A DNA stretch of 64,000 bases from Cryptosporangium aurantiacum (GTDB lineage Bacteria > Actinomycetota > Actinomycetes > Mycobacteriales > Cryptosporangiaceae): assembly GCF_900143005.1 (NCBI RefSeq), contig NZ_FRCS01000001.1:124001-188000 (forward strand). The letters run 5' to 3'. Shown here in pieces: positions 1 to 64,000 of the stretch. Positions within the stretch are counted from its first letter, which is position 1; every line of letters starts with the position of its first letter. The position numbers and the translations under genes are program-made. The notes under the pieces are model-generated. The model had not been told where the DNA came from and ran no database searches. It was given only the letters and a program-made list of their open reading frames with translations.

Positions 1-671
1 CGGCCGAGCGCACGGCCGGTATCGCCGCGGCCATCGACGCAGTCCGCCGCGGGGACCTGATCGTGATGCCGACCGACACCGTCTACGGCATCGGCGCGGA
101 CGCGTTCACACCGACCGCGGTGGACTCGCTGCTGACCGCGAAACAGCGCGGCCGGGACATGCCGGTCCCGGTACTCGTCGGCAACCGCCGGACGCTCGAC
201 GGTCTGGTGATGGCCGTGCCGCCGTCCGTGCACGACCTGGTGGACGCGTTCTGGCCGGGGCCGCTGACGATCGTCGTCGAGCAGGCACCGTCGCTGGCCT
301 GGGACCTCGGTGACGCCGACGGAACGGTCGCGGTGCGGATGCCGCTGCACCCGGTGGCGCTCGAGGTGCTGGAGGCGACCGGCCCGATGGCGGTGTCCAG
401 CGCGAACGTCTCCGGATCACCGCCGGCCACCACCGCCGAGGAGGCCTGGGACCAGCTCGGCTGGCTGGTCGAGGTGTACCTGGAGGCCGGTTCCTGCGGT
501 GAGCCGGTCGCATCGACGATCGTCGACGTCACCGGCGAGGTGCCGCGCGTGCTGCGACAGGGCGCGCTCGACCTCGCCACGCTCCGCGGCGTGGTGCCGA
601 ACGCGCTGGACCGGGACGGTAACGGCCCGGACGACGAGCCCGCGGTCAGCCCGGTGGTCACCGAAGCATGA
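1..671 (+). CDS. Threonylcarbamoyl-AMP synthase (YrdC/Sua5 family), 5' end cut by window
   Basis: The reading frame is open from base 3 and runs to TGA at 669-671, so the start lies outside the window. The first visible residues read AERTAGIAAAIDAVRRGDLI and lead into VMPTDTVYGIGADAF, the family's hallmark PTDTVYG nucleotide/substrate loop. A later SSANVSGSPPATT stretch matches the conserved SAN-SG motif. The family makes threonylcarbamoyl-AMP from threonine, bicarbonate and ATP for the t6A37 modification of ANN-decoding tRNAs, in the cytosol. The protein ends shortly after the YrdC domain, so it seems to lack a Sua5 C-terminal domain. The stop codon overlaps the next start (ATGA), showing translational coupling to the phosphatase-like gene. 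Confidence 0.9.
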   Translation, partial: AERTAGIAAAIDAVRRGDLIVMPTDTVYGIGADAFTPTAVDSLLTAKQRGRDMPVPVLVGNRRTLDGLVMAVPPSVHDLVDAFWPGPLTIVVEQAPSLAWDLGDADGTVAVRMPLHPVALEVLEATGPMAVSSANVSGSPPATTAEEAWDQLGWLVEVYLEAGSCGEPVASTIVDVTGEVPRVLRQGALDLATLRGVVPNALDRDGNGPDDEPAVSPVVTEA

Positions 672-1336
672 GCAAGCCGTTCAGCGTCCTGATGGTCTGC
701 ATGGGCAACATCTGCCGGTCGCCGATGGCCGAGCGGCTGCTGCGGCTCCGGCTGGAGGAGCACCTCGGCCCGGCCAACGCCGACCTCGTCGTCGTCCACG
801 GCGCGGGCACCGGCGGCTGGCACGAGGGCGAGCCGATGCACCGGCAGGCGGCCGACGAGGTGCGGGCCCGCGGGGGAGACCCCGACGGGTTCCGCGCCCG
901 CGCGCTGACCGCGGCGATGCTCGGTGACCCCGCGGTGCCGGACGCGTCGGTGCCGGACCCGGTTGGCCTGGTCGAGGAGGTGCCGGGCTCCGACCTGGTA
1001 CTGACCGCCACGATCGAGCAGGTCGAGTTCGTCACCGACCTGCTGCCCGACGCCGCGCCCCGCACGTTCGTCCTCGGGGAGTTCGCCCGGCTCGCCGCCG
1101 CGGTGGACCCGGGGACGTTGCCGCCGACCGGCACCGACGTCGCCGCGCTCGGGACGCGTGGCCGGGCGCTGGTGTCCGCCGCGCACCGGCTCCGGGACGG
1201 TAGCCCCGAAGAGAAGGCCAGGTATGCCGACCAGGTGCCGGATCCGTGGGGACGGGCACCGGAGTACTTCACCGCGGTAGCCGACCAGATCGACGATGCG
1301 GTCACGATCCTCGCCAACCGTCTGGTGGACGGTTAG
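668..1336 (+). CDS. Low-molecular-weight protein tyrosine phosphatase family protein
   Basis: The 222-residue product begins with VLMVCMGNICRSPMAE. This is the C-X5-R-S phosphate-binding loop of LMW-PTPs, with nucleophile Cys11 and Arg17. A DPWG near the C-terminus (Asp192) fits the general-acid DP motif. Family enzymes dephosphorylate phosphotyrosine, or arginine-phosphate in some Gram-positive homologues, in the cytosol. It is longer than the usual 150-160 residues because of extra sequence between the loop and the acid motif, so the substrate may differ. The ATG overlaps the upstream stop codon. A sua5-phosphatase pair just upstream of the atp operon is typical of actinobacteria. Confidence 0.85.
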   Translation: MSKPFSVLMVCMGNICRSPMAERLLRLRLEEHLGPANADLVVVHGAGTGGWHEGEPMHRQAADEVRARGGDPDGFRARALTAAMLGDPAVPDASVPDPVGLVEEVPGSDLVLTATIEQVEFVTDLLPDAAPRTFVLGEFARLAAAVDPGTLPPTGTDVAALGTRGRALVSAAHRLRDGSPEEKARYADQVPDPWGRAPEYFTAVADQIDDAVTILANRLVDG

Positions 1337-1461
1337 GCACGCCCACGCGGGTACCCGGTGGGGCATGCCCTGGGGCGAACGAGTACGGTTTTCCCCACGC
1401 CGCCCGGGAGGGCGGTCGTCCGGCGTGCCCACGGCACCCCGCGAAAACACGGTACGAGCGT

Positions 1462-1479
1462 TCGTGATACGTTTCACGA
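1462..1479. promoter_or_regulatory. Inverted repeat upstream of atp operon
   Basis: TCGTGA (1462-1467) and TCACGA (1474-1479) form a perfect 6-bp inverted repeat with a 6-nt centre, in the 241-bp gap before atpI. The 1440-1500 stretch is less G+C rich than its surroundings, as expected for a promoter. It may be an operator for the ATP synthase operon. I could not assign convincing -35/-10 boxes. Confidence 0.3.
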
Positions 1480-1577
1480 GCAAGTCAGATACGCGATTTG
1501 GCCCGCTGAACGCCGCCCTGACGACCCCGACCGACGAACTCGGCGCACCGAAGCGCCGCGCCGACCGGAGCCGCCTC

Positions 1578-2108
1578 ATGTCCCGCATAGCGACGTCCCG
1601 TCCTACCCGTTCCACCTCTGCCGGTGGTTCCGGTGTCGTCGGACGCCAGTCGCTCCTCATCGGTCTGGCCGGCATTCTAGTTCTGCTCGGTGCGGCATTC
1701 GCGCTCGGCGGTACGGATGCGCTGGTCGGAGCCGCAGTCGGTGTGGCACTGGTCGCAGCGTTTTTGCTCTCCGGTCGTCTACCATTCCTCGTCGACGCTC
1801 AGCTGGCGCCGGGTCTGGCCTATCTGGTCCTCGGCATCAACTATCTGTTCCGAGTCGTCCTTCTCCTGGTGGCACTGGTCGCACTGAAAGACCAAACCTG
1901 GTTGGACGCGAGGGCGCTCGGCGTGGTCGTGATCACCGGCGCGCTGGTGTGGAATGCGATGGTGCTTCGGCGCCATCTCGGCGTCGCTCGGAATACGACC
2001 TCTGAGGTAATGGACGGCAAGTCGCCGGACGTGAACTCTGAAGAAACAACGACGGACTCTTCGGAGAGCTCTCCGTCCGGTACTCGAACTGTGGGAGGTG
2101 GCCGATGA
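1578..2108 (+). CDS. atpI: ATP synthase protein I-like membrane protein (AtpI)
   Basis: This 176-residue protein starts at ATG 1578 (MSRIATSRP) behind a GGAG sequence. Four hydrophobic segments follow, at about residues 24-45, 46-68, 78-102 and 112-130, then a charged Ser/Thr/Glu-rich tail. Position and topology fit AtpI, the accessory membrane protein of F-type ATPase operons thought to help assemble the c-ring. Sequence conservation in this family is low, so the call rests mainly on context. The frame is open further upstream, but that part has no hydrophobic or conserved sequence, so I chose the start that gives the compact protein. It overlaps the next gene by ATGA. Confidence 0.7.
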   Translation: MSRIATSRPTRSTSAGGSGVVGRQSLLIGLAGILVLLGAAFALGGTDALVGAAVGVALVAAFLLSGRLPFLVDAQLAPGLAYLVLGINYLFRVVLLLVALVALKDQTWLDARALGVVVITGALVWNAMVLRRHLGVARNTTSEVMDGKSPDVNSEETTTDSSESSPSGTRTVGGGR

Positions 2109-2563
2109 TGACCGACGCCGACCACGACAAACGTTCACCCGAGGTCGCGCCCGCGATACCGGAGAGTGACGCCGCGACGAGCGAGCGTAATCGCTGGGAG
2201 GAAGCCCGGAACGTGCCCACGGTCGACCCGTGGCAGGTTACGAGCTATCTCATTTCCGGCGTCACGCTTTGGGGCCTGATCGGGTGGGCAGCGGCGAGTT
2301 GGCTGGACATTCCCGCACTCATCGGAGTCGGATTTGTCATCGGGGGGGTGCTCGGAATCTGGCTGACTTACATCCGGTACGGTAGGCCGCAATCCGGGCC
2401 GTCGACTTCGATGCGCCCTGCCCAGCCTGACCTGCCCACACCTGATCTGCCACGCGCCTCGGCTCCGTCCAGCTCGCAAGACGCACAGAGCGCCCAGCGC
2501 GCCGAGCGTCCGTCAGGGCCGCCGTCGTCGTCAGACCCCACCGCCGAGGAGGAGAAGCCGTGA
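2105..2563 (+). CDS. atpZ: AtpZ/AtpI-family small membrane protein
   Basis: This 152-residue protein has a polar N-terminus, then VTSYLISGVTLWGLIGWAAA and a second hydrophobic span (LIGVGFVIGGVLGIWLTYIRY). This is the two-helix signature of AtpZ-like proteins, which associate with Fo and have been linked to ion uptake or c-ring assembly. The C-terminal 50 residues are Pro/Ser-rich and probably disordered. ATG 2105 overlaps the preceding TGA and a second in-frame ATG follows at once. The stop overlaps the GTG of atpB, so the gene belongs to the ATP synthase transcript. Confidence 0.75.
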   Translation: MMTDADHDKRSPEVAPAIPESDAATSERNRWEEARNVPTVDPWQVTSYLISGVTLWGLIGWAAASWLDIPALIGVGFVIGGVLGIWLTYIRYGRPQSGPSTSMRPAQPDLPTPDLPRASAPSSSQDAQSAQRAERPSGPPSSSDPTAEEEKP

Positions 2564-3351
2564 GCACCCAGCTCCTTGCCGCCGGGCCAGGATTCGAAGC
2601 GCCGGGCCCGGCCGACTTCGAGTTCCCGCCGCTTTTCACGGTGGCAGGCTTCGAGTTCACGAAGCCGATGCTGATCATCGTGCTCGGCACCATCGTGCTC
2701 GCTGCCTTCTTCTACGCCGCAGCCCGCAACCCCAAGCTGATCCCCGGCAAGCTGCAGTTCGCCGGTGAGCAGGCCTACGGGGCCATCCGCAACAGCGTGG
2801 TGCTCGACTCGATCGGCACCAAGCACGGCAAGAAGTTCGTGCCGTACATCGTGACGGTCTTCTTCTTCATCCTGGTTCTGAACATCTCCGGCATCATTCC
2901 GGTGCTGCAGTTCCCGGCCTCTTCGAAGATCGCGATTCCGGCGTTCCTCGCAGTGATCTCCTGGATCATCTACAACGCCGTCGGTATCCGTCGCCAGGGC
3001 TTCTTCGGCTATTTCAAGAACATGTGCTTCCCGCCCGGGGTGCCGTGGCCGATCTACTTCCTGCTGGCGCCGCTGGAGTTCTTCTCCACGTTCATCATCC
3101 GGCCGTTCACGCTCGCCCTTCGTCTTTCGATGAACATGTTCGCCGGCCACCTGGTGCTGCTGCTCTGCATCCTCGGCGGCGAGTACATGCTCACCGAGGG
3201 CACCGGAGCGCTGCCGTTCCTGAGCCCGATCGGTTTCCTCGGCGGGATCGTGCTGACCTTCTTCGAAGGGTTCATCCAGATCCTGCAGGCCTACGTGTTC
3301 GCGCTGCTGTCGGCGCTGTACATCGCCGGTGCGATGGAAGCCGAGCACTGA
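2560..3351 (+). CDS. atpB: F0F1 ATP synthase subunit a
   Basis: The 263-residue, highly hydrophobic protein has the subunit-a signature FTLALRLSMNMFAGH. Arg188 is the essential arginine that faces the c-ring proton-binding glutamate. Other conserved parts are NISGIIPVLQFP and the C-terminal VFALLSALYIAGAMEAEH. It forms the two proton half-channels of Fo in the cytoplasmic membrane. The GTG start overlaps the atpZ stop codon. A 69-bp gap with a hairpin follows before atpE, the longest gap in the Fo part of the operon. Confidence 0.97.
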   Translation: MSTQLLAAGPGFEAPGPADFEFPPLFTVAGFEFTKPMLIIVLGTIVLAAFFYAAARNPKLIPGKLQFAGEQAYGAIRNSVVLDSIGTKHGKKFVPYIVTVFFFILVLNISGIIPVLQFPASSKIAIPAFLAVISWIIYNAVGIRRQGFFGYFKNMCFPPGVPWPIYFLLAPLEFFSTFIIRPFTLALRLSMNMFAGHLVLLLCILGGEYMLTEGTGALPFLSPIGFLGGIVLTFFEGFIQILQAYVFALLSALYIAGAMEAEH

Positions 3352-3363
3352 CCTGACCTCCCC

Positions 3364-3392
3364 GCCGCCGCCCACCCACTCACCGCGGCGGC
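3364..3392 (+). other. Hairpin in atpB-atpE gap
   Basis: GCCGCCGC (3364-3371) and GCGGCGGC (3385-3392) can form an 8-bp stem with a 13-nt loop. It lies 28 nt before the atpE start and its AAGGGA ribosome-binding site. With no T-run after it, it is more likely an mRNA processing or stabilising element than a full terminator. That would suit the high expression the c subunit needs. Confidence 0.4.
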
Positions 3393-3420
3393 CATTAACC
3401 CAACGAGAAGGGAACGCAGC

Positions 3421-3624
3421 ATGGAAGGCAACCTGAACATGGTCGGCTACGGCCTGGCCGCCATTGGTCCGGGTATCGGTATCGGCCTGATCTTCGCGGC
3501 GTACATCGCCGGTGTGGCCCGCCAGCCGGAGGCCCGTGGCACGCTTCAGGGCATCGCGATCCTGGGCTTCGCCCTGGCTGAGGCGCTCGCCATCATCGGT
3601 ATCGGTCTCGCGTTCGCGCTCTGA
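3421..3624 (+). CDS. atpE: F0F1 ATP synthase subunit c
   Basis: This 67-residue proteolipid is two transmembrane helices joined by the polar loop ARQPEARG. Helix 1 carries the glycine repeat GPGIGIG. Helix 2 carries Glu54 in [11 protein letters not shown], the carboxylate that is protonated and deprotonated as the ring turns. The Ala/Ile pattern around Glu54 matches proton-type actinobacterial c subunits. A clear AGAAGGGA ribosome-binding site precedes the ATG. In mycobacteria this subunit is the bedaquiline target; sensitivity here cannot be judged from sequence. Confidence 0.97.
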
Positions 3625-3629
3625 CGCCC

Positions 3630-4196
3630 ATGTCTGCGACGACGGAGATCGTGACTTACCTCGCGTCCGAGGACGGCGAGGTGAACCCGCTCCTCCCGCA
3701 CATGTCCGAGCTCATCGTCGGACTCATCGCGTTCGCGCTGCTGTTCTGGTTCCTCGCGAAGAAGGTCTACCCCCTCTTCGAGAAGACCTATGCGGAGCGA
3801 TCGGAAGCGATCGAAGGCGGGATCAAGCGGGCCGAGGAGGCCCAGGCCGAAGCCAAGGCGACGCTCGAGCAGTACCGGGCGCAGCTGGCCGACGCCAGGG
3901 CCGAGGCAGGCCGGATCCGCGAGGAGGCTCGCGCCGAGGGCGCGCGCATCGTCGAGGAACTCCGTGCCGAGGCTCAGGAGCAGGCCGCTCGCATCGTCGA
4001 GCGGGGCGAGGAGCAGCTGGCCGCCGAGCGGCAGCGGCTGATCACCGAGATTCGCGCCGACATCGGCCGGATCGCGGTCGACCTGGCCGGCCGCATCGTC
4101 GGTGAGTCGCTGGCCGACGAGGCCCGTCGGGCCGGGACCGTGGAGCGGTTCCTCGACGACCTCGACACCACGACCAGCAGCGGAGGGCGGAGCTGA
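3630..4196 (+). CDS. atpF: F0F1 ATP synthase subunit b
   Basis: The 188-residue protein has one N-terminal membrane helix (ELIVGLIAFALLFWFLAKKV, about residues 27-46) followed by a long Ala/Glu/Arg-rich right-handed coiled coil to about residue 165. This is the peripheral stator stalk that links subunit a to F1. It starts 5 nt after atpE and its stop overlaps the atpH ATG (TGATG), so stator subunits b and delta are translationally coupled. Confidence 0.95.
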   Translation: MSATTEIVTYLASEDGEVNPLLPHMSELIVGLIAFALLFWFLAKKVYPLFEKTYAERSEAIEGGIKRAEEAQAEAKATLEQYRAQLADARAEAGRIREEARAEGARIVEELRAEAQEQAARIVERGEEQLAAERQRLITEIRADIGRIAVDLAGRIVGESLADEARRAGTVERFLDDLDTTTSSGGRS

Positions 4197-5071
4197 TGCA
4201 GGGCGCTAGCCGGGAGTCCCTGGCCGGCATCCGGGCACAGTTCGCCGAGGTCACCCGGGCGGGGGCCGCTCCGGCGGGTGCGTCCCCGGCGGGCAGCGCG
4301 ACGACCGGGGCCGCGACGCCGGCCGGGGTCGACCGCGTGGCGCTCGCCGCGGACCTGCGGGCGGTCGCTGACCTGCTCGGCCGCGAGCCGGGTCTGCGCC
4401 GTGCGCTGGCCGACGCCAGCAAGCCGACCGAGGCCCGCACCGGGCTGCTCGAGGCGCTGGTGGGGCAGCGGGTCGGTCAGAGCGCGCTGGACGTGCTCTG
4501 GTCCGTCGTCGCCGCCCGCTGGTCGAGCGCGCACGACCTGGTCGACGCGGTCGAGCTGCTCGCGGTGGACGCCGAGCTGGCCGAGGCCGACGCCAACGGT
4601 TCGTTGGCCGAGGTCGAGGACCAGCTGTTCCGCTTCGCGCGGATCGTGGACGGCCACCCGCGGCTCGGGCAGCTGCTGTCGGACGCCACGGCGCCCGTGG
4701 CACAGCGTGCCGAGCTGGCCACCGGGCTGCTCGAGGGCCACGCCGATCCGGTCACCGTACGGCTGGTGCGTCTGGCCGTGCAGGGTCTGGGCGGCCGGGG
4801 GTTCGACGCGTCGCTGGCGCGCCTCGTCGAGCTGACCGCCGCGCGGCGTGACCGCGAGATAGCGTATGTGACAGCGGCCTCACCGCTGTCTCCGGCGCAG
4901 GAGGAGCGGTTGACCGCGCGTCTCGCCGCGATCTACGGGCGAGCGGTCTCCTTGAAGGTCGAGGTGGACCCCTCGCTGCTCGGTGGAGTGACGGTTCGGG
5001 TCGGCGACGACCTGTACGACGGAAGTGTCGCTCGCCGACTGGAGCAGGCGCGCGGCGCGCTCACCAACTGA
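4196..5071 (+). CDS. atpH: F0F1 ATP synthase subunit delta
   Basis: The 291-residue protein has a variable Ala/Gly/Pro-rich N-terminus (about 1-45), an alpha-helical OSCP/delta N-domain, and the conserved C-terminal segment in which [20 protein letters not shown] caps F1 through the stator. It is longer than the roughly 180-residue E. coli delta. The extension is common in high-GC actinobacteria but is not the mycobacterial b-delta fusion, because a separate b subunit gene is present here. The ATG shares one base with the atpF stop. Confidence 0.93.
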
Positions 5072-5149
5072 CCCACCGCGCACCCGGACCAACCACGCGT
5101 ACGACCAGGCAATGGGGAACCCGCCCGCTGACGGACGACGTGCAGGCTC

Positions 5150-5169
5150 GGTCAGCTCAGCCGCTGACC
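5150..5169 (+). other. Small hairpin in atpH-atpA gap
   Basis: GGTCAG and CTGACC form a 6-bp stem with an 8-nt loop, in the 124-bp gap between the delta and alpha genes, about 26 nt before the atpA start. Its role is unknown. It is one of three hairpins placed in the few real gaps of this operon. Confidence 0.25.
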
Positions 5170-5195
5170 ATAAGACGAGATCGAGGAATTATCAG

Positions 5196-6818
5196 ATGGC
5201 CGAGCTGACCATCTCCTCCGAGGAGATCCGCGGCGCGATCGAGCGTTACGTCTCTTCCTATTCACCCGAGGTCTCCCGCGAGGAGGTCGGTGTGGTCGCC
5301 GATACCGGCGACGGCATCGCCCACGTCGAGGGCCTCCCCTCGACGATGACCAACGAGCTGCTGCAGTTCGAGGACGGCACTCTCGGGATCGCGCTGAACC
5401 TCGAGGCGCGCGAGCTCGGCGTCATCCTCCTCGGCGACTACAGCGGCATCGAGGAGGGCCAGACGGTCCGCCGGACCGGGCAGATCCTCTCCGCGCCGGT
5501 CGGCGACGGCTTCCTCGGCCGGGTCGTGGACCCGCTGGGCAACCCGATCGACGGCAAGGGCGAGATCCAGGCTGAAGGCCGCCGGATCCTGGAGCTGCAG
5601 GCGCCCTCGGTGATGCAGCGTCAGCCGGTGAAGGAGCCGCTGCAGACCGGCATCAAGGCCATCGACGCGATGACCGCCATCGGCCGGGGCCAGCGGCAGC
5701 TGATCATCGGTGACCGCCAGACCGGCAAGACCGCGGTGGCGATCGACACGATCATCAACCAGAAGCAGAACTGGGAGAGCGGCGACCCGAAGAAGCAGGT
5801 CAAGTGCATCTACGTCGCGATCGGCCAGAAGGGCTCGACGATCGCTTCGGTGCGCGGCGCCCTCGAAGAGGCCGGCGCGATGGAGTACACGACGATCGTC
5901 GCGGCTCCGGCGTCCGACCCGGCCGGCTTCAAGTACATCGCGCCCTACACCGGCTCGGCCATCGGCCAGCACTGGATGTACAACGGCCAGCACGTCCTGA
6001 TCGTCTTCGACGACCTGACCAAGCAGGCCGAGGCCTACCGCGCGGTGTCGCTGCTGCTGCGGCGCCCGCCGGGCCGCGAGGCCTACCCGGGTGACGTCTT
6101 CTACCTGCACTCCCGGCTGCTCGAGCGCTGCGCGAAGCTGTCCGACGACATGGGCGGCGGCTCGATGACCGGTCTTCCGATCATCGAGACGAAGGCCAAC
6201 GACATCTCGGCCTACATCCCGACGAACGTCATCTCGATCACCGACGGCCAGGTCTTCCTCGAGACCGACCTGTTCAACGCCGGTGTCCGCCCGGCGATCA
6301 ACGTCGGTACCTCGGTCTCCCGGGTCGGTGGTTCGGCGCAGGTCCGCGCGATGCGGTCGGTGGCCGGCCGCCTGCGTCTGGACCTGGCCCAGTACCGCGA
6401 GCTGGAGGCGTTCTCCGCGTTCGGTTCGGACCTGGACCGCGCGTCCCGGAACCAGCTCGAGCGCGGTGCCCGGCTGGTCGAGCTGCTCAAGCAGCCGCAG
6501 TACTCGCCGTACCCGGTGCCGGAGCAGGTCGTCTCGGTGTGGGCGGGTACCACCGGCCAGCTCGACGAGATCCCGGTCGCCGACATCCGCCGGTTCGAGT
6601 CGGAGTTCCTCGACTTCGTCCGCCGGAACAAGTCCGAGATCCTCGCGACGATCGACAGCACCGGCAAGCTCGAGGACGACACCGTCTCCTCGCTCACCGA
6701 CGCGATCACCGAGTTCAAGCAGCAGTTCGAGGTCGGGGCGAGCCCCGAGGAGACCGTCGAGCCGCAGGGCGAGGAGTCGGCGAGCACCGTCACGCGACAC
6801 ACCGACCAGGAGGGCTGA
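5196..6818 (+). CDS. atpA: F0F1 ATP synthase subunit alpha
   Basis: This 540-residue subunit carries the non-catalytic nucleotide site P-loop GDRQTGKT (172-179) and the downstream alpha motif [18 protein letters not shown] chose ATG 5196 ([19 protein letters not shown]) because it matches the family N-terminus and is preceded by GAGATCGAGG. The frame stays open further upstream, but into non-conserved sequence overlapping the delta gene. The C-terminus has a 30-residue Glu/Thr-rich extension beyond the conserved helical domain, as in mycobacterial alpha subunits, where such an extension suppresses ATP hydrolysis. Whether it does so here is inference. Confidence 0.97.
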
Positions 6819-6821
6819 TCC

Positions 6822-9211
<2,390 letters not shown>

Positions 9212-9233
9212 GTTCGTCGCTCAACGTTTGACC

Positions 9234-9265
9234 GCGGGTCCCGAGCCGGCCGGTTCGGGACCCGC
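9234..9265 (+). other. Strong hairpin between atpD and atpC
   Basis: GCGGGTCCCGA (9234-9244) and TCGGGACCCGC (9255-9265) are perfect 11-nt arms, and the 10-nt middle can extend the stem by about three pairs. It sits 23 nt after the beta stop and 26 nt before the atpC GTG. There is no U-tract. It could act as an attenuator or RNase barrier lowering epsilon expression relative to alpha/beta. Confidence 0.5.
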
Positions 9266-9290
9266 ACCCCCACGAATGAAGGAGCCAGTG

Positions 9291-9575
9291 GTGGCGGAGC
9301 TGCAGGTCGAGGTCGTGTCCGTCGAGGAAAAGATCTGGTCCGGCGAGGCGTCGATCCTGATCGCCCGTACGACCGAGGGCGAGCTGGCCGTCCTGCCCGG
9401 GCACACGCCGCTGCTCGGCGAGCTGGTCGACCCGGGTGAGGTGCGCGTGCGCACCACGGAGGGCGAGCACACCTGGACGGTGCACGGCGGCTTCCTCTCG
9501 GTCACCGCAGAGGGCGTTTCGGTACTGGCCGAGACCGTGAGCAGCCCTGACGGCGCTCCCGCCGGACAGTACTGA
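9291..9575 (+). CDS. atpC: F0F1 ATP synthase subunit epsilon
   Basis: This 94-residue protein is essentially the N-terminal beta-sandwich domain of epsilon (LQVEVVSVEEKIWSGEA, GELAVLPGHTPLLGEL, HGGFLSVTAEGVSVLAE), with only a short tail. The C-terminal helical hairpin is therefore reduced or absent. I chose GTG 9291 because AAGGAG at 9279-9284 is spaced 6 nt from it. The in-frame ATG at 9276 lies before this ribosome-binding site and has none of its own. It is the last ATP synthase gene. Confidence 0.9.
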   Translation: MAELQVEVVSVEEKIWSGEASILIARTTEGELAVLPGHTPLLGELVDPGEVRVRTTEGEHTWTVHGGFLSVTAEGVSVLAETVSSPDGAPAGQY

Positions 9576-9602
9576 GGTCCGGAGCGCGGAGAGAGGCGCG
9601 GC

Positions 9603-10031
9603 ATGACGACTGTGCTCGAAGCGGTCGCGCTGCTCTTCGCGCTGGGTTTTGTCTTGCTGGCGGTGCTGTTCGCGCGTCGGGTGCTCATCGCCCGGAGCGG
9701 GGCCGTGGAGCTGTCGGTGCGCCTGTACCGGGCGCGCTTCGGTCGCGGGTGGGCCCTCGGGCTCGCCCGGTTCTCCGGTGATCAGCTGCGGTGGTACCGC
9801 CTGTTCAGTTTCTCCCCGTGGCCGCGCCGCGTCCTGACCCGCCGTGAACTGGTGGTGGTCGGTCGGCGTGACCCCAGCGAGCAGGAGACGCTCGCGTTGA
9901 TGACCGGTTCGGTCGTGCTGGAGTGCGCCGACCGAACCGGCCCGGTAGATCTCGCGATGAGCGGCAGCGCCCTGACCGGGTTTCTCTCCTGGCTGGAGTC
10001 CGCTGCCCCGGGCTCGTTCCCTAGCCGTTAG
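9603..10031 (+). CDS. DUF2550 membrane protein
   Basis: The 142-residue protein has one N-terminal membrane helix (ALLFALGFVLLAVLFARRV, about residues 9-27) and a soluble domain containing LSVRLYRARFGRGWALGLARFSGDQLRWYRLFS. It belongs to the DUF2550 family, which follows atpC in many actinobacteria (as in Mycobacterium). The function is unknown. An AGAGAGG ribosome-binding site precedes the ATG. Its last 11 bases overlap the end of the convergent adenosyltransferase gene. Confidence 0.8.
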   Translation: MTTVLEAVALLFALGFVLLAVLFARRVLIARSGAVELSVRLYRARFGRGWALGLARFSGDQLRWYRLFSFSPWPRRVLTRRELVVVGRRDPSEQETLALMTGSVVLECADRTGPVDLAMSGSALTGFLSWLESAAPGSFPSR

Positions 10032-10593
10032 CGCCCGGCTTCCAGAGGACGTCGTTCCCGTTGTTGGCGATGCGGGACAGGATGAAGAGCAGGTCGGACA
10101 GTCGGTTGAGGTATTTCGCCGGCAGCGGATGCGTCGCCTCGCCGTCCGTCTCGAGCAGCGTCCAGGTGGAGCGCTCCGCGCGCCGGACGACGGTCGTCGC
10201 CTGGTGCAGCAGCGCGGCACCGGGCGTTCCTCCAGGCAGGATGAAGCTGTCGAGTTTGGTCAGCCGCGCGTTGAACTCGTCGCACCAGCCTTCCAGCCGC
10301 TCCACCTGGCCCTCGGTGACCCGCAGCGGTGGGTACTTCGGATTCTCCGCGACCGGCGTCGCCAGATCGGCCCCGACGTCGAACAGGTCGTTCTGCACCA
10401 GCCGGAGGACGTCGGCCACCTCCTCGGCGAGCTGACCCAGGGCGAGCGCGACGCCGACGACGGCGTTCGCCTCGTTGACATCGGCGTAGGCCGCGATTCG
10501 CGGGTGTGTCTTCGGCACCCGGGTCATGTCGCCGAGTGCGGTCGTCCCGGTATCACCGGTTTTGGTATAGATGCGGGTCAGGTGGACTGCCAT
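10021..10593 (-). CDS. Cob(I)alamin adenosyltransferase, PduO type
   Basis: The 190-residue protein starts MAVHLTRIYTKTGDTGTTALGD. TKTGDxGxT is the ATP-binding N-terminal motif of PduO-type ATP:cob(I)alamin adenosyltransferases. Conserved RRAERSTW and NRLSDLLFILSR segments follow. It makes adenosylcobalamin from cob(I)alamin and ATP in the cytosol. In this window it would charge the B12-dependent MeaA mutase, in concert with the MeaB chaperone. The ATG is preceded by TATGCT at a 6-nt distance and by no proper ribosome-binding site, so the transcript is probably leaderless. Confidence 0.92.
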   Translation of the reverse strand: MAVHLTRIYTKTGDTGTTALGDMTRVPKTHPRIAAYADVNEANAVVGVALALGQLAEEVADVLRLVQNDLFDVGADLATPVAENPKYPPLRVTEGQVERLEGWCDEFNARLTKLDSFILPGGTPGAALLHQATTVVRRAERSTWTLLETDGEATHPLPAKYLNRLSDLLFILSRIANNGNDVLWKPGANG

Positions 10594-10599
10594 GCTCCG

Positions 10600-10605
10600 A
10601 GCATA
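10600..10605 (-). promoter_or_regulatory. -10 box (TATGCT) of leaderless adenosyltransferase gene
   Basis: On the minus strand TATGCT ends 6 nt before the ATG at 10593, so transcription would start at or next to the start codon. The only GGAG is two bases from the ATG, too close to act as a ribosome-binding site. Confidence 0.45.
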
Positions 10606-10672
10606 GGGACGGGTAATCCACCGGACGGCCAGACCGTTGTGGACATGACACGGACCACTCCGCCGTGCCCCG

Positions 10673-10678
10673 TACGAT
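10673..10678 (+). promoter_or_regulatory. -10 box (TACGAT) of leaderless murA
   Basis: TACGAT is followed by six bases and then the GTG start of murA. There is no Shine-Dalgarno sequence in the 20 bases before the start. The -35 region is weak. A leaderless murA transcript is the simplest reading. Confidence 0.5.
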
Positions 10679-10684
10679 GGCCGG

Positions 10685-11983
10685 GTGGAGCTTTTTCGTG
10701 TGACAGGTGGGACCCCGCTGATTGGCGAGGTCACGGTCAGTGGTGCCAAGAACAGCGTCCTGAAGCTGATGGCGGCGTCGCTGCTCGTCGAGGGTCGTAC
10801 GGTGCTGACCAACGTGCCCCGCATCCTCGACGTCACGATCATGAGCGAAGTGCTCCGTCGTCTGGGCTGTGAAGCGGCGCTCGAGGGCGAGACGCTGACG
10901 ATCGACGTCCCGGCCCAGCCGGGCACCGAGGCCGACTACAACCTCGTCCGTCGGATGCGTGCCTCGATCAACGTGCTCGGGCCGCTGCTGGCCCGCCGCG
11001 GTGAGGTCCGGGTGCCGCACCCTGGCGGCGACGCGATCGGCTCCCGCGGTCTCGACTACCACATCGCGGGCCTCGAGCGGATGGGCGCCGAGATCACCAG
11101 CGAGCACGGCTTCGTGGTGGCCAGGGCGTCCCGCCTGCACGGTGCCCGGATCTGGCTCGACTTCCCGAGCGTCGGCGCGACCGAGAACATCCTGATGGCC
11201 GCGGTGCTCGCGAAGGGCACGACGGTGATCGACAACGCGGCCCGTGAGCCCGACATCGTCGACATCTGCTCGATGCTCACCGAGATGGGCGCCGAGATCA
11301 GCGGCGCGGGCACCTCGACGCTCGAGGTCGAGGGTGTGGAGGAGCTCCGGCCGGTGACCCACCGGGTCGTGCCCGACCGGATCGTCTCCGGTACGTGGGC
11401 GTTCGCCGCGGCGATCACCCAGGGCGACATCACGGTGCGGCACGGCGAGCCCCGGCACCTGGAAATCGCGCTCGACAAGCTGAACCAGGCCGGTGCGCAG
11501 ATCGACCTGCTCGACCCGATGGAGCCGTCCGACGGCTTCCGCGTCCGGATGGACCGGCGCCCGCGCGCGGTCGACATCGTCACGCTGCCCTACCCGGGCT
11601 TCGCCACCGACATGCTGCCGATGGCGATCACGCTCGGCGCGGTGGCCGACGGCCCGTCGATGGTCACCGAGAACGTGTTCGACGCCCGCTTCATGTTCAT
11701 CAACGAGATGCTCCGGCTCGGTGCGGACGTCCGGACCGATGGTCACCACGCGGTCGTGCGGGGCAAGGACTGGCTGTCCGGTGCGCCGGTGCGAGCCACC
11801 GACATCCGTGCGGGCGTGGGCCTGGTCATTGCGGGCCTGCGGGCGGACGGCGTCACCGAGGTGGCGGACGCGTTCCACATCGACCGCGGCTACCCCGACT
11901 TCCTGGCGCAGATGCGCGGGCTCGGGGCGACGATCGACCGGGTCACGGTCGAGGACGACGAGTTCGACGGCGTCGCGCTGTAA
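10685..11983 (+). CDS. murA: UDP-N-acetylglucosamine 1-carboxyvinyltransferase
   Basis: This 432-residue EPSP-synthase-fold enzyme transfers enolpyruvate from PEP to UDP-GlcNAc, the first committed step of peptidoglycan synthesis in the cytosol. Conserved elements are [16 protein letters not shown] near the N-terminus (with the Lys-Asn substrate pair), [15 protein letters not shown], and the C-terminal [15 protein letters not shown]. The active-site loop reads PHPGGDAIG, so residue 116 is Asp where E. coli has the fosfomycin-reactive Cys115. Mycobacterial MurA has the same replacement and is intrinsically fosfomycin insensitive. It follows the adenosyltransferase divergently, as in Mycobacterium. 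Confidence 0.97.
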
Positions 11984-11990
11984 CGAAGAC

Positions 11991-12299
11991 TCAGTAGGTG
12001 CCCGGGCCGACCAGCGCCCGGGCCATTTCCAGGTCGGCGGCGAACACCAGCACGCGGACGCGCCCGCGCCCGGCGTCCGCGGTGGTCGACCGGATGTTGG
12101 CGTCGGAGAGCACCGCTCGGAGCGCGTTGGCCTCACCGGCCGAGCCGGCCACCGCCACTTCGTGGAGCAACCCGTAATCAGAGGTCTTTCCGTCCGGTGA
12201 CGGACCCGGAACCCGGGTCGATCCGAACGTCCACCGCAACAACAAGGCTAGGAACGCCACCACCAGGAAAGCGACGACTATAGCCACGACACCCGTCAC
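11991..12299 (-). CDS. Small membrane-anchored protein with DUF2007-like domain
   Basis: The 102-residue protein has one N-terminal helix (VVAIVVAFLVVAFLALLLRW) and a short soluble domain: LLHEVAVAGSAGEANALRAVLSDANIRSTT, then VRVLVFAADLEMARALV. The pattern of a small beta-alpha fold with an EANALRAVLxxANI helix resembles DUF2007-type putative signal-transducing domains. The function is unknown. The GTG start has a GGAG only 3 nt away. It is convergent with murA, 7 bp apart. Confidence 0.6.
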   Translation of the reverse strand: MTGVVAIVVAFLVVAFLALLLRWTFGSTRVPGPSPDGKTSDYGLLHEVAVAGSAGEANALRAVLSDANIRSTTADAGRGRVRVLVFAADLEMARALVGPGTY

Positions 12300-12611
12300 G
12301 GTCTCCAGTGTGCCAGCCGGGAGCCACCCTGACGACGGTCGTTGGCCGCCCTGCGCCCGGTCGGGAGACGTTCGTTACCGCCCCGTCCGGAGGTGACTCC
12401 TCCGTTTGGTGGACGTGACGCCCTACGCCGGTATTGTCGGAAATTAGACGTTTCGCTACGCGTCGGACGACTCGCGACGGGAATACCGTCGAATCAATCA
12501 TTACTAGGTTGTTTTACCAAATTAGACTGTTAATGGATAATGCTGGTTGAGACGCTGTTAGCGAGCGCTGCCCTCTCGGTCCGAGCGGGCGGCCGTGGAG
12601 GGGGTCACCGG
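12300..12611. other. Intergenic region with AT-rich promoter-like segment
   Basis: No gene is seen. The 12438-12545 part is strikingly A+T rich for this genome. It holds the 9-mer AAATTAGAC twice (12441-12449 and 12519-12527) and an inverted repeat CGACGG-N5-CCGTCG (12475-12491). It probably holds the promoter and a regulator site for the STAS gene downstream, and perhaps for the divergent small membrane protein. No clear -35/-10 pair could be fixed. Confidence 0.4.
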
Positions 12612-12908
12612 ATGAGCCAGCTCGTCGCTGCCGGTCCGCGGCTCGACGCGGCCACCGTCGGAGCGCTGCGCGGGTGTCTGGACGAGGCGATCCGCTCGGG
12701 CTCGGGACCGGTCGTCCTCGACCTCTCCGCCGTCCAGACCGTCGACGCGATCGGGCTGGGCATGCTGCTCGGGGTGGAACGCCGGGCCGCGTCGGCCGGC
12801 CGCGAACTGCTGCTGCGTGACGTCCCGCCCCGGGTGGCCCGCCTGCTGCGCGCCACCGGACTCAGCCGCGTGCTCCGCAACGAAGAAACCTCCGCGTTCG
12901 CGAGCTGA
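12612..12908 (+). CDS. STAS-domain protein (anti-sigma-antagonist-like)
   Basis: The 98-residue protein is a single STAS domain: VVLDLSAVQTVDAIGLGMLLGVERRA matches the core of SpoIIAA/RsbV-type antagonists. These bind anti-sigma kinases in partner-switching. In SpoIIAA the loop reads D-S-S-G and the second Ser is phosphorylated; here it is D45-A46-I47-G48, so neither serine is present and switching by phosphorylation is unlikely. ATG 12612 follows GGAGGGGG. No anti-sigma factor or kinase gene is adjacent. Confidence 0.75.
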   Translation: MSQLVAAGPRLDAATVGALRGCLDEAIRSGSGPVVLDLSAVQTVDAIGLGMLLGVERRAASAGRELLLRDVPPRVARLLRATGLSRVLRNEETSAFAS

Positions 12909-12909
12909 C

Positions 12910-12963
12910 CCCGAGCGGTGGCAAATCGTCGGCGCCAGGGCACGGAGGATTTGCCACCGCTCG
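12910..12963. terminator. Bidirectional terminator-like long hairpin
   Basis: CCGAGCGGTGGCAAATC (12910-12926) and GATTTGCCACCGCTCGG (12947-12963) are perfect 17-nt arms around a 20-nt loop. It begins 2 nt after the STAS stop and ends 20 nt before the end of the convergent hydrolase gene, so it could stop transcription from both sides. It has no T-tract, as is usual in high-GC actinobacteria. Confidence 0.65.
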
Positions 12964-12983
12964 GACGCGCCCGCGGCCCCCTC

Positions 12984-14042
12984 TCAGGCCGTGACCCACG
13001 CTCGATTCGGGACGTCGGCGGGGCTGCCCGCGACGTAGGAGAGGTTGCCCGTCACCACGTCCAGGGCGATCGTCAGCTTCGTCTCGTACGCGTCGACGAG
13101 CGGTGCCCCCGCGGCGGGCGCCATGCACACCGGGCCCCGGACGCCCGTCGCCGCGTCCACGCCGAACGCCGCTGCCCGCTCGCGCGCGTCGGCCAGGCGC
13201 AGCGCGTCGCCGTGGGTCGCCAGCCACCGGTACCTCGCGCTGCTGGTGGACGATGGTTCGACGACGTTGCCGGCCGCGAGCTCGGCGTCCAGAAAGTCGT
13301 TCGTATGAAGCAGGGCCCCGTCGGGCCCCGGCCCGACCACCGCGACTCCGGCGGGCGCGACCTCCAAGGTGGCCGCCCGACCGGGCTCGATCACCGTGAT
13401 GGCGCTGGACGCGCTCACCCGTGCGGAACGCGCCAGCGCGAGCGCGTCGTCCACTCCGGTCGCCTCGTCGAGGATCCGCCGGGCGACCGCGTGCACCGGG
13501 ACGCCCGGCGCGCCGCCGTCGGAGACGTGGCCGAGGATGTTGAAGTGGACGCCGAGCCCGCGCGTCGCCCCGATCTTGCCGAGCACCCCGAACTCGGTGA
13601 ACGTCCGCACGCGCCGCCCGTCCGGCCCGGGAATGTCCAGCACGACGGTCTCGTTCGCCACGGTCGTCAGCCAGTCCCAGGTCTGGACGGTGTGCGGCGG
13701 CCCGCCGTCCGGCGGCAGGTAGACGCCAGTGGAGCACTCCGTCGCGGGCACGCCGGCCCTGGCCAGGATCTCGGTGCGTCCGGTGAGCGCGGCCACCCGG
13801 CCGAGCGGTAGCCGCGCGCCCTCCGCGATGCCGACCAGCTCGTCGGCCAGGTAGGGTGCCCACTCCCGGAGCGCGTCGAGCAGGGCGATCCCCAGACCCT
13901 CGACGTCGGCGACGCCACGCGCGGCGAACAGCGTCGAGTAGTCGCGCCACGCCCCGGCGACGTTGTCGGCCCAGCGCGTGCCGAACCGACGCCCCCGGGT
14001 GCGCGGCGAGGTCTCGTCGTCGTGCCAGGTATGAACGATCAC
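12984..14042 (-). CDS. C45-family NTN hydrolase (acyltransferase/amidohydrolase-like)
   Basis: The 352-residue protein resembles the peptidase C45 family (acyl-CoA:6-aminopenicillanic-acid acyltransferase, beta-alanyl-amine hydrolases). These self-cleave to expose an N-terminal cysteine. The likely nucleophile is Cys103 in ATECSTGVYLPPDG, followed by the typical TVQTWDW segment, GVLGKIGATRGLGVHFN, and a C-terminal GNLSYVAGSP. Related enzymes cleave amide bonds of small N-acyl compounds; the substrate here is unknown. GTG 14042 overlaps the stop codon of the upstream PaiB-like gene. It is the last gene of the peptide-importer operon. Confidence 0.7.
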   Translation of the reverse strand: MIVHTWHDDETSPRTRGRRFGTRWADNVAGAWRDYSTLFAARGVADVEGLGIALLDALREWAPYLADELVGIAEGARLPLGRVAALTGRTEILARAGVPATECSTGVYLPPDGGPPHTVQTWDWLTTVANETVVLDIPGPDGRRVRTFTEFGVLGKIGATRGLGVHFNILGHVSDGGAPGVPVHAVARRILDEATGVDDALALARSARVSASSAITVIEPGRAATLEVAPAGVAVVGPGPDGALLHTNDFLDAELAAGNVVEPSSTSSARYRWLATHGDALRLADARERAAAFGVDAATGVRGPVCMAPAAGAPLVDAYETKLTIALDVVTGNLSYVAGSPADVPNRAWVTA

Positions 14043-14665
14043 GGCGCGTACCGTTCCATGAACCGCACCATCTCCTCGTCGCCGCGCTCGGCGGCCGCCG
14101 CCCGCACCCGGGCGTGGATCTCCGGTGGCATGTCCTGACTCAGTTTGAACACCGTGCGGACGCCGGTCACCCGGAATCGGAAGCCGACCACGAGGTGCGC
14201 GAGCCGTTCGAACTCCGCCAGCGATCCGCTCATGTCCCAGGGCTTGCCGGTCAGGCTCTCGATCCGGGTCACGGTCTGCCGGACGATCTCCAGGTTCGCC
14301 GCGTCGTCCAGCACGACCTCGACGTCGGTCTCCAGGTGAACCGCGGCGTAGTCCCAGGTCGGAACCATCTCCGGCTCGGCGTACGTGGTCGGGGACACGT
14401 ACCCCTGCGGCCCCTGGAACACCAGCAGCGCCCGGCCGGTCGGGGTGATGCCCTCCCACTGTGGATTCACCCGAGCCATGTGCCCGACCAGCGTGCCGCC
14501 GACCAAGGCGTCATCGGCCCAGGAGGAACCGGTCGGGATCACCGGCGTGTGCGTGACGACCGGGACACCGTTCCCGGCAGTGACGAGCAGCGCGAACGGG
14601 TGGTCCTCGACCAGGACGCGGGCGGCCGACGGGCCGTGGGGGCGAAATCTGTCGAATTCGTACAT
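14039..14665 (-). CDS. PaiB-type FMN-binding protein
   Basis: The 208-residue protein begins MYEFDRFRPHG and has the split-barrel features of the FMN-binding 'negative transcriptional regulator' PaiB family: HPFALLVTA, VGHMARVNPQW, GPQGYVSPTTY. PaiB proteins bind FMN or haem-like ligands and are only loosely tied to transcription control; a role in detoxification or redox chemistry of imported compounds is possible. GAGGGGGG lies 7 nt before the ATG. It sits between a peptidase and an NTN hydrolase in the same operon. Confidence 0.75.
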   Translation of the reverse strand: MYEFDRFRPHGPSAARVLVEDHPFALLVTAGNGVPVVTHTPVIPTGSSWADDALVGGTLVGHMARVNPQWEGITPTGRALLVFQGPQGYVSPTTYAEPEMVPTWDYAAVHLETDVEVVLDDAANLEIVRQTVTRIESLTGKPWDMSGSLAEFERLAHLVVGFRFRVTGVRTVFKLSQDMPPEIHARVRAAAAERGDEEMVRFMERYAP

Positions 14666-14678
14666 CAGGCTGCCCCCC

Positions 14679-15701
14679 TCATTTGGCAGACGCCAAGACT
14701 GCGTCCCAGGCCACCTCGGACGCCACCGCGCCGAGCGCGGTCGGGGTGACCGTGTACGTGCCGTGGACGGAGGCCTCCTCGGCGCCCAGCGACACCTCGT
14801 CGGTGGTGAGCGCGAACAGGATGTCGCCGTCGACCGCGGTGTGGAACGGCTGGATCGCCCGGTGCATCGAGCTGTGTACCTGCTTCGCGAACTGGTTCAG
14901 CTCGATGTCGTTGAGCCGCACGTTCGTCACGACCGCGGTGATCGTCGTGTTGCCCGACGGGATCGCGGGCATGCGCCCCGCGGCCAGCGCCCGCTCGTAG
15001 TCGACGACCGGCAGCCGCCGCTCTCCGCTCGCCCGGTCCCAGTTCCCGCGCACGATCGAACCGTCCCGGTCGACGACGACGCCGACCGCGTTGACGATCG
15101 TCACGACCAGCACCCGGATGTCGCCGAGCCGGCGGAACGCGACCCCCTGCCCGGCGTACTCGGATCGGTCGTGATCGAGTTTGCCGACCGTGGCGCTCAC
15201 CCCGGCGCCCACCCGTCCGGACGCCGCCCGGCCCGGCACCGCCGCCCGCAGTGCGGCGCGGCCGAGCTCGACGTCCGGATGAATCGCGTTGCCGCGCGCG
15301 GGGAAGTCGTAGACGACCGCGCCGGAGATCAGCGGAAGCTGATCGAACCCGGTCTGGTTTCCCCCGCGCTGCAGCAGCTCGGCGGTGACGCCCGCGGCGG
15401 CCTGCAGCCCGTGCGAGGACCCACCGGACAGCAGGATCCCGTGGTTGTAGCCATACCGGCCGCTGGCGCCGATCGCTCCGCCGCGTTCGTCGACCGCGGT
15501 CCGGGCGCCGGCGGGCACGTACACCAGCGTGCAGCCGGTCGGCCCCTCGGCGTACTCGGCGGTGCCGATCTCGACGCCGGGGAAGTCGAACTCGATCGGG
15601 ATCCCGGGCTTGTTCGACACGATCGTGAGCGGCTGGCTCTCGTTTCCCCGGCCGTCGGAGGGCAGGTGCGGTGCCCGGCGTGCAGCGGAGTTGACGGTCA
15701 C
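14679..15701 (-). CDS. P1 (S58/DmpA) family peptidase
   Basis: The 340-residue protein belongs to the DmpA/BapA family of self-processing N-terminal-nucleophile peptidases. Conserved stretches are GPTGCTLVYVP, GILLSGGSSHGLQAAAGV, GRVGAGVSATVGK and PSGNTTITAVVTN. The last occupies the place of the family's autoprocessing site, where a Gly-Ser or Asn-Thr bond is cut (inferred alignment). Family members remove N-terminal D- or beta-amino acids from short peptides. The gene overlaps the ATPase stop codon by GTGA, so it is co-translated with the importer and probably acts on what it brings in. Confidence 0.8.
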   Translation of the reverse strand: MTVNSAARRAPHLPSDGRGNESQPLTIVSNKPGIPIEFDFPGVEIGTAEYAEGPTGCTLVYVPAGARTAVDERGGAIGASGRYGYNHGILLSGGSSHGLQAAAGVTAELLQRGGNQTGFDQLPLISGAVVYDFPARGNAIHPDVELGRAALRAAVPGRAASGRVGAGVSATVGKLDHDRSEYAGQGVAFRRLGDIRVLVVTIVNAVGVVVDRDGSIVRGNWDRASGERRLPVVDYERALAAGRMPAIPSGNTTITAVVTNVRLNDIELNQFAKQVHSSMHRAIQPFHTAVDGDILFALTTDEVSLGAEEASVHGTYTVTPTALGAVASEVAWDAVLASAK

Positions 15702-16450
15702 AGGGCCTCCAGCAGGCGTCGTGAGTAAGGGTGTTCGGGAGTGGAGTAGAAGCGCTCGGTGTCGGCCATTTCGACGACGACGCCGTCGTGCATCACCGCC
15801 ACCCGCGCGGAGACGGCCCGGACGGCCGCCAGGTCGTGCGAGATGAACAGCGCCGCGAATCCGTGTTCGGCCTGCAGCCGGACGATGAGATCGAGGATGC
15901 GCGCCTGGACCGAGACGTCGAGCGCGCTGACCGCCTCGTCGAAGACCACGAAGTCCGGGTGCGTGATCAGTGCCCGGGCGATCGAGACCCGCTGCCGCTG
16001 GCCGCCGGACAGCTCGTGCGGGTAGCGCGTCGCCATCTCCGGTTCGAGGCTGACGTCGCGCAGCATCGCGTCCACCCGATCGCGGTGGCGGCGCAGGCCG
16101 CCGCCCTCCAGCACACCGAGCGGTTCGGCGATCGACTCGCCGATCCGCATCCGCGGATCGAGCGACTCCTGCGGGTGCTGCAGCACGGCCTGCATCCGGC
16201 CGGCCCGCGCGCGTGCCCGCCGTGGGAGCGGCCGGCCGTTGAAACGCACGACGCCGGAGTCGGGACGCCGCAGGCCGAGCGCGACCTTCCCGGTCGTGGT
16301 CTTTCCCGAGCCGGATTCGCCGACGACGCCCAGCGTCTGCCCGGCGTCGACGCTGAGCGTGACGTCGTCCAGCGCGGTCACGGGCGCCGCGCCGAGGCCC
16401 CGGCGGAACTGCACGGTCACGTTCTCGATCGCCAGCACCGGGGGTGTCAT
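15698..16450 (-). CDS. Oligopeptide-type ABC transporter ATPase (second ATPase, DppF/OppF-like)
   Basis: The 250-residue ATPase has Walker A GESGSGKTT, signature LSGGQRQRVSIARAL, Walker B FVVFDEAVSALD and switch His in FISHDLA. QHPQESLDPRM is the Q-loop sequence typical of peptide/nickel importers. The C-terminus is short and stops after HPYSRRLLEAL, where many OppF/DppF proteins carry a further region. ATG 16450 overlaps the stop of the preceding ATPase gene (ATGA). Confidence 0.9.
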   Translation of the reverse strand: MTPPVLAIENVTVQFRRGLGAAPVTALDDVTLSVDAGQTLGVVGESGSGKTTTGKVALGLRRPDSGVVRFNGRPLPRRARARAGRMQAVLQHPQESLDPRMRIGESIAEPLGVLEGGGLRRHRDRVDAMLRDVSLEPEMATRYPHELSGGQRQRVSIARALITHPDFVVFDEAVSALDVSVQARILDLIVRLQAEHGFAALFISHDLAAVRAVSARVAVMHDGVVVEMADTERFYSTPEHPYSRRLLEAL

Positions 16451-17256
16451 CGCACCGGCTCCTTCCGTGCGTGCTCCGGCTCCGGGCCTCCCGCGGTCGC
16501 GCGCCGGTTCCGTGGATCCGATGCGACCAGCTCCTGCGTGTACTCGTGCTGCGGGTCGTCCAGCACGTCCGCAGCCGGACCTTCCTCGACGACCCGGCCG
16601 CGGTGCATCACCGCGACCCGCCCGCACCAGCGCCGAACCGCCGCCAGGTCGTGGCTGAGCCACACCAGCGTGGCCGACAACTCGTCCGCGGTCGCGAACA
16701 TCAGCGCCAGCACCTCGTCGCGTACCAGGCTGTCCAACGACGCGGTCGGCTCGTCGGCGACGAGGATCCGCGGGCGGCGGGCCATCGCGATCGCGATCAC
16801 GACCCGCTGCGCCATGCCGCCGGAGATCTCGAACGGGTAGCGGCGCAGCACCTCGGCGGGCTGCCGGATCTTCACCCGGTCGAGCATCTCGGTCTGCGCG
16901 GTCCGGTCCCGCACGCCGGTCGCCAGCGCGAGCTGCTTCCCGATCCGCTTGGTCGGGTCCAGACTCGACACCGGGTCCTGCGGGATGAACGCCATCGTGT
17001 TCTGCCGCAGTTCGCGGATGCGGTCGCGGTCGGCTTCGAACACGTCGACGCCGTCGACCCGCAGTGCGCCGGTCTGGTGGGCGGAGGGCGGCAGCAGCCG
17101 GCCGAGCGCGGCGCCGAACGTCGACTTGCCGGAACCGCTCTCGCCGACGATCCCGAGCCGGTCGCCCGCTGCTATCCGCAGCGAGACACCGTCGAGAGCC
17201 CGGATCTGCCGCTTGCCGGAGACGTACTCGAGGACCAAGTCCTGGGCTTCGATCAC
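16447..17256 (-). CDS. Oligopeptide-type ABC transporter ATPase (first ATPase, DppD/OppD-like)
   Basis: The 269-residue ATPase has Walker A GESGSGKST, Q-loop FIPQDPVSSLDPTKRIG, signature ISGGMAQRVVIAIAM, Walker B ILVADEPTASLD and switch His in WLSHDLAAV. The GTG at 17256, which overlaps the permease stop codon, is the probable start. A longer upstream extension would run deep into the permease gene and is not conserved. The partner ATPase is encoded immediately downstream. Confidence 0.9.
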   Translation of the reverse strand: MIEAQDLVLEYVSGKRQIRALDGVSLRIAAGDRLGIVGESGSGKSTFGAALGRLLPPSAHQTGALRVDGVDVFEADRDRIRELRQNTMAFIPQDPVSSLDPTKRIGKQLALATGVRDRTAQTEMLDRVKIRQPAEVLRRYPFEISGGMAQRVVIAIAMARRPRILVADEPTASLDSLVRDEVLALMFATADELSATLVWLSHDLAAVRRWCGRVAVMHRGRVVEEGPAADVLDDPQHEYTQELVASDPRNRRATAGGPEPEHARKEPVR

Positions 17257-18074
17257 GAGAGGCTCCCCGTCCCGCGGGGCTCGAAGCGGTCGCGGAGACC
17301 GTCGCCGAGCAGGTTGATCGCGCAGATCGCCACTACCAGGACGACGCCGGGCGCGAACAGCAGCCACGGAGCCGCGGTGAAGTACAGTGCGCCGTCCTGG
17401 ACCAGCGACCCGAGCGAGGACTGCGGCAACTGGACGCCGTAGCCCAGGAAGCTCAGCCCGCCCTCGATCAGGATGCCCAGCGACAACGCGTAGCTGCCCT
17501 GCACGACGACGGTGCCGGCGACGTTCGGCAGGACGTGCCGCAGCATGATGCGCCAGGCGGGCACCCCGCTGATCCGGGCGGCGGTGACGAAGTCCCGGCG
17601 GGCGACGCTCGCGGCACCGATCCGCACCATCCTCGTCATCAGCGGCACCGTGATCAGCACGATGCTGGCCAGCGCCGCCGTCCGGCCCGGTCCCAGGAGC
17701 GCGGCGACCAGGATCGCCAGCACCAGCGCGGGGAACGAGTAGAGGACGTCGACGACCCGCATGATGCCGTCGCCGAACAGGCCACCGAAGTAGCCCGCGA
17801 CGACGCCGAGCAGCACCGCGATGATCGACGTGAGCAGCACCGCGACGGCGGAGAGCACCAGCGTCGTCCCGATGCCCTGCAGCAGCCGGGCCAGCTCCGA
17901 CCGGCCCAGACCGTCGGTGCCGAGCCAGTGCTCGGGGCTCGGTGGCTCGAGCCGGCCGCCGGCCAGCGCGGACGGGTCACCGCCCAGCCCGGTGAGGGCG
18001 GAGAGCGCGGCGACGATCACGAGCACGCCGAGCACCACCGCGGCGATCCGCGCGGAGAGGTCGAGGGATCTCAT
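17253..18074 (-). CDS. Peptide-type ABC transporter permease (DppC-like)
   Basis: The 273-residue protein has about six membrane helices and a binding-protein-dependent-transport loop, AARISGVPAWRIMLRHVLPNVAG. In this loop the EAA-type GxxxxxxxxxHxLPN contacts the ATPase. The segment HWLGTDGLGRSELARLLQG near the N-terminus is the classic DppC/OppC signature. Start and stop overlap the neighbouring genes by 4 bp each, so the permease pair and the ATPases are made in step. Confidence 0.92.
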   Translation of the reverse strand: MRSLDLSARIAAVVLGVLVIVAALSALTGLGGDPSALAGGRLEPPSPEHWLGTDGLGRSELARLLQGIGTTLVLSAVAVLLTSIIAVLLGVVAGYFGGLFGDGIMRVVDVLYSFPALVLAILVAALLGPGRTAALASIVLITVPLMTRMVRIGAASVARRDFVTAARISGVPAWRIMLRHVLPNVAGTVVVQGSYALSLGILIEGGLSFLGYGVQLPQSSLGSLVQDGALYFTAAPWLLFAPGVVLVVAICAINLLGDGLRDRFEPRGTGSLS

Positions 18075-19009
18075 CGCCCCACCCCGGTCAGCTGAGCGCG
18101 CAGCCGCGGATCCAGCCAGCCCGCGAGCAGGTCCACGACCAGGCTGGTCGTGATGAAGATGGTCGCGACCAGCAGCGTCCCGGCCTGGACGACCAGGTAG
18201 TCGCGGCGGTCGAGCGCGGTGATCAGGTACGAGCCGAGCCCGGGTACGTCGAAGACGTTCTCGACGATCACCGTGCCGCCCAGCAGCGAGGCCAGGATCG
18301 TCGAGGTGACGGTGAGCACCGGGATCGACGCGTTACGCAGGACGTGGCGCCGGACCGTCTGCCAGGCCGTTGCGCCCCGCGCCACCGACGCGGCGACGTA
18401 CGGCTCGACCGACACCTGGAGGACGGCGTCCCGGGTGGCCCTGGCGGTCGCCGCGATGCCGAACACCGCGAGGACCGCGCCGGGCAGCAGCAGGGCATCG
18501 GCGCTGCTGCCGCCGATCGTGAGGCCGAGCCCGTACCGGGAGACGACGAACACCACCGCGCTGCCGACGACGAACTCCGGCAGGCTGATCCCGAGCGCGC
18601 TGACCAGCCGTCCGGCCGGACCGCTCCGCCCCCGCGACCGGGTGGCGAGGAAGCCCAGCGGCACACCGATGGCGATGGTCAGCACCAGCGCGATCGCCGC
18701 GATGCCCGCGGTGATCGGCAACCGCTCGGCCAGCTCGGTCGCCACCGGACGATGGGTGACGAACGACGTGCCGAGGTCGCCCTGGAGGACGGTCCCGAGC
18801 CAGCGGACGAGCTGGGTCGGGAGGCCGTCGTCCAGGCCCAGGTCGGCGGTGACCTGGGCGCGGTCGTCCGCGCTGGCGTACGGGCCGAGCGCGAGCTGGG
18901 CGTAGCTGCCCGGCAACGCCCGGGACGCAGCGAAGACCAGGACCGAGACGGCCAGCAGAGTGAGCAGCGCGGTTCCGGTCCGGACCGCGAGCCAGAGGGC
19001 GGTACGCAT
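18071..19009 (-). CDS. Peptide-type ABC transporter permease (DppB-like)
   Basis: The 312-residue permease has an N-terminal helix (ALLTLLAVSVLVFAASRALPG), the DppB-type pattern LGLDDGLPTQLVRWLGTVLQGDLGTSF, and EAA loop VARGATAWQTVRRHVLRNASIPVLTV, with further helices to the C-terminus. ATG 19009 shares one base with the TAA of the binding-protein gene. A longer open frame upstream lies inside that gene and is not conserved. Confidence 0.92.
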   Translation of the reverse strand: MRTALWLAVRTGTALLTLLAVSVLVFAASRALPGSYAQLALGPYASADDRAQVTADLGLDDGLPTQLVRWLGTVLQGDLGTSFVTHRPVATELAERLPITAGIAAIALVLTIAIGVPLGFLATRSRGRSGPAGRLVSALGISLPEFVVGSAVVFVVSRYGLGLTIGGSSADALLLPGAVLAVFGIAATARATRDAVLQVSVEPYVAASVARGATAWQTVRRHVLRNASIPVLTVTSTILASLLGGTVIVENVFDVPGLGSYLITALDRRDYLVVQAGTLLVATIFITTSLVVDLLAGWLDPRLRAQLTGVGR

Positions 19010-20610
19010 TACTTCGCCGCGCGGAACTCGGTGAGCTTGCGGAGGAAGTCGCCGAAGCCCTCCTGGGCCTGGATCGTCGGGCTCACGGCGTCGGTGCGGT
19101 AGCCCAGGACGGTGGTGCGGGTGGTCAGCGGCACCATGCCCGCGTCCTGGTCGACGGCATCGCACAGGTCCTGCAGCACTGCGGCCCGGCCGTCACCGGA
19201 GGTCGTCCGGCCCTTCGTGATCAGCGCGTCGATCGCCGGGTCGTCCTTCAGGAACGACGCCGTCCAGCCGGCCACCTTCGGGTTCCACCAGCCGGTGATC
19301 ATCGACGGCTCGACGTACCCCGCGTACCAGTTCAGCGCGAGCTGGAAGTTGCCGGGACCGGCCGTGTAGACCTTCGAGTTCCAGGTGGCGGCGTCGACCT
19401 GCTCGATCTTCACCGTGACGCCGTAGGGCTCCAGCTGCTGCTGGATGACCTGGGCCATCCGGCCGTCGACCGGGTCGCTGTTGATCAGCAGGCTCACCGT
19501 GCCGACGTTCTTCAGCGCCGCCTTGATGTCCGCGTCGTTCGCGGTGGCCGACGGGAGCTTCGACGGGTCGCACGAGCCCGGCAGGTTCGCGGGCGTGACG
19601 CCGGTGGACTGGCCCCGTTCGGCCAGCGCGACGTCGAGGAGCTGCTTCCGGTCGATCGCGGCGTTGATCGCGGCGCGGACCTTGGCGTCGGCGAGCGGGG
19701 ACTTCGGGTCGTTCTCGTTCTGCATCAGCACGTAGTAGTCGGAGTTGTTCTGCCCGACGACCGTGATGTTCTTGCTGCCGGACAGCAGTCGGTCGGCGTC
19801 CAGGCTGTTGAGGACCGCGAGGTCGGTGCTGCCCTGCCGCAGCGCGGCCATCCGGTTGTTCTCGTCCGGGACGACGTCCACGTGCAGGCCGCTGAACCCG
19901 AGCTTCGCGGCGGCGGGGTTCGCCTTGTTGATACCGAAATCCCAGGAGCGGTCCTGCTGGTGCTTGGTCAGCGTGAGCGGGCCGCTGCCGAGCATCGTCG
20001 TCTTCGGATCGAAGCTTTTGGCGGTCAGCTCCTTCATCGGGAGGATCGCGGTCTGCGCGTGGGCGAGCGCGGTGAGGAACGGCGTCCACGGGCTGGCGAG
20101 TGTGACCGTGACCTCTCTGGCGCCGGTGACGTCGATCGACTTCACCGGACCGAGCTGCGACCGCCAGGAACCGGTGCCCTCGAGCATCCGGTCGAGGCTG
20201 CCCTTCACGTCGGCGGCTCCGACGGCGCGGCCGTTGGAGAACGTGGCGTCGGGGCGGAGCGTGAACACGTAGTGGGTGTCGTCGGGCTGGGTCCAGCTCG
20301 CGGCGAGCCCGGGCTTGACCTGGAACTTCTCGTCGACCGTCGTCAGCGTCTCGTAGACCAGCGAGAACAGCATCCAGCTCCGCGCGGTCTCGGCGCTGGC
20401 CGGGTCGAGGCCGTTGATCTCCGCGGAGTCGTAGTCGACCTGGACATCGAGCCGGCCGCCGGACGCGAAGCCCGGGTCGGCCTTCGCGATCAGCCCGGGT
20501 GCCACCTGCGCGGTCTCGGTCGCGGTGTCGCTGTTCTGCCCGTTGCCGGAGCAAGCGGTCAGCGTCAGCGCGAGCACGAGGGCAGCTGCGGTCGGTGGGA
20601 ATTTCCTCAT
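19009..20610 (-). CDS. Peptide/solute-binding lipoprotein (SBP family 5) of the ABC importer
   Basis: The 533-residue protein has a lipoprotein signal peptide ending in the lipobox LTAC (Cys20), so it is anchored outside the membrane. The body is SBP_bac_5-like: LVYETLTTVDEKFQVKPGLAASWTQPD, YVFTLRPDATFSNGRAVGAADVKGSLDRML, and KVRAAINAAIDRKQLLDVAL. The family binds peptides but also nickel, opines and other solutes, so the ligand is open. It is first in an eight-gene operon, and its promoter region contains two palindromic operators facing a divergent LacI-type regulator. Confidence 0.92.
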   Translation of the reverse strand: MRKFPPTAAALVLALTLTACSGNGQNSDTATETAQVAPGLIAKADPGFASGGRLDVQVDYDSAEINGLDPASAETARSWMLFSLVYETLTTVDEKFQVKPGLAASWTQPDDTHYVFTLRPDATFSNGRAVGAADVKGSLDRMLEGTGSWRSQLGPVKSIDVTGAREVTVTLASPWTPFLTALAHAQTAILPMKELTAKSFDPKTTMLGSGPLTLTKHQQDRSWDFGINKANPAAAKLGFSGLHVDVVPDENNRMAALRQGSTDLAVLNSLDADRLLSGSKNITVVGQNNSDYYVLMQNENDPKSPLADAKVRAAINAAIDRKQLLDVALAERGQSTGVTPANLPGSCDPSKLPSATANDADIKAALKNVGTVSLLINSDPVDGRMAQVIQQQLEPYGVTVKIEQVDAATWNSKVYTAGPGNFQLALNWYAGYVEPSMITGWWNPKVAGWTASFLKDDPAIDALITKGRTTSGDGRAAVLQDLCDAVDQDAGMVPLTTRTTVLGYRTDAVSPTIQAQEGFGDFLRKLTEFRAAK

Positions 20611-20651
20611 CGCGTGGTCTCCCGTCCTGGGGCGCCCATGGTGGGGGTTGA

Positions 20652-20665
20652 CCGGAACGTTCCGG
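20652..20665. promoter_or_regulatory. LacI-type operator O1, perfect palindrome
   Basis: CCGGAACGTTCCGG is a perfect 14-bp palindrome with the central CG typical of LacI/GalR operators. It lies 42 bp before the binding-protein start on the minus strand, in the gap shared with the divergent lacI-type gene. Confidence 0.8.
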
Positions 20666-20673
20666 CAGACAAT

Positions 20674-20695
20674 GCTGCCGGAACGTTCCGGCAGC
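20674..20695. promoter_or_regulatory. LacI-type operator O2, perfect 22-bp palindrome
   Basis: The same 14-bp core CCGGAACGTTCCGG recurs at 20678-20691 and is extended by GCTG/CAGC to 22 bp of perfect symmetry. Its centre is 26 bp from that of O1, about 2.5 helical turns, so two dimers could bind on largely opposite faces. It lies about 105 bp before the lacI-type gene. Confidence 0.8.
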
Positions 20696-20786
20696 CGCAG
20701 ACTAGGGGGTACGCCGGTGCCGGCGCTAGATGGGTTACCGGACTTTTACGTGGGTGCGAACAAACTGGCCGGGATCGAGCGTCGCC

Positions 20787-20792
20787 TACGAT
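20787..20792 (+). promoter_or_regulatory. -10 box (TACGAT) of the lacI-type gene
   Basis: TACGAT is followed by seven bases and GTG 20800. The same hexamer stands in the same place before murA. There is no ribosome-binding site before either candidate start (ATG 20791 lies inside the box), which favours a leaderless mRNA starting at GTG 20800. Confidence 0.45.
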
Positions 20793-20799
20793 GGCGCCC

Positions 20800-21798
20800 G
20801 TGACGAGGGCCCGAGCTGCCACGCTGCACGACGTTGCCCGTCGGGTCGGCGTCGGTAAAACCACGGCGTCGGACGCGTTGTCGGGCACCGGCCGTGTCTC
20901 GCCGGACACCCGTGCGGCGGTGCTGGCGGCCGCCGAAGAGCTGGGGTACGTGCCGAATCAGGCCGCGCGCAGGCTGCGGAAGTCGACGACCGAGACGATC
21001 GCGCTGTACCTGCCGGAGACGCCGACCCGCTCGCAGTTCTACATGCTGTTCGTGTTCGGGGTGCTCGAGCGGATGGCGCCGAGCGAGTACGACGTCACGG
21101 TGGTGTTCGGCGGGAGTGGGCGTCGCCGCGTACCCCGCGCCGACGGGCTGATCGTCAGCGACCCGCTGGCCGGCGACCCGTTCGCCCGCCGTCTGCTGGA
21201 CGCCGGACTGCCGGTCGTCAGCGCCGAGCACGCGGTCGACGGTCCGGACCCGGGTGGCGTGGTGTGGACGCCGCACGACGCCGCGGTCCGCGAGTTGCTC
21301 GACCATCTCGCGTCAGCCGGCGCGCAGCGGCCCGCGCTGCTTGTCCCGGCTGCGGGCACCGACTGGGCGGCGCGGATCCGGCGCGGGTTCGACGACTGGT
21401 GCGCGTCGCGGGGAATCGATGGTCCGGTGCGGGACGTTAACTTCGTGCCGACGACGCCGGAGCTGGCGGCGACCGTCGGTGACCTGCTGCGTGAGCACCC
21501 GGAGACCGACGCGGTGGTCTGCGCGCCGACCGAGGGCGCGGCGATGATGCTGCCCGCGCTGCGGGAGCTGGGCCGTCGGCCGGGGGAGAACCTGCTGCTG
21601 GCGAACTGCACCGATTCGACGACGCTGCAGCTCACCGATCCGTCGATCACGGCGCTCGACACGCTGCCCCGTGAGCTGGGCAGCCGGTGCGCCGAGCTGC
21701 TGCTGGACGTGATGGCGGGGCGCGCCGACCCGCACACCGAGGTCGAGATGCCCTACCGGCTGATGCCTCGGGCGTCGACCCGCCGCCTCGCCCGCTGA
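20800..21798 (+). CDS. LacI-family transcriptional regulator
   Basis: The 332-residue regulator has an N-terminal HTH (ATLHDVARRVGVGKTTASDAL) and hinge (PNQAARRLRKS), then a periplasmic-binding-protein-like ligand domain. ADGLIVSDPL and the C-terminal AELLLDVMAGR fit the family. Most LacI proteins sense sugars or nucleosides; here it stands divergent from a peptide-type importer operon, with two matching palindromes between, so it most likely represses that operon. An in-frame ATG at 20791 would add three residues. The ligand is unknown. Confidence 0.9.
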   Translation: MTRARAATLHDVARRVGVGKTTASDALSGTGRVSPDTRAAVLAAAEELGYVPNQAARRLRKSTTETIALYLPETPTRSQFYMLFVFGVLERMAPSEYDVTVVFGGSGRRRVPRADGLIVSDPLAGDPFARRLLDAGLPVVSAEHAVDGPDPGGVVWTPHDAAVRELLDHLASAGAQRPALLVPAAGTDWAARIRRGFDDWCASRGIDGPVRDVNFVPTTPELAATVGDLLREHPETDAVVCAPTEGAAMMLPALRELGRRPGENLLLANCTDSTTLQLTDPSITALDTLPRELGSRCAELLLDVMAGRADPHTEVEMPYRLMPRASTRRLAR

Positions 21799-21800
21799 TC

Positions 21801-21847
21801 GACGCGAAACCGGGCTCTAAGCCGCGCTTAGACCCCACTTTCGCGTC
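21801..21847. terminator. Nested inverted repeat after the lacI-type gene
   Basis: Outer arms GACGCGAAA (21801-21809) and TTTCGCGTC (21839-21847) enclose an inner perfect hairpin CTAAGC-CGC-GCTTAG (21817-21831). It starts 2 nt after the lacI-type stop, so it is a likely terminator. The double-arm form is unusual. A very G+C-rich stretch of GGC/CGC runs follows to about 21910. Confidence 0.5.
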
Positions 21848-21967
21848 ACCCCGCGTTGCCCGCGGCGCGCGGCGCGGCCCGGCGGCCCGCGGCGGCGTGG
21901 CCCGCGGCGGGCCCGTCTTGTTCGATTCACCCGGCATTGTGTGGCGCGCGTCATGGGTACTTCCGTG

Positions 21968-21981
21968 TTACTCGCCAGTAG
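21968..21981 (+). promoter_or_regulatory. TTACT-N4-AGTA operator overlapping meaA -10
   Basis: TTACTCGCCAGTAG fits the 14-bp motif shared by five promoters in this window. Its last TA begins a TAGAAT -10-like hexamer (21979-21984), and a GGAGGT ribosome-binding site and the ATG follow about 20-30 bp later. Confidence 0.55.
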
Positions 21982-22011
21982 AATTCCCCGCACCGACGCC
22001 GGAGGTGCCCG

Positions 22012-24018
22012 ATGCCGTACCCGTCTTCGCCGGAGCGCGACCGCCCGTGGGTGATGCGGACCTACGCCGGCCACTCGTCGGCCGCCGCGTCCAACGCGCT
22101 GTACCGCCGCAACCTGGCCAAGGGGCAGACCGGTCTCTCGGTCGCGTTCGACCTGCCGACGCAGACCGGCTACGACCCCGACCACGAGCTGGCCCGGGGC
22201 GAGGTCGGCAAGGTCGGCGTGCCGATCTCGCACGTGGGCGACGCTCGTGCGCTCTTCGAGGGCATCCCGCTGGAGCGGATGAACACCTCGATGACGATCA
22301 ACGCCACCGCGATGTGGCTGCTCGCGCTCTACGAAGCGGTGGCACTGGAGCAGGGCGCGGACCTCGCGGATCTCACCGGTACGACCCAGAACGACATCAT
22401 CAAGGAGTACCTGTCCCGGGGCACCTACGTGTTCCCGCCCGGGCCCAGCCTCCGGCTGATCACCGACATGATCGCCCACACGGTCGTCCACCTGCCGAAG
22501 TGGAACCCGATCAACATCTGCTCGTACCACCTGCAGGAGGCCGGTGCGACGCCGGTGCAGGAGGTCGCGTACGCGCTCTCCACCGCGATCGCCGTCCTGG
22601 ACGCCGTGCGCGACTCCGGCCAGGTGCCGCAGGAGCGGATGGGCGACGTCGTCGCGCGCATCTCGTTCTTCGTCAACGCCGGGATGCGGTTCGTCGAGGA
22701 GATGTGCAAGCTCCGGGCGTTCGCCCAGCTCTGGGACGAGATCACCCGTGAGCGGTACGGCGTGGAGAACCCCAAGCACCGCCGCTTCCGGTACGGCGTC
22801 CAGGTCAACTCGCTCGGGCTCACCGAGGCGCAGCCGGAGAACAACGTCCAGCGGATCGTGCTGGAGATGCTCGGCGTCACGCTCTCCCGGAACGCGCGGG
22901 CGCGCGCCGTCCAGCTGCCCGCCTGGAACGAGGCGCTCGGCCTGCCCCGGCCCTGGGACCAGCAGTGGGCGCTGCGTATGCAGCAGGTGCTCGCGTTCGA
23001 GAGCGACTTGCTGGAGTACGACGACATCTTCGACGGCTCGACGGTCGTCGAGGCCAAGGTCGCGTCGATCATGGAGGGCGCCCGCGCGGAGATCGCCCGG
23101 GTGCAGGAGCTCGGTGGTGCGGTGTCGGCGATCGAGTCCGGCTACATGAAGGGCGAGCTGGTGCGCTCGCTGGCCGAGCGGCGCGCCCGGGTCGAGTCCG
23201 GCGAGGACGTCATCGTCGGCGTCAACAAATACACCGAGACCGAGCCGAGCCCGCTGACGGCGGGAGGCGGAACCGAGAAGGCGATCTTCACCGTCGACGC
23301 GAGCGTCGAAGCAGCGGCGTGCGAGCGGCTCGCGGCTTGGAAGGCCGAACGCGACCAGACCGCGGTCGACGCGACGCTGACCGCGCTGGCCGACGCCGCG
23401 AAGAACGGCACCAACCTGATGGAGCCCACGCTGGCCTGCGTGCGGGCCGGCGTCACGACCGGGGAGTGGGCGGACGTCCTGCGGGACGTGTTCGGCGAGT
23501 ACCGGGCACCGACGGGGGTCTCGGCGGCGTCCGCGTCGCACCCCGGAGCGGAGACCGCCGACGCGCTGACCGCGCTCCGGGAGCGGGTGAAGCTCACCGG
23601 CGAGCGGCTCGGCGGGCGGCTGCGGATGCTGGTCGGCAAGCCGGGCCTCGACGGGCACTCCAACGGTGCGGAACAGATCGCGGTGCGCGCCCGGGACGCT
23701 GGCTTCGAGGTCGTCTACCAGGGCATCCGGCTCACGCCGGAGCAGATCGTGGCCGCCGCCGTCGCCGAGGACGTCCACGTCGTCGGCCTGTCGATTCTTT
23801 CCGGAGCGCACGCGCTCGCGGTGCCGTCGGTGATCGAGGGCCTACGCGCGCAAGGGCTCACCGACGTGCCGGTCATCGTCGGCGGCATCATCCCGGAGGA
23901 CGACGCGGAGATGCTGAAGGCGGCCGGGGTCGCGCGGGTGTTCACGCCGAAGGACTACGGCCTGAACGAGATCATGGACGAGATCGTGACGGTGATCGAT
24001 GAGGTCCACTCCGCTTGA
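22012..24018 (+). CDS. meaA: Ethylmalonyl-CoA mutase / MeaA-type B12-dependent acyl-CoA mutase
   Basis: The 668-residue protein combines the catalytic TIM-barrel of methylmalonyl-CoA-mutase-like enzymes with a C-terminal cobalamin domain; LDGHSNGAEQI (547-552 DGHSNG, axial-ligand His549) is the DxHxxG motif. The N-terminus, RPWVMRTYAGHSSAAASNALYRRNLAKGQTGLSVAFDLPTQTGYD by conserved segments, matches the MeaA subgroup rather than the large McmA subunit. MeaA/Ecm interconverts ethylmalonyl-CoA and methylsuccinyl-CoA in the ethylmalonyl-CoA pathway. GGAGGT precedes the ATG. Ccr, the epimerase, MeaB and the adenosyltransferase elsewhere in the window support this assignment. Confidence 0.9.
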   Translation: MPYPSSPERDRPWVMRTYAGHSSAAASNALYRRNLAKGQTGLSVAFDLPTQTGYDPDHELARGEVGKVGVPISHVGDARALFEGIPLERMNTSMTINATAMWLLALYEAVALEQGADLADLTGTTQNDIIKEYLSRGTYVFPPGPSLRLITDMIAHTVVHLPKWNPINICSYHLQEAGATPVQEVAYALSTAIAVLDAVRDSGQVPQERMGDVVARISFFVNAGMRFVEEMCKLRAFAQLWDEITRERYGVENPKHRRFRYGVQVNSLGLTEAQPENNVQRIVLEMLGVTLSRNARARAVQLPAWNEALGLPRPWDQQWALRMQQVLAFESDLLEYDDIFDGSTVVEAKVASIMEGARAEIARVQELGGAVSAIESGYMKGELVRSLAERRARVESGEDVIVGVNKYTETEPSPLTAGGGTEKAIFTVDASVEAAACERLAAWKAERDQTAVDATLTALADAAKNGTNLMEPTLACVRAGVTTGEWADVLRDVFGEYRAPTGVSAASASHPGAETADALTALRERVKLTGERLGGRLRMLVGKPGLDGHSNGAEQIAVRARDAGFEVVYQGIRLTPEQIVAAAVAEDVHVVGLSILSGAHALAVPSVIEGLRAQGLTDVPVIVGGIIPEDDAEMLKAAGVARVFTPKDYGLNEIMDEIVTVIDEVHSA

Positions 24019-24026
24019 GGCCTGGA

Positions 24027-25052
24027 TCAGGGGCTCGCGACGGTCTGCGGTGACGGCGTCCCGGTGAGAGAGTCCAGAGCGGACGCCGGGCGGACCGCGC
24101 CGTTGGCGCCGGCCGGTGGCAGCGCGCCGACCGACGCGAGCAGGTAGTCCGCGAGGCGGGCTGCGCTGGTCCGGTCCAGGTCGTAGTCGGCGTCGTACCC
24201 GGTGACGCTCCACCCCACCAGCCCGGGTGTGGACAGCGCGGCCCGGGTCAGCGCGGTCAGCTGGTCCCAGCTCAGGCCACCGGCCAACGGTCTGTCGACG
24301 GTGGGCAGGGCGCGTGTCGAGAGCACGGTCAGGTCGACGTGCAGCCACCAGCTGTCGGTGGTGCGCCGGATGTGCTCGATCGCGTCGATCGCATGACGCG
24401 CCACGGTAGGACCGGTGGCGGGTGGCGACCCGACCGCGCCCAGGTCCTGGTCGGACCGGACGAGGATGCTGCCGGACAGCGACGGGATACCGGCCGCGGC
24501 CAGCTCGGCGCCGTCGCGGGCACCGAGCACCGCGACCGCGCCCGGCGGGACGAGCGGTAGGCGGCGGGACAGCCCGTTGGAGAGCACGGCGTTCGTCTGC
24601 GCGAGCAGTGCCAACCCGATCGTGCAGTCGGACGCCAGGCCGGTCGGCGACTTGTCCGGCGGCCAGGCGGCTTCCCGGCCGGACAGGACCAGCAACCCCG
24701 CCGGGCCGTCCGATCGGTGACCGGTGGCGACGAGACCGCCCAGCAGGATCGGGTTGTCGCCGCCGAGCAGCAGCGGGAAGTGCCCGTCGGTGTGGCTGGC
24801 GGAGACCGCGTCGGCGACACCGTCGATCATCGCGGCCAGCGCCGGCTCGTTCAGCAGTCCGGTCTCCGCGCTGCGAATCAGCGACCGCTCACCGCCGACG
24901 ACCGGCGCCGTCTCGAAGGGGGTCCATCCGGTCGGCAGCGCCGAGCGCATCCGTCCGATCAGCCCTTGGGCGTGGACGGCGGCCGGCGCGGCGGCCGCGC
25001 CACCAGCGCGACCGGTCGCGCTGAACGGCACACTGACGATGTCGATCTCCAT
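24027..25052 (-). CDS. Arginase/ureohydrolase-fold protein lacking metal ligands
   Basis: The 341-residue protein has the order and spacing of arginase-family motifs but with key residues replaced. FPLLLGGDNPILLGGL stands for the GGDH motif (Asn100 for His). LLVLSGREAAW stands for IDAHxD (Ser124, Arg126 and Ala128 for Asp, His and Asp). WWLHVDLTVL stands for SxDxDxxDP (His238 for Asp, Asp240 kept). Only one of six usual Mn ligands remains, so arginase or agmatinase activity is unlikely. It may be a ligand-binding or regulatory pseudoenzyme. It is convergent with meaA, 8 bp apart. The alignment is by eye. Confidence 0.65.
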   Translation of the reverse strand: MEIDIVSVPFSATGRAGGAAAAPAAVHAQGLIGRMRSALPTGWTPFETAPVVGGERSLIRSAETGLLNEPALAAMIDGVADAVSASHTDGHFPLLLGGDNPILLGGLVATGHRSDGPAGLLVLSGREAAWPPDKSPTGLASDCTIGLALLAQTNAVLSNGLSRRLPLVPPGAVAVLGARDGAELAAAGIPSLSGSILVRSDQDLGAVGSPPATGPTVARHAIDAIEHIRRTTDSWWLHVDLTVLSTRALPTVDRPLAGGLSWDQLTALTRAALSTPGLVGWSVTGYDADYDLDRTSAARLADYLLASVGALPPAGANGAVRPASALDSLTGTPSPQTVASP

Positions 25053-25150
25053 CGGACCCCCCTGCGGTCGTGCCCGGTCTCCCCGGTACCCGACCGTGAC
25101 ACGTTCCCCAGGCTCCGGCTACACCTGGAGGAATGGCGTGGCCCGAAATG

Positions 25151-25807
25151 TTACCTAAGTGACTTCCGTGTCGGAATCGCGGCACTCTGAGATAACGGGT
25201 TCTTCCGGGCGCGACTCTCGGCTTTGCGCCGTCGGCGCGCGCGAACCTTCCGAGCCGCCCACCAGAAGAACCCGACCATCGCCGCGAGCGCGACGATGAC
25301 CAGGATCGGGGCCAGCAGCGCGAGCAGCGACAGGCTGAGGCTGGCCGCGTCCTCGAACACGCTGACCACCGGCGCCGCGGTACCACCGCTAGCGGTGTTC
25401 AGCGCGGGTCGCGCCGTGGCCTTGGCGGCGTGGACGACCAGGGCCAGGACGACACCGACGGCGATCGGCACCCACTGTCCGCCGGAGACGAAGCTGTCCG
25501 GGTCACTCACGGTCACCGCGTCCGACGTCGCGGTGGCTCCGAACGCGAGGCCGCCCGCCGTCGGGCGGACGACGGTCTGCACGACGTCGTTGAGCGAGTC
25601 GACGATCGGGACCTTGTCCGCGATCATCTCGACGGCCAGCAGCGCGGCGAGGATGACCAACGCCCAGCCGCTGTCCAGCCACTGCCAGCCGGCGGGCAGG
25701 CTGACCGTGTCGGTGTACCGCGACAGCACACCGAGCGTCAGCAGCGGAATGTAGGCGTTGAGACCGGACGACGCGGCGAGGCCGGTCCCAGTCAGCAGCT
25801 CAAACAC
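25151..25807 (-). CDS. DUF4126 multi-spanning membrane protein
   Basis: The 218-residue protein begins MFELLTGTGLAASSGLNAYIPLLTLGVLSRY, a sequence typical of DUF4126 proteins. Helices lie at about 47-60 (ALVILAALLAVEMIADKVP), 113-130 (WVPIAVGVVLALVVHAAKA) and 160-184, with a strongly basic tail (KVRARRRRKAESRARK). ADKVPIVDSLNDVVQTVVRPTAGGLAFGA is a conserved re-entrant-looking segment. The function is unknown. It starts at GTG 25807. Confidence 0.8.
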   Translation of the reverse strand: MFELLTGTGLAASSGLNAYIPLLTLGVLSRYTDTVSLPAGWQWLDSGWALVILAALLAVEMIADKVPIVDSLNDVVQTVVRPTAGGLAFGATATSDAVTVSDPDSFVSGGQWVPIAVGVVLALVVHAAKATARPALNTASGGTAAPVVSVFEDAASLSLSLLALLAPILVIVALAAMVGFFWWAARKVRARRRRKAESRARKNPLSQSAAIPTRKSLR

Positions 25808-26229
25808 ATGTCCACGATTGCACGGCCCGTCCAGAACGACGCTGCCGAGCGGGCGAAAGGACTTGAGTACGACCTATGCGCGGCGCCCTTCCGCCCGATC
25901 GGCAGCGCCGCTCTGGACGGGCTCCAGGTTCATGCAACCTAGGACGGCGGGGGGACCGGGTCCGGGCTGGGCTGCGGCTCGGGGTCCGGCGGCACCGGTC
26001 CGGGCCCAGGGCCCGGAGTAGGGCCGGGGCCGGGCGGTACCGGTACCGGCGCGGGGGCAGGCGGCGGCACCGGCGGGCCGGGCACCGGCATCGGCGGCAC
26101 CCGGCTCTGCGCGGGCTCCGGCCCTCGCATCGCAGGGACGCGACCGTGCATCTGGATCGGATCGGGCGTTCCGGTGACCATGGGCACGAGCCTGGCACGC
26201 CGGACGCGCCCTGTCGACGCGACGGGCGC
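25808..26229. other. Gap between DUF4126 and DUF2252 genes
   Basis: Most of this 420-bp stretch is low-complexity G/C sequence (runs of GGC, CCGG and GGGCC). On the minus strand it can encode a proline-rich peptide, listed separately. No promoter or terminator stands out. Confidence 0.4.
25939..26187 (-). CDS. Possible small proline-rich protein
   Basis: This 82-codon frame starts at GTG 26187 (MPMVTGTPDPIQMHGRVPAM) and becomes almost pure Pro/Val/Gly/Ala ([20 protein letters not shown] and on). There is no signal peptide or known motif. The composition could simply reflect G+C-rich low-complexity DNA. It lies upstream of and on the same strand as the DUF4126 gene. I give it little weight. 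Confidence 0.25.
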   Translation of the reverse strand: MPMVTGTPDPIQMHGRVPAMRGPEPAQSRVPPMPVPGPPVPPPAPAPVPVPPGPGPTPGPGPGPVPPDPEPQPSPDPVPPPS

Positions 26230-27645
26230 TCAGTCGGTTTCGAAGATCGCCGGCAGGCGGCCGGCCTTCACCGCACCGACGAGCGCCGCGTGGTCAGCCT
26301 CGGTCTGGTCGGCGTACGCGACCGCGAACGTGGCGATCGCCTCGTCGAACCCGGCGCCACCCGGCGTACGGCTCGTCGCACCGTCCACGTAACCGGCGAG
26401 CAGACGCGGATCGGCCGACTGGGCGTGCGACCGGGCCAGCACCGCACCGACCACGCGGGCGTAGTCGTCCAGCTGGTTCGGTTTGAGCATCGCGGGCTCG
26501 ATGCTGCCCTTCATGTCACGGAACTGGCGGACCAGGAACGGGCGCCCGTCGACGGTCGTCCAGCCGAGCAGGATGTCGCTGACCGTCTGCATCCACCGCT
26601 GACCACGGACGATGCGCTCGCCGTTGTGGGAGTACGGTGTTGCGTCGACGTACGGTGCCAGCGCGGACGGGCCCGCCTCCTTCACCTGTAGGACCAGCGC
26701 GTCGTCGCCGTTGCCGTGCAGCAGGACGATGTAGCTGCGCCGCCCGACGCTGCCCAGCCCCACCACCCGGTGCGCGATGTCGGTCACCGAGTACCGCGAC
26801 AGCAGCGCCCGCAGCTCGTCGTCCAGGCAGCCCTCGGCGTAGGCCTCGAGCCCGTCGAGCACCGCCTGCTCCGCGGCCCGGTCGACGTGGGTGAGGATCG
26901 GCGGGGCGTCGATGAACCGCCAGTGCTCGGTCTCGGCGCGCTCCCCGAACTTCTCCACGACCCGGCGGCTGGTGTTCTTCCGCGCCTTCTTGCCGATCCG
27001 CTTGAACACCTCGCCGAGCTGTTCGACGTCGAAGTGCTCGACGGTCTTCTCGTCGGTGGTCTGGTAGTACGCGTCGAGGATCGGCATCCCGGCCTGCTCG
27101 CGGAGCGCGGCCCGGTAGATGCGGGCGGCGTCGGACGCGGCCGTGCGCGCCTTCTCCTCGTCCACGCCCGCCTCGCGCCCGGCGACGACGAGGCTCGCGG
27201 CGAGCCGCTTGAGGTCCCACTCCCACGGCCCGACGACGGTCTCGTCGAAGTCGTTGACATCCATCACCAGACGACGCTCGGGCGAGGCGTACAGCCCGAA
27301 GTTCGATGCGTGCGCGTCACCGCAGATCCACGCCGCCACGCCGGACGTCGGGGTGCCTGCCAGGTCGGCCGCCATCAGACCGGCGCTGCCGCGGAGGAAC
27401 GCGAACGGCGATGCGGCCATCCGACCGACTCGCAGCGCGATCAGATCGTCGACCCGGCCCTCGTTCGTGGCCTCGACGAACGCGACCGGATCCGGGCGGT
27501 CGGACCGCCGGACGTACTCCGCGCAGGCGCTGACCGGCGTCTTCTCACGGAGCGCCGCCCCTGCCGCATGCACCTCCAGCGGGTCGGTCCACGTCCCGAA
27601 GACGTGGCTGGAGAATCTCGGACCGGTGGCGTCGTTCTCGGGCAT
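26230..27645 (-). CDS. DUF2252 family protein
   Basis: From ATG 27645 the product is 471 residues. It has the DUF2252 core: [63 protein letters not shown], and [18 protein letters not shown]. The GDxHxxNFG and DxNDFDE motifs resemble the catalytic loop and metal motif of aminoglycoside-phosphotransferase-like kinases, so a small-molecule kinase role is plausible but unproven. In-frame ATGs at 27696 and 27774 would add 17 and 43 residues of non-conserved sequence; the longest would overlap nucS. Confidence 0.85.
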
Positions 27646-27746
27646 CGCACTCACACCCTCGACGGTAGCGCTGGTTCCGTTGGCAGCTGCATCCATGTCC
27701 GGGTCCCGACTTCCCGGGCGGGCGGGCGTCGGCGCAGCTGATGGCC

Positions 27747-27752
27747 TAGTGT
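27747..27752 (+). promoter_or_regulatory. -10 box (TAGTGT) before nucS
   Basis: TAGTGT is followed by eight bases and the GTG start. No Shine-Dalgarno sequence is visible, which suggests a leaderless or nearly leaderless mRNA. Confidence 0.4.
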
Positions 27753-27760
27753 CGTTCGCC

Positions 27761-28420
27761 GTGCGCTTGGTCATTGCCCGCTGCTCGGTCGACTACATCG
27801 GTCGACTCACCGCTCATCTCCCGCCCGCGACGCGGTTGCTGCTCGTCAAGGCCGACGGGTCGGTGTCGATTCACGCCGACGACCGTGCCTACAAGCCGCT
27901 GAACTGGATGAGCCCGCCGTGCCGGCTGGAAGAACAGCCCGGCGTCTGGACGGTGGTGAACAAAGCGGGCGAAGAACTGCGCATCACGATCGACGAGGTG
28001 CTCCACGACTTCAGCTACGACCTCGGCGTCGACCCCGGCCTGGTGAAGGACGGGGTCGAGGCCGACCTGCAGCGTCTGCTCGCCGAGCACATCACGACGC
28101 TCGGCGAGGGGTACACGCTGATCCGGCGGGAGTACCCGACCGCGATCGGCCCGGTCGACATCCTCTGCCGGGACGCGTCCGGAGGGACGGTCGCGGTGGA
28201 GATCAAGCGGCGCGGCGAGATCGACGGGGTGGAGCAGCTCACGCGGTACCTGGAGCTGCTGAACCGCGATCCGCTGCTCGCGCCGGTGAGCGGCGTCTTC
28301 GCGGCCCAGCAGATCAAGCCCCAGGCCTCGGTGCTCGCCGCCGACCGCGGCATCCGCTGCGTCACCCTCGACTACGACGGTCTCCGCGGCATCGACGACT
28401 CCGACGGCAAGCTGTTCTAG
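27761..28420 (+). CDS. nucS: Mismatch-specific endonuclease NucS (EndoMS)
   Basis: The 219-residue protein starts [21 protein letters not shown] and is close to mycobacterial NucS in length. The N-terminal DNA-binding domain includes [29 protein letters not shown]. The C-terminal RecB-like nuclease has Asp133, Glu147 and Lys149 (PVDILC, VEIK). The C-terminus IDDSDGKLF fits the sliding-clamp-binding tail. In actinobacteria without MutS/MutL, NucS cuts G-T, G-G and T-T mismatches in both strands and keeps mutation rates low. GTG 27761 gives the conserved N-terminus. Confidence 0.95.
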
Positions 28421-28477
28421 CGGGCTCCACGTTCAAGCGAGTGCGCGCGCCTGGCGGCGCTTCAACTGCAACCGCGG

Positions 28478-29206
28478 CTACGCGGACGCTGTGAGCAGCG
28501 CGGTTTCTAGCACGAACGCGGACGCTGAGGCGGCCAACAGGCGGGCCCAGGCGCGATAACCCGTCGGGCTCGGGTGGAACCGGTCGATCGAGAAGAACGC
28601 GGACGTGTCGGTGGGCAGCGCGCCGACCGTCAGGTGACAGAGATCGGGGCGAGCCGCGCAGAGCCGCGCGAGCTGCCGGTCGAGCAGCATCGCGTACCCG
28701 CCGATCGACCAGCGGATCGGCCGCGGCAGCGACCCGAACCGATGCACGGGCGGAATGCCCACCAGCAGGACGGGCACCGGCCGCCCGAGCCGCTCGCGGA
28801 CGGCGTCCACCAGGATCGAAACGTCGGCCCGCCAGGCAGACGGGCGCCGGAGACGCAGCGCGTCGTTCGTGCCCGCGGAGAGCACGACCAGGTCGGCGTC
28901 GAGTTCCTCGGCATGTGCGGTGACCAGCGCGGTGATGCCCCGGACGGTGTCGCCGCTGCGGGCGAGTACCCGCCACGCCACCGGCCGGCCCGCCTGCTCG
29001 GCCAACGCGGCAGAGAACTGGCCGGCGAGCGCCTCACCGTGGTGACCTGCGCCGACGCCGGCCACCGACGAGTCACCCACGAACAACACCGACAGCGGCG
29101 GCCCGTCGCCGTCGGGGATCGAGCCGGCGAGCGGCCCCGCCGCGTCCGGCAGGTGGGGGATCCGACGCGAGATCGCAGCGTGCAGGCGTCCGACCGGCTG
29201 TGTCAT
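28478..29206 (-). CDS. SGNH/GDSL hydrolase
   Basis: The 242-residue protein has all four SGNH blocks: VGDSSVAG (nucleophile Ser46), a Gly in RSGDTVRG, GTND (112-115), and DRFHPS (Asp208, His211). The family includes esterases, lipases and carbohydrate deacetylases acting on varied esters. No signal peptide or membrane helix is seen, so it is probably cytosolic. GGAGGAG lies 5 nt before the ATG. The genes on both sides give no functional hint. Confidence 0.85.
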   Translation of the reverse strand: MTQPVGRLHAAISRRIPHLPDAAGPLAGSIPDGDGPPLSVLFVGDSSVAGVGAGHHGEALAGQFSAALAEQAGRPVAWRVLARSGDTVRGITALVTAHAEELDADLVVLSAGTNDALRLRRPSAWRADVSILVDAVRERLGRPVPVLLVGIPPVHRFGSLPRPIRWSIGGYAMLLDRQLARLCAARPDLCHLTVGALPTDTSAFFSIDRFHPSPTGYRAWARLLAASASAFVLETALLTASA

Positions 29207-29272
29207 CCGTGCTCCTCCTGGCGTTCACCATCCGTTCAGCGAGCGGCAGTGTGACACGTGAAGGTGAACAAG

Positions 29273-30916
29273 CTACCGGGTGACGAAGCGGCCGATCATT
29301 CCGCGCAGTTGAGAGGACATCTCCGCGAGCTCCGCGGCGGCCTCCTTGGCTCGCTCGACGCCCTGCGTGGTCGAGGCGGTCGCGGTGGCCACCGCGCTGA
29401 TGTTCGTCGCGATCACGTCGGCGCCGCTGGCCGCCTCGGCCACGCTGCGGCTCATCTCCTGTGTGGTCGCGCTCTGCTCCTCGACCGCGCTCGCGATCGT
29501 GGCCTGGTACTCGTTGATCCGCTCGATCACCTCGGCCACCCGGCTGATCGCCTCCACCGCGCTGCGGGTGTCCTGCTGGATCGCGGCGACCCGGGTCCCG
29601 ATGTCCTCAGTAGCCTTCGCGGTCTCCTGCGCGAGCTCCTTGACCTCGTTCGCGACCACGGCGAAGCCCTTTCCGGACTCGCCCGCCCGCGCCGCCTCGA
29701 TCGTCGCGTTGAGAGCGAGCAGGTTGGTCTGCTCGGCGATCGACGTGATCAGCCCGAGCACCTCGCCGATCTCCGCCGAGGACGTACCGAGCCGCTCCAC
29801 CGTGCGGGTCGCCTGGTTGGCCTCGTCGACCGCGGTGGCGACCACCCCGACCGCCTCGGTCGTGTTGCGGGCGATCTCACCGATCGCGGCGCCCATCTCC
29901 TCCGCGCCGGCGGCCACCGAGTTGACGTTGCGGGCGACCTCGTCGGCCGCCGAGGACGCCACGGTGGTCTGGCTGTTGGTGTCGTCGGCGGCATCCGCGA
30001 TGCTCGTGCTGGCCTCGGAGAGCTGCTGTGACGACCGGGTCAGCGCGGTCGCGTTCGTGCCGACGGCGTCCAGCACCTCGCGGATGCTCGCAGTCGCCGC
30101 GTCCAGCGAAGTCGCCATCTGGCCGATCTCGTCCCGGCTGGTGATGCCGGCCGAGCCGGTCAGGTCACCACCGGCCAGTCCGTCGAGCACCGCACGCATC
30201 CTGGCGACCGGCCGGGTGATGCCGCGGGCGATCGGGATCGCGACCAACAGCAGGAGGATCAGCGCCATCACCTCGGCGATCAGCACGTCCCGGGTGGCGC
30301 CGTCGGAGGTGTTCTCCATCTCGGCCTGCCCGGCCGTGATCGCGGCGTCCACTGCCTCGTGCAGCGCCTCCAGCTGATCGTCGACGACGTGGTTCTTCTC
30401 CGCGATCTGGCCCTCGTTCGCTCGGGCCGCGGTGTAGTTCGTCCCCGCGGTGTCGACCAGCGTCGTCACCGTCGTCTTGAACGTCTCGAGGTCGGGTTTG
30501 ATCGCCTCGAACTGCGTCCGCAGGTTCGCCGGGAGCCCGGCGGCCTCCACCGCGGCGACGGCCTCGTCGATCGAGGCCGAGTCGTCGCTGGCGTCCTGCC
30601 TCACGCTGTCGAGGTCGTCGGTCTCGATCAGCGCCCGGTAGCCGTCGACCTTCAGCTCGGCGTTGCGGGTGTCGAGGTGGTTGAGCGCGGCCTTCGCGAC
30701 CTCCAGCGCCCGCACCTCGTCGGCCTGGTCGGTCAGCCGGGTCTGCGAGCGCAGGCCGATGACGCCGACGACAAGAGCGCAGGCGACCGCGATGACGATC
30801 AACACACCGAGCTTCACTGCCATCCGGAGGTCTTGGAACCCCCGGAACATCCGGGCCACCGCAGACACGAGCGCCGCCTCGACAGGTCCAGGGATGCGGC
30901 CGGGAGTGACCTGCAT
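29273..30916 (-). CDS. Methyl-accepting chemotaxis protein
   Basis: The 547-residue receptor has a membrane helix at about 35-55 and an extracytoplasmic four-helix-bundle-like domain (56-208). A second helix (211-230), HAMP (about 231-283) and the signalling hairpin follow. The tip sequence [20 protein letters not shown] is nearly invariant in chemoreceptors. It would signal to CheA/CheW, which are not in this window. Its presence implies a motile stage. It has no C-terminal CheR-binding pentapeptide. A later start at Met23 is possible. Confidence 0.95.
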
Positions 30917-30997
30917 CTCGTTCTTCTGTCGGCGACACGGGCGGCGAGTTGAGCCTTTGGGCTGGTAGCGGGCGTGCCCCGCCGCCCCGTGCGTCGG

Positions 30998-33100
30998 TTA
31001 GTCGCCCGCGCCGACCACGTCCAGGATCCAGGCGGTCGCGAACGCAGCCTCGCGCCAGGCGTCGTAGCGGCCGCTCGGCCCCGAGTGCCCCGCCCCCATC
31101 TCGGTGCGGAGCAGCACGTCGGAGGCGCCGACCGCGCGGAGCTTCGCGATCCACTTGGCCGGCTCGTGGTACAGCACCCGGGTGTCGTTCAGCCCGGCGA
31201 GCGCGAGGATCGACGGGTACGTCCGCGGCTCGACGTTGTCGTACGGGGCGTACGAACGGATGTACGCATACGCCTCGGGGTCGTGCAGAGGGTTGCCCCA
31301 CTCCTCCCACTCGGTCACGGTCAGCGGTAGTGACGGGTCGAGGATCGACGTCAACGCGTCGACGAACGGCACGTCGGCGACGATGGCCCGGAACGCGTCC
31401 GGAGCCAGGTTCGCGATCGCACCCATCAGCAGCCCCCCGGCACTGCCGCCGCGGGCAATCAGCCGGTCACTCGAGGTCCAGCCGGCGTCGACGACCGCTC
31501 GAGCGGCCGCGACGAAGTCAGTGAACGTGTTCTTCTTGTGGCCCAGCTTGCCCTCGGTGTACCAGCGGCGGCCCAGCTCACCACCGCCCCGCACGTGGGC
31601 GACCGCGAACACGAATCCACGGTCGAGCAGCGAGAGCCGGGCGACCGAGAACCAGGGATCGATGCTGATCTCGTAGGCGCCGTAGCCGTACAGCAGGAAC
31701 GGCGCGGTGCCGTCGCGCGGGGTGTCCTTGCGGGCCACCAGCGAGATCGGGATCCGGGTGCCGTCGGGCGCCGTCGCCCACTCGCGGTGCTGCTCGTACA
31801 GCTCGGGTTCGTACCCGCCGAGCACCGGCTGGCGCTTCCGCAGCGTGAGCTCGCCGGTCGCCAGGTCGCAGTCGAACACCGAGTCCGGCGTCACCAGCGA
31901 CGTGTAGTGCAGCCTGAACTGCGTCGCGAAGTAGTCGGGGTTGGCGGACGGCTCGACCGTGTAGACGGTCTCCGGGAACGTCAGGTCGCGATCGGGCTCA
32001 CCCTCGGTGAGCACGCGCAGCCCGGTGAGGCCGTCCTTACGCAGGTGGACGACGACGTGGCCGGCGAACGCGTCGACGTCGGCCAGCCGCACGGCGGGGT
32101 CGTGGGGGATCAGCGGCGTCCACTCGGACGGCGCGTCGACCGGGGCGGTGGCCAGCGCGAAGTTCTCCGCGTCGTCGTTGTGCAGGACGAGGAAACGCTC
32201 CGGACGGTTCGGCCCGGCCGCCTGATGGTCGATCGAGTACTCGACGTTGTCGCGGCGGGGCGCGATCAGCCGGGGCTCGCTGCGCGGGGCCGTCGCGTCG
32301 ATGACACGGACCTCGCTGGTCGTCTTGCTGCTGGCCTGGATGACGATGTACGCCTCGCTGCGGGAGAGGCCGACACCCACCCAGAACCGCTCGTCCGGCT
32401 CCTCGAAGACCATCGTGTCCTGGTCGGCAGGCGTGCCGACGGTGTGCCGCCAGACCCGGTGCGGACGCCACGCGTCGTCCACCGTCAGGTAGAACAGCTC
32501 GGTCGCGTCGGCGGACCAGGCCGTGCCGTACGAGGTGTTCGGGACCTCGTCGGAGAGGTCCTTGCCGCTCGCGAGGTCGCGAATCCGCAGCGTGAAGCGC
32601 TCGTCGCCGGCGAAGTCGGTCGAGTACGCGAGCAGCTGGTCGTCCGGGCTGACGTCGAACGCACCGAGCGAGAGGAACGCCTCCTCACCGGCGACCACGT
32701 TTTCGTCGAGCAGCACTTCCTCGCCGGGGAGCGGGGCGCCGTCCGTGGTCTCGGGGGGCGTCAGCTGACCCGGCTCGGCGCGCAGGCGGCAGTGGATGCC
32801 GTACTGCTTGCCCTCCTCGGTGCGGCTGTAGTGCCACCAGTCGCCCTTACGGCTGGGCACCGACAGGTCGGTCTCCTGCGTGCGCCGCTTGATCTCGTCG
32901 AACAACGTCTCGCGCAGGCCGGTCAGGTGAGCGGTGACCTGCTCGGTGTACGCGTTCTCCGCGTTGAGATACGCCATCGTGTCGGGATCGTCCCGGTCGG
33001 CCAGCCAGGCGTAGTCGTCCACGACCTCGTCGCCGTGGTGGGTCCGAACGAACGGGACGCGCTTCGCGACGGGGGGAGTGAGCGGCTCGGGGGTGGTCAT
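30998..33100 (-). CDS. Oligopeptidase B-like S9A serine peptidase
   Basis: The 700-residue protein has an N-terminal seven-bladed propeller and a C-terminal alpha/beta-hydrolase domain. The catalytic triad is Ser553 (GGSAGG), Asp639 (LNDTRV) and His672 (GAGHSG). The opening PVAKRVPFVRTHHGDEVVDDYAWL matches oligopeptidase B, which cleaves after Arg/Lys in short cytosolic peptides. TACGGT ends 6 nt before the ATG on the minus strand, with no ribosome-binding site, indicating a leaderless message. Confidence 0.93.
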   Translation of the reverse strand: MTTPEPLTPPVAKRVPFVRTHHGDEVVDDYAWLADRDDPDTMAYLNAENAYTEQVTAHLTGLRETLFDEIKRRTQETDLSVPSRKGDWWHYSRTEEGKQYGIHCRLRAEPGQLTPPETTDGAPLPGEEVLLDENVVAGEEAFLSLGAFDVSPDDQLLAYSTDFAGDERFTLRIRDLASGKDLSDEVPNTSYGTAWSADATELFYLTVDDAWRPHRVWRHTVGTPADQDTMVFEEPDERFWVGVGLSRSEAYIVIQASSKTTSEVRVIDATAPRSEPRLIAPRRDNVEYSIDHQAAGPNRPERFLVLHNDDAENFALATAPVDAPSEWTPLIPHDPAVRLADVDAFAGHVVVHLRKDGLTGLRVLTEGEPDRDLTFPETVYTVEPSANPDYFATQFRLHYTSLVTPDSVFDCDLATGELTLRKRQPVLGGYEPELYEQHREWATAPDGTRIPISLVARKDTPRDGTAPFLLYGYGAYEISIDPWFSVARLSLLDRGFVFAVAHVRGGGELGRRWYTEGKLGHKKNTFTDFVAAARAVVDAGWTSSDRLIARGGSAGGLLMGAIANLAPDAFRAIVADVPFVDALTSILDPSLPLTVTEWEEWGNPLHDPEAYAYIRSYAPYDNVEPRTYPSILALAGLNDTRVLYHEPAKWIAKLRAVGASDVLLRTEMGAGHSGPSGRYDAWREAAFATAWILDVVGAGD

Positions 33101-33106
33101 GCCCGC

Positions 33107-33112
33107 ACCGTA
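33107..33112 (-). promoter_or_regulatory. -10 box (TACGGT) of oligopeptidase gene
   Basis: On the minus strand TACGGT is followed by GCGGGC and the ATG at 33100. The spacing is the same 6 nt seen before murA and the adenosyltransferase. Confidence 0.4.
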
Positions 33113-33248
33113 TCCGGTAGGTGCGCGGCCCGCCGAGGACGACGCTGCCAAGCGAGCCCCGCCCTCGACGGGCTCCAGGTCAGAATGTCGCGTGCCTTCG
33201 ACACGCGCAAACGGGGAATGTCTCCGGATGGGGGCGGTTGAAACGAGC

Positions 33249-34277
33249 ATGGCTGACAGCGAACTCGCCGTGTCCGTGCTCGACTTCGTCGGGATCCCGT
33301 ACGGCGGCACCGCCACCGAAGCGATCGACGGGAGCGTCGAGCTGGCCCGGACCGTCGAGCGGCTGGGCTACCGGCGGATCTGGTTCTCCGAGCACCACAA
33401 CAGCCCGACGCTCGCCTGCACGGCCCCGGAGCTGCTCATCGCCCGGGTCGGCGCGGCGACCAGCACGCTGCGGGTGGGGGCGGGCGGCATCATGCTGCCG
33501 AACCACGCGCCGCTCAAGGTCGCCGAGACGTTCCGCACGTTGGAGGCGATGTTCCCCGGCCGGGTCGACCTCGGGCTGGGACGGGCGCCGGGCACCGACG
33601 GGCTCACCGCACTCGCACTGCGCGGCTCGGAGCAGAAGGTGATGGGGAACGAGTTTCCGCAGCTGACCGGCGAACTGCTGGCGTTCCTCACCGACACGTT
33701 CCCGGACGACCACCCGTTCCGGTCGGTGCAGGCCACGCCGGCCGTGCCCGGGATGCCGGAGCTGTGGATCCTCGGGTCGAGCGACTACGGCGCACGGTTC
33801 GCCGCGGTGAACGGGCTGGCGGCGAGCTTCGCGCACCAGATCAACCCGGAGCTGGCGGGGCCGGTGCTGCGGGCCTACCGCCGCGACTTCCGGCCCTCGG
33901 AGTTCCTGGACGCGCCGCGGAGCAGCGTCTCGACGATCGCGTTCGCGAGCGAGGACGCCGCCGAGGTCGCCGAGTTCGAGGCGTACTGGACGCTGAACAT
34001 GGCGAAGCTGCGGTCCGGGCGGCTGGGGCCGATCTCGCCGGAGGAGCTGAAGGAGTTCGCGGCCTCGTCGGGGTACCCGGCGGCACGGGAGCAGATGGCG
34101 GGCCGGCTGAACGCCGGGTCGCCCGAGGTGGTGGCGACCCGGCTCCGCGCGCTCGTGGAGGACACCGAGGCCGACGAACTCATCGTCGCGACGCCGACCC
34201 CGAGCTACGCCCAACGAACCCGCAGCTACGAACTCCTCGCCGCCGAGCTGGGCGTCCGCGGCCCGGCGTCCGAATGA
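33249..34277 (+). CDS. LLM-class flavin-dependent oxidoreductase
   Basis: The 342-residue protein is a luciferase-like monooxygenase-fold enzyme of the MsnO8 type: VSVLDFVGIPYGGTATEAIDGSVELARTVERLG, WFSEHHNSPTLACTAPELLIARVGAAT, and GGIMLPNHAPLKVAETFRTLEAMFPGRVDLGLGRAPGTD. These bind reduced FMN and oxidise varied substrates; the substrate here is unknown. ATG 33249 gives the conserved start; an ATG at 33228 would add seven residues. It is convergent with the aldehyde dehydrogenase gene, 14 bp apart. Confidence 0.9.
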   Translation: MADSELAVSVLDFVGIPYGGTATEAIDGSVELARTVERLGYRRIWFSEHHNSPTLACTAPELLIARVGAATSTLRVGAGGIMLPNHAPLKVAETFRTLEAMFPGRVDLGLGRAPGTDGLTALALRGSEQKVMGNEFPQLTGELLAFLTDTFPDDHPFRSVQATPAVPGMPELWILGSSDYGARFAAVNGLAASFAHQINPELAGPVLRAYRRDFRPSEFLDAPRSSVSTIAFASEDAAEVAEFEAYWTLNMAKLRSGRLGPISPEELKEFAASSGYPAAREQMAGRLNAGSPEVVATRLRALVEDTEADELIVATPTPSYAQRTRSYELLAAELGVRGPASE

Positions 34278-34291
34278 CGCAGTGAGTGGGC

Positions 34292-35815
34292 TCAGCGCTT
34301 GGGCGCGCCCTTGCCGTAGAGGGTTTTCATCGTGCGGGCCAGCAACGAGTTCGTGGAATCGGTGCGGGTGAAGCTGTAGATCGCCAGCGGCAGCGCGAAG
34401 CGCTGACGCGCGATCGCCTTCGGCCGGGTGAACTCCCGCAGGCCGTCCTCGCCGTGGATCCGTCCGAACCCGGAGTCACCCACACCGCCGAACGGTAGCG
34501 CCGCCACGCTCGCGAACGAGATGACCGAGTTCACCGCGGTCATCCCGGAGCGGATCCGCCGCGCCAGCTCGACGCCGCGCCGCTTCGAGAACACCGCGGC
34601 GCCGAGCCCGTACGAGGTGCCGTTCGCACGCTCGACGGCCTCGTCCATGTCCCGCACCTTGCTGACGGTGAGCGTCGGCCCGAACGTCTCCTCCTGGACG
34701 GCAGCGGAGTCCTCCGGCACGTCGGTGAGAACGACCGGCCCGACGAACGGCCCGCTGACCGACTCGGCGCCACCGACCACGGCCTTGCCGCCGCGGGCGA
34801 GAGCGTCGTCCACGTGCCGGCGGATGACGTCGAGCTGCGACGGCATCGTCGCCGGCCCGTAGAGCGCGTCGGGCGCTTCGCCCGGCGTGACGTTCTTGGC
34901 CGCGGCGGTCAGCTTGGCCAGGAACGGCTCGTACACGGCCTCGTGGACGTAGACCCGCTCGGTGCCGATGCAGGTCTGACCACCGTTGGACATCCCGCCC
35001 CACACCGCGGCGTCGGCGGCGGCGTCCAGGTCGGCGTCGGCGTCGACGAGCAGCGGGTCCTTGCCGCCGCATTCGATCAGCACCGGCGTGAGCGTCTGCG
35101 CGGCGGCCGCCATGATCTTCTTGCCGGTCGCGGTGGAGCCGGTGAACGCGATCTTGTCCACGCCCGAGGTCGTCAGCGCGGCACCGGTCTCCCCGCCGCC
35201 GTAGACGCCGACGAACACCGGGTGCTCGGGCACGACCTCGGCGAACGTGTCGACCAGCCACTGGCCGATCAGCGGCGTGTACTCGCTCGGCTTGAACACC
35301 ACGGCGTTGCCCGCGGCCAGCGCGTACGCGATCGAGCCCATCGGCGTGAAGACCGGGTAGTTCCACGGGCCGATCACGCCGATCACGCCGAGCGGCGCGT
35401 ACTCCAGGCTCGCGGCGATGTTGGCCGCGAGCAGGCCGGACGGCACCCGGCGCGGCCCGAGGACCTTCGCGGCCTTCTTCGCCGCCCAGTCCAGGTGGTG
35501 GACGGTGATCAGCACTTCCAGCATCGCGTCGTCGGACGGCTTGCCGTTCTCGCGGTGCATCAGGTCGGCGAGCTCGTCCATCCGCTGCACGATCAGCGCC
35601 CGCCAGGCCAGCAGCCGTGTCCGGCGTCCGGAGTACCCGAGCGCGGCCCACCAGGCCGACGCGGCACGGGCCTTCTCGACCGCCGACCGCACAGCGTCCG
35701 GGTCGGTGACCGGAATCCGGCCGACCTCCCCGCCGGTAGCCGGACTCGACGACACCAGGTGGCCGTCGACGAACGTCGGGGTGCCGGGGCGTGACGTCTG
35801 CTCGGCCACGGTCAT
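34292..35815 (-). CDS. NAD(P)-dependent aldehyde dehydrogenase
   Basis: The 507-residue enzyme has the full ALDH set: Asn152 in GPWNYP, KPSEYTP, FTGSTATGKK, Glu248 in IECGGKDP, catalytic Cys282 in GGQTCIG, and SFASVAALPFGGVGDSGFGR near the end. It oxidises an aldehyde to the acid in the cytosol. The closest classes seem to be succinate-semialdehyde or fatty-aldehyde dehydrogenases, which cannot be told apart here. AGGAGG lies 6 nt before ATG 35815. Its promoter holds the TTACT-N4-AGTAA palindrome shared with ccr, meaA and thiolase, so it may serve the same acyl-CoA metabolism. Confidence 0.92.
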   Translation of the reverse strand: MTVAEQTSRPGTPTFVDGHLVSSSPATGGEVGRIPVTDPDAVRSAVEKARAASAWWAALGYSGRRTRLLAWRALIVQRMDELADLMHRENGKPSDDAMLEVLITVHHLDWAAKKAAKVLGPRRVPSGLLAANIAASLEYAPLGVIGVIGPWNYPVFTPMGSIAYALAAGNAVVFKPSEYTPLIGQWLVDTFAEVVPEHPVFVGVYGGGETGAALTTSGVDKIAFTGSTATGKKIMAAAAQTLTPVLIECGGKDPLLVDADADLDAAADAAVWGGMSNGGQTCIGTERVYVHEAVYEPFLAKLTAAAKNVTPGEAPDALYGPATMPSQLDVIRRHVDDALARGGKAVVGGAESVSGPFVGPVVLTDVPEDSAAVQEETFGPTLTVSKVRDMDEAVERANGTSYGLGAAVFSKRRGVELARRIRSGMTAVNSVISFASVAALPFGGVGDSGFGRIHGEDGLREFTRPKAIARQRFALPLAIYSFTRTDSTNSLLARTMKTLYGKGAPKR

Positions 35816-35886
35816 CGGGACCTCCTGCGGAAGTGGGGCGGTTGTCCGGAGTCTAGGACTCAGGCGACCCACTGGTAGGGGGAAAC

Positions 35887-35900
35887 TTACTAACGAGTAA
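35887..35900. promoter_or_regulatory. TTACT-N4-AGTAA palindrome at aldehyde dehydrogenase promoter
   Basis: TTACTAACGAGTAA has perfect 5-bp arms. Read towards the aldehyde dehydrogenase, its right half begins a TAAGTT -10-like hexamer. It is the most symmetrical of the five sites sharing this motif. Confidence 0.6.
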
Positions 35901-35971
35901 CCCAGGTGACTCGGTTCAGATGGGGGCAGAGACCCGCAAGCGGTGTGATGCGGACCATGCTCCGGCCTAAG

Positions 35972-35985
35972 TTACTGATCGGTAT
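35972..35985. promoter_or_regulatory. TTACT-N4-GGTA operator before 3-hydroxyacyl-CoA dehydrogenase gene
   Basis: TTACTGATCGGTAT is an imperfect palindrome (TACYGATCRGTA core) and is 12 of 14 identical to the site before the thiolase gene. It lies 44 bp before the GTG start of the divergent dehydrogenase gene. Confidence 0.55.
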
Positions 35986-36029
35986 GCCAGACTCGGCCCA
36001 CTCCACGGCCAGCTATAGGGAGGGCGACC

Positions 36030-37718
36030 GTGTCCAGGAACTTCGCGCGAATCGGAATCGTCGGTCTGGGAACGGTAGGGGCGGGCCTCGCGGACGTGTT
36101 CGCCGGCGCCGGGTTCGAGGTGATCGGCGTGGACACGGACGAAGCGGCTCGGGCCCGGGTGAGCGTGCCGGTGTCCGATTCGTTGGACGCTCTGGCGGAC
36201 GCCGATCTGGTGATCGAGGCGGTCCCCGAGCGGCTCGAGCTCAAGCAGCGGGTGTTCACCGACCTTGGTGCGGTGGTGCGACCGGATACGGTGCTGGCCA
36301 CCGCGGCCTCGGCGCTGTCGGTGACCGAGCTGGCGGTGGCAGCCGCCCACCCGCACCGGGTGCTGGGGCTGCACTTCGCCGCGCCGGTCGATGCGACCCC
36401 GCTGGTCGAGGTCGTCCGGACGGTGTTCACCGACCCGGACGTCATCGACGACACGGCCACGCTGCTCTCCGAGCGGCTCGGCAAGAACCCGCTGACGGTC
36501 GGCGACCGGCCCGGGCTGATCACCTCGGCGCTGCTGTTCGCCTACCTCAACCAGGCGGTGTCGTTCGTCGAGTCGGGCTACGCCACCCGCGACGACGTCG
36601 ACGCCGCGATGCGGTTCGGCTGCGGACTGCCGTTCGGTCCGCTCGCTGTCGTCGACCGGATCGGGCTGGACACCACGTTCGACGTGCTCACCGCCTTGTT
36701 CGCGCAGAGCGGGGACCGGCGGCACGCGCCGGCGCCGCTGCTCAAGCAGATGATCGCCGGCGGGTTACTCGGCCTGAAGTCCGGCCGCGGCTTCTACACC
36801 TACGTGGACGGCGCGCCGGTTCTTGATTCGAGCGCCGGAACTGCCGACGCCGACATCGTCCGGACCGTGCAGAAGGTCGGCGTCGTCGGCTCCGGAACCA
36901 TGGCCACCGGCATCATCGAGGTGTTCGCCAAGGCCGGGTACGACGTCACGTACGTGACCCGCAGCGACGACAAGAGCGCGAAGGTGCTCGCCGCGCTGAC
37001 CAAGTCCCTGGACCGCGCCGTCTCGAAGGGCAAGCTCGCCGAGGACGAGCGGGACGCGGTGCTGGGCCGGGTCACCGGCAGCGCCACCCACGACGACCTC
37101 GCCGACGTCGACCTGGTCGTCGAAGCGATCGTCGAGGACCTGACCGTCAAGCGCGAGCTGTTCGCGACGCTCGACGCGGTGTGCAAGCCGGGCACCGTGC
37201 TGGCGACGACCACGTCCAGCCTGCCGGTCATCGAGTGCGCGACCGCGACGTCCCGGCCGCAGGACGTCGTCGGCCTGCACTTCTTCAACCCCGCCCCGGT
37301 GATGAAGCTGGTCGAGATCGTGTCGACGGTGGCCACCGCGCCGGACGTGCTGGCCACCGCGCACGCCGTGACCCGGACGCTGCGCAAGCACCCGGTGGAC
37401 TGCCGGGACCGGGCCGGGTTCATCGTCAACGCGTTGCTGTTCCCCTACCTCAACGACGCGGTCGCGATGCTCGACGCGCACTACGCGGACGCCGACCAGA
37501 TCGACACCGCGGTCACGCTCGGCTTCGGCTACCCGATGGGACCGTTCGCGCTGCTCGACGTCGTCGGGCTGGACGTGTCGCTGGCGATCCAGAAGGAGCT
37601 GCACGCCGAGTTCCACGAGCCGGGCTTCGTGCCGTCGCCCCTGCTCGAACACCTGGTCGCCGCCGGCTACCTCGGCCGCAAGTCCCAGCGTGGCTTCCGC
37701 GACTACGCGCGGAAGTAG
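36030..37718 (+). CDS. Tandem-domain 3-hydroxyacyl-CoA (3-hydroxybutyryl-CoA) dehydrogenase
   Basis: The 562-residue protein is two full 3-hydroxyacyl-CoA dehydrogenase units in tandem. Half 1 has Rossmann GLGTVG (12-17), His115 and Glu127. Half 2 has GSGTMA (287-292), His417 in GLHFFNP, Glu429 and Asn467 in GFIVNALL. The Asn equivalent in half 1 is Ser166, and its HFFNP is HFAAP, so half 2 looks fully catalytic and half 1 divergent. It would interconvert acetoacetyl-CoA and 3-hydroxybutyryl-CoA, between the thiolase and crotonyl-CoA steps. GGGAGGG precedes the GTG by 5 nt. Similar fused enzymes occur with Streptomyces ccr. Confidence 0.9.
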   Translation: MSRNFARIGIVGLGTVGAGLADVFAGAGFEVIGVDTDEAARARVSVPVSDSLDALADADLVIEAVPERLELKQRVFTDLGAVVRPDTVLATAASALSVTELAVAAAHPHRVLGLHFAAPVDATPLVEVVRTVFTDPDVIDDTATLLSERLGKNPLTVGDRPGLITSALLFAYLNQAVSFVESGYATRDDVDAAMRFGCGLPFGPLAVVDRIGLDTTFDVLTALFAQSGDRRHAPAPLLKQMIAGGLLGLKSGRGFYTYVDGAPVLDSSAGTADADIVRTVQKVGVVGSGTMATGIIEVFAKAGYDVTYVTRSDDKSAKVLAALTKSLDRAVSKGKLAEDERDAVLGRVTGSATHDDLADVDLVVEAIVEDLTVKRELFATLDAVCKPGTVLATTTSSLPVIECATATSRPQDVVGLHFFNPAPVMKLVEIVSTVATAPDVLATAHAVTRTLRKHPVDCRDRAGFIVNALLFPYLNDAVAMLDAHYADADQIDTAVTLGFGYPMGPFALLDVVGLDVSLAIQKELHAEFHEPGFVPSPLLEHLVAAGYLGRKSQRGFRDYARK

Positions 37719-37799
37719 TGCACGGCCCGCTCCAGGTCCGTGGTTCTACGACCACCCTGGTGGCGGGAACCCGGGGAGGCTGTTGCACGCTCTCTGGTT

Positions 37800-38096
37800 G
37801 TGAGTCCACGGAGCAATCGTCCGCGGCGTCGTGGTCGGCCGGAAGCCGACCGCGACCCGCGCGACCCCTACGTCCCCGTCGTCGACACGGTCGAGGACGG
37901 GTGGGTCGTGCGACGCCTTGCCGGTAGCGCCACCGGCAAGACGTACCGCTGCCCCGGGTGCGACCAGGAGGTGCGCGCCGGTACCGCGCACGTCGTCGTC
38001 TGGCCCGAGGCCGGCTCCTGGGCCGGCCAGGCGAGTCCCGACGACCGCCGCCACTGGCACTCCCCGTGTTGGGCGGCCCGCCGCCGCCGACGCTGA
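37800..38096 (+). CDS. Small zinc-ribbon-like conserved protein
   Basis: From GTG 37800 this is a 98-residue basic protein. A disordered Arg/Pro N-terminus leads to GKTYRCPGCDQEVRAGTAHVVVWPE and then DDRRHWHSPCWAARR. The CPGC, His and H-x-x-C residues could hold one zinc ion. Streptomyces have a similar protein near their nucS/hydroxyacyl-CoA dehydrogenase region that is often mislabelled 'ATP/GTP-binding'. The function is unknown. Only 21 bp separate it from the hydrolase gene that follows. Confidence 0.65.
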   Translation: MSPRSNRPRRRGRPEADRDPRDPYVPVVDTVEDGWVVRRLAGSATGKTYRCPGCDQEVRAGTAHVVVWPEAGSWAGQASPDDRRHWHSPCWAARRRRR

Positions 38097-38116
38097 CCGG
38101 GTGCGACGATTCATTC

Positions 38117-38914
38117 GTGGCTCGCATCGTTTCGAACTCTGTCCTGCCGGCGGATCGCCGGGACATCACGCTCCACACCGCTGACGGGCTGACGCTCGTC
38201 GGCGAGCTGGCGCTCCCGCTCGAACGGCCCCCCGTCGCCACGCTGCTCTGCCTGCACCCGCTGCCCACCCACGGCGGGATGATGGACAGCCACCTCTTCC
38301 GCAAGGCCGCCTGGCGCCTGCCCGCGCTCGCCGACGTCGCCGTGCTGCGCTTTAACACCCGCGGTACGACGTCCGCCCGCGGCACCAGCGAAGGCACGTT
38401 CGACAACGCGGTCGGCGAGCGGTACGACGTCGCCGCGGCGATCGAGTACGCCGAGTTCGAGGAACTTCCGAACCCGTGGCTGCTCGGCTGGTCGTTCGGC
38501 ACCGACCTGACGCTGATGTACGGCTGCGATCCGTCGGTCGTCGGCGCGATTTTGCTCTCCCCGCCGCTCCGCTTCAGCCGCCCGGAGCACCTGACAGTGT
38601 GGTCGGACTCCGGTAAGCCGGTTACCGCGCTCGTCCCCGAGTTCGACGACTTCCTTCGCCCGGAAGAAGCGCGGACCAAGTTTGCGCCGCTGAAGCAATT
38701 GGAAATCGTTCCAGTGGACGGTGCGAAACACCTCTGGGTGGGTTATGCCGAGCGAGTGCTGGACGAGATCGTCGCGCGAATCGTGTCGCCTGATAGCGTC
38801 CCGCTCCCACGTGAATACGACGGCCCGATAGAGACTGGGGACGCCAGCCAGTACGCCGACCAGACGGTAGCCGCGTTCGCGGACGTGCCGAGGCCGGAGC
38901 CGCACGCAGACTAG
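38117..38914 (+). CDS. Alpha/beta-hydrolase fold protein
   Basis: The 265-residue protein starts at GTG 38117 (MARIVSNSVLPADRRDITLHTADG). It has the alpha/beta-hydrolase order: LCLHPLPTHGGMMDSHLFR, RFNTRGTTSARGTSEG, and nucleophile elbow LGWSFGTDL with Ser in the G-x-S-x-G-like position. A late VDGAKHLWVGY holds the probable catalytic His. It resembles dienelactone-hydrolase/serine-aminopeptidase-like esterases of unknown substrate. Another alpha/beta hydrolase gene follows 8 bp later, suggesting co-transcription. Confidence 0.8.
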   Translation: MARIVSNSVLPADRRDITLHTADGLTLVGELALPLERPPVATLLCLHPLPTHGGMMDSHLFRKAAWRLPALADVAVLRFNTRGTTSARGTSEGTFDNAVGERYDVAAAIEYAEFEELPNPWLLGWSFGTDLTLMYGCDPSVVGAILLSPPLRFSRPEHLTVWSDSGKPVTALVPEFDDFLRPEEARTKFAPLKQLEIVPVDGAKHLWVGYAERVLDEIVARIVSPDSVPLPREYDGPIETGDASQYADQTVAAFADVPRPEPHAD

Positions 38915-38922
38915 GGGGACCT

Positions 38923-39699
38923 GTGACGGTCGAGCTGACGTACCAGGAGAGCGGGCACGGCACACCGTTGGTGCTGCTGCACGCGTTCCCGCTCTCCTCG
39001 GCGATGTGGGCGACCCAGCACTGGTTGCTGGCCGACACCTGCCGGTTGATCACCCCGGACCAGCGCGGCTGGGGCGACTCCCCGCTGGGCGACGAGGAAC
39101 CCTCGATGGACGTCCTGGTGGACGACCTCGCGCTGCTGCTCGACGACCTCAAGCTCGACCGCGTAGTGCTCGGCGGCCTCTCGATGGGCGGCTACGTCAC
39201 GATGGCATTCTTGCGGCGCTATCCGGAGCGGGTGAGCGGGCTGGTGCTCGCGAACACCAAAGCCGCCGCCGACCCCGAGGGAGCCGCGGCGAACCGAGTC
39301 CGGATCGCGCACGCGCTGGAGCACACCGAGTCCGCCGAGACGCTCGTCGAGAACGTGTTCGGCAACCTGCTCGGCCAGACGACGCGTTCCGCCAAGCCCG
39401 CGGTCGCCGACGCGGTGAAGGCCGCGATCCTGGCCACCCCACCACGGGCCGCGGCGTGGGCGGAGTACGCGATGGCCAAGCGCGCCGACTCGTTCGACGT
39501 CCTGCGCGCCGCCGACGTTCCCGCGCTGATCATCGCCGGTGAGGAGGACGCGCTGATCACCGACGCGGACGTCGCCGCGATGGCCGAGGCGCTCCCGGAC
39601 GCGCGCGTCGTCGAGATCCCGCACGCCGGTCACCTGACCGCGGTCGAGGACCCCACCGCCTTCGACGGCGCCGTCCGCACGTTGCTCGCCCGCGTCTAG
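38923..39699 (+). CDS. Alpha/beta hydrolase (3-oxoadipate enol-lactonase-like)
   Basis: The 258-residue protein has the oxyanion segment LLHAFPLSSAMW, the DQRGWGDS loop, nucleophile elbow GLSMGGYV, acid region AGEEDALIT and catalytic His in PHAGHLTAVED. This is the PcaD/haloperoxidase-like subgroup. No other protocatechuate-pathway gene is near, so an enol-lactonase role is doubtful. The GTG start has a GGGGGA just upstream. A long hairpin follows 24 bp after the stop. Confidence 0.85.
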   Translation: MTVELTYQESGHGTPLVLLHAFPLSSAMWATQHWLLADTCRLITPDQRGWGDSPLGDEEPSMDVLVDDLALLLDDLKLDRVVLGGLSMGGYVTMAFLRRYPERVSGLVLANTKAAADPEGAAANRVRIAHALEHTESAETLVENVFGNLLGQTTRSAKPAVADAVKAAILATPPRAAAWAEYAMAKRADSFDVLRAADVPALIIAGEEDALITDADVAAMAEALPDARVVEIPHAGHLTAVEDPTAFDGAVRTLLARV

Positions 39700-39722
39700 C
39701 CGCGCCTAGCCGCGCCTGGCTG

Positions 39723-39770
39723 AGCAGATTGCATTTAGGCGGGTGATAGCCCTTCCAAATGCAATCTGCT
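39723..39770. terminator. Bidirectional terminator-like long hairpin
   Basis: AGCAGATTGCATTT (39723-39736) and AAATGCAATCTGCT (39757-39770) are perfect 14-nt arms around a 20-nt loop. It lies between the convergent hydrolase and Scy-like genes. The arms are unusually A+T rich for the genome. It has the same loop length as the hairpin at 12910-12963. Confidence 0.65.
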
Positions 39771-39777
39771 TCCGGGG

Positions 39778-42700
39778 TCAGGCGGGCTTGCCGTCGCTGC
39801 GGTCGGCGCGCCAGGTGAGGTCGAGGGTCGGTCCGACGCCGACCGTTGCCCGGTCGTCGTCGACCAGGCCCAGCATCGACCCGGCTCGCGGCCGGTTCGG
39901 CCGGTCCCCGTCGCTGTTGGGTACCTCCTGCGATCCGGACGCCACCGGCCCGGACGCCGCCGGTGTACGCCCCGAGCCCCCGGTCGCTCCAGCCGCAGGT
40001 GCTCCAGCCGGAGGCACCGCAGCCGAGGTCGCCCCGGTGGTGGTCGCCCCAGCCGTGGGCGCTGCGGCCGTGGGCGGCGTGGGTGTGCGCGCCGCGCCCG
40101 TGGTCGCTCCACTCGTGGGCGCCGTGGGTGTGCGCGCCGCGTCCGTGGTCGCCCCAGCCGTGGGTGCTGCGGCCGTGGGCGACGTGGGGGCGGGGGTTGC
40201 TGTGGGTGGCGGGGGAGGGGGCAGCGGCGGGCGTGCCGGGGACGTGGGGACCGGGTTGGCGGCCAGCCGGGCGCCTAGCGTCTGGCGCGGCGGCCCCGGC
40301 TTCGGCGTCTCGGGCTTCGGCGCGCCGGAGTTACCGTTGCTGCTGTGCTTCGTCGCGTCGCCGCTCGGGGCGTCCGCCTCCGGCTGCTTTGCCTGCTGCA
40401 GTGGCAGCGTCCGGGGCCTGTCGCCGCCGACGGCGGACGTATCACCGCCCGGGGCAGGCTTGTGCGAGCCGGCGGTGGTCTGCTCCGCCTCGGTGAGGGT
40501 GGCGCTCCGGCCTGCCCACGCGGTGCCGCTGCGTGCGGCGAACGTGGCGCCGGGCTTCGGCGCAGCACCGTTCGCCGCCCCCGCGGACTCACGCCCGGCC
40601 GCGCTGCCGCCCGGGGAGGGAGCATCGCCGCCCGCCGAGCCACGTTCGGCGGCAGACGTGCTGGTTCGGGCGCTCGCCATGGTGCGCAGCGCGCCCGGGG
40701 TGGTCTCCTCGCCGGGGTCGGCGAACGTCGGCGCGGTGGGGGCCTTGTCCGTTCCGGTGGGCTCGGCCTTGTCGGCGCCGGCAGTCTGACGCGCGGTGAC
40801 GTTCTCGTGGGCCGCCGACTTCTCAGTCCCCGCGCTGCTCGCCCTGGCGCCCGCGTTGCCGCCGTCGGGCTTCGCGGTCCCCGCGGCGCGTAACTCGGCG
40901 CCAGGCTTCGCTGCGTCGGGTTTCGCCGCCTCGCCGGTCGGCGCGTCGAAGCCGGACTTCGCAGCGCCGGTGGTGCGCGAATCGGTGCCGGCCTTTTCGC
41001 CGTCGGGCTTCGCGGTCCCCGCGCGCGAGTCGGTGCCGCCCTTCTCGCCGTCGGGCTTCGCGGTCCCCGCGCGCGAGTCGGTGCCGGCCTTTTCGCCGTC
41101 GGGCTTCGCGGCCGTGCTGGCGCCGTTCTGCCCGGTGTCGGGCTTCGCCGCCTCGGCAGTCCGTGCCTCGTAGCCGGGCTTCGCAGCGCCGGTGGTGCGC
41201 GAGTCGGTGTCGGGCTTCGACGCTCCGGTGGTGCGTGCGTCGAAGCCGGGCTTCGCGGCCCCCGCGCGCGCGTCGGCGTCGCCCTTTTCGCCGTCGAGCG
41301 CCGCCTCGGCGGTGCGTGCCTCGTAGCCGGACTTCGCGCCCCCGGCGGGGCGGGCGTCGGGCTTCGCGCCCCCGGCGGGGCGGGCGTCGGGCTTCGCGCC
41401 CCCGGCGGGGCGGGCGTCGGGGCTCACGGCCTCGGTGGGGCGGGCGTCGGCGTCGGGCTTTGCCGTCTCGGCGGTGCGTGCTTCGGCGTCGGGCGCCGCC
41501 GAGGCGGTGCCCGCCTCCGGGGCGGCCTTCGCGGCGGTTGGGTCCGCGCTCGCCTCGTCGCTGGTGGCCACCTCGGCGGACGGCGCAGGCGGCGTCGCGT
41601 CCGACTGAGGGACAGCAGCCGTGACCGCGGACAAGTTCGCGAACAGACCTCCGCCGAGGCCGGACAGCGCGTCCTGCAGCCGGTTCATCTCACCGTTGAT
41701 CTGGTCGCGGCGCTCGATGAGCGCGGCGACCTCGCCGCGCAACCGCTCGGCCTCGCGACGAGCCCCGGCGACGACCTTCTCCGCTTCCTCGCGGGCGTTG
41801 CGCGTCGTGGTGTGCGCCTCGAGCCCGGCCTTCTCCTTGGTGTTCCGGGCGCGCAGCTCGGCGTCCCGCCGCATCGTCGCGCCCTGCGTCCTGGCGTCCT
41901 CGACGACCTGCTTGGCGCGGGTGCTCGCGTCGGCGGTGATGCGCTCCGCCTCGGCGATCGCTTCCTGGATCATGCGCTCGGCCCTGGCCGCGGCCTCCTC
42001 GGTCGCCGACCGGGACAGCTCCTCGCTCTCCGCGTGAACCCGCGCGGCGTACTCGTCGGCCTCGGTCGTCGCGGTGGTCGCGACCTGGGTGGCCTCGGAG
42101 AGCAGCTTGGAAGCCTTGGACTCCGCCTTCGAGACCAAGGCCGCAGCGGTGGCCTCCGCCTTCGCGGTGAGGTCGGCGGCTTTCTTCTCGGCCGTGGCCC
42201 GGAGCGTGTCGACCTCGCTGCGGACCCGCTTCGCGTGCTCGTCGGCGTCGCGCCGGGTCTTCGACGCGTAGCTGTCCGCCTCGCCGCGGACCTTCGTGCT
42301 GTGCTCGTCGGCGCTGCGCCTGGTCGTCTTCGCGTAGTCGTCGGCTTCCCTGGCGACCCGTTCGGCGTGGTCGTCGGCGGCCTTCATCGTCTCGGTCGCG
42401 AGCGCCTCGGCGGTGGACGTCGTCTCGGTCGCCTTCTGCTCGGCGGCCTCGATCAGCTCGTTCGCCTTGCGGCGCGCCACCATCTTGGCGCCGGCCACCG
42501 TGGTGGCGGCCTCCTGCTCGGCGACGTGCAGCTTCTCCTGGGCCTCGCGCAGCGCCTCGGCGGCTTCGTCCCGGTCGTCCTCGGCCTTCCGGGCGTGCTC
42601 CTCGGCCTGGGACTGGAGCGTGGTCGCCTTCTCCTGTGCGGTGCGGACGAGCGCGGCGGCCTTCTCCTCCGATTCCGCCAGCGTGCGGGTGGCCTCCGCC

Positions 42701-44802
42701 TCGGCGTCCGACCGGACCGTCGCCGCGGCGTCCTCGGCCTCGCGGGCGCGCCGGAACACGTCGGCGGTCGCCTCGGCGGCATCGGCGGCGGCTTGGGCCG
42801 CCTGCTCGTGCGCCTCGGTCAGCACGGCCTCGGCGCGCTGCTCGGCGTCGGCCTGCAGTGCCCGAGCCCGCTCCTCGGCGCCTGCCACCAGCGTCGCGGC
42901 CTTCTCCTCGCCGGCGCTGCGCACCTTTGCCGCGCGCCGCTCGGCGTCGGCGACCATGTCCTGGGCCCGCCGCTCGGCGGTGCCGACCAGGTCGCGCGCA
43001 CGGGCCTCGGCGACCGAGATGATCGTGCGGGCCCGCTCCTGCGCCTGGGTGACGGCGGTCGCCGCGGCATCGTCGGCCTCGCGGGTGACCTGCGCGGCCT
43101 GCTGCTCGGCCGCGTCGATCATGGTTTGGACCTGCTCGTCGGCCTGCGCGGTGTGCGCGGACGCCACACGCTCGGCCTCGGTGACGATCCGGGCCGCCTC
43201 CTCGGCGGCCTCGGTGGTGAGCGCGGTCCGCCTGGCCTCGGCCTCGGCGACCAGCTCGTCCGCCCGCCGCTGTGCCTCGGAGGTCAGGCGGGTCGCCACG
43301 GCGGTCGCGTCGGCGGTGACCCGCGTGGCCTCGGCGGTGGCCTCCTCGGTGAGCCTCGCCGCTTCCGCGGCTGCCTCGGAGGTGACCCGGGTGGCGGTCT
43401 CGTCGGCCTCGCGTCGGGTCGTCTTCGCGTAGTCGTCGGCTTCCCTGGCAACCCGTTCGGCGTGGTCGTCGGCCTTCCGGTTGGCCGCGACGACGTGCTC
43501 GTCCGCCTCGCGCCGGGTGGTGGCGGCGTACTCGTCGGCCGCTTCGTGGGTGGAGACCCGGTAGGCGTCGGCCTCCGCGCGGGTGGACGTCGCGTAGGTG
43601 TCGGCCTCACGGCGGGTGCTGGTCGAGTACTCCTCGGCGGCGAGCCGGACCGTGCTCTCGTGGTCGTCGGCCAGCCGGGCGACGCGCTCGGCGTGGTCGT
43701 CGGCCTCTCGGCGCGTGGTGGTCGAGTACTCGTCGGCGCCGGTGCGGGTCGCGGTCGCGTAGTCGTCGGCCTCGCGGGCGATGCTCTCGGCGTGGTTGTC
43801 GGCCTTCTTGATCGCCGCTGCGGCTGTCTTCTCCGCGTCCGCGATGCGCTGGTCGGCCTCGGCGAGCCGAGCCTCGACCTCCACGAGCAGCGCGTCGGCG
43901 CGCTCCCTGGCCTCCGCCTCGATCGTGTTGGCCAGCTCGCGGGCCTCGGCGGCCAGTTCCTCGGCCTGCTCCTCGGCAGCATGGACCGCGGCGGCCAGCC
44001 GCTCGTTCGCTGCGGTCGTCAGCTGGTTGGCATAGGCGTCCGCGTCGGTGCGGGTTCGCGAGGAGTAGGCGTCGGCCTCGCTGCGGGTGGACTCGGCGTA
44101 CTCGTCGGCCCCGCCGCGGACCTCCTCGGCGTACGCCTCCGCGTCGGCCGGGATCGCGGTGGCGCGCTCCTCGGCGTCCTGCAGGATGGCGTCCGCTCGA
44201 CGGCGGGCCTCGGCTTCGTTCTCGTCGATGATCTCCTGCGCGCGGGCGATCTCCTCGCGCAGCCCGATGAGGTGTTCGACGAGCTCACGCTCGGCCTCTT
44301 CGCGCTGCCGGGTCGCCTCGAGTTCGGCGTCGCGGATTAAACCGCGGGCGTCGCGGGCGGCGTCGTCGAGGACGCGGTGCGCGGCGGCCTCCGCCTCGGC
44401 AGCGGCGCGCTGGACGGTGTTGCGCGCGCCGACCAGCTCGTTCTGAGCGGTGGCGCGGATCTCGTTGGCCTCGGCCTCCGCCAGGTCGAGGATCTGCTGC
44501 ACGCGGGCACTGACCTCGGCGTGCGGGTTACGGACGGCGTACTCCAGCTGCTGCCGGAGGTGGTAGATCTCGCCACGATGCCGGTCGATCTCGGTGTGCA
44601 GTCGCTCGACCTGGGCGGCGTACGCGTCCGAACGCGCGTATGCGGCGTCGCGGTCCGACGCGACCGCGCTCACCTCGCCTTCCATGCGGCGCAGCGCGTC
44701 GTCGACCTGACGTCGGTCGTACCCGCGCAGCACCACCTCGAACGACGGCATAGGTTCGCCGCCGCTCACTGGGAGAAGGCCGTGCCCGTCCTCCTGCGAC
44801 AT
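39778..44802 (-). CDS. scy: Scy-type giant coiled-coil cytoskeletal protein
   Basis: The 1674-residue protein has a DivIVA-like N-terminus (PSFEVVLRGYDRRQVDDALRR). A coiled coil to about residue 1065 is built from 11-residue repeats, for example ADDYATATRTG, ADEYSTTTRRE, ADDHAERVARL, each opening with Ala-Asp/Glu. It ends EALIERRDQ-like helix and GGGLFANLS. The hendecad pattern is the hallmark of Streptomyces Scy, which organises the polarisome at hyphal tips with DivIVA and FilP. A roughly 600-residue repetitive Lys/Asp/Pro/Gly/Thr-rich tail follows, with tandem repeats and polyproline, making it longer than S. coelicolor Scy (about 1326 residues as I recall). A start at Met18 is possible. 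Confidence 0.85.
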   Translation of the reverse strand: MSQEDGHGLLPVSGGEPMPSFEVVLRGYDRRQVDDALRRMEGEVSAVASDRDAAYARSDAYAAQVERLHTEIDRHRGEIYHLRQQLEYAVRNPHAEVSARVQQILDLAEAEANEIRATAQNELVGARNTVQRAAAEAEAAAHRVLDDAARDARGLIRDAELEATRQREEAERELVEHLIGLREEIARAQEIIDENEAEARRRADAILQDAEERATAIPADAEAYAEEVRGGADEYAESTRSEADAYSSRTRTDADAYANQLTTAANERLAAAVHAAEEQAEELAAEARELANTIEAEARERADALLVEVEARLAEADQRIADAEKTAAAAIKKADNHAESIAREADDYATATRTGADEYSTTTRREADDHAERVARLADDHESTVRLAAEEYSTSTRREADTYATSTRAEADAYRVSTHEAADEYAATTRREADEHVVAANRKADDHAERVAREADDYAKTTRREADETATRVTSEAAAEAARLTEEATAEATRVTADATAVATRLTSEAQRRADELVAEAEARRTALTTEAAEEAARIVTEAERVASAHTAQADEQVQTMIDAAEQQAAQVTREADDAAATAVTQAQERARTIISVAEARARDLVGTAERRAQDMVADAERRAAKVRSAGEEKAATLVAGAEERARALQADAEQRAEAVLTEAHEQAAQAAADAAEATADVFRRAREAEDAAATVRSDAEAEATRTLAESEEKAAALVRTAQEKATTLQSQAEEHARKAEDDRDEAAEALREAQEKLHVAEQEAATTVAGAKMVARRKANELIEAAEQKATETTSTAEALATETMKAADDHAERVAREADDYAKTTRRSADEHSTKVRGEADSYASKTRRDADEHAKRVRSEVDTLRATAEKKAADLTAKAEATAAALVSKAESKASKLLSEATQVATTATTEADEYAARVHAESEELSRSATEEAAARAERMIQEAIAEAERITADASTRAKQVVEDARTQGATMRRDAELRARNTKEKAGLEAHTTTRNAREEAEKVVAGARREAERLRGEVAALIERRDQINGEMNRLQDALSGLGGGLFANLSAVTAAVPQSDATPPAPSAEVATSDEASADPTAAKAAPEAGTASAAPDAEARTAETAKPDADARPTEAVSPDARPAGGAKPDARPAGGAKPDARPAGGAKSGYEARTAEAALDGEKGDADARAGAAKPGFDARTTGASKPDTDSRTTGAAKPGYEARTAEAAKPDTGQNGASTAAKPDGEKAGTDSRAGTAKPDGEKGGTDSRAGTAKPDGEKAGTDSRTTGAAKSGFDAPTGEAAKPDAAKPGAELRAAGTAKPDGGNAGARASSAGTEKSAAHENVTARQTAGADKAEPTGTDKAPTAPTFADPGEETTPGALRTMASARTSTSAAERGSAGGDAPSPGGSAAGRESAGAANGAAPKPGATFAARSGTAWAGRSATLTEAEQTTAGSHKPAPGGDTSAVGGDRPRTLPLQQAKQPEADAPSGDATKHSSNGNSGAPKPETPKPGPPRQTLGARLAANPVPTSPARPPLPPPPPPTATPAPTSPTAAAPTAGATTDAARTPTAPTSGATTGAARTPTPPTAAAPTAGATTTGATSAAVPPAGAPAAGATGGSGRTPAASGPVASGSQEVPNSDGDRPNRPRAGSMLGLVDDDRATVGVGPTLDLTWRADRSDGKPA
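40979..41111. repeat. 48-bp tandem repeat in the Scy-like tail
   Basis: About 2.8 copies of a 48-bp unit, beginning near 40979, 41027 and 41075, encode the repeated sequence KPDGEKAGTDSRAGTA. The copies differ by one or two bases. The frame is kept, so copy number can change without breaking the gene. Confidence 0.8.
41341..41421. repeat. 30-bp perfect tandem repeat in the Scy-like tail
   Basis: Two identical 30-bp units (41341-41370, 41371-41400) and the first 21 bases of a third encode DARPAGGAKP in tandem. The perfect identity points to recent slippage or recombination. Confidence 0.85.
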
Positions 44803-45069
44803 GCAGTCATACTCGCATCGTTCCGAGCCGGACCCCCTTGGCGGCGGTCAGGCGCTCTGCAACTCCGGTGTGGGAATCGCCTGGCTAATGAGGCCCACCG
44901 ACACATCGTTCCATGTGCCGTCCGTTCGTGTGGTGCCTCGGACTCCGCACCATCCGAACGGGTGGTGACCCGGTGCGTACACCGGGTCAACCCACCGTCG
45001 GGGTGTGCAGCCACCGCCCGGTGCCGGGCCACTTCGGCGTGGTCCGGCCTCGGAGAACACTGTGATTGA
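44803..45069. other. Gap between FilP-like and Scy-like genes
   Basis: This 267-bp stretch has no convincing gene. It holds an imperfect hairpin at 44949-44966 (ACCATCC with GGGTGGT) and presumably the scy promoter. No clear box or ribosome-binding site was found. Confidence 0.35.
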
Positions 45070-46431
45070 TCAGCCTCGCCCGTTCGCGCTCGGCGCCTCG
45101 ACCGGCTCGGCCTTGGCCACCTCGGCGGCCTTCGCCACCGTGGCCGCCGCCGCGCCGCCGCCGACCAGGCCGGCCAGCATCTCGCGCAGCTGACCGAGCT
45201 GCGTGGTGATCGCGTCCCGCTGCGAGGTGAGCTCGGCGACCTGGCGCTTGGCCTGGGTCGTGTTGTGCTCGGCGTTCGCCTTGGCGTCCGACATCAGACG
45301 CTCGGACTCGGCACGCGCCTCGCTGACGGTCTTGTCGGCGAGCGCACGAGCCTTCTCGACGATGTCCTTGGCCTGAGCCTCGGCCGCCTTACGACGAGAC
45401 TCGGTGTGCGCCTCGACCTCGCGGGCACGGGTCTCGGCGACCCGGGCGCGCTGCTCGGCCTCGCCGACCAGCTTCTGGGTCTCGGCGACCGCAGCCGCGT
45501 GCCGCTGGGACTCCTCCTGCTCGGCCCGCTCGCGCCGCTCGGCCAGCTGGAGCTCGAGCTCCTGCAGGTCGTTGTCGCGCTTCTCGCGCGCCTCGGCCAG
45601 GATGCGGCTCGCCTCGCCCCGCTTCTGCTCGGCCTCGCGGGTGGCCTCGCTGCGCAGCTGCTCGGTCTCCTGCCGCACGGTGGTGCGCAGCTGCTCGGTC
45701 TCCGCCTTGACCTTGTTGCGGAGCTGCTCGGTCTCCTGCTTCGCCGCGGCCCGCAGCTGAGTGGCTTCCCGCTCGGCGGTGGCCTGCAGCTGAGCCACCT
45801 CGCGGTGCACCCGCGCCTTGAGCTCGGCCACCTCGTGGTCGGCGGTCGTGCGCGCCTGCCGGACCTCGCGGTCTGCGGTGGCGCGGTTGACCTCGACCTC
45901 GCGGTTGACCTCGTTGCGGATCTCGGACGCCTCGCGCTCGGCGCCCTCCTTGACCCCGGCCGCGTCGCGCTCGGCGGCGACCTTGACCGCCTGCGCCTCG
46001 GCACGCGCCTTCTCGGTCAGTTCGCGGGCCTGGAGGCGAGCAGCCGACAGCGTCTCCTCGGCCTTCTTCTCGGCCTCGGTGCGGTGCTCGTTCGCCTGCT
46101 CCTCGGCGAGCCGCAGCAGCTGCTCGACCCGGGTACCGAGGCCGGAGAGCGTCGGCTTCGAGTTCTCCTGGAGCTGCTTCTGCTGGCTGCGCATCTGCTG
46201 CTGCAGCGCGGTGAGCTGCTGCTCGACCGCGCGAACCCGGTGCTGGGCCTCAGCGAGCTTCTGCTCGGCCTCGGACTTGGCGCCCTGGTTCTGGGTCAGC
46301 TCGGTGTTGAGCCGCTGAAGGTGCTCGTTCACCTGGTGCCGGTCGTACCCGCGCAGCGCGATGGTGAAGCCCGGATCGGTGTTCGAAGAGTCGAAGAACG
46401 AGAGGTTGTTCTCGGTGGGGGTCGGCTGCAT
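45070..46431 (-). CDS. filP: FilP-type coiled-coil intermediate-filament-like protein
   Basis: From ATG 46431 the product is 453 residues. It opens with a DivIVA-like motif (FTIALRGYDRHQVNEHLQRL), then a long coiled coil with 11-residue periodicity (ADREVRQARTT, ADHEVAELKAR, VHREVAQLQAT, AEREATQLRAA). It ends in a short Ala/Pro-rich tail. FilP forms filaments that stiffen hyphal tips and binds Scy and DivIVA in Streptomyces. This protein is longer than S. coelicolor FilP (about 310 residues). It shares the RGYDRxQV opening and an RV-Q-L-LAE-ANE-R segment with its neighbour, so the two are probably ancient duplicates. An upstream ATG at 46464 is possible. Confidence 0.8.
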   Translation of the reverse strand: MQPTPTENNLSFFDSSNTDPGFTIALRGYDRHQVNEHLQRLNTELTQNQGAKSEAEQKLAEAQHRVRAVEQQLTALQQQMRSQQKQLQENSKPTLSGLGTRVEQLLRLAEEQANEHRTEAEKKAEETLSAARLQARELTEKARAEAQAVKVAAERDAAGVKEGAEREASEIRNEVNREVEVNRATADREVRQARTTADHEVAELKARVHREVAQLQATAEREATQLRAAAKQETEQLRNKVKAETEQLRTTVRQETEQLRSEATREAEQKRGEASRILAEAREKRDNDLQELELQLAERRERAEQEESQRHAAAVAETQKLVGEAEQRARVAETRAREVEAHTESRRKAAEAQAKDIVEKARALADKTVSEARAESERLMSDAKANAEHNTTQAKRQVAELTSQRDAITTQLGQLREMLAGLVGGGAAAATVAKAAEVAKAEPVEAPSANGRG

Positions 46432-46721
46432 GTCGCCCACTATCGCAGACCCTGATGGCCGCATCTAGCGAACCCTCTCTCACATTCGACGCGAAAATCC
46501 CAAGCGACACACCGTACGGCGGTTCGGCTGATCCGCGACTCAGCAGAACACCCCAGTGCGCGGGTGCCTCATGCGTTTCCGCTCACTGTGCGTGGTGTTT
46601 TCTGGACGCCTCGCCGCGATTGAATCGACGCAATGCCCCCAGTCGCCAGGCGCGGGGAAGCCGTGCGGCGGCCGGGCGGAAGCCGTGCGGCGGCGCGGCC
46701 GCCGGGCAGCCGCGGTGCGGC

Positions 46722-46759
46722 GGCCGTGACGGGCGGCCCCCACGGCGCCCGTCACGGCC
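46722..46759 (-). terminator. Second hairpin downstream of ccr
   Basis: GGCCGTGACGGGCG (46722-46735) and CGCCCGTCACGGCC (46746-46759) are perfect 14-nt arms with a 10-nt loop. It lies 53 nt past the ccr stop and may back up the first terminator. Confidence 0.55.
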
Positions 46760-46770
46760 CCCAGGAGACC

Positions 46771-46800
46771 TGTCCAGGCACGGCGCACCGTGCCTGGACA
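46771..46800 (-). terminator. Terminator hairpin downstream of ccr
   Basis: TGTCCAGGCACGG (46771-46783) and CCGTGCCTGGACA (46788-46800) are perfect 13-nt arms with a 4-nt loop, 11 nt after the ccr stop. This tight stem-loop is a good candidate rho-independent terminator lacking a U-tract. Confidence 0.7.
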
Positions 46801-46811
46801 AGCCTCATCGA

Positions 46812-48143
46812 TCAGCGCGCGCGGAACCGGTTGATCGCGTCGATGTGCCGGCTCCGCTTTTCCTCGTCCCGCACGCCGAGACCCTCCTCCGGCGCGAGGC
46901 AGAGCACGCCGACCTTCCCCTGGTGAAGGTTCCGGTGGACGTCGAAGGCCGCCTGCCCCGTCTGCTCGAGCGGGTAGACCTTCGAGAGCGTCGGATGAAT
47001 ACGTCCGGAAGCAATCAGGTCATTTGCGAGGTAGGCCTCGCGGTAGTTCGCGAAATGCGACCCGATAATGCGCTTCAGGTTCATCCAGAGGTAACGGTTG
47101 TCGAACTGATGCAGATAACCGGACGTCGAGGCACAGGTAACGATCGTGCCGCCCTTCCGGGCCACGAACACACTCGCGCCGAAAGTCTCTCGGCCCGGGT
47201 GTTCGAACACGATGTCCGGGTCCTTACCGCCGGTCAGTTCCCGGATCCGCGCGCCGAAGCGGCGCCACTCCCGCGGATCCTGGGTGTTCTCGTCCTTCCA
47301 GAACTGGTAACCCTCGGCGTTCCGATCGATCACCAGGTCCGCACCCATCGAGCGGACGATGTCGGCCTTGTCCGGGCTGGACACGACGCAGACCGGGGTC
47401 GCGCCGGAGGCCAGCGCCAACTGGGTGGCGTACGAGCCGAGACCGCCGGACGCGCCCCAGATGAGCACGGTGTCGCCGAGCTTCATGCCGGCGCCGTTGT
47501 TGCTCACCAGCTGCCGGTACGCGGTCGAGTTGACCAGACCCGGGGAAGCGGCCTCCTCCCAGGACAGGTGGGTCGGCTTCGGCATCAGCTGGTTGGCCTT
47601 GACCAGCGCCAGATCGGCGAGCCCGCCGAAGTTCGTCTCGAAGCCCCAGATGCGCTGCTCGGGGTCGAGCATCGTGTCGTCGTGACCCTCGTGGCTCTCC
47701 AGCTCGACCGAGAGGCAGTGGGCGACGACCTCGTCGCCGACTTTCCACCGGTTCACGCCGGGACCGGTACGCAGCACGACGCCGGCCAGGTCGGAGCCGA
47801 CCACGTGGTAGGGCAGGTCGTGCCGCTTGGTCAGCGGCGAGAGCCGGCCGTACCGCTCGAGGAACCCGAACGTGGACACCGGTTCGAAGATCGACGTCCA
47901 GACGGTGTTGTAGTTGACCGCGGAGGCCATCACGGCCACCAGCGCCTCACCGGGGCCGAGCTCCGGGGTGGCGATCTCCTGGACGTGCAGCGACTCCCGG
48001 GGGTCCTTGTCGCGGGTGGACCGCCCGGCGAACATGTCTACCTCGTCCTTGCGGACCACGACACCGCGGTAGGACTCGGGCACCTCCAGCGCGCCTACGG
48101 CATCCAGCTCATCGGCAAGGATCGCGTCGAGAATCTGCTTCAC
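46812..48143 (-). CDS. ccr: Crotonyl-CoA carboxylase/reductase
   Basis: From GTG 48143 the enzyme has 443 residues, the usual Ccr length, with GGAGG 9 nt upstream. It is an MDR-fold NADPH enzyme (IWGASGGLGSYATQLAL is the nucleotide-binding loop). It reductively carboxylates crotonyl-CoA to ethylmalonyl-CoA. The CO2-holding residues described for the Kitasatospora setae enzyme (Asn81, Phe170, Glu171, His365) appear as Asn79, Phe168, Glu169 and His363, a constant offset of two, so carboxylation rather than simple reduction is expected. It defines the ethylmalonyl-CoA pathway and supplies extender units for polyketides. Confidence 0.95.
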   Translation of the reverse strand: MKQILDAILADELDAVGALEVPESYRGVVVRKDEVDMFAGRSTRDKDPRESLHVQEIATPELGPGEALVAVMASAVNYNTVWTSIFEPVSTFGFLERYGRLSPLTKRHDLPYHVVGSDLAGVVLRTGPGVNRWKVGDEVVAHCLSVELESHEGHDDTMLDPEQRIWGFETNFGGLADLALVKANQLMPKPTHLSWEEAASPGLVNSTAYRQLVSNNGAGMKLGDTVLIWGASGGLGSYATQLALASGATPVCVVSSPDKADIVRSMGADLVIDRNAEGYQFWKDENTQDPREWRRFGARIRELTGGKDPDIVFEHPGRETFGASVFVARKGGTIVTCASTSGYLHQFDNRYLWMNLKRIIGSHFANYREAYLANDLIASGRIHPTLSKVYPLEQTGQAAFDVHRNLHQGKVGVLCLAPEEGLGVRDEEKRSRHIDAINRFRAR

Positions 48144-48189
48144 GGGTCGGCGCCTCCAGATCGTCCTGCGGGGCTTGGGGTGGCCGATG

Positions 48190-48203
48190 TTACCCACCAG
48201 TAA
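48190..48203 (-). promoter_or_regulatory. TTACT-N4-GGTAA operator at ccr promoter
   Basis: Read on the minus strand the site is TTACTGGTGGGTAA, and its right end starts a TAACAT -10-like hexamer (48192-48187). It lies 47 bp before the ccr GTG. Confidence 0.6.
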
Positions 48204-48263
48204 TGATTCAGAAGACCGTCCTGTGACCCACTCCATCCGGCGAGCCCTGGTCAGTGCCCCTGG

Positions 48264-48692
48264 TCAGTGGCCTGGGCCGGGTTCCACCAGCTCGACGAGG
48301 ACGCCGCCAGCGTCCTTCGGGTGGACGAAGTTGATCCGCGAACCGGCCGTGCCGCGCCGCGGGGCGTCGTAGAGCAGGCGCAGCCCCTTGGCTCGCAGCT
48401 CCTCGCTGGTCTTCTCGATGTCGTCGACCGTGTACGCCATCTGCTGGATGCCGGGTCCGGATCGGTCCAGGAACTTGCCGATCGCCGAGTCGGGACGGAG
48501 CGGGGCCAGCAGCTGCACCCGTCCGCTCGTCGGGTCACCGTCGGCGGGCACCAGCATGGCCTCCCGGACGCCCTGCTCCTCGTTCACCTCTTCGTGTTCG
48601 GAGATCAGGCCGAACTTGTCGCGGTAGAACGCGAGTGCCTCGTCCAGATCCGGAACGGCGATACCGACGTGGTCGATCCGGCGAATGGCCAT
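48264..48692 (-). CDS. mce: Methylmalonyl-CoA epimerase
   Basis: The 142-residue glyoxalase-fold protein opens IRRIDHVGIAVPDLDEALAFYRDKFGL, with the metal-binding His in DHVGIAV. It ends GGVLVELVEPG with the metal/catalytic Glu. It interconverts (2R)- and (2S)-methylmalonyl-CoA, and in this pathway also ethylmalonyl-CoA stereoisomers. GGGGAG is 6 nt before ATG 48692. It is divergent from thiolase and 120 bp upstream of ccr on the same strand. The order mce-thiolase-meaB is conserved in Streptomyces. Confidence 0.93.
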   Translation of the reverse strand: MAIRRIDHVGIAVPDLDEALAFYRDKFGLISEHEEVNEEQGVREAMLVPADGDPTSGRVQLLAPLRPDSAIGKFLDRSGPGIQQMAYTVDDIEKTSEELRAKGLRLLYDAPRRGTAGSRINFVHPKDAGGVLVELVEPGPGH

Positions 48693-48797
48693 CGTTACTC
48701 CCCTTCGAGCGGCACGGAATGTTGCCCGCATAGTGGCCGCTGAAGGTACGTGAGCCATCCGCGGATGGCTGTGGCCTCTCTCACGGCACGATTGAAG

Positions 48798-48811
48798 CTA
48801 CTCATCGGTAT
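48798..48811. promoter_or_regulatory. CTACT-N4-GGTAT operator in thiolase/epimerase gap
   Basis: CTACTCATCGGTAT lies between the divergent genes. Towards the thiolase gene its right end begins TATGGT (48809-48814). Towards the epimerase its other end begins TAGCTT. One regulator could thus control both directions. Confidence 0.55.
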
Positions 48812-48856
48812 GGTGACGTGACATCCCCGTAATTAACACTTTTCGGAGGCGTCCCA

Positions 48857-50053
48857 ATGACTTCCGTGATCGTCAGCGGTGCACGTACCCCCATGGGACG
48901 GCTCCAAGGCTCGTTGAAGGATTTCTCCGCAGCCGATCTCGGCGGCGTGGCGATCAAGGCCGCGCTCGAGCGCGCCGGGGTCTCCCCCGAGCAGGTGCAG
49001 TACGTGATCATGGGGCAGGTGCTGCAGGCGGGCGCCGGCCAGAACCCGGCGCGTCCGGCCGCGGTCAAGGCGGGCATCCCGCTGACGGTTCCGGCGATCA
49101 CGATCAACAAGGTCTGCCTGTCGGGCGTCGACGCGATCGCGCTGGCCGACCAGCTGATCCGGGCCGGTGAGTTCGACATCGTCGTGGCCGGTGGCCAGGA
49201 GTCGATGACGAACGCGCCGCACCTGCTGCCGAAGTCGCGCGCCGGGTACAAGTACGGCTCGATCGAGGTGCTCGACTCGATGGCGTGGGACGGGTTGACC
49301 GACTCGTTCGAGCACATCGCGATGGGTGAGTCCACCGAGAAGTTCGCCGGTCAGGCGGGTCTGTCCCGCGCCGACCAGGACGCGTTCAGTGCGCGCAGCC
49401 ACCAGCGCGCGGCGGCGGCGGCGAAGAACGGGGTGTTCGACGCCGAGATCGCGGCGGTGGAGATCCCGCAGCGCAAGGGCGACCCGATCGTGTTCAGCGC
49501 GGACGAGGGCATCCGCCCCGACACCACGACCGAGAGCCTGGCGAAGCTGCGCCCGGCGTTCGACAAGGCCGGGACGATCACCGCGGGGTCCTCCTCGCAG
49601 ATCTCTGACGGTGCGGCCGCGGTCGTCGTGATGAGCAAGGCCAAGGCCGAGGAGCTCGGGCTGACCTGGATCGCCGAGATCGGCGCGCACGGCAACGTCG
49701 CGGGGCCGGACAACTCGCTGCTGCCGCAGCCGGCGAACGCGATCCAGCACGCGCTGGGTAAGGAAGGTCTGACGGTCGCCGACCTGGACCTGATCGAGAT
49801 CAACGAGGCGTTCGCCGCGGTCGGGGTCCACTCGGCGCGTGCGCTGGGGCTGTCCGAGGACGAGATCGACGCCAAGGTCAACGTCAACGGCGGGGCGATC
49901 GCGCTGGGCCACCCGATCGGGATGTCCGGTGCGCGGATCGCGCTGCACCTGGCGCTGGAGCTGCAGCGCCGCGGCGGCGGTGTCGGCGCGGCCGCCCTCT
50001 GCGGCGGCGGTGGCCAGGGTGACGCGCTCATCGTGCGCGTGCCGAAGGCCTGA
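48857..50053 (+). CDS. Acetyl-CoA C-acetyltransferase (thiolase)
   Basis: The 398-residue thiolase has acyl-enzyme Cys87 (NKVCLSG), EINEAFAAV, His352 in [11 protein letters not shown] and Cys382 in CGGGGQGDA. It condenses two acetyl-CoA to acetoacetyl-CoA, the entry to the ethylmalonyl-CoA and polyhydroxybutyrate routes, or works in reverse in fatty acid breakdown. TCGGAGG lies 8 nt before the ATG. Its orthologue sits between mce and meaB in Streptomyces and next to mce in Mycobacterium (fadA4). A hairpin follows the stop. Confidence 0.95.
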
Positions 50054-50065
50054 TCAACAGTTCTC

Positions 50066-50100
50066 CCGGGCCGCGGTCGTCCTACGACGCCGCGGCCCGG
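50066..50100 (+). terminator. Terminator-like hairpin after thiolase gene
   Basis: CCGGGCCGCGG (50066-50076) and CCGCGGCCCGG (50090-50100) are perfect 11-nt arms. Inside, TCGT and ACGA pair to extend the stem with a 2-nt bulge. It starts 13 nt after the thiolase stop. Confidence 0.6.
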
Positions 50101-50130
50101 TGTCGTACCCGAACGAAGGAGGGCGTGACG

Positions 50131-51114
50131 TTGGCGAGCCGTCGGGGTGCGGACGTCGGGACGCTCGTCGCGCAGGCGCGCGAGGGATCGCCGCGCGCGG
50201 TCGCCCGGCTGGTGACGATGGTCGAGGACGCCAACCCCGCGCTGCGGGAGGTCGCGGCGACGCTCGCTCCGCACACCGGCCACGCGTACGTCGTCGGGCT
50301 GACCGGTTCACCGGGGGTCGGGAAGTCGACCAGCACCAACGCGCTGGTCGGCGCCGTGCGAGCGCGTGGGTTGCGGGTCGGCGTCCTGGCCGTCGACCCG
50401 TCGTCGCCGTTCTCCGGGGGCGCGCTGCTCGGTGACCGGGTCCGGATGCAGGATCACGCCACCGACTCCGGTGTGTTCATCCGGTCGATGGCCTCCCGCG
50501 GGCACCTCGGTGGACTGTCCTGGGGTACCCCGCAGGCGATCCGGGTGCTCGACGGTGCCGGGTTCGACGTCGTCCTGGTGGAGACCGTCGGTGTCGGACA
50601 GGCGGAGATCGAGATCGCATCGCTGGCCGACACGACGCTCGTGCTGCTCGCGCCGGGGATGGGGGACGGGATCCAGGCGGCGAAGGCCGGGATCCTGGAG
50701 GTCGCCGACGTGTTCGTCGTCAACAAGGCCGACCGCGACGGAGCGCAGTCGACCGTGCGGGACCTGCAGGGCATGCTGGGGCTGGCCGGTCACTACGCCG
50801 ACGCCGACCGCTGGCGGCCCCCGATCGTCAAGTCCGTCGCGGCGCGGAACGAAGGTATCGACGACGTGCTGGCGGCCATCGACGCGCACCGCGCCTGGCT
50901 GGAGCGCACCGGCGGGCTGCGGGTCCGGCGTCGCGAGCGGGCGGCCCGGGAGGTGGAGGCGATCGCGCTGGAGGCCGTGCGGGCACGGATCGGTGACCTA
51001 CGCGGGGGAGCGGCGCTGGACACCCTCGCCGACCAGGTCGCCGACGGGAAACTCGACCCCTACGGCGCGGCCGACACCCTCCTCCGCGAAGCAGGGCCGG
51101 AAGCGTCCGCGTGA
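50131..51114 (+). CDS. meaB: MeaB/ArgK-family GTPase, B12-mutase chaperone
   Basis: The 327-residue G3E GTPase has P-loop GSPGVGKS (59-66), switch region DPSSPFSGGALLGDRVRM, ETVGVGQ and base-recognition NKAD. MeaB guards acyl-CoA mutases, gating adenosylcobalamin loading and protecting against inactivation; here the target would be MeaA. AAGGAGGG at 50116-50123 is spaced 7 nt from TTG 50131 but only 1 nt from GTG 50125. The TTG is therefore the better start, although it differs by just two residues. Confidence 0.92.
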   Translation: MASRRGADVGTLVAQAREGSPRAVARLVTMVEDANPALREVAATLAPHTGHAYVVGLTGSPGVGKSTSTNALVGAVRARGLRVGVLAVDPSSPFSGGALLGDRVRMQDHATDSGVFIRSMASRGHLGGLSWGTPQAIRVLDGAGFDVVLVETVGVGQAEIEIASLADTTLVLLAPGMGDGIQAAKAGILEVADVFVVNKADRDGAQSTVRDLQGMLGLAGHYADADRWRPPIVKSVAARNEGIDDVLAAIDAHRAWLERTGGLRVRRRERAAREVEAIALEAVRARIGDLRGGAALDTLADQVADGKLDPYGAADTLLREAGPEASA

Positions 51115-51152
51115 TGTGAACTACTGAGCGGCGCGCGATGGGCTCCAACCCG

Positions 51153-51158
51153 TAGTTT
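51153..51158 (+). promoter_or_regulatory. -10 box (TAGTTT) before gene at 51165
   Basis: TAGTTT is followed by six bases and the ATG, with no ribosome-binding site between. Confidence 0.4.
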
Positions 51159-51164
51159 GAGCGT

Positions 51165-51635
51165 ATGGCTCGGTCACCGGGGTACGCCCAGCCTGGCGAC
51201 GCCGACTTACCGGCGGACTTCCCCCTCCCGGTTCCCGCCGTCGCGCACGAGCGGCGGCGTGATCTGCTGCGCAGATGGTGGCGTTCACGCGGGCACCAAC
51301 GAAATCTCCGGTACTGGATGCTGTTCCGCGGGCTGCCGGTACTGCTGGCGCTCGCGGTGCTCTACGTCGTCACCGGGTTCGTCGTCGGCTGGCGGGACGC
51401 GTACGACGTCAGCCTCGGCATCGAGTCGCCTGCCGAGACGAAGGCGCCGGTCCTGGCCTGGTTCCTCTCGGTGGCCGGCTGGCTGGTCATGCCCGGTGTG
51501 GCCGGTGCGGTCGCCGGTTACGTCGTGAGCGACTCGATCGCCTCCCGCCGCTCACGCTCGCTGTCGGAGTCCTTCCCGCAGATGATCACCAAGGACGATC
51601 TCCGCGACATCCTGCGGGAACTCGACGATGAGTGA
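51165..51635 (+). CDS. Two-helix membrane protein, unknown
   Basis: The 156-residue protein has a polar, Pro/Arg-rich N-terminus, then helices at about 54-74 (FRGLPVLLALAVLYVVTGFVVGW) and 96-121 (VLAWFLSVAGWLVMPGVAGAVAGYVVSD). A basic/Ser stretch and an acidic tail (ITKDDLRDILRELDDE) follow. I do not recognise a family. The last eight bases overlap the next gene, so the pair is translationally coupled. The ATG appears to be leaderless. Confidence 0.65.
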   Translation: MARSPGYAQPGDADLPADFPLPVPAVAHERRRDLLRRWWRSRGHQRNLRYWMLFRGLPVLLALAVLYVVTGFVVGWRDAYDVSLGIESPAETKAPVLAWFLSVAGWLVMPGVAGAVAGYVVSDSIASRRSRSLSESFPQMITKDDLRDILRELDDE

Positions 51636-52035
51636 GCTGATCCCACTGCTGTGGGAGCTGGCTGCGACGGAGGATGCGGCCCCGAACGGCGCCCGCCGCG
51701 GGTTTCTCGCGCCGCCGCCGACGTCCGGCTGGCCCGGTGTGCCGAGCGAGTTCGTGCCGATGTTCGTCAAGATCCACCATGGAGCGGACGTCACACCGGC
51801 CGCGGCCGTCCGGAGTGCCCGCAACGGCAACCGCGACATCGGCTGGCGAACCGCCCAGGCGCACTGGGAAGTCGTGGTCGCGCGGGTGCTCGACACCGAT
51901 ATCGTGAAACCCAATGTGTCCGGAGAACTCGCGATCCGTCGAGCGGTTCGCGCATCCGCGCTACTCTTGAACAAGATGGCGCGCCAGGGACGGTGCCCCA
52001 TCTGCCCGCAGCCCGCGATGGTGAGCTCCCACTAG
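51628..52035 (+). CDS. Hypothetical protein with C-terminal CPIC motif
   Basis: This 135-residue soluble protein starts MSELIPLLWELAATEDA inside the end of the previous gene. It contains HHGADVTPAAAVRSARNGNRDIGWRTAQAHWEVVVARVL and ends ARQGRCPICPQPAMVSSH. The single CPIC pair with nearby His might bind a metal or be redox active. No known family is recognised. The next gene begins 11 bp later behind a strong ribosome-binding site. Confidence 0.6.
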   Translation: MSELIPLLWELAATEDAAPNGARRGFLAPPPTSGWPGVPSEFVPMFVKIHHGADVTPAAAVRSARNGNRDIGWRTAQAHWEVVVARVLDTDIVKPNVSGELAIRRAVRASALLLNKMARQGRCPICPQPAMVSSH

Positions 52036-52046
52036 AGGAGGCCACA

Positions 52047-52895
52047 ATGGGATACGACGACTGGCCAGGTGTGTCCGACGTCGACCCTGTGCACCTTCGG
52101 GGTAGCTTCCGCGAGCTGAGCCGCGACCTGTTCGACGCCGCTTTCCCCGACGCCCGGCAGGGCTGGGTCGACCAACAAGTGGCGACGGCCGTAATCGAAG
52201 TGGGCACGGCGCTCGACGTCCGCCTGCTCCCCTCCGACGCCGACCTGCGCGCCGGTCGTCTGGACGGAACCGACCTGCGCGGCGCCGACCTGCGGGACGC
52301 CCAGCTGGAGAAGGCCGAGCTGGCCGGCGTCGATCTGCGGGAGACCTGTCTGGCGCGCGCCGACCTCCGTGGCGCCGTCCTCCGGGCGGCGAACCTGCGG
52401 GCGGCCAACCTGCGCTCCGCCCGGCTCGCCGACGCCGACCTGGTCCGCGCCCAGCTGCGCCGCACCGACCTGGTGGCGGCCGACCTCGCGGGCGCCGACC
52501 TGCGCGAAGCCGACCTCGGCATGGCCCACCTCGCGGGCGCCGACGCCGACCGCGCACGGTTCGACGGCGCGACGCTACCGGGCGCCGACCTGACGACGGC
52601 CTCGCTCAACCGGGCGACGCTCACCGAGGCGAACCTCCGCCGTGCCGTCCTCGACCAGGCGGTTCTCGCGGGTGCCGAGCTGCGCGGTGCCGACCTGACC
52701 GGTGCGGTGCTCACCGGCGCGGTCCTGTCCGAGGCCGATCTCACCGACGCCGACCTCTCCGGCGTCGTCTGGTCGGCCGACACGCGGTGGCCCGGCGCGC
52801 TCGCCGCGAGCATTCGGGCTCGCTCCGAGCAGATCGGCCCGGACACCTACCGGGTCCGCCCCGGCGCGACCACCCGCACCCGCGTCCCCGCCTGA
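52047..52895 (+). CDS. Pentapeptide-repeat protein
   Basis: The 282-residue protein has an N-terminal helical part (about 1-65) and then some 30 A(D/N)Lxx-type pentapeptides from residue 68 to about 245: ADLRA, GRLDG, TDLRG, ADLRD and so on. These fold as a right-handed quadrilateral beta-helix. A short C-terminal cap follows. Some such proteins (MfpA, Qnr) mimic DNA and protect gyrase from quinolones; most have no known role. GAGGAGG lies 6 nt before the ATG. Co-transcription with the two preceding small genes is likely. Confidence 0.85.
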   Translation: MGYDDWPGVSDVDPVHLRGSFRELSRDLFDAAFPDARQGWVDQQVATAVIEVGTALDVRLLPSDADLRAGRLDGTDLRGADLRDAQLEKAELAGVDLRETCLARADLRGAVLRAANLRAANLRSARLADADLVRAQLRRTDLVAADLAGADLREADLGMAHLAGADADRARFDGATLPGADLTTASLNRATLTEANLRRAVLDQAVLAGAELRGADLTGAVLTGAVLSEADLTDADLSGVVWSADTRWPGALAASIRARSEQIGPDTYRVRPGATTRTRVPA

Positions 52896-52909
52896 GCCCG
52901 GCCCCCGCG

Positions 52910-52982
52910 CCCCGCAGCGCTCCGCGTCCCGCGGCGCCCCGCGCCACCCCGCAGCGCTCCGCGTCCCGCGGCGCCCGCGCCA
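52910..52982. repeat. 36/37-bp tandem repeat after pentapeptide-repeat gene
   Basis: A 37-bp unit (52910-52946) is followed by a 36-bp copy (52947-52982) that differs by one missing C. The start of a third copy (CCCCGCGCC) follows. It lies in the 224-bp gap before the DUF3817 gene. It is extremely G+C rich and non-coding. Confidence 0.75.
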
Positions 52983-53119
52983 CCCCGCGCCCTGCGGGTG
53001 ACGGGAAACGGGGGTGTAAGGACCGCTTACGGGCCGGTTCCGCGTGAATCGGTGGGCCCCCTCCGCGCCGAGCACCAGCCGGACTCGTCTACGCTGTGTC
53101 GGCAGGACACGTCGTCAGT

Positions 53120-53467
53120 ATGAGTGGAGCTCCGGTGTCGAACACCCCTACCAGCACCACGTTCCGGCTCTTCCGCCTCGCGGCACTGGCCGAAGCGCTC
53201 TCCTGGACCGGCCTGCTGATCGGCATGGTTTTCAAGTACCTGATCGTCGAGAACGAGATCGGCGTCAAGATCTTCGGCCCGATCCACGGCGCGCTGTTCA
53301 TCCTCTACCTGGTCGCGGTGCTGCTCACCCGGCCGGTGGCCGGCTGGAGCCTGCGCGCGACGTTCGTCGGCCTGCTCGCCTCGATCCCGCCGTTCGGGAC
53401 GCTGTTCTTCGAGCGCTGGGCGGTCAAGAAGGCCTCCGAGCGGACGTTGGACCCGGCGGGCGTCTGA
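53120..53467 (+). CDS. DUF3817 integral membrane protein
   Basis: From ATG 53120 the product is 115 residues. It has FRLFRLAALAEALSWTGLLIGMVFKYL, then GPIHGALFILYLVAVLLTRPV and FVGLLASIPPFGTLFFERWAVKK, giving three helices. This is the compact DUF3817 family, common in actinobacteria and of unknown function. A TACGCT box at 53090-53095 supports a start after about 53100. The frame is open to GTG 53096, which would overlap that box. Confidence 0.8.
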   Translation: MSGAPVSNTPTSTTFRLFRLAALAEALSWTGLLIGMVFKYLIVENEIGVKIFGPIHGALFILYLVAVLLTRPVAGWSLRATFVGLLASIPPFGTLFFERWAVKKASERTLDPAGV

Positions 53468-53532
53468 CCGCGCGAGCCCGCCGTCGGCCGGGCAGGGGCT
53501 GAGTACCCCGCGCGAGGTGGAACACTGGGGGC

Positions 53533-54447
53533 ATGCGACAGCCGAATCCCCGCATGACGGCCGCCTCGCTGGCAGGCGCCGTCGACCTTTCCGCTCTGCG
53601 CTCCACTCCGCCCGCGGCTGCGCCTGCCGGTGGCGGACCGGCGGCAGCCCCGACACCGGCCCCGACCGGCAACTCGCCGCACGTCATCGACGTCACCGAG
53701 GCGACGTTCCAGAACGACATCCTTCAGCGCTCGCTGCAGACCCCGGTCGTCATCGACTTCTGGGCCGAATGGTGCCAGCCCTGCAAGCAGCTGTCCCCGG
53801 TCCTGGAGAAGCTCGCTGCCGAGGCCGACGGCGCCTGGGTGCTGGCGAAGATCGACATCGACGCCAACCCCCGGCTGGCTCAGGCCTTCCGCGTCCAGAG
53901 CATTCCGTTCGTGCTCGCGATCGTGAACGGCCAGCCGGTGGACGCGTTCGCCGGCGTGCAGCCGGAGGCGAACCTCCGGCAGTGGCTCGCCGCGATCGTC
54001 AACGCGGCCGGTGGCGAGGCCCAGGTGCCCGCCGATCCGCGCCTGCTCGACGCCGACGACAAGCTCCAGGCCGGTGACCTGGACGGCGCCGAGGCCGCGT
54101 ACAAGGCCCTGCTCGCCGAGGTGCCGAACGACCAGAACGCGAGCAGCGGGCTGGCCCAGATCGGCCTGATGCGCCGGCTGGAAGGCATCACCGATGGCCG
54201 AGCGGTGCTGGCCGCGGCCGACGCCGCGCCGGACGACCTGGACGCCCAGACGCAGGCCGCCGACGTCGAGTTCGTCTCCGGGCTCGCCGAGCAGGCGTTC
54301 GCCCGGCTGATCAAGCTCGTGCGTCGGACGTCCGGCGACGACCGCAACCGGGTGCGGACCCACCTGCTCGATCTGTTCGCGATCGCACCGCCGGACGACC
54401 CGGTGGTCAACAAGGCGCGCCGAGACCTCACCAGCGCGCTGTTCTGA
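53533..54447 (+). CDS. Thioredoxin-domain/TPR co-chaperone-like protein (YbbN/CnoX type)
   Basis: The 304-residue protein has an Ala/Pro-rich N-terminus (1-48), a thioredoxin domain (50-155) with active site WCQPC (Cys81, Cys84), and a C-terminal TPR-like helical domain ending in the family's KARRDLTSALF. E. coli CnoX/YbbN has this layout but lacks the full CxxC; here it is intact, so thiol-disulphide activity is possible. Its Mycobacterium equivalent (Rv1324) lies near the thiolase gene, which fits this neighbourhood. A second start at 53554 is possible. Confidence 0.88.
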   Translation: MRQPNPRMTAASLAGAVDLSALRSTPPAAAPAGGGPAAAPTPAPTGNSPHVIDVTEATFQNDILQRSLQTPVVIDFWAEWCQPCKQLSPVLEKLAAEADGAWVLAKIDIDANPRLAQAFRVQSIPFVLAIVNGQPVDAFAGVQPEANLRQWLAAIVNAAGGEAQVPADPRLLDADDKLQAGDLDGAEAAYKALLAEVPNDQNASSGLAQIGLMRRLEGITDGRAVLAAADAAPDDLDAQTQAADVEFVSGLAEQAFARLIKLVRRTSGDDRNRVRTHLLDLFAIAPPDDPVVNKARRDLTSALF

Positions 54448-54480
54448 ACCCGAATCAAGGAAGCCATGTTCTGACCTGGA

Positions 54481-54580
54481 GCCCGCCCAGGATGAGTTTG
54501 GCGTCCGCGCGCAAGGCCGCCTCGACCTTGCTGTGGTCTCAAGGCCTTGCGCGCGGCCGTCAGGCTCGTCCTGGGCGGGC
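54481..54580. terminator. Large two-part inverted repeat between thioredoxin-like gene and gdh
   Basis: Outer arms at 54481-54496 (GCCCGCCCAGGATGAG) and 54565-54580 match with one G-T pair. Inner arms at 54506-54518 (CGCGCGCAAGGCC) and 54543-54555 are perfect. They are separated by a symmetric 9-nt internal loop and capped by 24 nt. The whole 100-nt element could fold as one long rod. It lies 33 nt after the thioredoxin-like stop and 113 nt before gdh. It may be a terminator, a structured RNA, or a small repeat element. Confidence 0.6.
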
Positions 54581-54693
54581 CGCCCAGCGGCGACGGGTTA
54601 GGGTGACCGCTGGCACCGCCGGGTAACCGGGCGTCACCGTCCGTGTGCCTGTGCGGTGGTACGCAGTGTCGCGGCCGACCGAGGGAGCGTTAG

Positions 54694-57600
54694 ATGGAGC
54701 GGCGTGCGCTGTCCGCCCGGCAGACGGAGGACTCGGGGCTGGAACCCGTCGTCGACCCCCAACTGGGGCTGTCGACCACCACCTCGGACGGTGATCTGCT
54801 CGCGTCGGTGGACGAGGTCGAGAACCACAAGGATGCGCTGATCACGAAGGCTGCAGCGAGCACCGACGACGAGCTGGTCGCCGCGCTGCTGCCGGTCTAC
54901 TTCCGGTACGTGCCCGCCGAGGAACTGCTGCACCGCTCGCCCGCCGACCTGGTCACGGCGACGGCCTCCCACCGGGGGCTGGGCGCGTCCAGAGCGCCCG
55001 GCGAGATGAAGCTCCGGGTGATCACTCCTCGTGGCGACGCCGGCTGGTGCGGCGGACATACGGTGATCGAGCTGGTGACCGACGACATGCCGTTCCTGGT
55101 CGACTCGGTCACCGCCGAGCTGGCCCGGCACGAGCTCGGCGTCCACCTGTTGGTGCACCCGCAGATGGTCGTGGTCCGTGACGCCGAGGGCACGCTGACC
55201 GAGGTCCGGCCGGTGGGCGACCCGGACGCGCCGGTCGCCGGCGAGGTCGTCGAATCGTGGATGCACATCGAGATCGACCGCCGGTCGCACCGGGGCGCCG
55301 AGGAGCGGCTGGAGATCGATCTCCAGCGGGTGCTCGCCGACGTCCGGGCCGCGGTGCTGGACTGGGACGAGATGCGAGCCCGCGCGTTGACGATCGCGGA
55401 CGGGCTGACCCACCGGACGCTGCCGGTGCCGGACAAGGACGTCACCGACGCGCGGGAGCTGCTGCGCTGGCTGGCCGACGACCACTTCACGTTCCTCGGC
55501 TACCGCGAGTACCGGCTGGAGGGCGACGGCGACGACCGCCGCCTGGTCGCGGCGCCTGGCACCGGGCTCGGCGTCCTGCGGGACGGGCCGAACCGTCCGC
55601 GGCGGCTGGCCGACATGCCGTCCGAGGTCCGGGCGAAGATCCTCGAGAAGCGCCTGCTGATCATCACGAAGGCGAACTCGCGGTCCACCGTCCACCGTCC
55701 CGCCTACCTCGACTACGTGGGCTTCAAGACGTTCGACGCGGACGGCAACGTGACCGGCGAGCGCCGCTTCCTCGGCCTGTTCTCGTCGGCCGCCTACCTG
55801 GACAGCGTCCGCGCGCTGCCGGTGATCTCGCGCAAGGTCGACGAGGTGCTGGCGCGCTCCGGGCTGTCCCGCAGCAGTCACTCCGGCAAGGACCTGCTGC
55901 AGATCCTCGAGACCTACCCGCGCGACGAGCTGTTCCAGATCGCCACCAGCGAGCTGTTCAACACGGTGATGGCCGTGCTGCGGCTCGGCGGGCGGCGTCG
56001 GCTGCGGTTGTTCGTCCGCCGGGACGCGTACGGACGGTTCATCTCGTGCGTCGTCTACCTCCCGCGGGACCGGTACACCACGCAGAACCGGCTGCGGATG
56101 CAGGACATCCTGATGGACGCCCTGCACGGCGTCGGCGTGGACTACACGACCCGGGTCACCGAGTCCGTGCTCGCCCGGGTCAAGTTCGTCGTCCGCACCG
56201 ACCCGGGCGCGTCGGTCGGCCCGATCGACGTCGACGCGCTCCAGCAGCGGCTCGCGGACGCCACCCGCAGCTGGGACGACGAGTTCGCCGCCGAGATCCG
56301 CCGGGAGATCGGCGAGGAGCAGGCCACCCGTCTGCTGCGCCGCTACGGCACCGCGTTCACCGCCGCGTACCAGGCCGAGCACTCGGCCGCCGAGGCCGTC
56401 GAGGACCTGTCCCGGATCGAGGTGCTGGAGGACGAGGGTGACCTCGGCGTCAGCCTCTACCGCACCGCCGATCGCGGGCTCCGGTTCACCGTCTACCGGC
56501 TCGGCGACGCGATGGCGCTGTCCGACGTCCTGCCGGTGTTGCACTCGCTCGGCGTCGAGGTCGTGGACGAACGTCCGTATCGGGTGCAGCGCACCGACGA
56601 CAAACCGACCTGGGTGTACGACTTCGGGCTGCGGGTCCGCTCGGGCACCGACGCGCCGCACGTCGGCGGGCCGGTCGGCCGCGCGGTCGCCGAGTCCGGT
56701 CCGCTCGCGGCGCCCGGCCCGGTGGACATCCGCCGGGTGCACTCCGCGATGGAGAACGCGTTCGCGGCCTGCTGGCGCGGCGAGTGCGAGGTGGACGGCT
56801 TCAACGCGCTCGTCGTCTCGGCCGGCCTGGCCTGGGACGAGGTCGTCGTCCTGCGCGCGTACGCGAAGTACCTCCGGCAGGCGGGCAGCCGCTGGTCGCA
56901 GGAGTACGTCGAGCGGGTGCTCGCCGAGCACCCGACGATCGCGCGGCAGTTGGTCGACCTGTTCACGGCCCGCTTCGACCCGCACTTCCGGGGTGACGCG
57001 GCGGCCCGCGAGGCCGCTTCCGACACGCTGAAGACGACGCTCACCGAGGCGCTGGACGCGGTGGAGAGCCTGGACGCCGACCGCATCCTGCGCAGCGTCC
57101 TGACGTTGATCACCGCGACGCTGCGCACGAACCACTTCCAGCGCGGCCGGACCGGCAGGCACAAGCCGTACCTGAGCTTCAAGATCGACCCCAGGGCGGT
57201 GCCCGACCTTCCGGCGCCGCGCCCGGCGTTCGAGATCTTCGTCTACTCGCCGCGCGTCGAGGGTGTCCACTTGCGGTTCGGCGCGGTGGCCCGCGGTGGC
57301 CTGCGCTGGTCCGACCGGCGCGAGGACTTCCGCACCGAGATCCTCGGCCTGGTCAAGGCGCAGATGGTCAAGAACACCGTGATCGTGCCGGTGGGCTCCA
57401 AGGGCGGGTTCGTGGTGAAGAACCCGCCGGTGGGTGGCGACCGCGACGCGCTGATGGCCGAGGGCATCGAGTGCTACCGCACGTTCATCCGCGGCCTGCT
57501 CGACGTCACCGACAACCTGCGCGACGGACACACGGTGGTGCCACCGGTCGACGTCGTCCGGCACGACGGCGACGACTCCTACCTGGTGGTCGCCGCCGAC

Positions 57601-59715
57601 AAGGGCACCGCGACGTTCTCCGACATCGCCAACGAGGTCGCGGCCGAGTACGGCTTCTGGCTCGGTGACGCGTTCGCGTCCGGCGGGTCGGTGGGCTACG
57701 ACCACAAGGCGATGGGCATCACCGCCCGCGGCGCCTGGGAATCGGTGAAACGGCACTTCCGCGAGCTGGGCCTGGACACCCAGAGCGAGGAGTTCACGGT
57801 CGTCGGCGTCGGCGACATGTCCGGCGACGTGTTCGGCAACGGCATGCTGCTCTCCGAGCACATCCGGCTGGTGGCCGCGTTCGACCACCGGCACATCTTC
57901 GTCGACCCGACGCCGGACGCTGCGGTCAGCTACGCCGAGCGTCGGCGGTTGTTCGAGCTGCCGCGCTCCAGCTGGGCCGATTACGACCGCACGCTGATCT
58001 CGGCGGGCGGCGGGGTCTTCCCCCGGACGGCGAAGGCGATCGACGTGACGCCGGAGATGCGGACGGCACTCGGGCTCGCCGACACCGTGACCCGGGTCAG
58101 CCCGGCAGAGCTGATGAAGTCGATCCTGCTCGCGCCCGTCGATCTGCTGTGGAACGGCGGCATCGGGACGTACGTCAAGGCGTCGGACGAGACGCACGCG
58201 GACGCCGGTGACAAGTCCAACGACGCGGTCCGGGTCGACGGGCGGCAGCTCCGCGTCCGGGTCGTGGGGGAGGGCGGCAACCTCGGCCTGACTCAGCGCG
58301 GCCGGATCGAGTACGCACTGGAGGGCGGCCGGGTCAACACCGACGCGATCGACAACTCCGCGGGCGTCGACACATCCGACCACGAGGTCAACATCAAGAT
58401 CCTGCTCGACCAGGCAGTGCACGCGGGTGAACTCACCACCGCAGCGCGGAACAGCCTGCTCGCCGAGATGACCGACGAGGTCGCCGAGCTGGTACTCCAC
58501 GACAACTACAGCCAGAACGAGGCCCTCGGCCTGGCCCGGCACCTCGCGCCCCGCCTGTTCGGCGTGCACCGGCGGCTGATGTCGGAGTTGGAGCGGTCCG
58601 GCCGGCTGAACCGCGCCTTGGAGTTCCTTCCAGACGACGAGACCGCGGACGCCCGTGCGGCAGCCGGTGGCGCGCTGACGTCGCCGGAGCTGTCGGTGCT
58701 GCTCGCGTACGTGAAGATCGTGCTGGCCGACGACATCCTCGCCAGCGCCGTGCCGGACGACCCGTGGTGCCGCCCGATCCTGCGGAACTACTTCCCGACG
58801 CCGTTGCGCGAGGAGTACGCGCGCCACGCCGAGACCCACCCGCTGCGCCGGGAGATCATCACGACCGCGGTGATCAACGAGGTCGTCAACCACGGCGGGA
58901 TCTCGTTCGTCTACCGCACGATGGAGGAGACCGGCGCGAGCCCGGCGGACGTCGTCCGGGCATACGCGGTGGTGCGGGACGTGTTCGGGCTCGGTGAGCT
59001 CTGGGGGGCCGCGAACGCGCTCGACGCGTCCCGGCCGGCGACCGCGCAGATCGCGGTGATGGTGCAGGCCCGGCGCGTGCTCGACCGGGGCGTGCGGTGG
59101 CTGCTGCAGAGTCGCAGCGGGACGATCGACGTCGAGGCGGAGGTCGCCCGGTTGCGTCCGGGGATGGCCGAGCTGACCGCCGAGATGGGCAGCCTGATGA
59201 TCGGCAGGGAAGCCGAGCGCTACCGGTCGTTCGCGGCGGAGCTGGCGGAAGAGGGTGTCCCGGCGGACCTCGCCGACCGGGTGACCGCGGCGCTTTACGG
59301 GTTCGGTCTGCTCGACGTCGTGGAGCTGGCGCACCACACCGAGCAGTCCGGACGCGAGCTGGCGACGCTGTACTACACGCTGTCCGAGCGGTTCCGGGTC
59401 GACGAGATGCTCGACCGGATCTCGGCGCTACCGCGGATCGACCGGTGGCAGGCGCTGGCGCGGCTGGCGCTGCGCTACGACCTCTACAGCGCGCTGGACA
59501 GCCTCACGCGGGAGGTGCTGCGGCGGGTGCCCGGCGACATCCCGGCCGACGAGCGGGTGAGCCGCTGGGCGGACGCGAACGCCGACAACATCAGCCGGGC
59601 TTTGACGACGTTGGGGCTGTTGGCGGAGGATGCGCCTTCGGATCTGGCGACGCTGACGGTGGTACTGCGGCAGATCCGGACGGTGGTGCGGGCGTCGTCC
59701 GCGCACTCCGACTGA
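54694..59715 (+). CDS. gdh: NAD-specific glutamate dehydrogenase, large (GDH180) type
   Basis: The 1673-residue protein belongs to the 180-kDa class of NAD-dependent glutamate dehydrogenases (S. clavuligerus, Mycobacterium). Long regulatory N-terminal regions precede a catalytic core with FGAVARGGLRWSDRREDFRTEI, VKAQMVKNTVIVPVGSKGGFVVK, and GVGDMSGDVFGNGML in the Rossmann part. It converts glutamate and NAD to 2-oxoglutarate and ammonium, mainly for glutamate catabolism, in the cytosol. GAGGGAG lies 7 nt before the ATG. In mycobacteria GarA inhibits this enzyme; garA is not in this window. Confidence 0.96.
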   Translation: MERRALSARQTEDSGLEPVVDPQLGLSTTTSDGDLLASVDEVENHKDALITKAAASTDDELVAALLPVYFRYVPAEELLHRSPADLVTATASHRGLGASRAPGEMKLRVITPRGDAGWCGGHTVIELVTDDMPFLVDSVTAELARHELGVHLLVHPQMVVVRDAEGTLTEVRPVGDPDAPVAGEVVESWMHIEIDRRSHRGAEERLEIDLQRVLADVRAAVLDWDEMRARALTIADGLTHRTLPVPDKDVTDARELLRWLADDHFTFLGYREYRLEGDGDDRRLVAAPGTGLGVLRDGPNRPRRLADMPSEVRAKILEKRLLIITKANSRSTVHRPAYLDYVGFKTFDADGNVTGERRFLGLFSSAAYLDSVRALPVISRKVDEVLARSGLSRSSHSGKDLLQILETYPRDELFQIATSELFNTVMAVLRLGGRRRLRLFVRRDAYGRFISCVVYLPRDRYTTQNRLRMQDILMDALHGVGVDYTTRVTESVLARVKFVVRTDPGASVGPIDVDALQQRLADATRSWDDEFAAEIRREIGEEQATRLLRRYGTAFTAAYQAEHSAAEAVEDLSRIEVLEDEGDLGVSLYRTADRGLRFTVYRLGDAMALSDVLPVLHSLGVEVVDERPYRVQRTDDKPTWVYDFGLRVRSGTDAPHVGGPVGRAVAESGPLAAPGPVDIRRVHSAMENAFAACWRGECEVDGFNALVVSAGLAWDEVVVLRAYAKYLRQAGSRWSQEYVERVLAEHPTIARQLVDLFTARFDPHFRGDAAAREAASDTLKTTLTEALDAVESLDADRILRSVLTLITATLRTNHFQRGRTGRHKPYLSFKIDPRAVPDLPAPRPAFEIFVYSPRVEGVHLRFGAVARGGLRWSDRREDFRTEILGLVKAQMVKNTVIVPVGSKGGFVVKNPPVGGDRDALMAEGIECYRTFIRGLLDVTDNLRDGHTVVPPVDVVRHDGDDSYLVVAADKGTATFSDIANEVAAEYGFWLGDAFASGGSVGYDHKAMGITARGAWESVKRHFRELGLDTQSEEFTVVGVGDMSGDVFGNGMLLSEHIRLVAAFDHRHIFVDPTPDAAVSYAERRRLFELPRSSWADYDRTLISAGGGVFPRTAKAIDVTPEMRTALGLADTVTRVSPAELMKSILLAPVDLLWNGGIGTYVKASDETHADAGDKSNDAVRVDGRQLRVRVVGEGGNLGLTQRGRIEYALEGGRVNTDAIDNSAGVDTSDHEVNIKILLDQAVHAGELTTAARNSLLAEMTDEVAELVLHDNYSQNEALGLARHLAPRLFGVHRRLMSELERSGRLNRALEFLPDDETADARAAAGGALTSPELSVLLAYVKIVLADDILASAVPDDPWCRPILRNYFPTPLREEYARHAETHPLRREIITTAVINEVVNHGGISFVYRTMEETGASPADVVRAYAVVRDVFGLGELWGAANALDASRPATAQIAVMVQARRVLDRGVRWLLQSRSGTIDVEAEVARLRPGMAELTAEMGSLMIGREAERYRSFAAELAEEGVPADLADRVTAALYGFGLLDVVELAHHTEQSGRELATLYYTLSERFRVDEMLDRISALPRIDRWQALARLALRYDLYSALDSLTREVLRRVPGDIPADERVSRWADANADNISRALTTLGLLAEDAPSDLATLTVVLRQIRTVVRASSAHSD

Positions 59716-59749
59716 GATCCGACCCCGCGAGCCGGGCTCGTCCGCCCCG

Positions 59750-60313
59750 CTATGGGGCGACGCGGTCGCGGATGGTGTCGAGCACCGCCTCCGCCGCCCA
59801 CGCGGCGGCGTCGGCGATGTCACGCCTGTCCATACCGAACTCGCGGCGGAACGTCACCCAGGTCCCGACGGAGTCGAGGTGCGACAGCGCCGCGATGACC
59901 GCCCTGCGCTGCGCCGCGTCGAGGGACGGCACCTCGGCATCCAGCAGCCGCTCGAGTTGCGCCCGGCTGGGCGACGGCGCCGCGCCGCTCACGCCGCGCA
60001 TCGCCGTCTCGGCAACGACGTGCGCGAGCTCGGGCCGCGCGTCGTACCGGTGCATCGCGTCGCGGATCGCGAGCGGGATGTCGAAGATCGACTGCGACTC
60101 CTCGCGGGCGAACAGCGTCGCCTCGATCCACGCTGCGGTCGCCAGCAGCAGGTCGACGCGCGTCGGATAGTTGCGAAACACGGTGCGCTCGGCGATGCCG
60201 GCCCGGCGCGCGATGACCCGGTACGACACGTCGTCGCTGCCGACCTCCTCGATCAATTCGGCGTAGGCGGCGAGGATCGCCGCTTGCGTGCCGCTCAGCG
60301 CCGGGACGGTCAC
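59750..60313 (-). CDS. TetR-family regulator
   Basis: From GTG 60313 the product is 187 residues. Its N-terminal HTH reads AAILAAYAELIEEVGSDDVSYRVIARRAGIAERTVFRNYPTRVDLL, and a helical ligand domain follows. The HTH resembles that of its neighbour at 60390 (SYRxxAxxxGIxERTxxRxYPTR), so the two may be duplicates. Its position behind the NCS1 permease suggests control of nitrogen-compound uptake. It is convergent with gdh, 34 bp apart. Confidence 0.85.
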   Translation of the reverse strand: MTVPALSGTQAAILAAYAELIEEVGSDDVSYRVIARRAGIAERTVFRNYPTRVDLLLATAAWIEATLFAREESQSIFDIPLAIRDAMHRYDARPELAHVVAETAMRGVSGAAPSPSRAQLERLLDAEVPSLDAAQRRAVIAALSHLDSVGTWVTFRREFGMDRRDIADAAAWAAEAVLDTIRDRVAP

Positions 60314-60335
60314 AACAGCACCTCGCTGCGCTCGG

Positions 60336-60390
60336 CGCCGCCGTGACCGGCGGCGTACTGCGCTAGCTGGACCGAGCGCTTGCGCTCGGT
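60336..60390 (-). other. Two hairpins between the TetR genes
   Basis: ACCGAGCGC-TT-GCGCTCGGT (60371-60390) is a near-perfect palindrome overlapping the stop codon of the upstream TetR gene. CGCCGCC-N6-GGCGGCG (60336-60355) follows it. They could terminate or weaken transcription before the second regulator, or the first could be a TetR operator. Confidence 0.4.
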
Positions 60391-60956
60391 CATCGCTCCG
60401 CCCACGTCGCTTCGGGCAGCCTCGCGAGCACGGTGCCCACGGAGCGGTCGAACACCTCGCAAATCTCGCCGGCATCCAGCTCGAAGCCCGTGCGCAGTCG
60501 CGCCCAGAACATCGCCGATGAGAAGTAGCGCAGGGATGCCGCGACCCGCCGCCGATCCCGTCGGTTGAGCGTCGGCGCGGCTACCTCGAGCATCGCCTCG
60601 ATCGCACGCGTGATGTAGGCCGGCTCGACGTCGAGCGTCGGCGAGATCGCGGATGCCCGCGCGCCGACGTACGCGTACGCGGGCGACGCGTCGAAGGCGC
60701 GGAAGCGCTCGTGGACGGAGGCGCAGAAATCGGACACGGTCACGAACGGCGGCAGCGGGAAATAGGTCTGCTCGATCCAGTTCGAGAGTGCGGCGAGCAG
60801 GTGCGCGCGCGTGGGGTACTGGCGGTAGATCGTGCGCTCCGAGATGCCGACCTCGTCGGCGAGGGCACGGTAGGAGATGTCGTCGAACGTGCGTTCGCGC
60901 AACAGCACCGCGGCGCTCGCGAGAATTGCGGTCGCGGTGTCGACCGACTCCTCCAT
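60390..60956 (-). CDS. TetR-family regulator adjoining the NCS1 permease
   Basis: The 188-residue protein has HTH ATAILASAAVLLRERTFDDISYRALADEVGISERTIYRQYPTRAHLLAAL and a helical C-terminal domain. The ATG shares one base with the stop codon of the permease (TGATG), so regulator and permease are translationally coupled. A substrate-sensing repressor of the uptake genes is likely, by gene context only. Confidence 0.87.
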   Translation of the reverse strand: MEESVDTATAILASAAVLLRERTFDDISYRALADEVGISERTIYRQYPTRAHLLAALSNWIEQTYFPLPPFVTVSDFCASVHERFRAFDASPAYAYVGARASAISPTLDVEPAYITRAIEAMLEVAAPTLNRRDRRRVAASLRYFSSAMFWARLRTGFELDAGEICEVFDRSVGTVLARLPEATWAER

Positions 60957-62647
60957 CACGCCTCCGTCCTCCGGTCGGCTGCCCTGCGGGCGGCCGCCCA
61001 ACGCGGGGGTTCGATGACTTCCGGCGGGAGCACGTATCGATCGGAATCGTCGAGCGTGAGCGCCAGCGACGAGACGTACTGCACCTCGCCGTGCGGTCCT
61101 CTCTCGGCCGAAGCCAGCATATCCGGCCGTTCGAACGTATATCCGGTGACGTGGCAGCGGAGCCGCTCGCCCGAGGGGTTGCCGTCGTCGTCGAACCGGG
61201 GGGAGTCGATGCCGTCGGTGCGGCGGCGCAGGTAGTAGCGCCCCCGCGTGGCCAGCGCCATGACCGGCGTGGCGACGACCGCGACGCCGATCGCGATGAG
61301 CACCGAGAACGGCTTGACTTCCGAGCCGAGCAGCCCGGCGAACGCGAGCAGCGATAGCACCGAGGCGAGCCCCACCGACACGAGCCCGACCGGGTTCCAG
61401 TCGTGCAGCATGCCGCGGCGGAATTCGGGGAAGCGCGGCGAGATGCGCAGTACCCACTTGTTGATGGCGATATCGGTGGCGATCGTGACGAGCCACGCCA
61501 TCACGACGTTCGCGTAGAGGCTCAACACGAAGGAGATGAGGGTGAAGACGTCCAGCATCATGAGCCCGTAGGCGATCACGAGGTTGAACAGTACGAAGAT
61601 CGTGCGACCCGGGTAGTGCTTCGCCATCCGGGTGAAGACGTTCGACCACGCGAGCGAGCCCGAGTACGCGTTCGTCACGTTGATCTTCACCTGTGCGACC
61701 ACGATGAGCACGAGGGCGAGAACGATCGCGAGCCAGTCGGGGACGAGGGTCTGGTACATCACGACGAACTGCTTGACCGGTTCGGTCGCGCGGTGCCCGA
61801 GAGTGGGTTCGACCTTCACGAGGAGGTAGACGGCGAGAAACACCCCGATCACCTGCTTCGTGCCGCTGAAGACGACCCAGCCAGGGCCGGCGAACGCGAA
61901 CGACGTCCACCACGAGCGGGTGTTCGACGGCGTGCGCGGCGGCATGGCGCGGATGTAGTCGATCTGCTCCGCTAATTGCGGGGTGAGGGCGAAGCACACG
62001 GCCGCACTCGAGACCACGGCGTCCAACTTGATCGAGCCGTCGGAGTTGCCGGTGAACGAGGTGAAGGCGCGCACCGCCTCGGGGTCGGAGACGAGGATCC
62101 ACAGCAGCGGCAGCAGGGCGAGGGCGAGCCACAGAGGCGTGGTCCAGAACTGCAGGCGCTCCAGCGCGCGCATGCCGTAGATGACGATCGGGATCACGAC
62201 GACGGTCGAGACGAGATAACCGAGCCACAGCGGCATGTCCGTCGCCACCTGCAGCCCCTGCGCCATGATGGCGCCTTCCAGAGCGAAGAAGATGCAGGTG
62301 AAGCCCGCGAAGACCATGGTGGTGATGATCGAGCCGTAGTAGCCGAATCCCGAGCCACGGGCGATGAGGTCGAGGTCGAGGTTGTAGCGGGCGGCGTAGT
62401 AGGCGACGGGCACGCCCACGATGACGATGATGACCGACGCGAACAGGATGCCGAGCACGGCGTTGGCGGTGCCGTGGTCGATGCCGATGCTCGCGCCGAT
62501 CGAGAAATCAGCGAGGAACGCGATGGATCCGAGGGCGGTCGCGCCGACGGAGGCCGCGCTCCAGCGCCGGAAGGTGCGTGGCACATAGCGGAAGGCGTAG
62601 TCCTCGAGGCTGTCCTCCGCGGCCGCGCGCGCGTTGTCCGTCGACAC
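60956..62647 (-). CDS. NCS1-family permease (cytosine/purine/allantoin type)
   Basis: From GTG 62647 the protein has 563 residues and about 12 membrane helices. The NCS1 opening DYAFRYVPRTFRRWSAASVGATALGSIAFLADFSIG and later ARGSGFGYYGSIITTMVFAGFTCIFFALEGAIMAQ fit the cytosine/purine permease superfamily. A roughly 80-residue hydrophilic C-terminal extension is unusual. GAGGGG lies 8 nt before GTG 62647. An ATG at 62719 would add 24 residues without a ribosome-binding site. Neighbouring urea-transporter genes suggest nitrogen-compound uptake. Confidence 0.85.
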   Translation of the reverse strand: MSTDNARAAAEDSLEDYAFRYVPRTFRRWSAASVGATALGSIAFLADFSIGASIGIDHGTANAVLGILFASVIIVIVGVPVAYYAARYNLDLDLIARGSGFGYYGSIITTMVFAGFTCIFFALEGAIMAQGLQVATDMPLWLGYLVSTVVVIPIVIYGMRALERLQFWTTPLWLALALLPLLWILVSDPEAVRAFTSFTGNSDGSIKLDAVVSSAAVCFALTPQLAEQIDYIRAMPPRTPSNTRSWWTSFAFAGPGWVVFSGTKQVIGVFLAVYLLVKVEPTLGHRATEPVKQFVVMYQTLVPDWLAIVLALVLIVVAQVKINVTNAYSGSLAWSNVFTRMAKHYPGRTIFVLFNLVIAYGLMMLDVFTLISFVLSLYANVVMAWLVTIATDIAINKWVLRISPRFPEFRRGMLHDWNPVGLVSVGLASVLSLLAFAGLLGSEVKPFSVLIAIGVAVVATPVMALATRGRYYLRRRTDGIDSPRFDDDGNPSGERLRCHVTGYTFERPDMLASAERGPHGEVQYVSSLALTLDDSDRYVLPPEVIEPPRWAAARRAADRRTEA

Positions 62648-62725
62648 AGTGGCATCCCCTCGCGGGGGATCTTCCCTGCCCGGTGTTACGACTGCATTGC
62701 GCGCAGGGACGCCGGTCATGTCCGC

Positions 62726-63409
62726 TCAGATCGTCATGGCGGCTCGCACGGTGGAGGTGGCTGCCGCGCCACCTTCTCCGGTCTGTGTGACGAGGCCCGA
62801 GGCGAGCACGACGTAGCGCTCGGCGGCCTCCAGGGCGAAGCCGATGTGCTGCTCGACGAGCAGCACGTTGATGCCCTCTTCGGCCAGCCGGATGATGGTC
62901 TGCTCGATCTCGGCGACGATCGTGGGTTGGATGCCCTCGGTCGGCTCGTCGAGGATGAGCAGCTTCGGCCCGGTGATGAGGGCACGGGCGATCGCGAGTT
63001 GCTGGCGCTGCCCGCCCGAGAGCAGGCCCGCCTTCCGGGCGGCGAACTGCTCCAGTGCGGGGAAGCGAGCCAGCTGCGCGTCGACCAGCGCCTTGCCGCC
63101 CCGGCGCCCGTCCGCGACGAGCTGCAGATTCTCGAGCGTCGTCAGCTGGCCGAAGGCCTGCTGACCCTGCGGTACGTACGCCATACCGCGAGCTATTCGC
63201 TCGTTGGGGCGGAGCGACGTGATGTCCTCGCCGTCGAACACCACGCGGCCCTTCGACGGCTTGATGAGGCCGATCGCCAGACGCAGCAGGGTCGTCTTGC
63301 CGGCGCCGTTGTGGCCGAGCACGGCCACGACCTTCCCGGTCGGCACCGTCACGCCGTGCAGCACCCGCGTGCGACCGTAGCCGGCGTCGATGTCGGTGAG
63401 CTCGAGCAT
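62726..63409 (-). CDS. urtE: Urea-type ABC transporter ATPase UrtE
   Basis: The 227-residue ATPase has Walker A GHNGAGKTT, YVPQGQQAFGQLTTLENLQ, signature LSGGQRQQLAIARAL, Walker B LLILDEPTEGIQPTI, and switch His in EQHIGFAL. DEPTEGIQP is typical of UrtE and sets it apart from amino-acid LivF proteins. It drives urea, or short-amide, uptake with UrtABCD. The ATG is 1 nt after the UrtD stop. The C-terminus is slightly extended. Confidence 0.88.
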   Translation of the reverse strand: MLELTDIDAGYGRTRVLHGVTVPTGKVVAVLGHNGAGKTTLLRLAIGLIKPSKGRVVFDGEDITSLRPNERIARGMAYVPQGQQAFGQLTTLENLQLVADGRRGGKALVDAQLARFPALEQFAARKAGLLSGGQRQQLAIARALITGPKLLILDEPTEGIQPTIVAEIEQTIIRLAEEGINVLLVEQHIGFALEAAERYVVLASGLVTQTGEGGAAATSTVRAAMTI

Positions 63410-63410
63410 G

Positions 63411-64000
63411 TCAGTCCTCCTCGCCCTTCGGCGTCGTGGCCACTGAGTCGGGCACGACCGACATGGCGGCCGTGGTCGCGGCTCCCGCCGTGCCGAGGTA
63501 GACCTCCTGCACCCTGGGATCGGCCTGAACCTCGGCCACCGTGCCCTCCGAGAGCACCTTGCCTTGGTGCAGCACCGTCACGCGGGTGGCGAAGCGGCGC
63601 ATGAAGTCCATGTCGTGCTCGACCACGAGCAGGACGTGTTGTGCCGCGAGGCGCTGCAGAAGCTCGCCCGTCGCGGTGCGCTCGTCCTGGCTCATGCCGG
63701 CGACGGGCTCGTCGAGCAGCAGCACCTTCGCGTCCTGCACGAGCAACATCGCGATCTCCAGCCACTGCTTCTGGCCGTGCGACAGGACGCCGGCCGGCCG
63801 GGTGAGCTCGCCGGAGAGGCCGGTCTCCTCCAGCGCCCGTTCGATCGACGCGTCGACGCCGCGCCGGGACCGCAGCAGCGAGGCCGAGCGGCGGCGGAGT
63901 CCGGCGGCGATGTCGAGGTTCTGCAGCACCGTGAGCTCGTCGAAGACGCTCGCGGTCTGGAACGTGCGGCCGACGCCGAGCCGGACGATCTTGTGCACGG
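63411..64000 (-). CDS. urtD: Urea-type ABC transporter ATPase UrtD, N-terminus cut by window
   Basis: Only the C-terminal 196 residues are in the window. IVRLGVGRTFQTASVFDELTVLQNLDIAAG is the Q-loop area of UrtD/LivG. LSHGQKQWLEIAMLLVQDAKVLLLDEPVAGMSQDE is the signature with Walker B, where LSHGQKQWLEI is characteristic of UrtD. The switch His lies in VVEHDMDF. The Walker A part lies beyond base 64000. It is coupled to urtE by a 1-nt gap. The end VATTPKGEED is a longer tail than usual. Confidence 0.88.
   Translation of the reverse strand, partial: VHKIVRLGVGRTFQTASVFDELTVLQNLDIAAGLRRRSASLLRSRRGVDASIERALEETGLSGELTRPAGVLSHGQKQWLEIAMLLVQDAKVLLLDEPVAGMSQDERTATGELLQRLAAQHVLLVVEHDMDFMRRFATRVTVLHQGKVLSEGTVAEVQADPRVQEVYLGTAGAATTAAMSVVPDSVATTPKGEED

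Follow-up and report, generated by a model that had tools for sequence, protein, structure and literature searches.

The question raised by this locus is what kind of protein its very large coiled-coil gene encodes, and what the low-complexity tail of some 600 residues behind the rod is for. The gene lies within a window of 64,000 nucleotides from Cryptosporangium aurantiacum, the whole stretch of DNA that was analyzed. Its open reading frame (39778 to 44802, minus strand), for which the first-pass annotation had both coordinates and frame right, begins with ATG, encodes 1674 amino acids, stops at 39778, and is open in all four genomes of the genus. The product consists of a DivIVA-like N terminus, a coiled-coil rod some 960 residues long, and a low-complexity tail of 614 residues. 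The main point, which the first-pass annotation had missed, is that two short motifs are kept inside this hypervariable tail.

At the N terminus, residues 20 to 92 (44527 to 44745, minus strand) form a DivIVA-like domain that is predicted to comprise a short helix, the RGYDRRQVD loop, and a long helix. The sequence RGYDRRQVDD (residues 26 to 35) matches a GYDxxEVD-type motif, with Q replacing the E of the published consensus, and is preceded by 25 residues that include the predicted helix 21 to 27. In the AlphaFold2 single-sequence model of residues 1 to 500 (mean pLDDT, 76.6), the chain is helical from residue 21, with N-terminal helices at 21 to 27 and 30 to 90, rod helices at 96 to 238, 242 to 400, and 408 to 499, and breaks at the GYD loop, near 91 to 95, at 239 to 241, and at 401 to 407. 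The Pfam DivIVA model matches the N terminus with 19.1 bits (E = 0.0013), below its cutoff of 28, and a search with the N-terminal profile returned no solved structure at an E value of 0.01.

The rod proper (residues 97 to 1014; 41761 to 44514, minus strand) is built mostly of hendecads with interspersed heptads, as judged from periodicity, register, and the AlphaFold2 model. A simple dynamic-programming register cut residues 81 to 1065 into 71 hendecads and 26 heptads, compared with a mean of 48 and a maximum of 58 hendecads in composition shuffles (n = 100). The longest unbroken hendecad stretch has 21 units (residues 437 to 667), against at most 5 in the shuffles. The first-pass annotation had described perfect hendecads by the dozen from about residue 330. 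The rod is indeed rich in hendecads, but they begin well before that point, with a run of eight already from residue 90, and they are less regular than was claimed. Heptads intervene, and the longest tandem of Ala-Asp/Glu units (A[DE]x9) counts 14 (residues 323 to 476; 43375 to 43836, minus strand), followed by runs of 7 (787 to 863), 5 (210 to 264), and 4 (543 to 586). Hydrophobic periodicity in 220-residue segments has its maximum at 51/14 or 11/3 rather than at the heptad value of 3.5; 51/14 lies above 11/3 in six of the eight segments that are mostly rod, by a measure that separates the two poorly, and the best period across the whole rod is 3.653. Alanine makes up 26% of the rod, in keeping with the Ala-rich, hendecad-rich rods of the FilP/Scy group. 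If helical throughout, the rod would be about 145 nm long. Hendecads in Scy and FilP have been published before, and a hendecad rod is expected to supercoil only very slightly (PMC9858780, in its available text), which agrees with the weakly twisted filament that the first reading had proposed.

The gene neighborhood speaks for the same group. A FilP-like gene (45070 to 46464, minus strand; 464 amino acids with a 33-residue tail) adjoins the giant's gene and is followed by genes for crotonyl-CoA carboxylase/reductase (ccr; 46812 to 48236, minus strand; TIGR01751, 607 bits), methylmalonyl-CoA epimerase (mce; 48264 to 48758, minus strand; TIGR03081, 143 bits), and a thiolase of the acetyl-CoA acetyltransferase type (atoB; 48857 to 50053, plus strand; Pfam thiolase; TIGR01930, 452 bits), which served as locus markers. 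The order atoB-mce-ccr-filP-scy-hydrolase is shared by all four genomes of the genus and by G004, the only genome searched from another genus of the same family. Proximity to crotonyl-CoA reductase and methylmalonyl-CoA epimerase genes has been described as the context of the FilP/Scy group (PMC9858780, available text), and the giant's gene has both nearby, besides adjoining filP as scy does. More widely, ccr or mce was nearby in 27 of the 79 loci matched by the N-terminal profile in the named-genome collection, among them loci of Micromonospora, Asanoa, Pilimelia, and Actinocatenispora and of metagenome-assembled genomes labeled Geodermatophilaceae and Frankiales.

On the evidence of its N-terminal motif and rod, of the segment at the end of the rod, and of its locus, we assign the giant to the FilP/Scy group of DivIVA-like proteins. 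To this extent the earlier label "Scy-like" is appropriate; a strict identification as Scy fails on the NCBIfam cutoff, the 51-residue periodicity, and the N-terminal truncation. The NCBIfam Scy model NF041483 gives the giant 50.2 bits against a cutoff of 1040, which is exceeded by 21 of 246 genomes of the class, all of one genus (f33/g53); the genomes of that genus, all above the cutoff and which we infer to be Streptomyces, are called Streptomyces-type here. With Scy the giant shares the DivIVA-like motif, a hendecad rod of about 1000 residues, the filP and methylmalonyl-CoA epimerase neighbors, and a related rod-end cassette. It differs in the period of the rod, which is 3.640 to 3.642 (51/14) in four Streptomyces-type Scy proteins; power at 51/14 over the whole rod is 4.3 in the giant versus 78 to 127 in those four. 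Likewise, self-identity of the giant's rod at lags of 51, 102, and 153 residues (0.171, 0.174, and 0.123; baseline, 0.123) is lower than at lags of 55, 99, and 110 (0.211, 0.196, and 0.190), whereas Streptomyces-type Scy shows the opposite pattern at long range, with peaks at 102 and 153. Against this difference, 51/14 is often the higher of the two in the 220-residue segments of the giant. Furthermore, Scy is reported to be truncated right before RGYD (PMC9858780, available text), whereas the giant carries its 25 residues with a predicted helix there, and the giant's tail of 614 residues contrasts with 26 to 69 in Streptomyces-type Scy. Finally, all ten Streptomyces-type loci have the order atoB-mce-scy-filP and, within the 12 to 16 kb examined, no reported ccr, whereas the giant's locus has ccr and the filP/scy order relative to mce is reversed.

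With FilP, the giant has in common the segment before RGYD, the DivIVA-like motif, and a related rod-end cassette, and a kept C-terminal peptide occurs in Streptomyces-type FilP as well. FilP proteins (those of the Streptomyces type and the neighbor in the window) differ in being short, with about 300 to 475 residues from the GYD motif and tails of 12 to 70. DivIVA/Wag31 (NF050102) resembles the giant in its N-terminal motif and coiled coil; the giant nevertheless scores 65 bits against a cutoff of 260, and the best stretch (residues 529 to 625) lies in the rod.

The rod closes in a cassette (residues 1015 to 1060; 41623 to 41760, minus strand) that appears to be kin to the segments closing the rods of Scy and FilP of the Streptomyces type. 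A regular expression for this cassette proved overly strict, matching 20 of 115 family frames and 8 of 7167 others, and profiles were used instead. The profile built from the genus matched 5 of 10 Streptomyces-type Scy and 9 of 10 FilP frames (E = 0.0009 to 0.009), always near the rod ends of those proteins themselves, and it scored as well on certain further DivIVA-like relatives and on a few unclassified frames. In reverse, a Scy rod-end profile found two of the four genus members (E = 0.0006 and 0.005), the copy in the window not among them. The position of the matches strengthens what would otherwise be a faint sign of kinship. The ends of the long rods of the genus and of the Streptomyces type thus appear related, and the repeats between may have lengthened separately.

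Read by position, the reversed gene order might pair the giant with Streptomyces FilP and its neighbor with Scy. In favor of this pairing, BLAST of the giant's N terminus gave more bits with Streptomyces-type FilP (75 to 81) than with Scy (52 to 69). Against it, the N-terminal tree places the giant with Scy: a split with 96/94 support has the giant, the distal proteins, Streptomyces-type Scy, and some single genes on one side and the neighbor in the window, the proximal proteins, Streptomyces-type FilP, and some single genes on the other. The joint clade of distal proteins and Scy has a support of 90/57, with several long branches flagged. Neither a grouping of Streptomyces-type Scy with FilP (p-AU = 0.068) nor one that joins FilP to the proximal proteins (p-AU = 0.37) was rejected. 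The tree was built from about 170 N-terminal residues (167 columns) in 60 rows chosen by hand from the candidate frames and eight Streptomyces-type Scy, excluding near-duplicates (e.g., L044, L045, L093, L096, L097, L102, L123, L131, and L136) and distal frames missed by the motif search (e.g., L046 and L175). As to the age of the Scy/FilP pair, the available text of PMC9858780 holds Scy to be exclusive to Streptomycetales, and that of PMC4255298 describes undoubted Scy orthologues across a broader range of actinobacteria, nearly all adjoining filP; our locus data fit the latter better without settling the matter.

The tail, measured from the rod-end cassette, spans residues 1061 to 1674 (39781 to 41622, minus strand). 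It is near neutral, with 5.7% ILVMFWYC, and all four tails of the genus are near neutral and poor in order-promoting residues. Proline, glycine, and threonine are among its main residues, as had been noted; lysine and aspartate are not, since it consists chiefly of A/P/G/T (24/13/13/12%, with alanine in the lead) and holds only 5% K and 7% D. AlphaFold2 with a four-row alignment gave a pLDDT below 50 for 552 of the 614 residues (mean, 43.5), consistent with disorder, and its sole predicted helix is at residues 1509 to 1514. The repetitive character and the polyproline ascribed to this tail were both borne out. Among other arrays, a 30-bp unit repeated 4.1 times (41328 to 41450) contains three tandem copies of PDARPAGGAK (residues 1128 to 1157; 41332 to 41421, minus strand), and a 48-bp unit repeated 2.9 times (40975 to 41111; 94% matches in the tandem-repeat search) accompanies three tandem 16-residue repeats of the kind KPDGEKAGTDSRAGTA (residues 1233 to 1280; 40963 to 41106, minus strand); the polyproline is PPLPPPPPP (residues 1525 to 1533; 40204 to 40230, minus strand). 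A known domain in the tail was considered and rejected: no Pfam family matched up to an E value of 1, and the best PDB match to the C-terminal motif described below was CD320, at an E value of 0.07.

Tails of the genus measure 614 residues in the window, 190 in G001, 789 in G002 (a single-contig assembly), and 436 in G003, with frames open to the same C terminus. Other relatives were surveyed by a cruder rule, in which the tail starts after the last 40-residue stretch without proline and with at most one glycine; this rule gives 682 instead of 614 for the tail in the window and inflates L170. The survey covered 47 proteins, excluding L093 and L096 (no distal frame found) and the Scy L169 of G077 (broken frame). 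It gave tails of 434 residues in G004, 288 in G027, 180 in G014, 115 in one f5 genome, 94 to 162 in five f15 genomes, 56 to 183 at six loci of Micromonospora, Asanoa, Pilimelia, and Actinocatenispora, and 26 to 69 in nine Streptomyces-type Scy, in line with the first reading, which took such a tail not to be a feature of S. coelicolor Scy. Other loci with ccr or mce carry single genes with tails down to 0, and DivIVA-like paralogues of Pseudonocardia with neither gene nearby have tails of up to 673. The longest tails at this locus are those of the genus, except that G004 (434) exceeds G001 (190). Given lengths from 0 to 813 residues at related loci, and long tails beyond the genus, a long tail is therefore neither universal among Scy homologues nor unique to this protein.

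Against this variable background, the four genus tails share 20 words of four residues, every one of which falls inside motif 1 or the C-terminal motif. Shared words reach up to 10 residues (none of 12 is shared), compared with 3 to 4 at most in shuffled tails (n = 500), and overlapping words build PRQTLGARLAA and VGPTLDLTWRA, of 11 residues each. The former is motif 1 (residues 1505 to 1515; 40258 to 40290, minus strand), which is identical in all four members and contains the sole predicted helix of the tail. The C-terminal motif, SMLGLVDDDRATVGVGPTLDLTWRADRSD (residues 1642 to 1670; 39793 to 39879, minus strand), is kept in all four. From the rod end to motif 1 there are 110 to 445 residues, and from motif 1 to the C-terminal motif 31 to 317. 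Linker 1 shows 19 to 39% amino acid identity and linker 2 26 to 54% (with 13 residues aligned for G001 pairs in linker 2). The 26-residue block starting at motif 1, in contrast, is 58 to 88% identical with a dN/dS of 0.07 to 0.31, and the C-terminal segment, flanks included, is 69 to 85% identical with a dN/dS of 0.20 to 0.55. Within the genus, the rod has 72 to 86% identity and a dN/dS of 0.18 to 0.43, and the N terminus 87 to 96% and 0.08 to 0.16, with a dS of 0.26 to 0.56 in both. By dN/dS, then, the motif 1 block is under tighter constraint than the rod, and the C-terminal segment is about as constrained as the rod but not more so. Conservation of the motifs may partly reflect short divergence, since the motifs are carried by only four genomes, all belonging to a single genus.

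A profile of the C-terminal motif found the giant's gene in the window's genome at an E value of 4e-24 (next best, 0.07) and the motif in all four genus genomes at 4e-24 or better. Of the 298 genomes searched in the order, the remaining 294 gave no match below 1e-4, in a search whose sensitivity is limited because at most 23 candidates were scored per genome, and none was found in G004. Matches at an E value of 0.1 or below in 87 other genomes (best, 3.6e-4) were judged to be chance and give the motif no wider home. Within the 298 genomes searched, the motif thus appears restricted to the genus.

Because a hypervariable tail ends in a strictly kept peptide, we favor a tether for docking over mere padding. 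We propose, at a probability of roughly one-half, that the giant is a rod scaffold whose disordered tether presents docking peptides at the rod end. A precedent is FtsZ, in which a disordered C-terminal linker of variable length and sequence ends in a conserved peptide that binds known partners. The giant would work alike, with a linker that is predicted to be disordered and is variable and a terminal peptide that is conserved across the four genomes of one genus; the GTPase core of FtsZ, in contrast, is unrelated to the coiled-coil rod. As in its relatives, the DivIVA-like domain and the rod would dimerize and assemble at growing hyphal tips. The rod of about 960 residues, mainly hendecad, would close in the cassette related to FilP/Scy, and two disordered chains would project from the C-terminal end of the dimer. 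The tether, of 190 to 790 residues, would drift in length and sequence, in part through tandem duplications that preserve the frame, whereas two peptides would be kept, an internal one with a predicted helix and another at the extreme C terminus. Reach lent by the tether would allow the rod to capture or hold a partner, for which a tip, wall synthesis, division, or chromosome-anchoring protein would be a candidate. We infer the dimer, the tip location, and the docking role by analogy: such rods reportedly dimerize and build higher assemblies, and Scy is reported to act at hyphal tips and to interact with DivIVA, FilP, and ParA (PMC3718342, PMC6599971, PMC4255298, and PMC9858780, in their available texts).

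Alternatively, the tail could act through bulk and flexibility alone, as a disordered brush or spacer that keeps rods apart or produces crowding or a condensed phase at the tip. The predicted disorder of the tail in the window, the near-neutral composition of all four tails, and the drift of length and sequence over most of their course would fit, and the first-pass suggestion of a disordered brush or scaffold holds as far as predicted disorder goes. Yet a brush requires no exact sequence, and all shared words sit in two motifs kept in four of four members, so that an unspecific brush does not describe the tail; the fourfold variation in length (190 to 789) also speaks against this role, which we consider unlikely.

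The kept peptides might instead bind their own rod or its neighbor, end to end, laterally, or in an autoinhibitory manner, like tails of the intermediate filament kind. S. coelicolor FilP has been modeled as assembling tail to tail via its C-terminal region (PMC6599971, available text), Scy has been proposed to form a rope through two dimerization domains (PMC3718342, available text), and the rod-end cassette recurs across the family. However, FilP and Scy are reported to assemble even though tails of the Streptomyces type have only 12 to 69 residues, and a long variable linker seems poorly suited to setting the register of rods. A role in self-assembly therefore strikes us as improbable for these peptides.

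Neutral expansion would hold that the linker arose by GC-rich tandem-repeat drift, harmless and kept in frame because the C terminus behind it matters. Consistent with this, the repeats differ among members (PDARPAGGAK and KPDGEKAGTDSRAGTA in the window; SAPAA, ETGDSQSGKP, and PAAGH in G002; G001 and G003 have none under the criterion used), and dN/dS is 0.49 to 1.12 in linker 1 and 0.25 to 1.09 in linker 2, values that come from unsure alignments and deserve little weight. The sequence of the linker may well be neutral, but all four genomes retain a tail of 190 residues or more, and drift leaves the motifs unexplained, which makes this account very unlikely. An origin of the tail in a frameshift, chimera, or repeat misassembly, which repeats invite and which the 44 contigs of the window's genome and the 5 N within the gene of G003 might suggest, is refuted by four separate assemblies, one of them a single contig, that share one in-frame C-terminal peptide, and by a third-position GC that stays high in the tails (0.82 to 0.89). 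The exact copy number of the repeats could still be off.

With its hypervariable tether and kept peptides, the giant offers two handles, of 11 and about 27 residues, for finding the partner of a polarity scaffold. The work on Scy and FilP considered here concerns Streptomyces, whose tails were short in our measurements (12 to 69 residues), and among open-license titles and abstract openings we found no literature describing long tails that end in kept peptides for this group. Since lineages share endings although their tails differ, we tentatively extend the docking reading to Scy/FilP scaffolds as a class, which might each combine a rod with a fast-evolving disordered tether and a lineage-specific terminal docking peptide. 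The genus would then be the extreme case, with a giant rod of non-Streptomyces repeat, probably lengthened independently, a tether of up to 790 residues, and two peptides, and polarity scaffolds could be rewired through swaps of terminal peptides with the rod unchanged. The endings were chosen by eye among related species, with no null model. VPAQQ[ST]R ends all six listed Streptomyces-type FilP proteins, and GK[SP][ST] lies near the end of all nine listed Streptomyces-type Scy. SRSG ends 12 of 22 Pseudonocardia paralogues, the other 10 ending differently, and RAADG ends all five Actinomycetospora paralogues.

The coiled coil of the giant protein (window 39778-44802, minus strand) ends in a cassette, encoded by window 41623-41760 on the same strand, with the approximate pattern L..L..RRD.I...L..LREML..L. 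Profile comparison with the rod ends of relatives found this cassette again, in weak matches, where the coiled coil of FilP/Scy proteins ends, and it could serve as a family marker in addition to the N-terminal motif.

The Pseudonocardia DivIVA-like paralogues (L109-L163), which lack ccr or mce nearby, have tails of up to 673 residues, counted crudely from the end of the last 40-residue stretch without Pro and with at most one Gly. SRSG is a recurrent C-terminal ending in 12 of these 22 paralogues. All five frames found of the DivIVA-like Actinomycetospora paralogues (L115, L116, L120, L121, and L126) end in RAADG, and their low-complexity tails vary.

Threonine-containing motifs were seen in the tails of two relatives, DEETTVLAK in L038 (4880-8692, plus strand; G004, another genus of the same family) and five AGETQ[IL]I repeats in L040 (10159-12903, plus strand; genome G027). 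Both resemble phosphothreonine/FHA-type sites, a likeness that would suggest kinase-regulated docking.

The Streptomyces-type scy L169 (G077; 5427-9161, minus strand), identified by its Scy profile match, is frameshifted, genuinely or through assembly, the final 67 profile positions being matched in a different frame. Opposite the giant gene lie long open frames at 39743-40789 and 41812-44340 (both plus strand) and further ones, of up to 842 aa; such antisense frames are common in GC-rich genes, and we take these as spurious. The large NAD-specific glutamate dehydrogenase of 1673 aa (window 54694-59715, plus strand; Pfam Bac_GDH_CD and companions) is ordinary.
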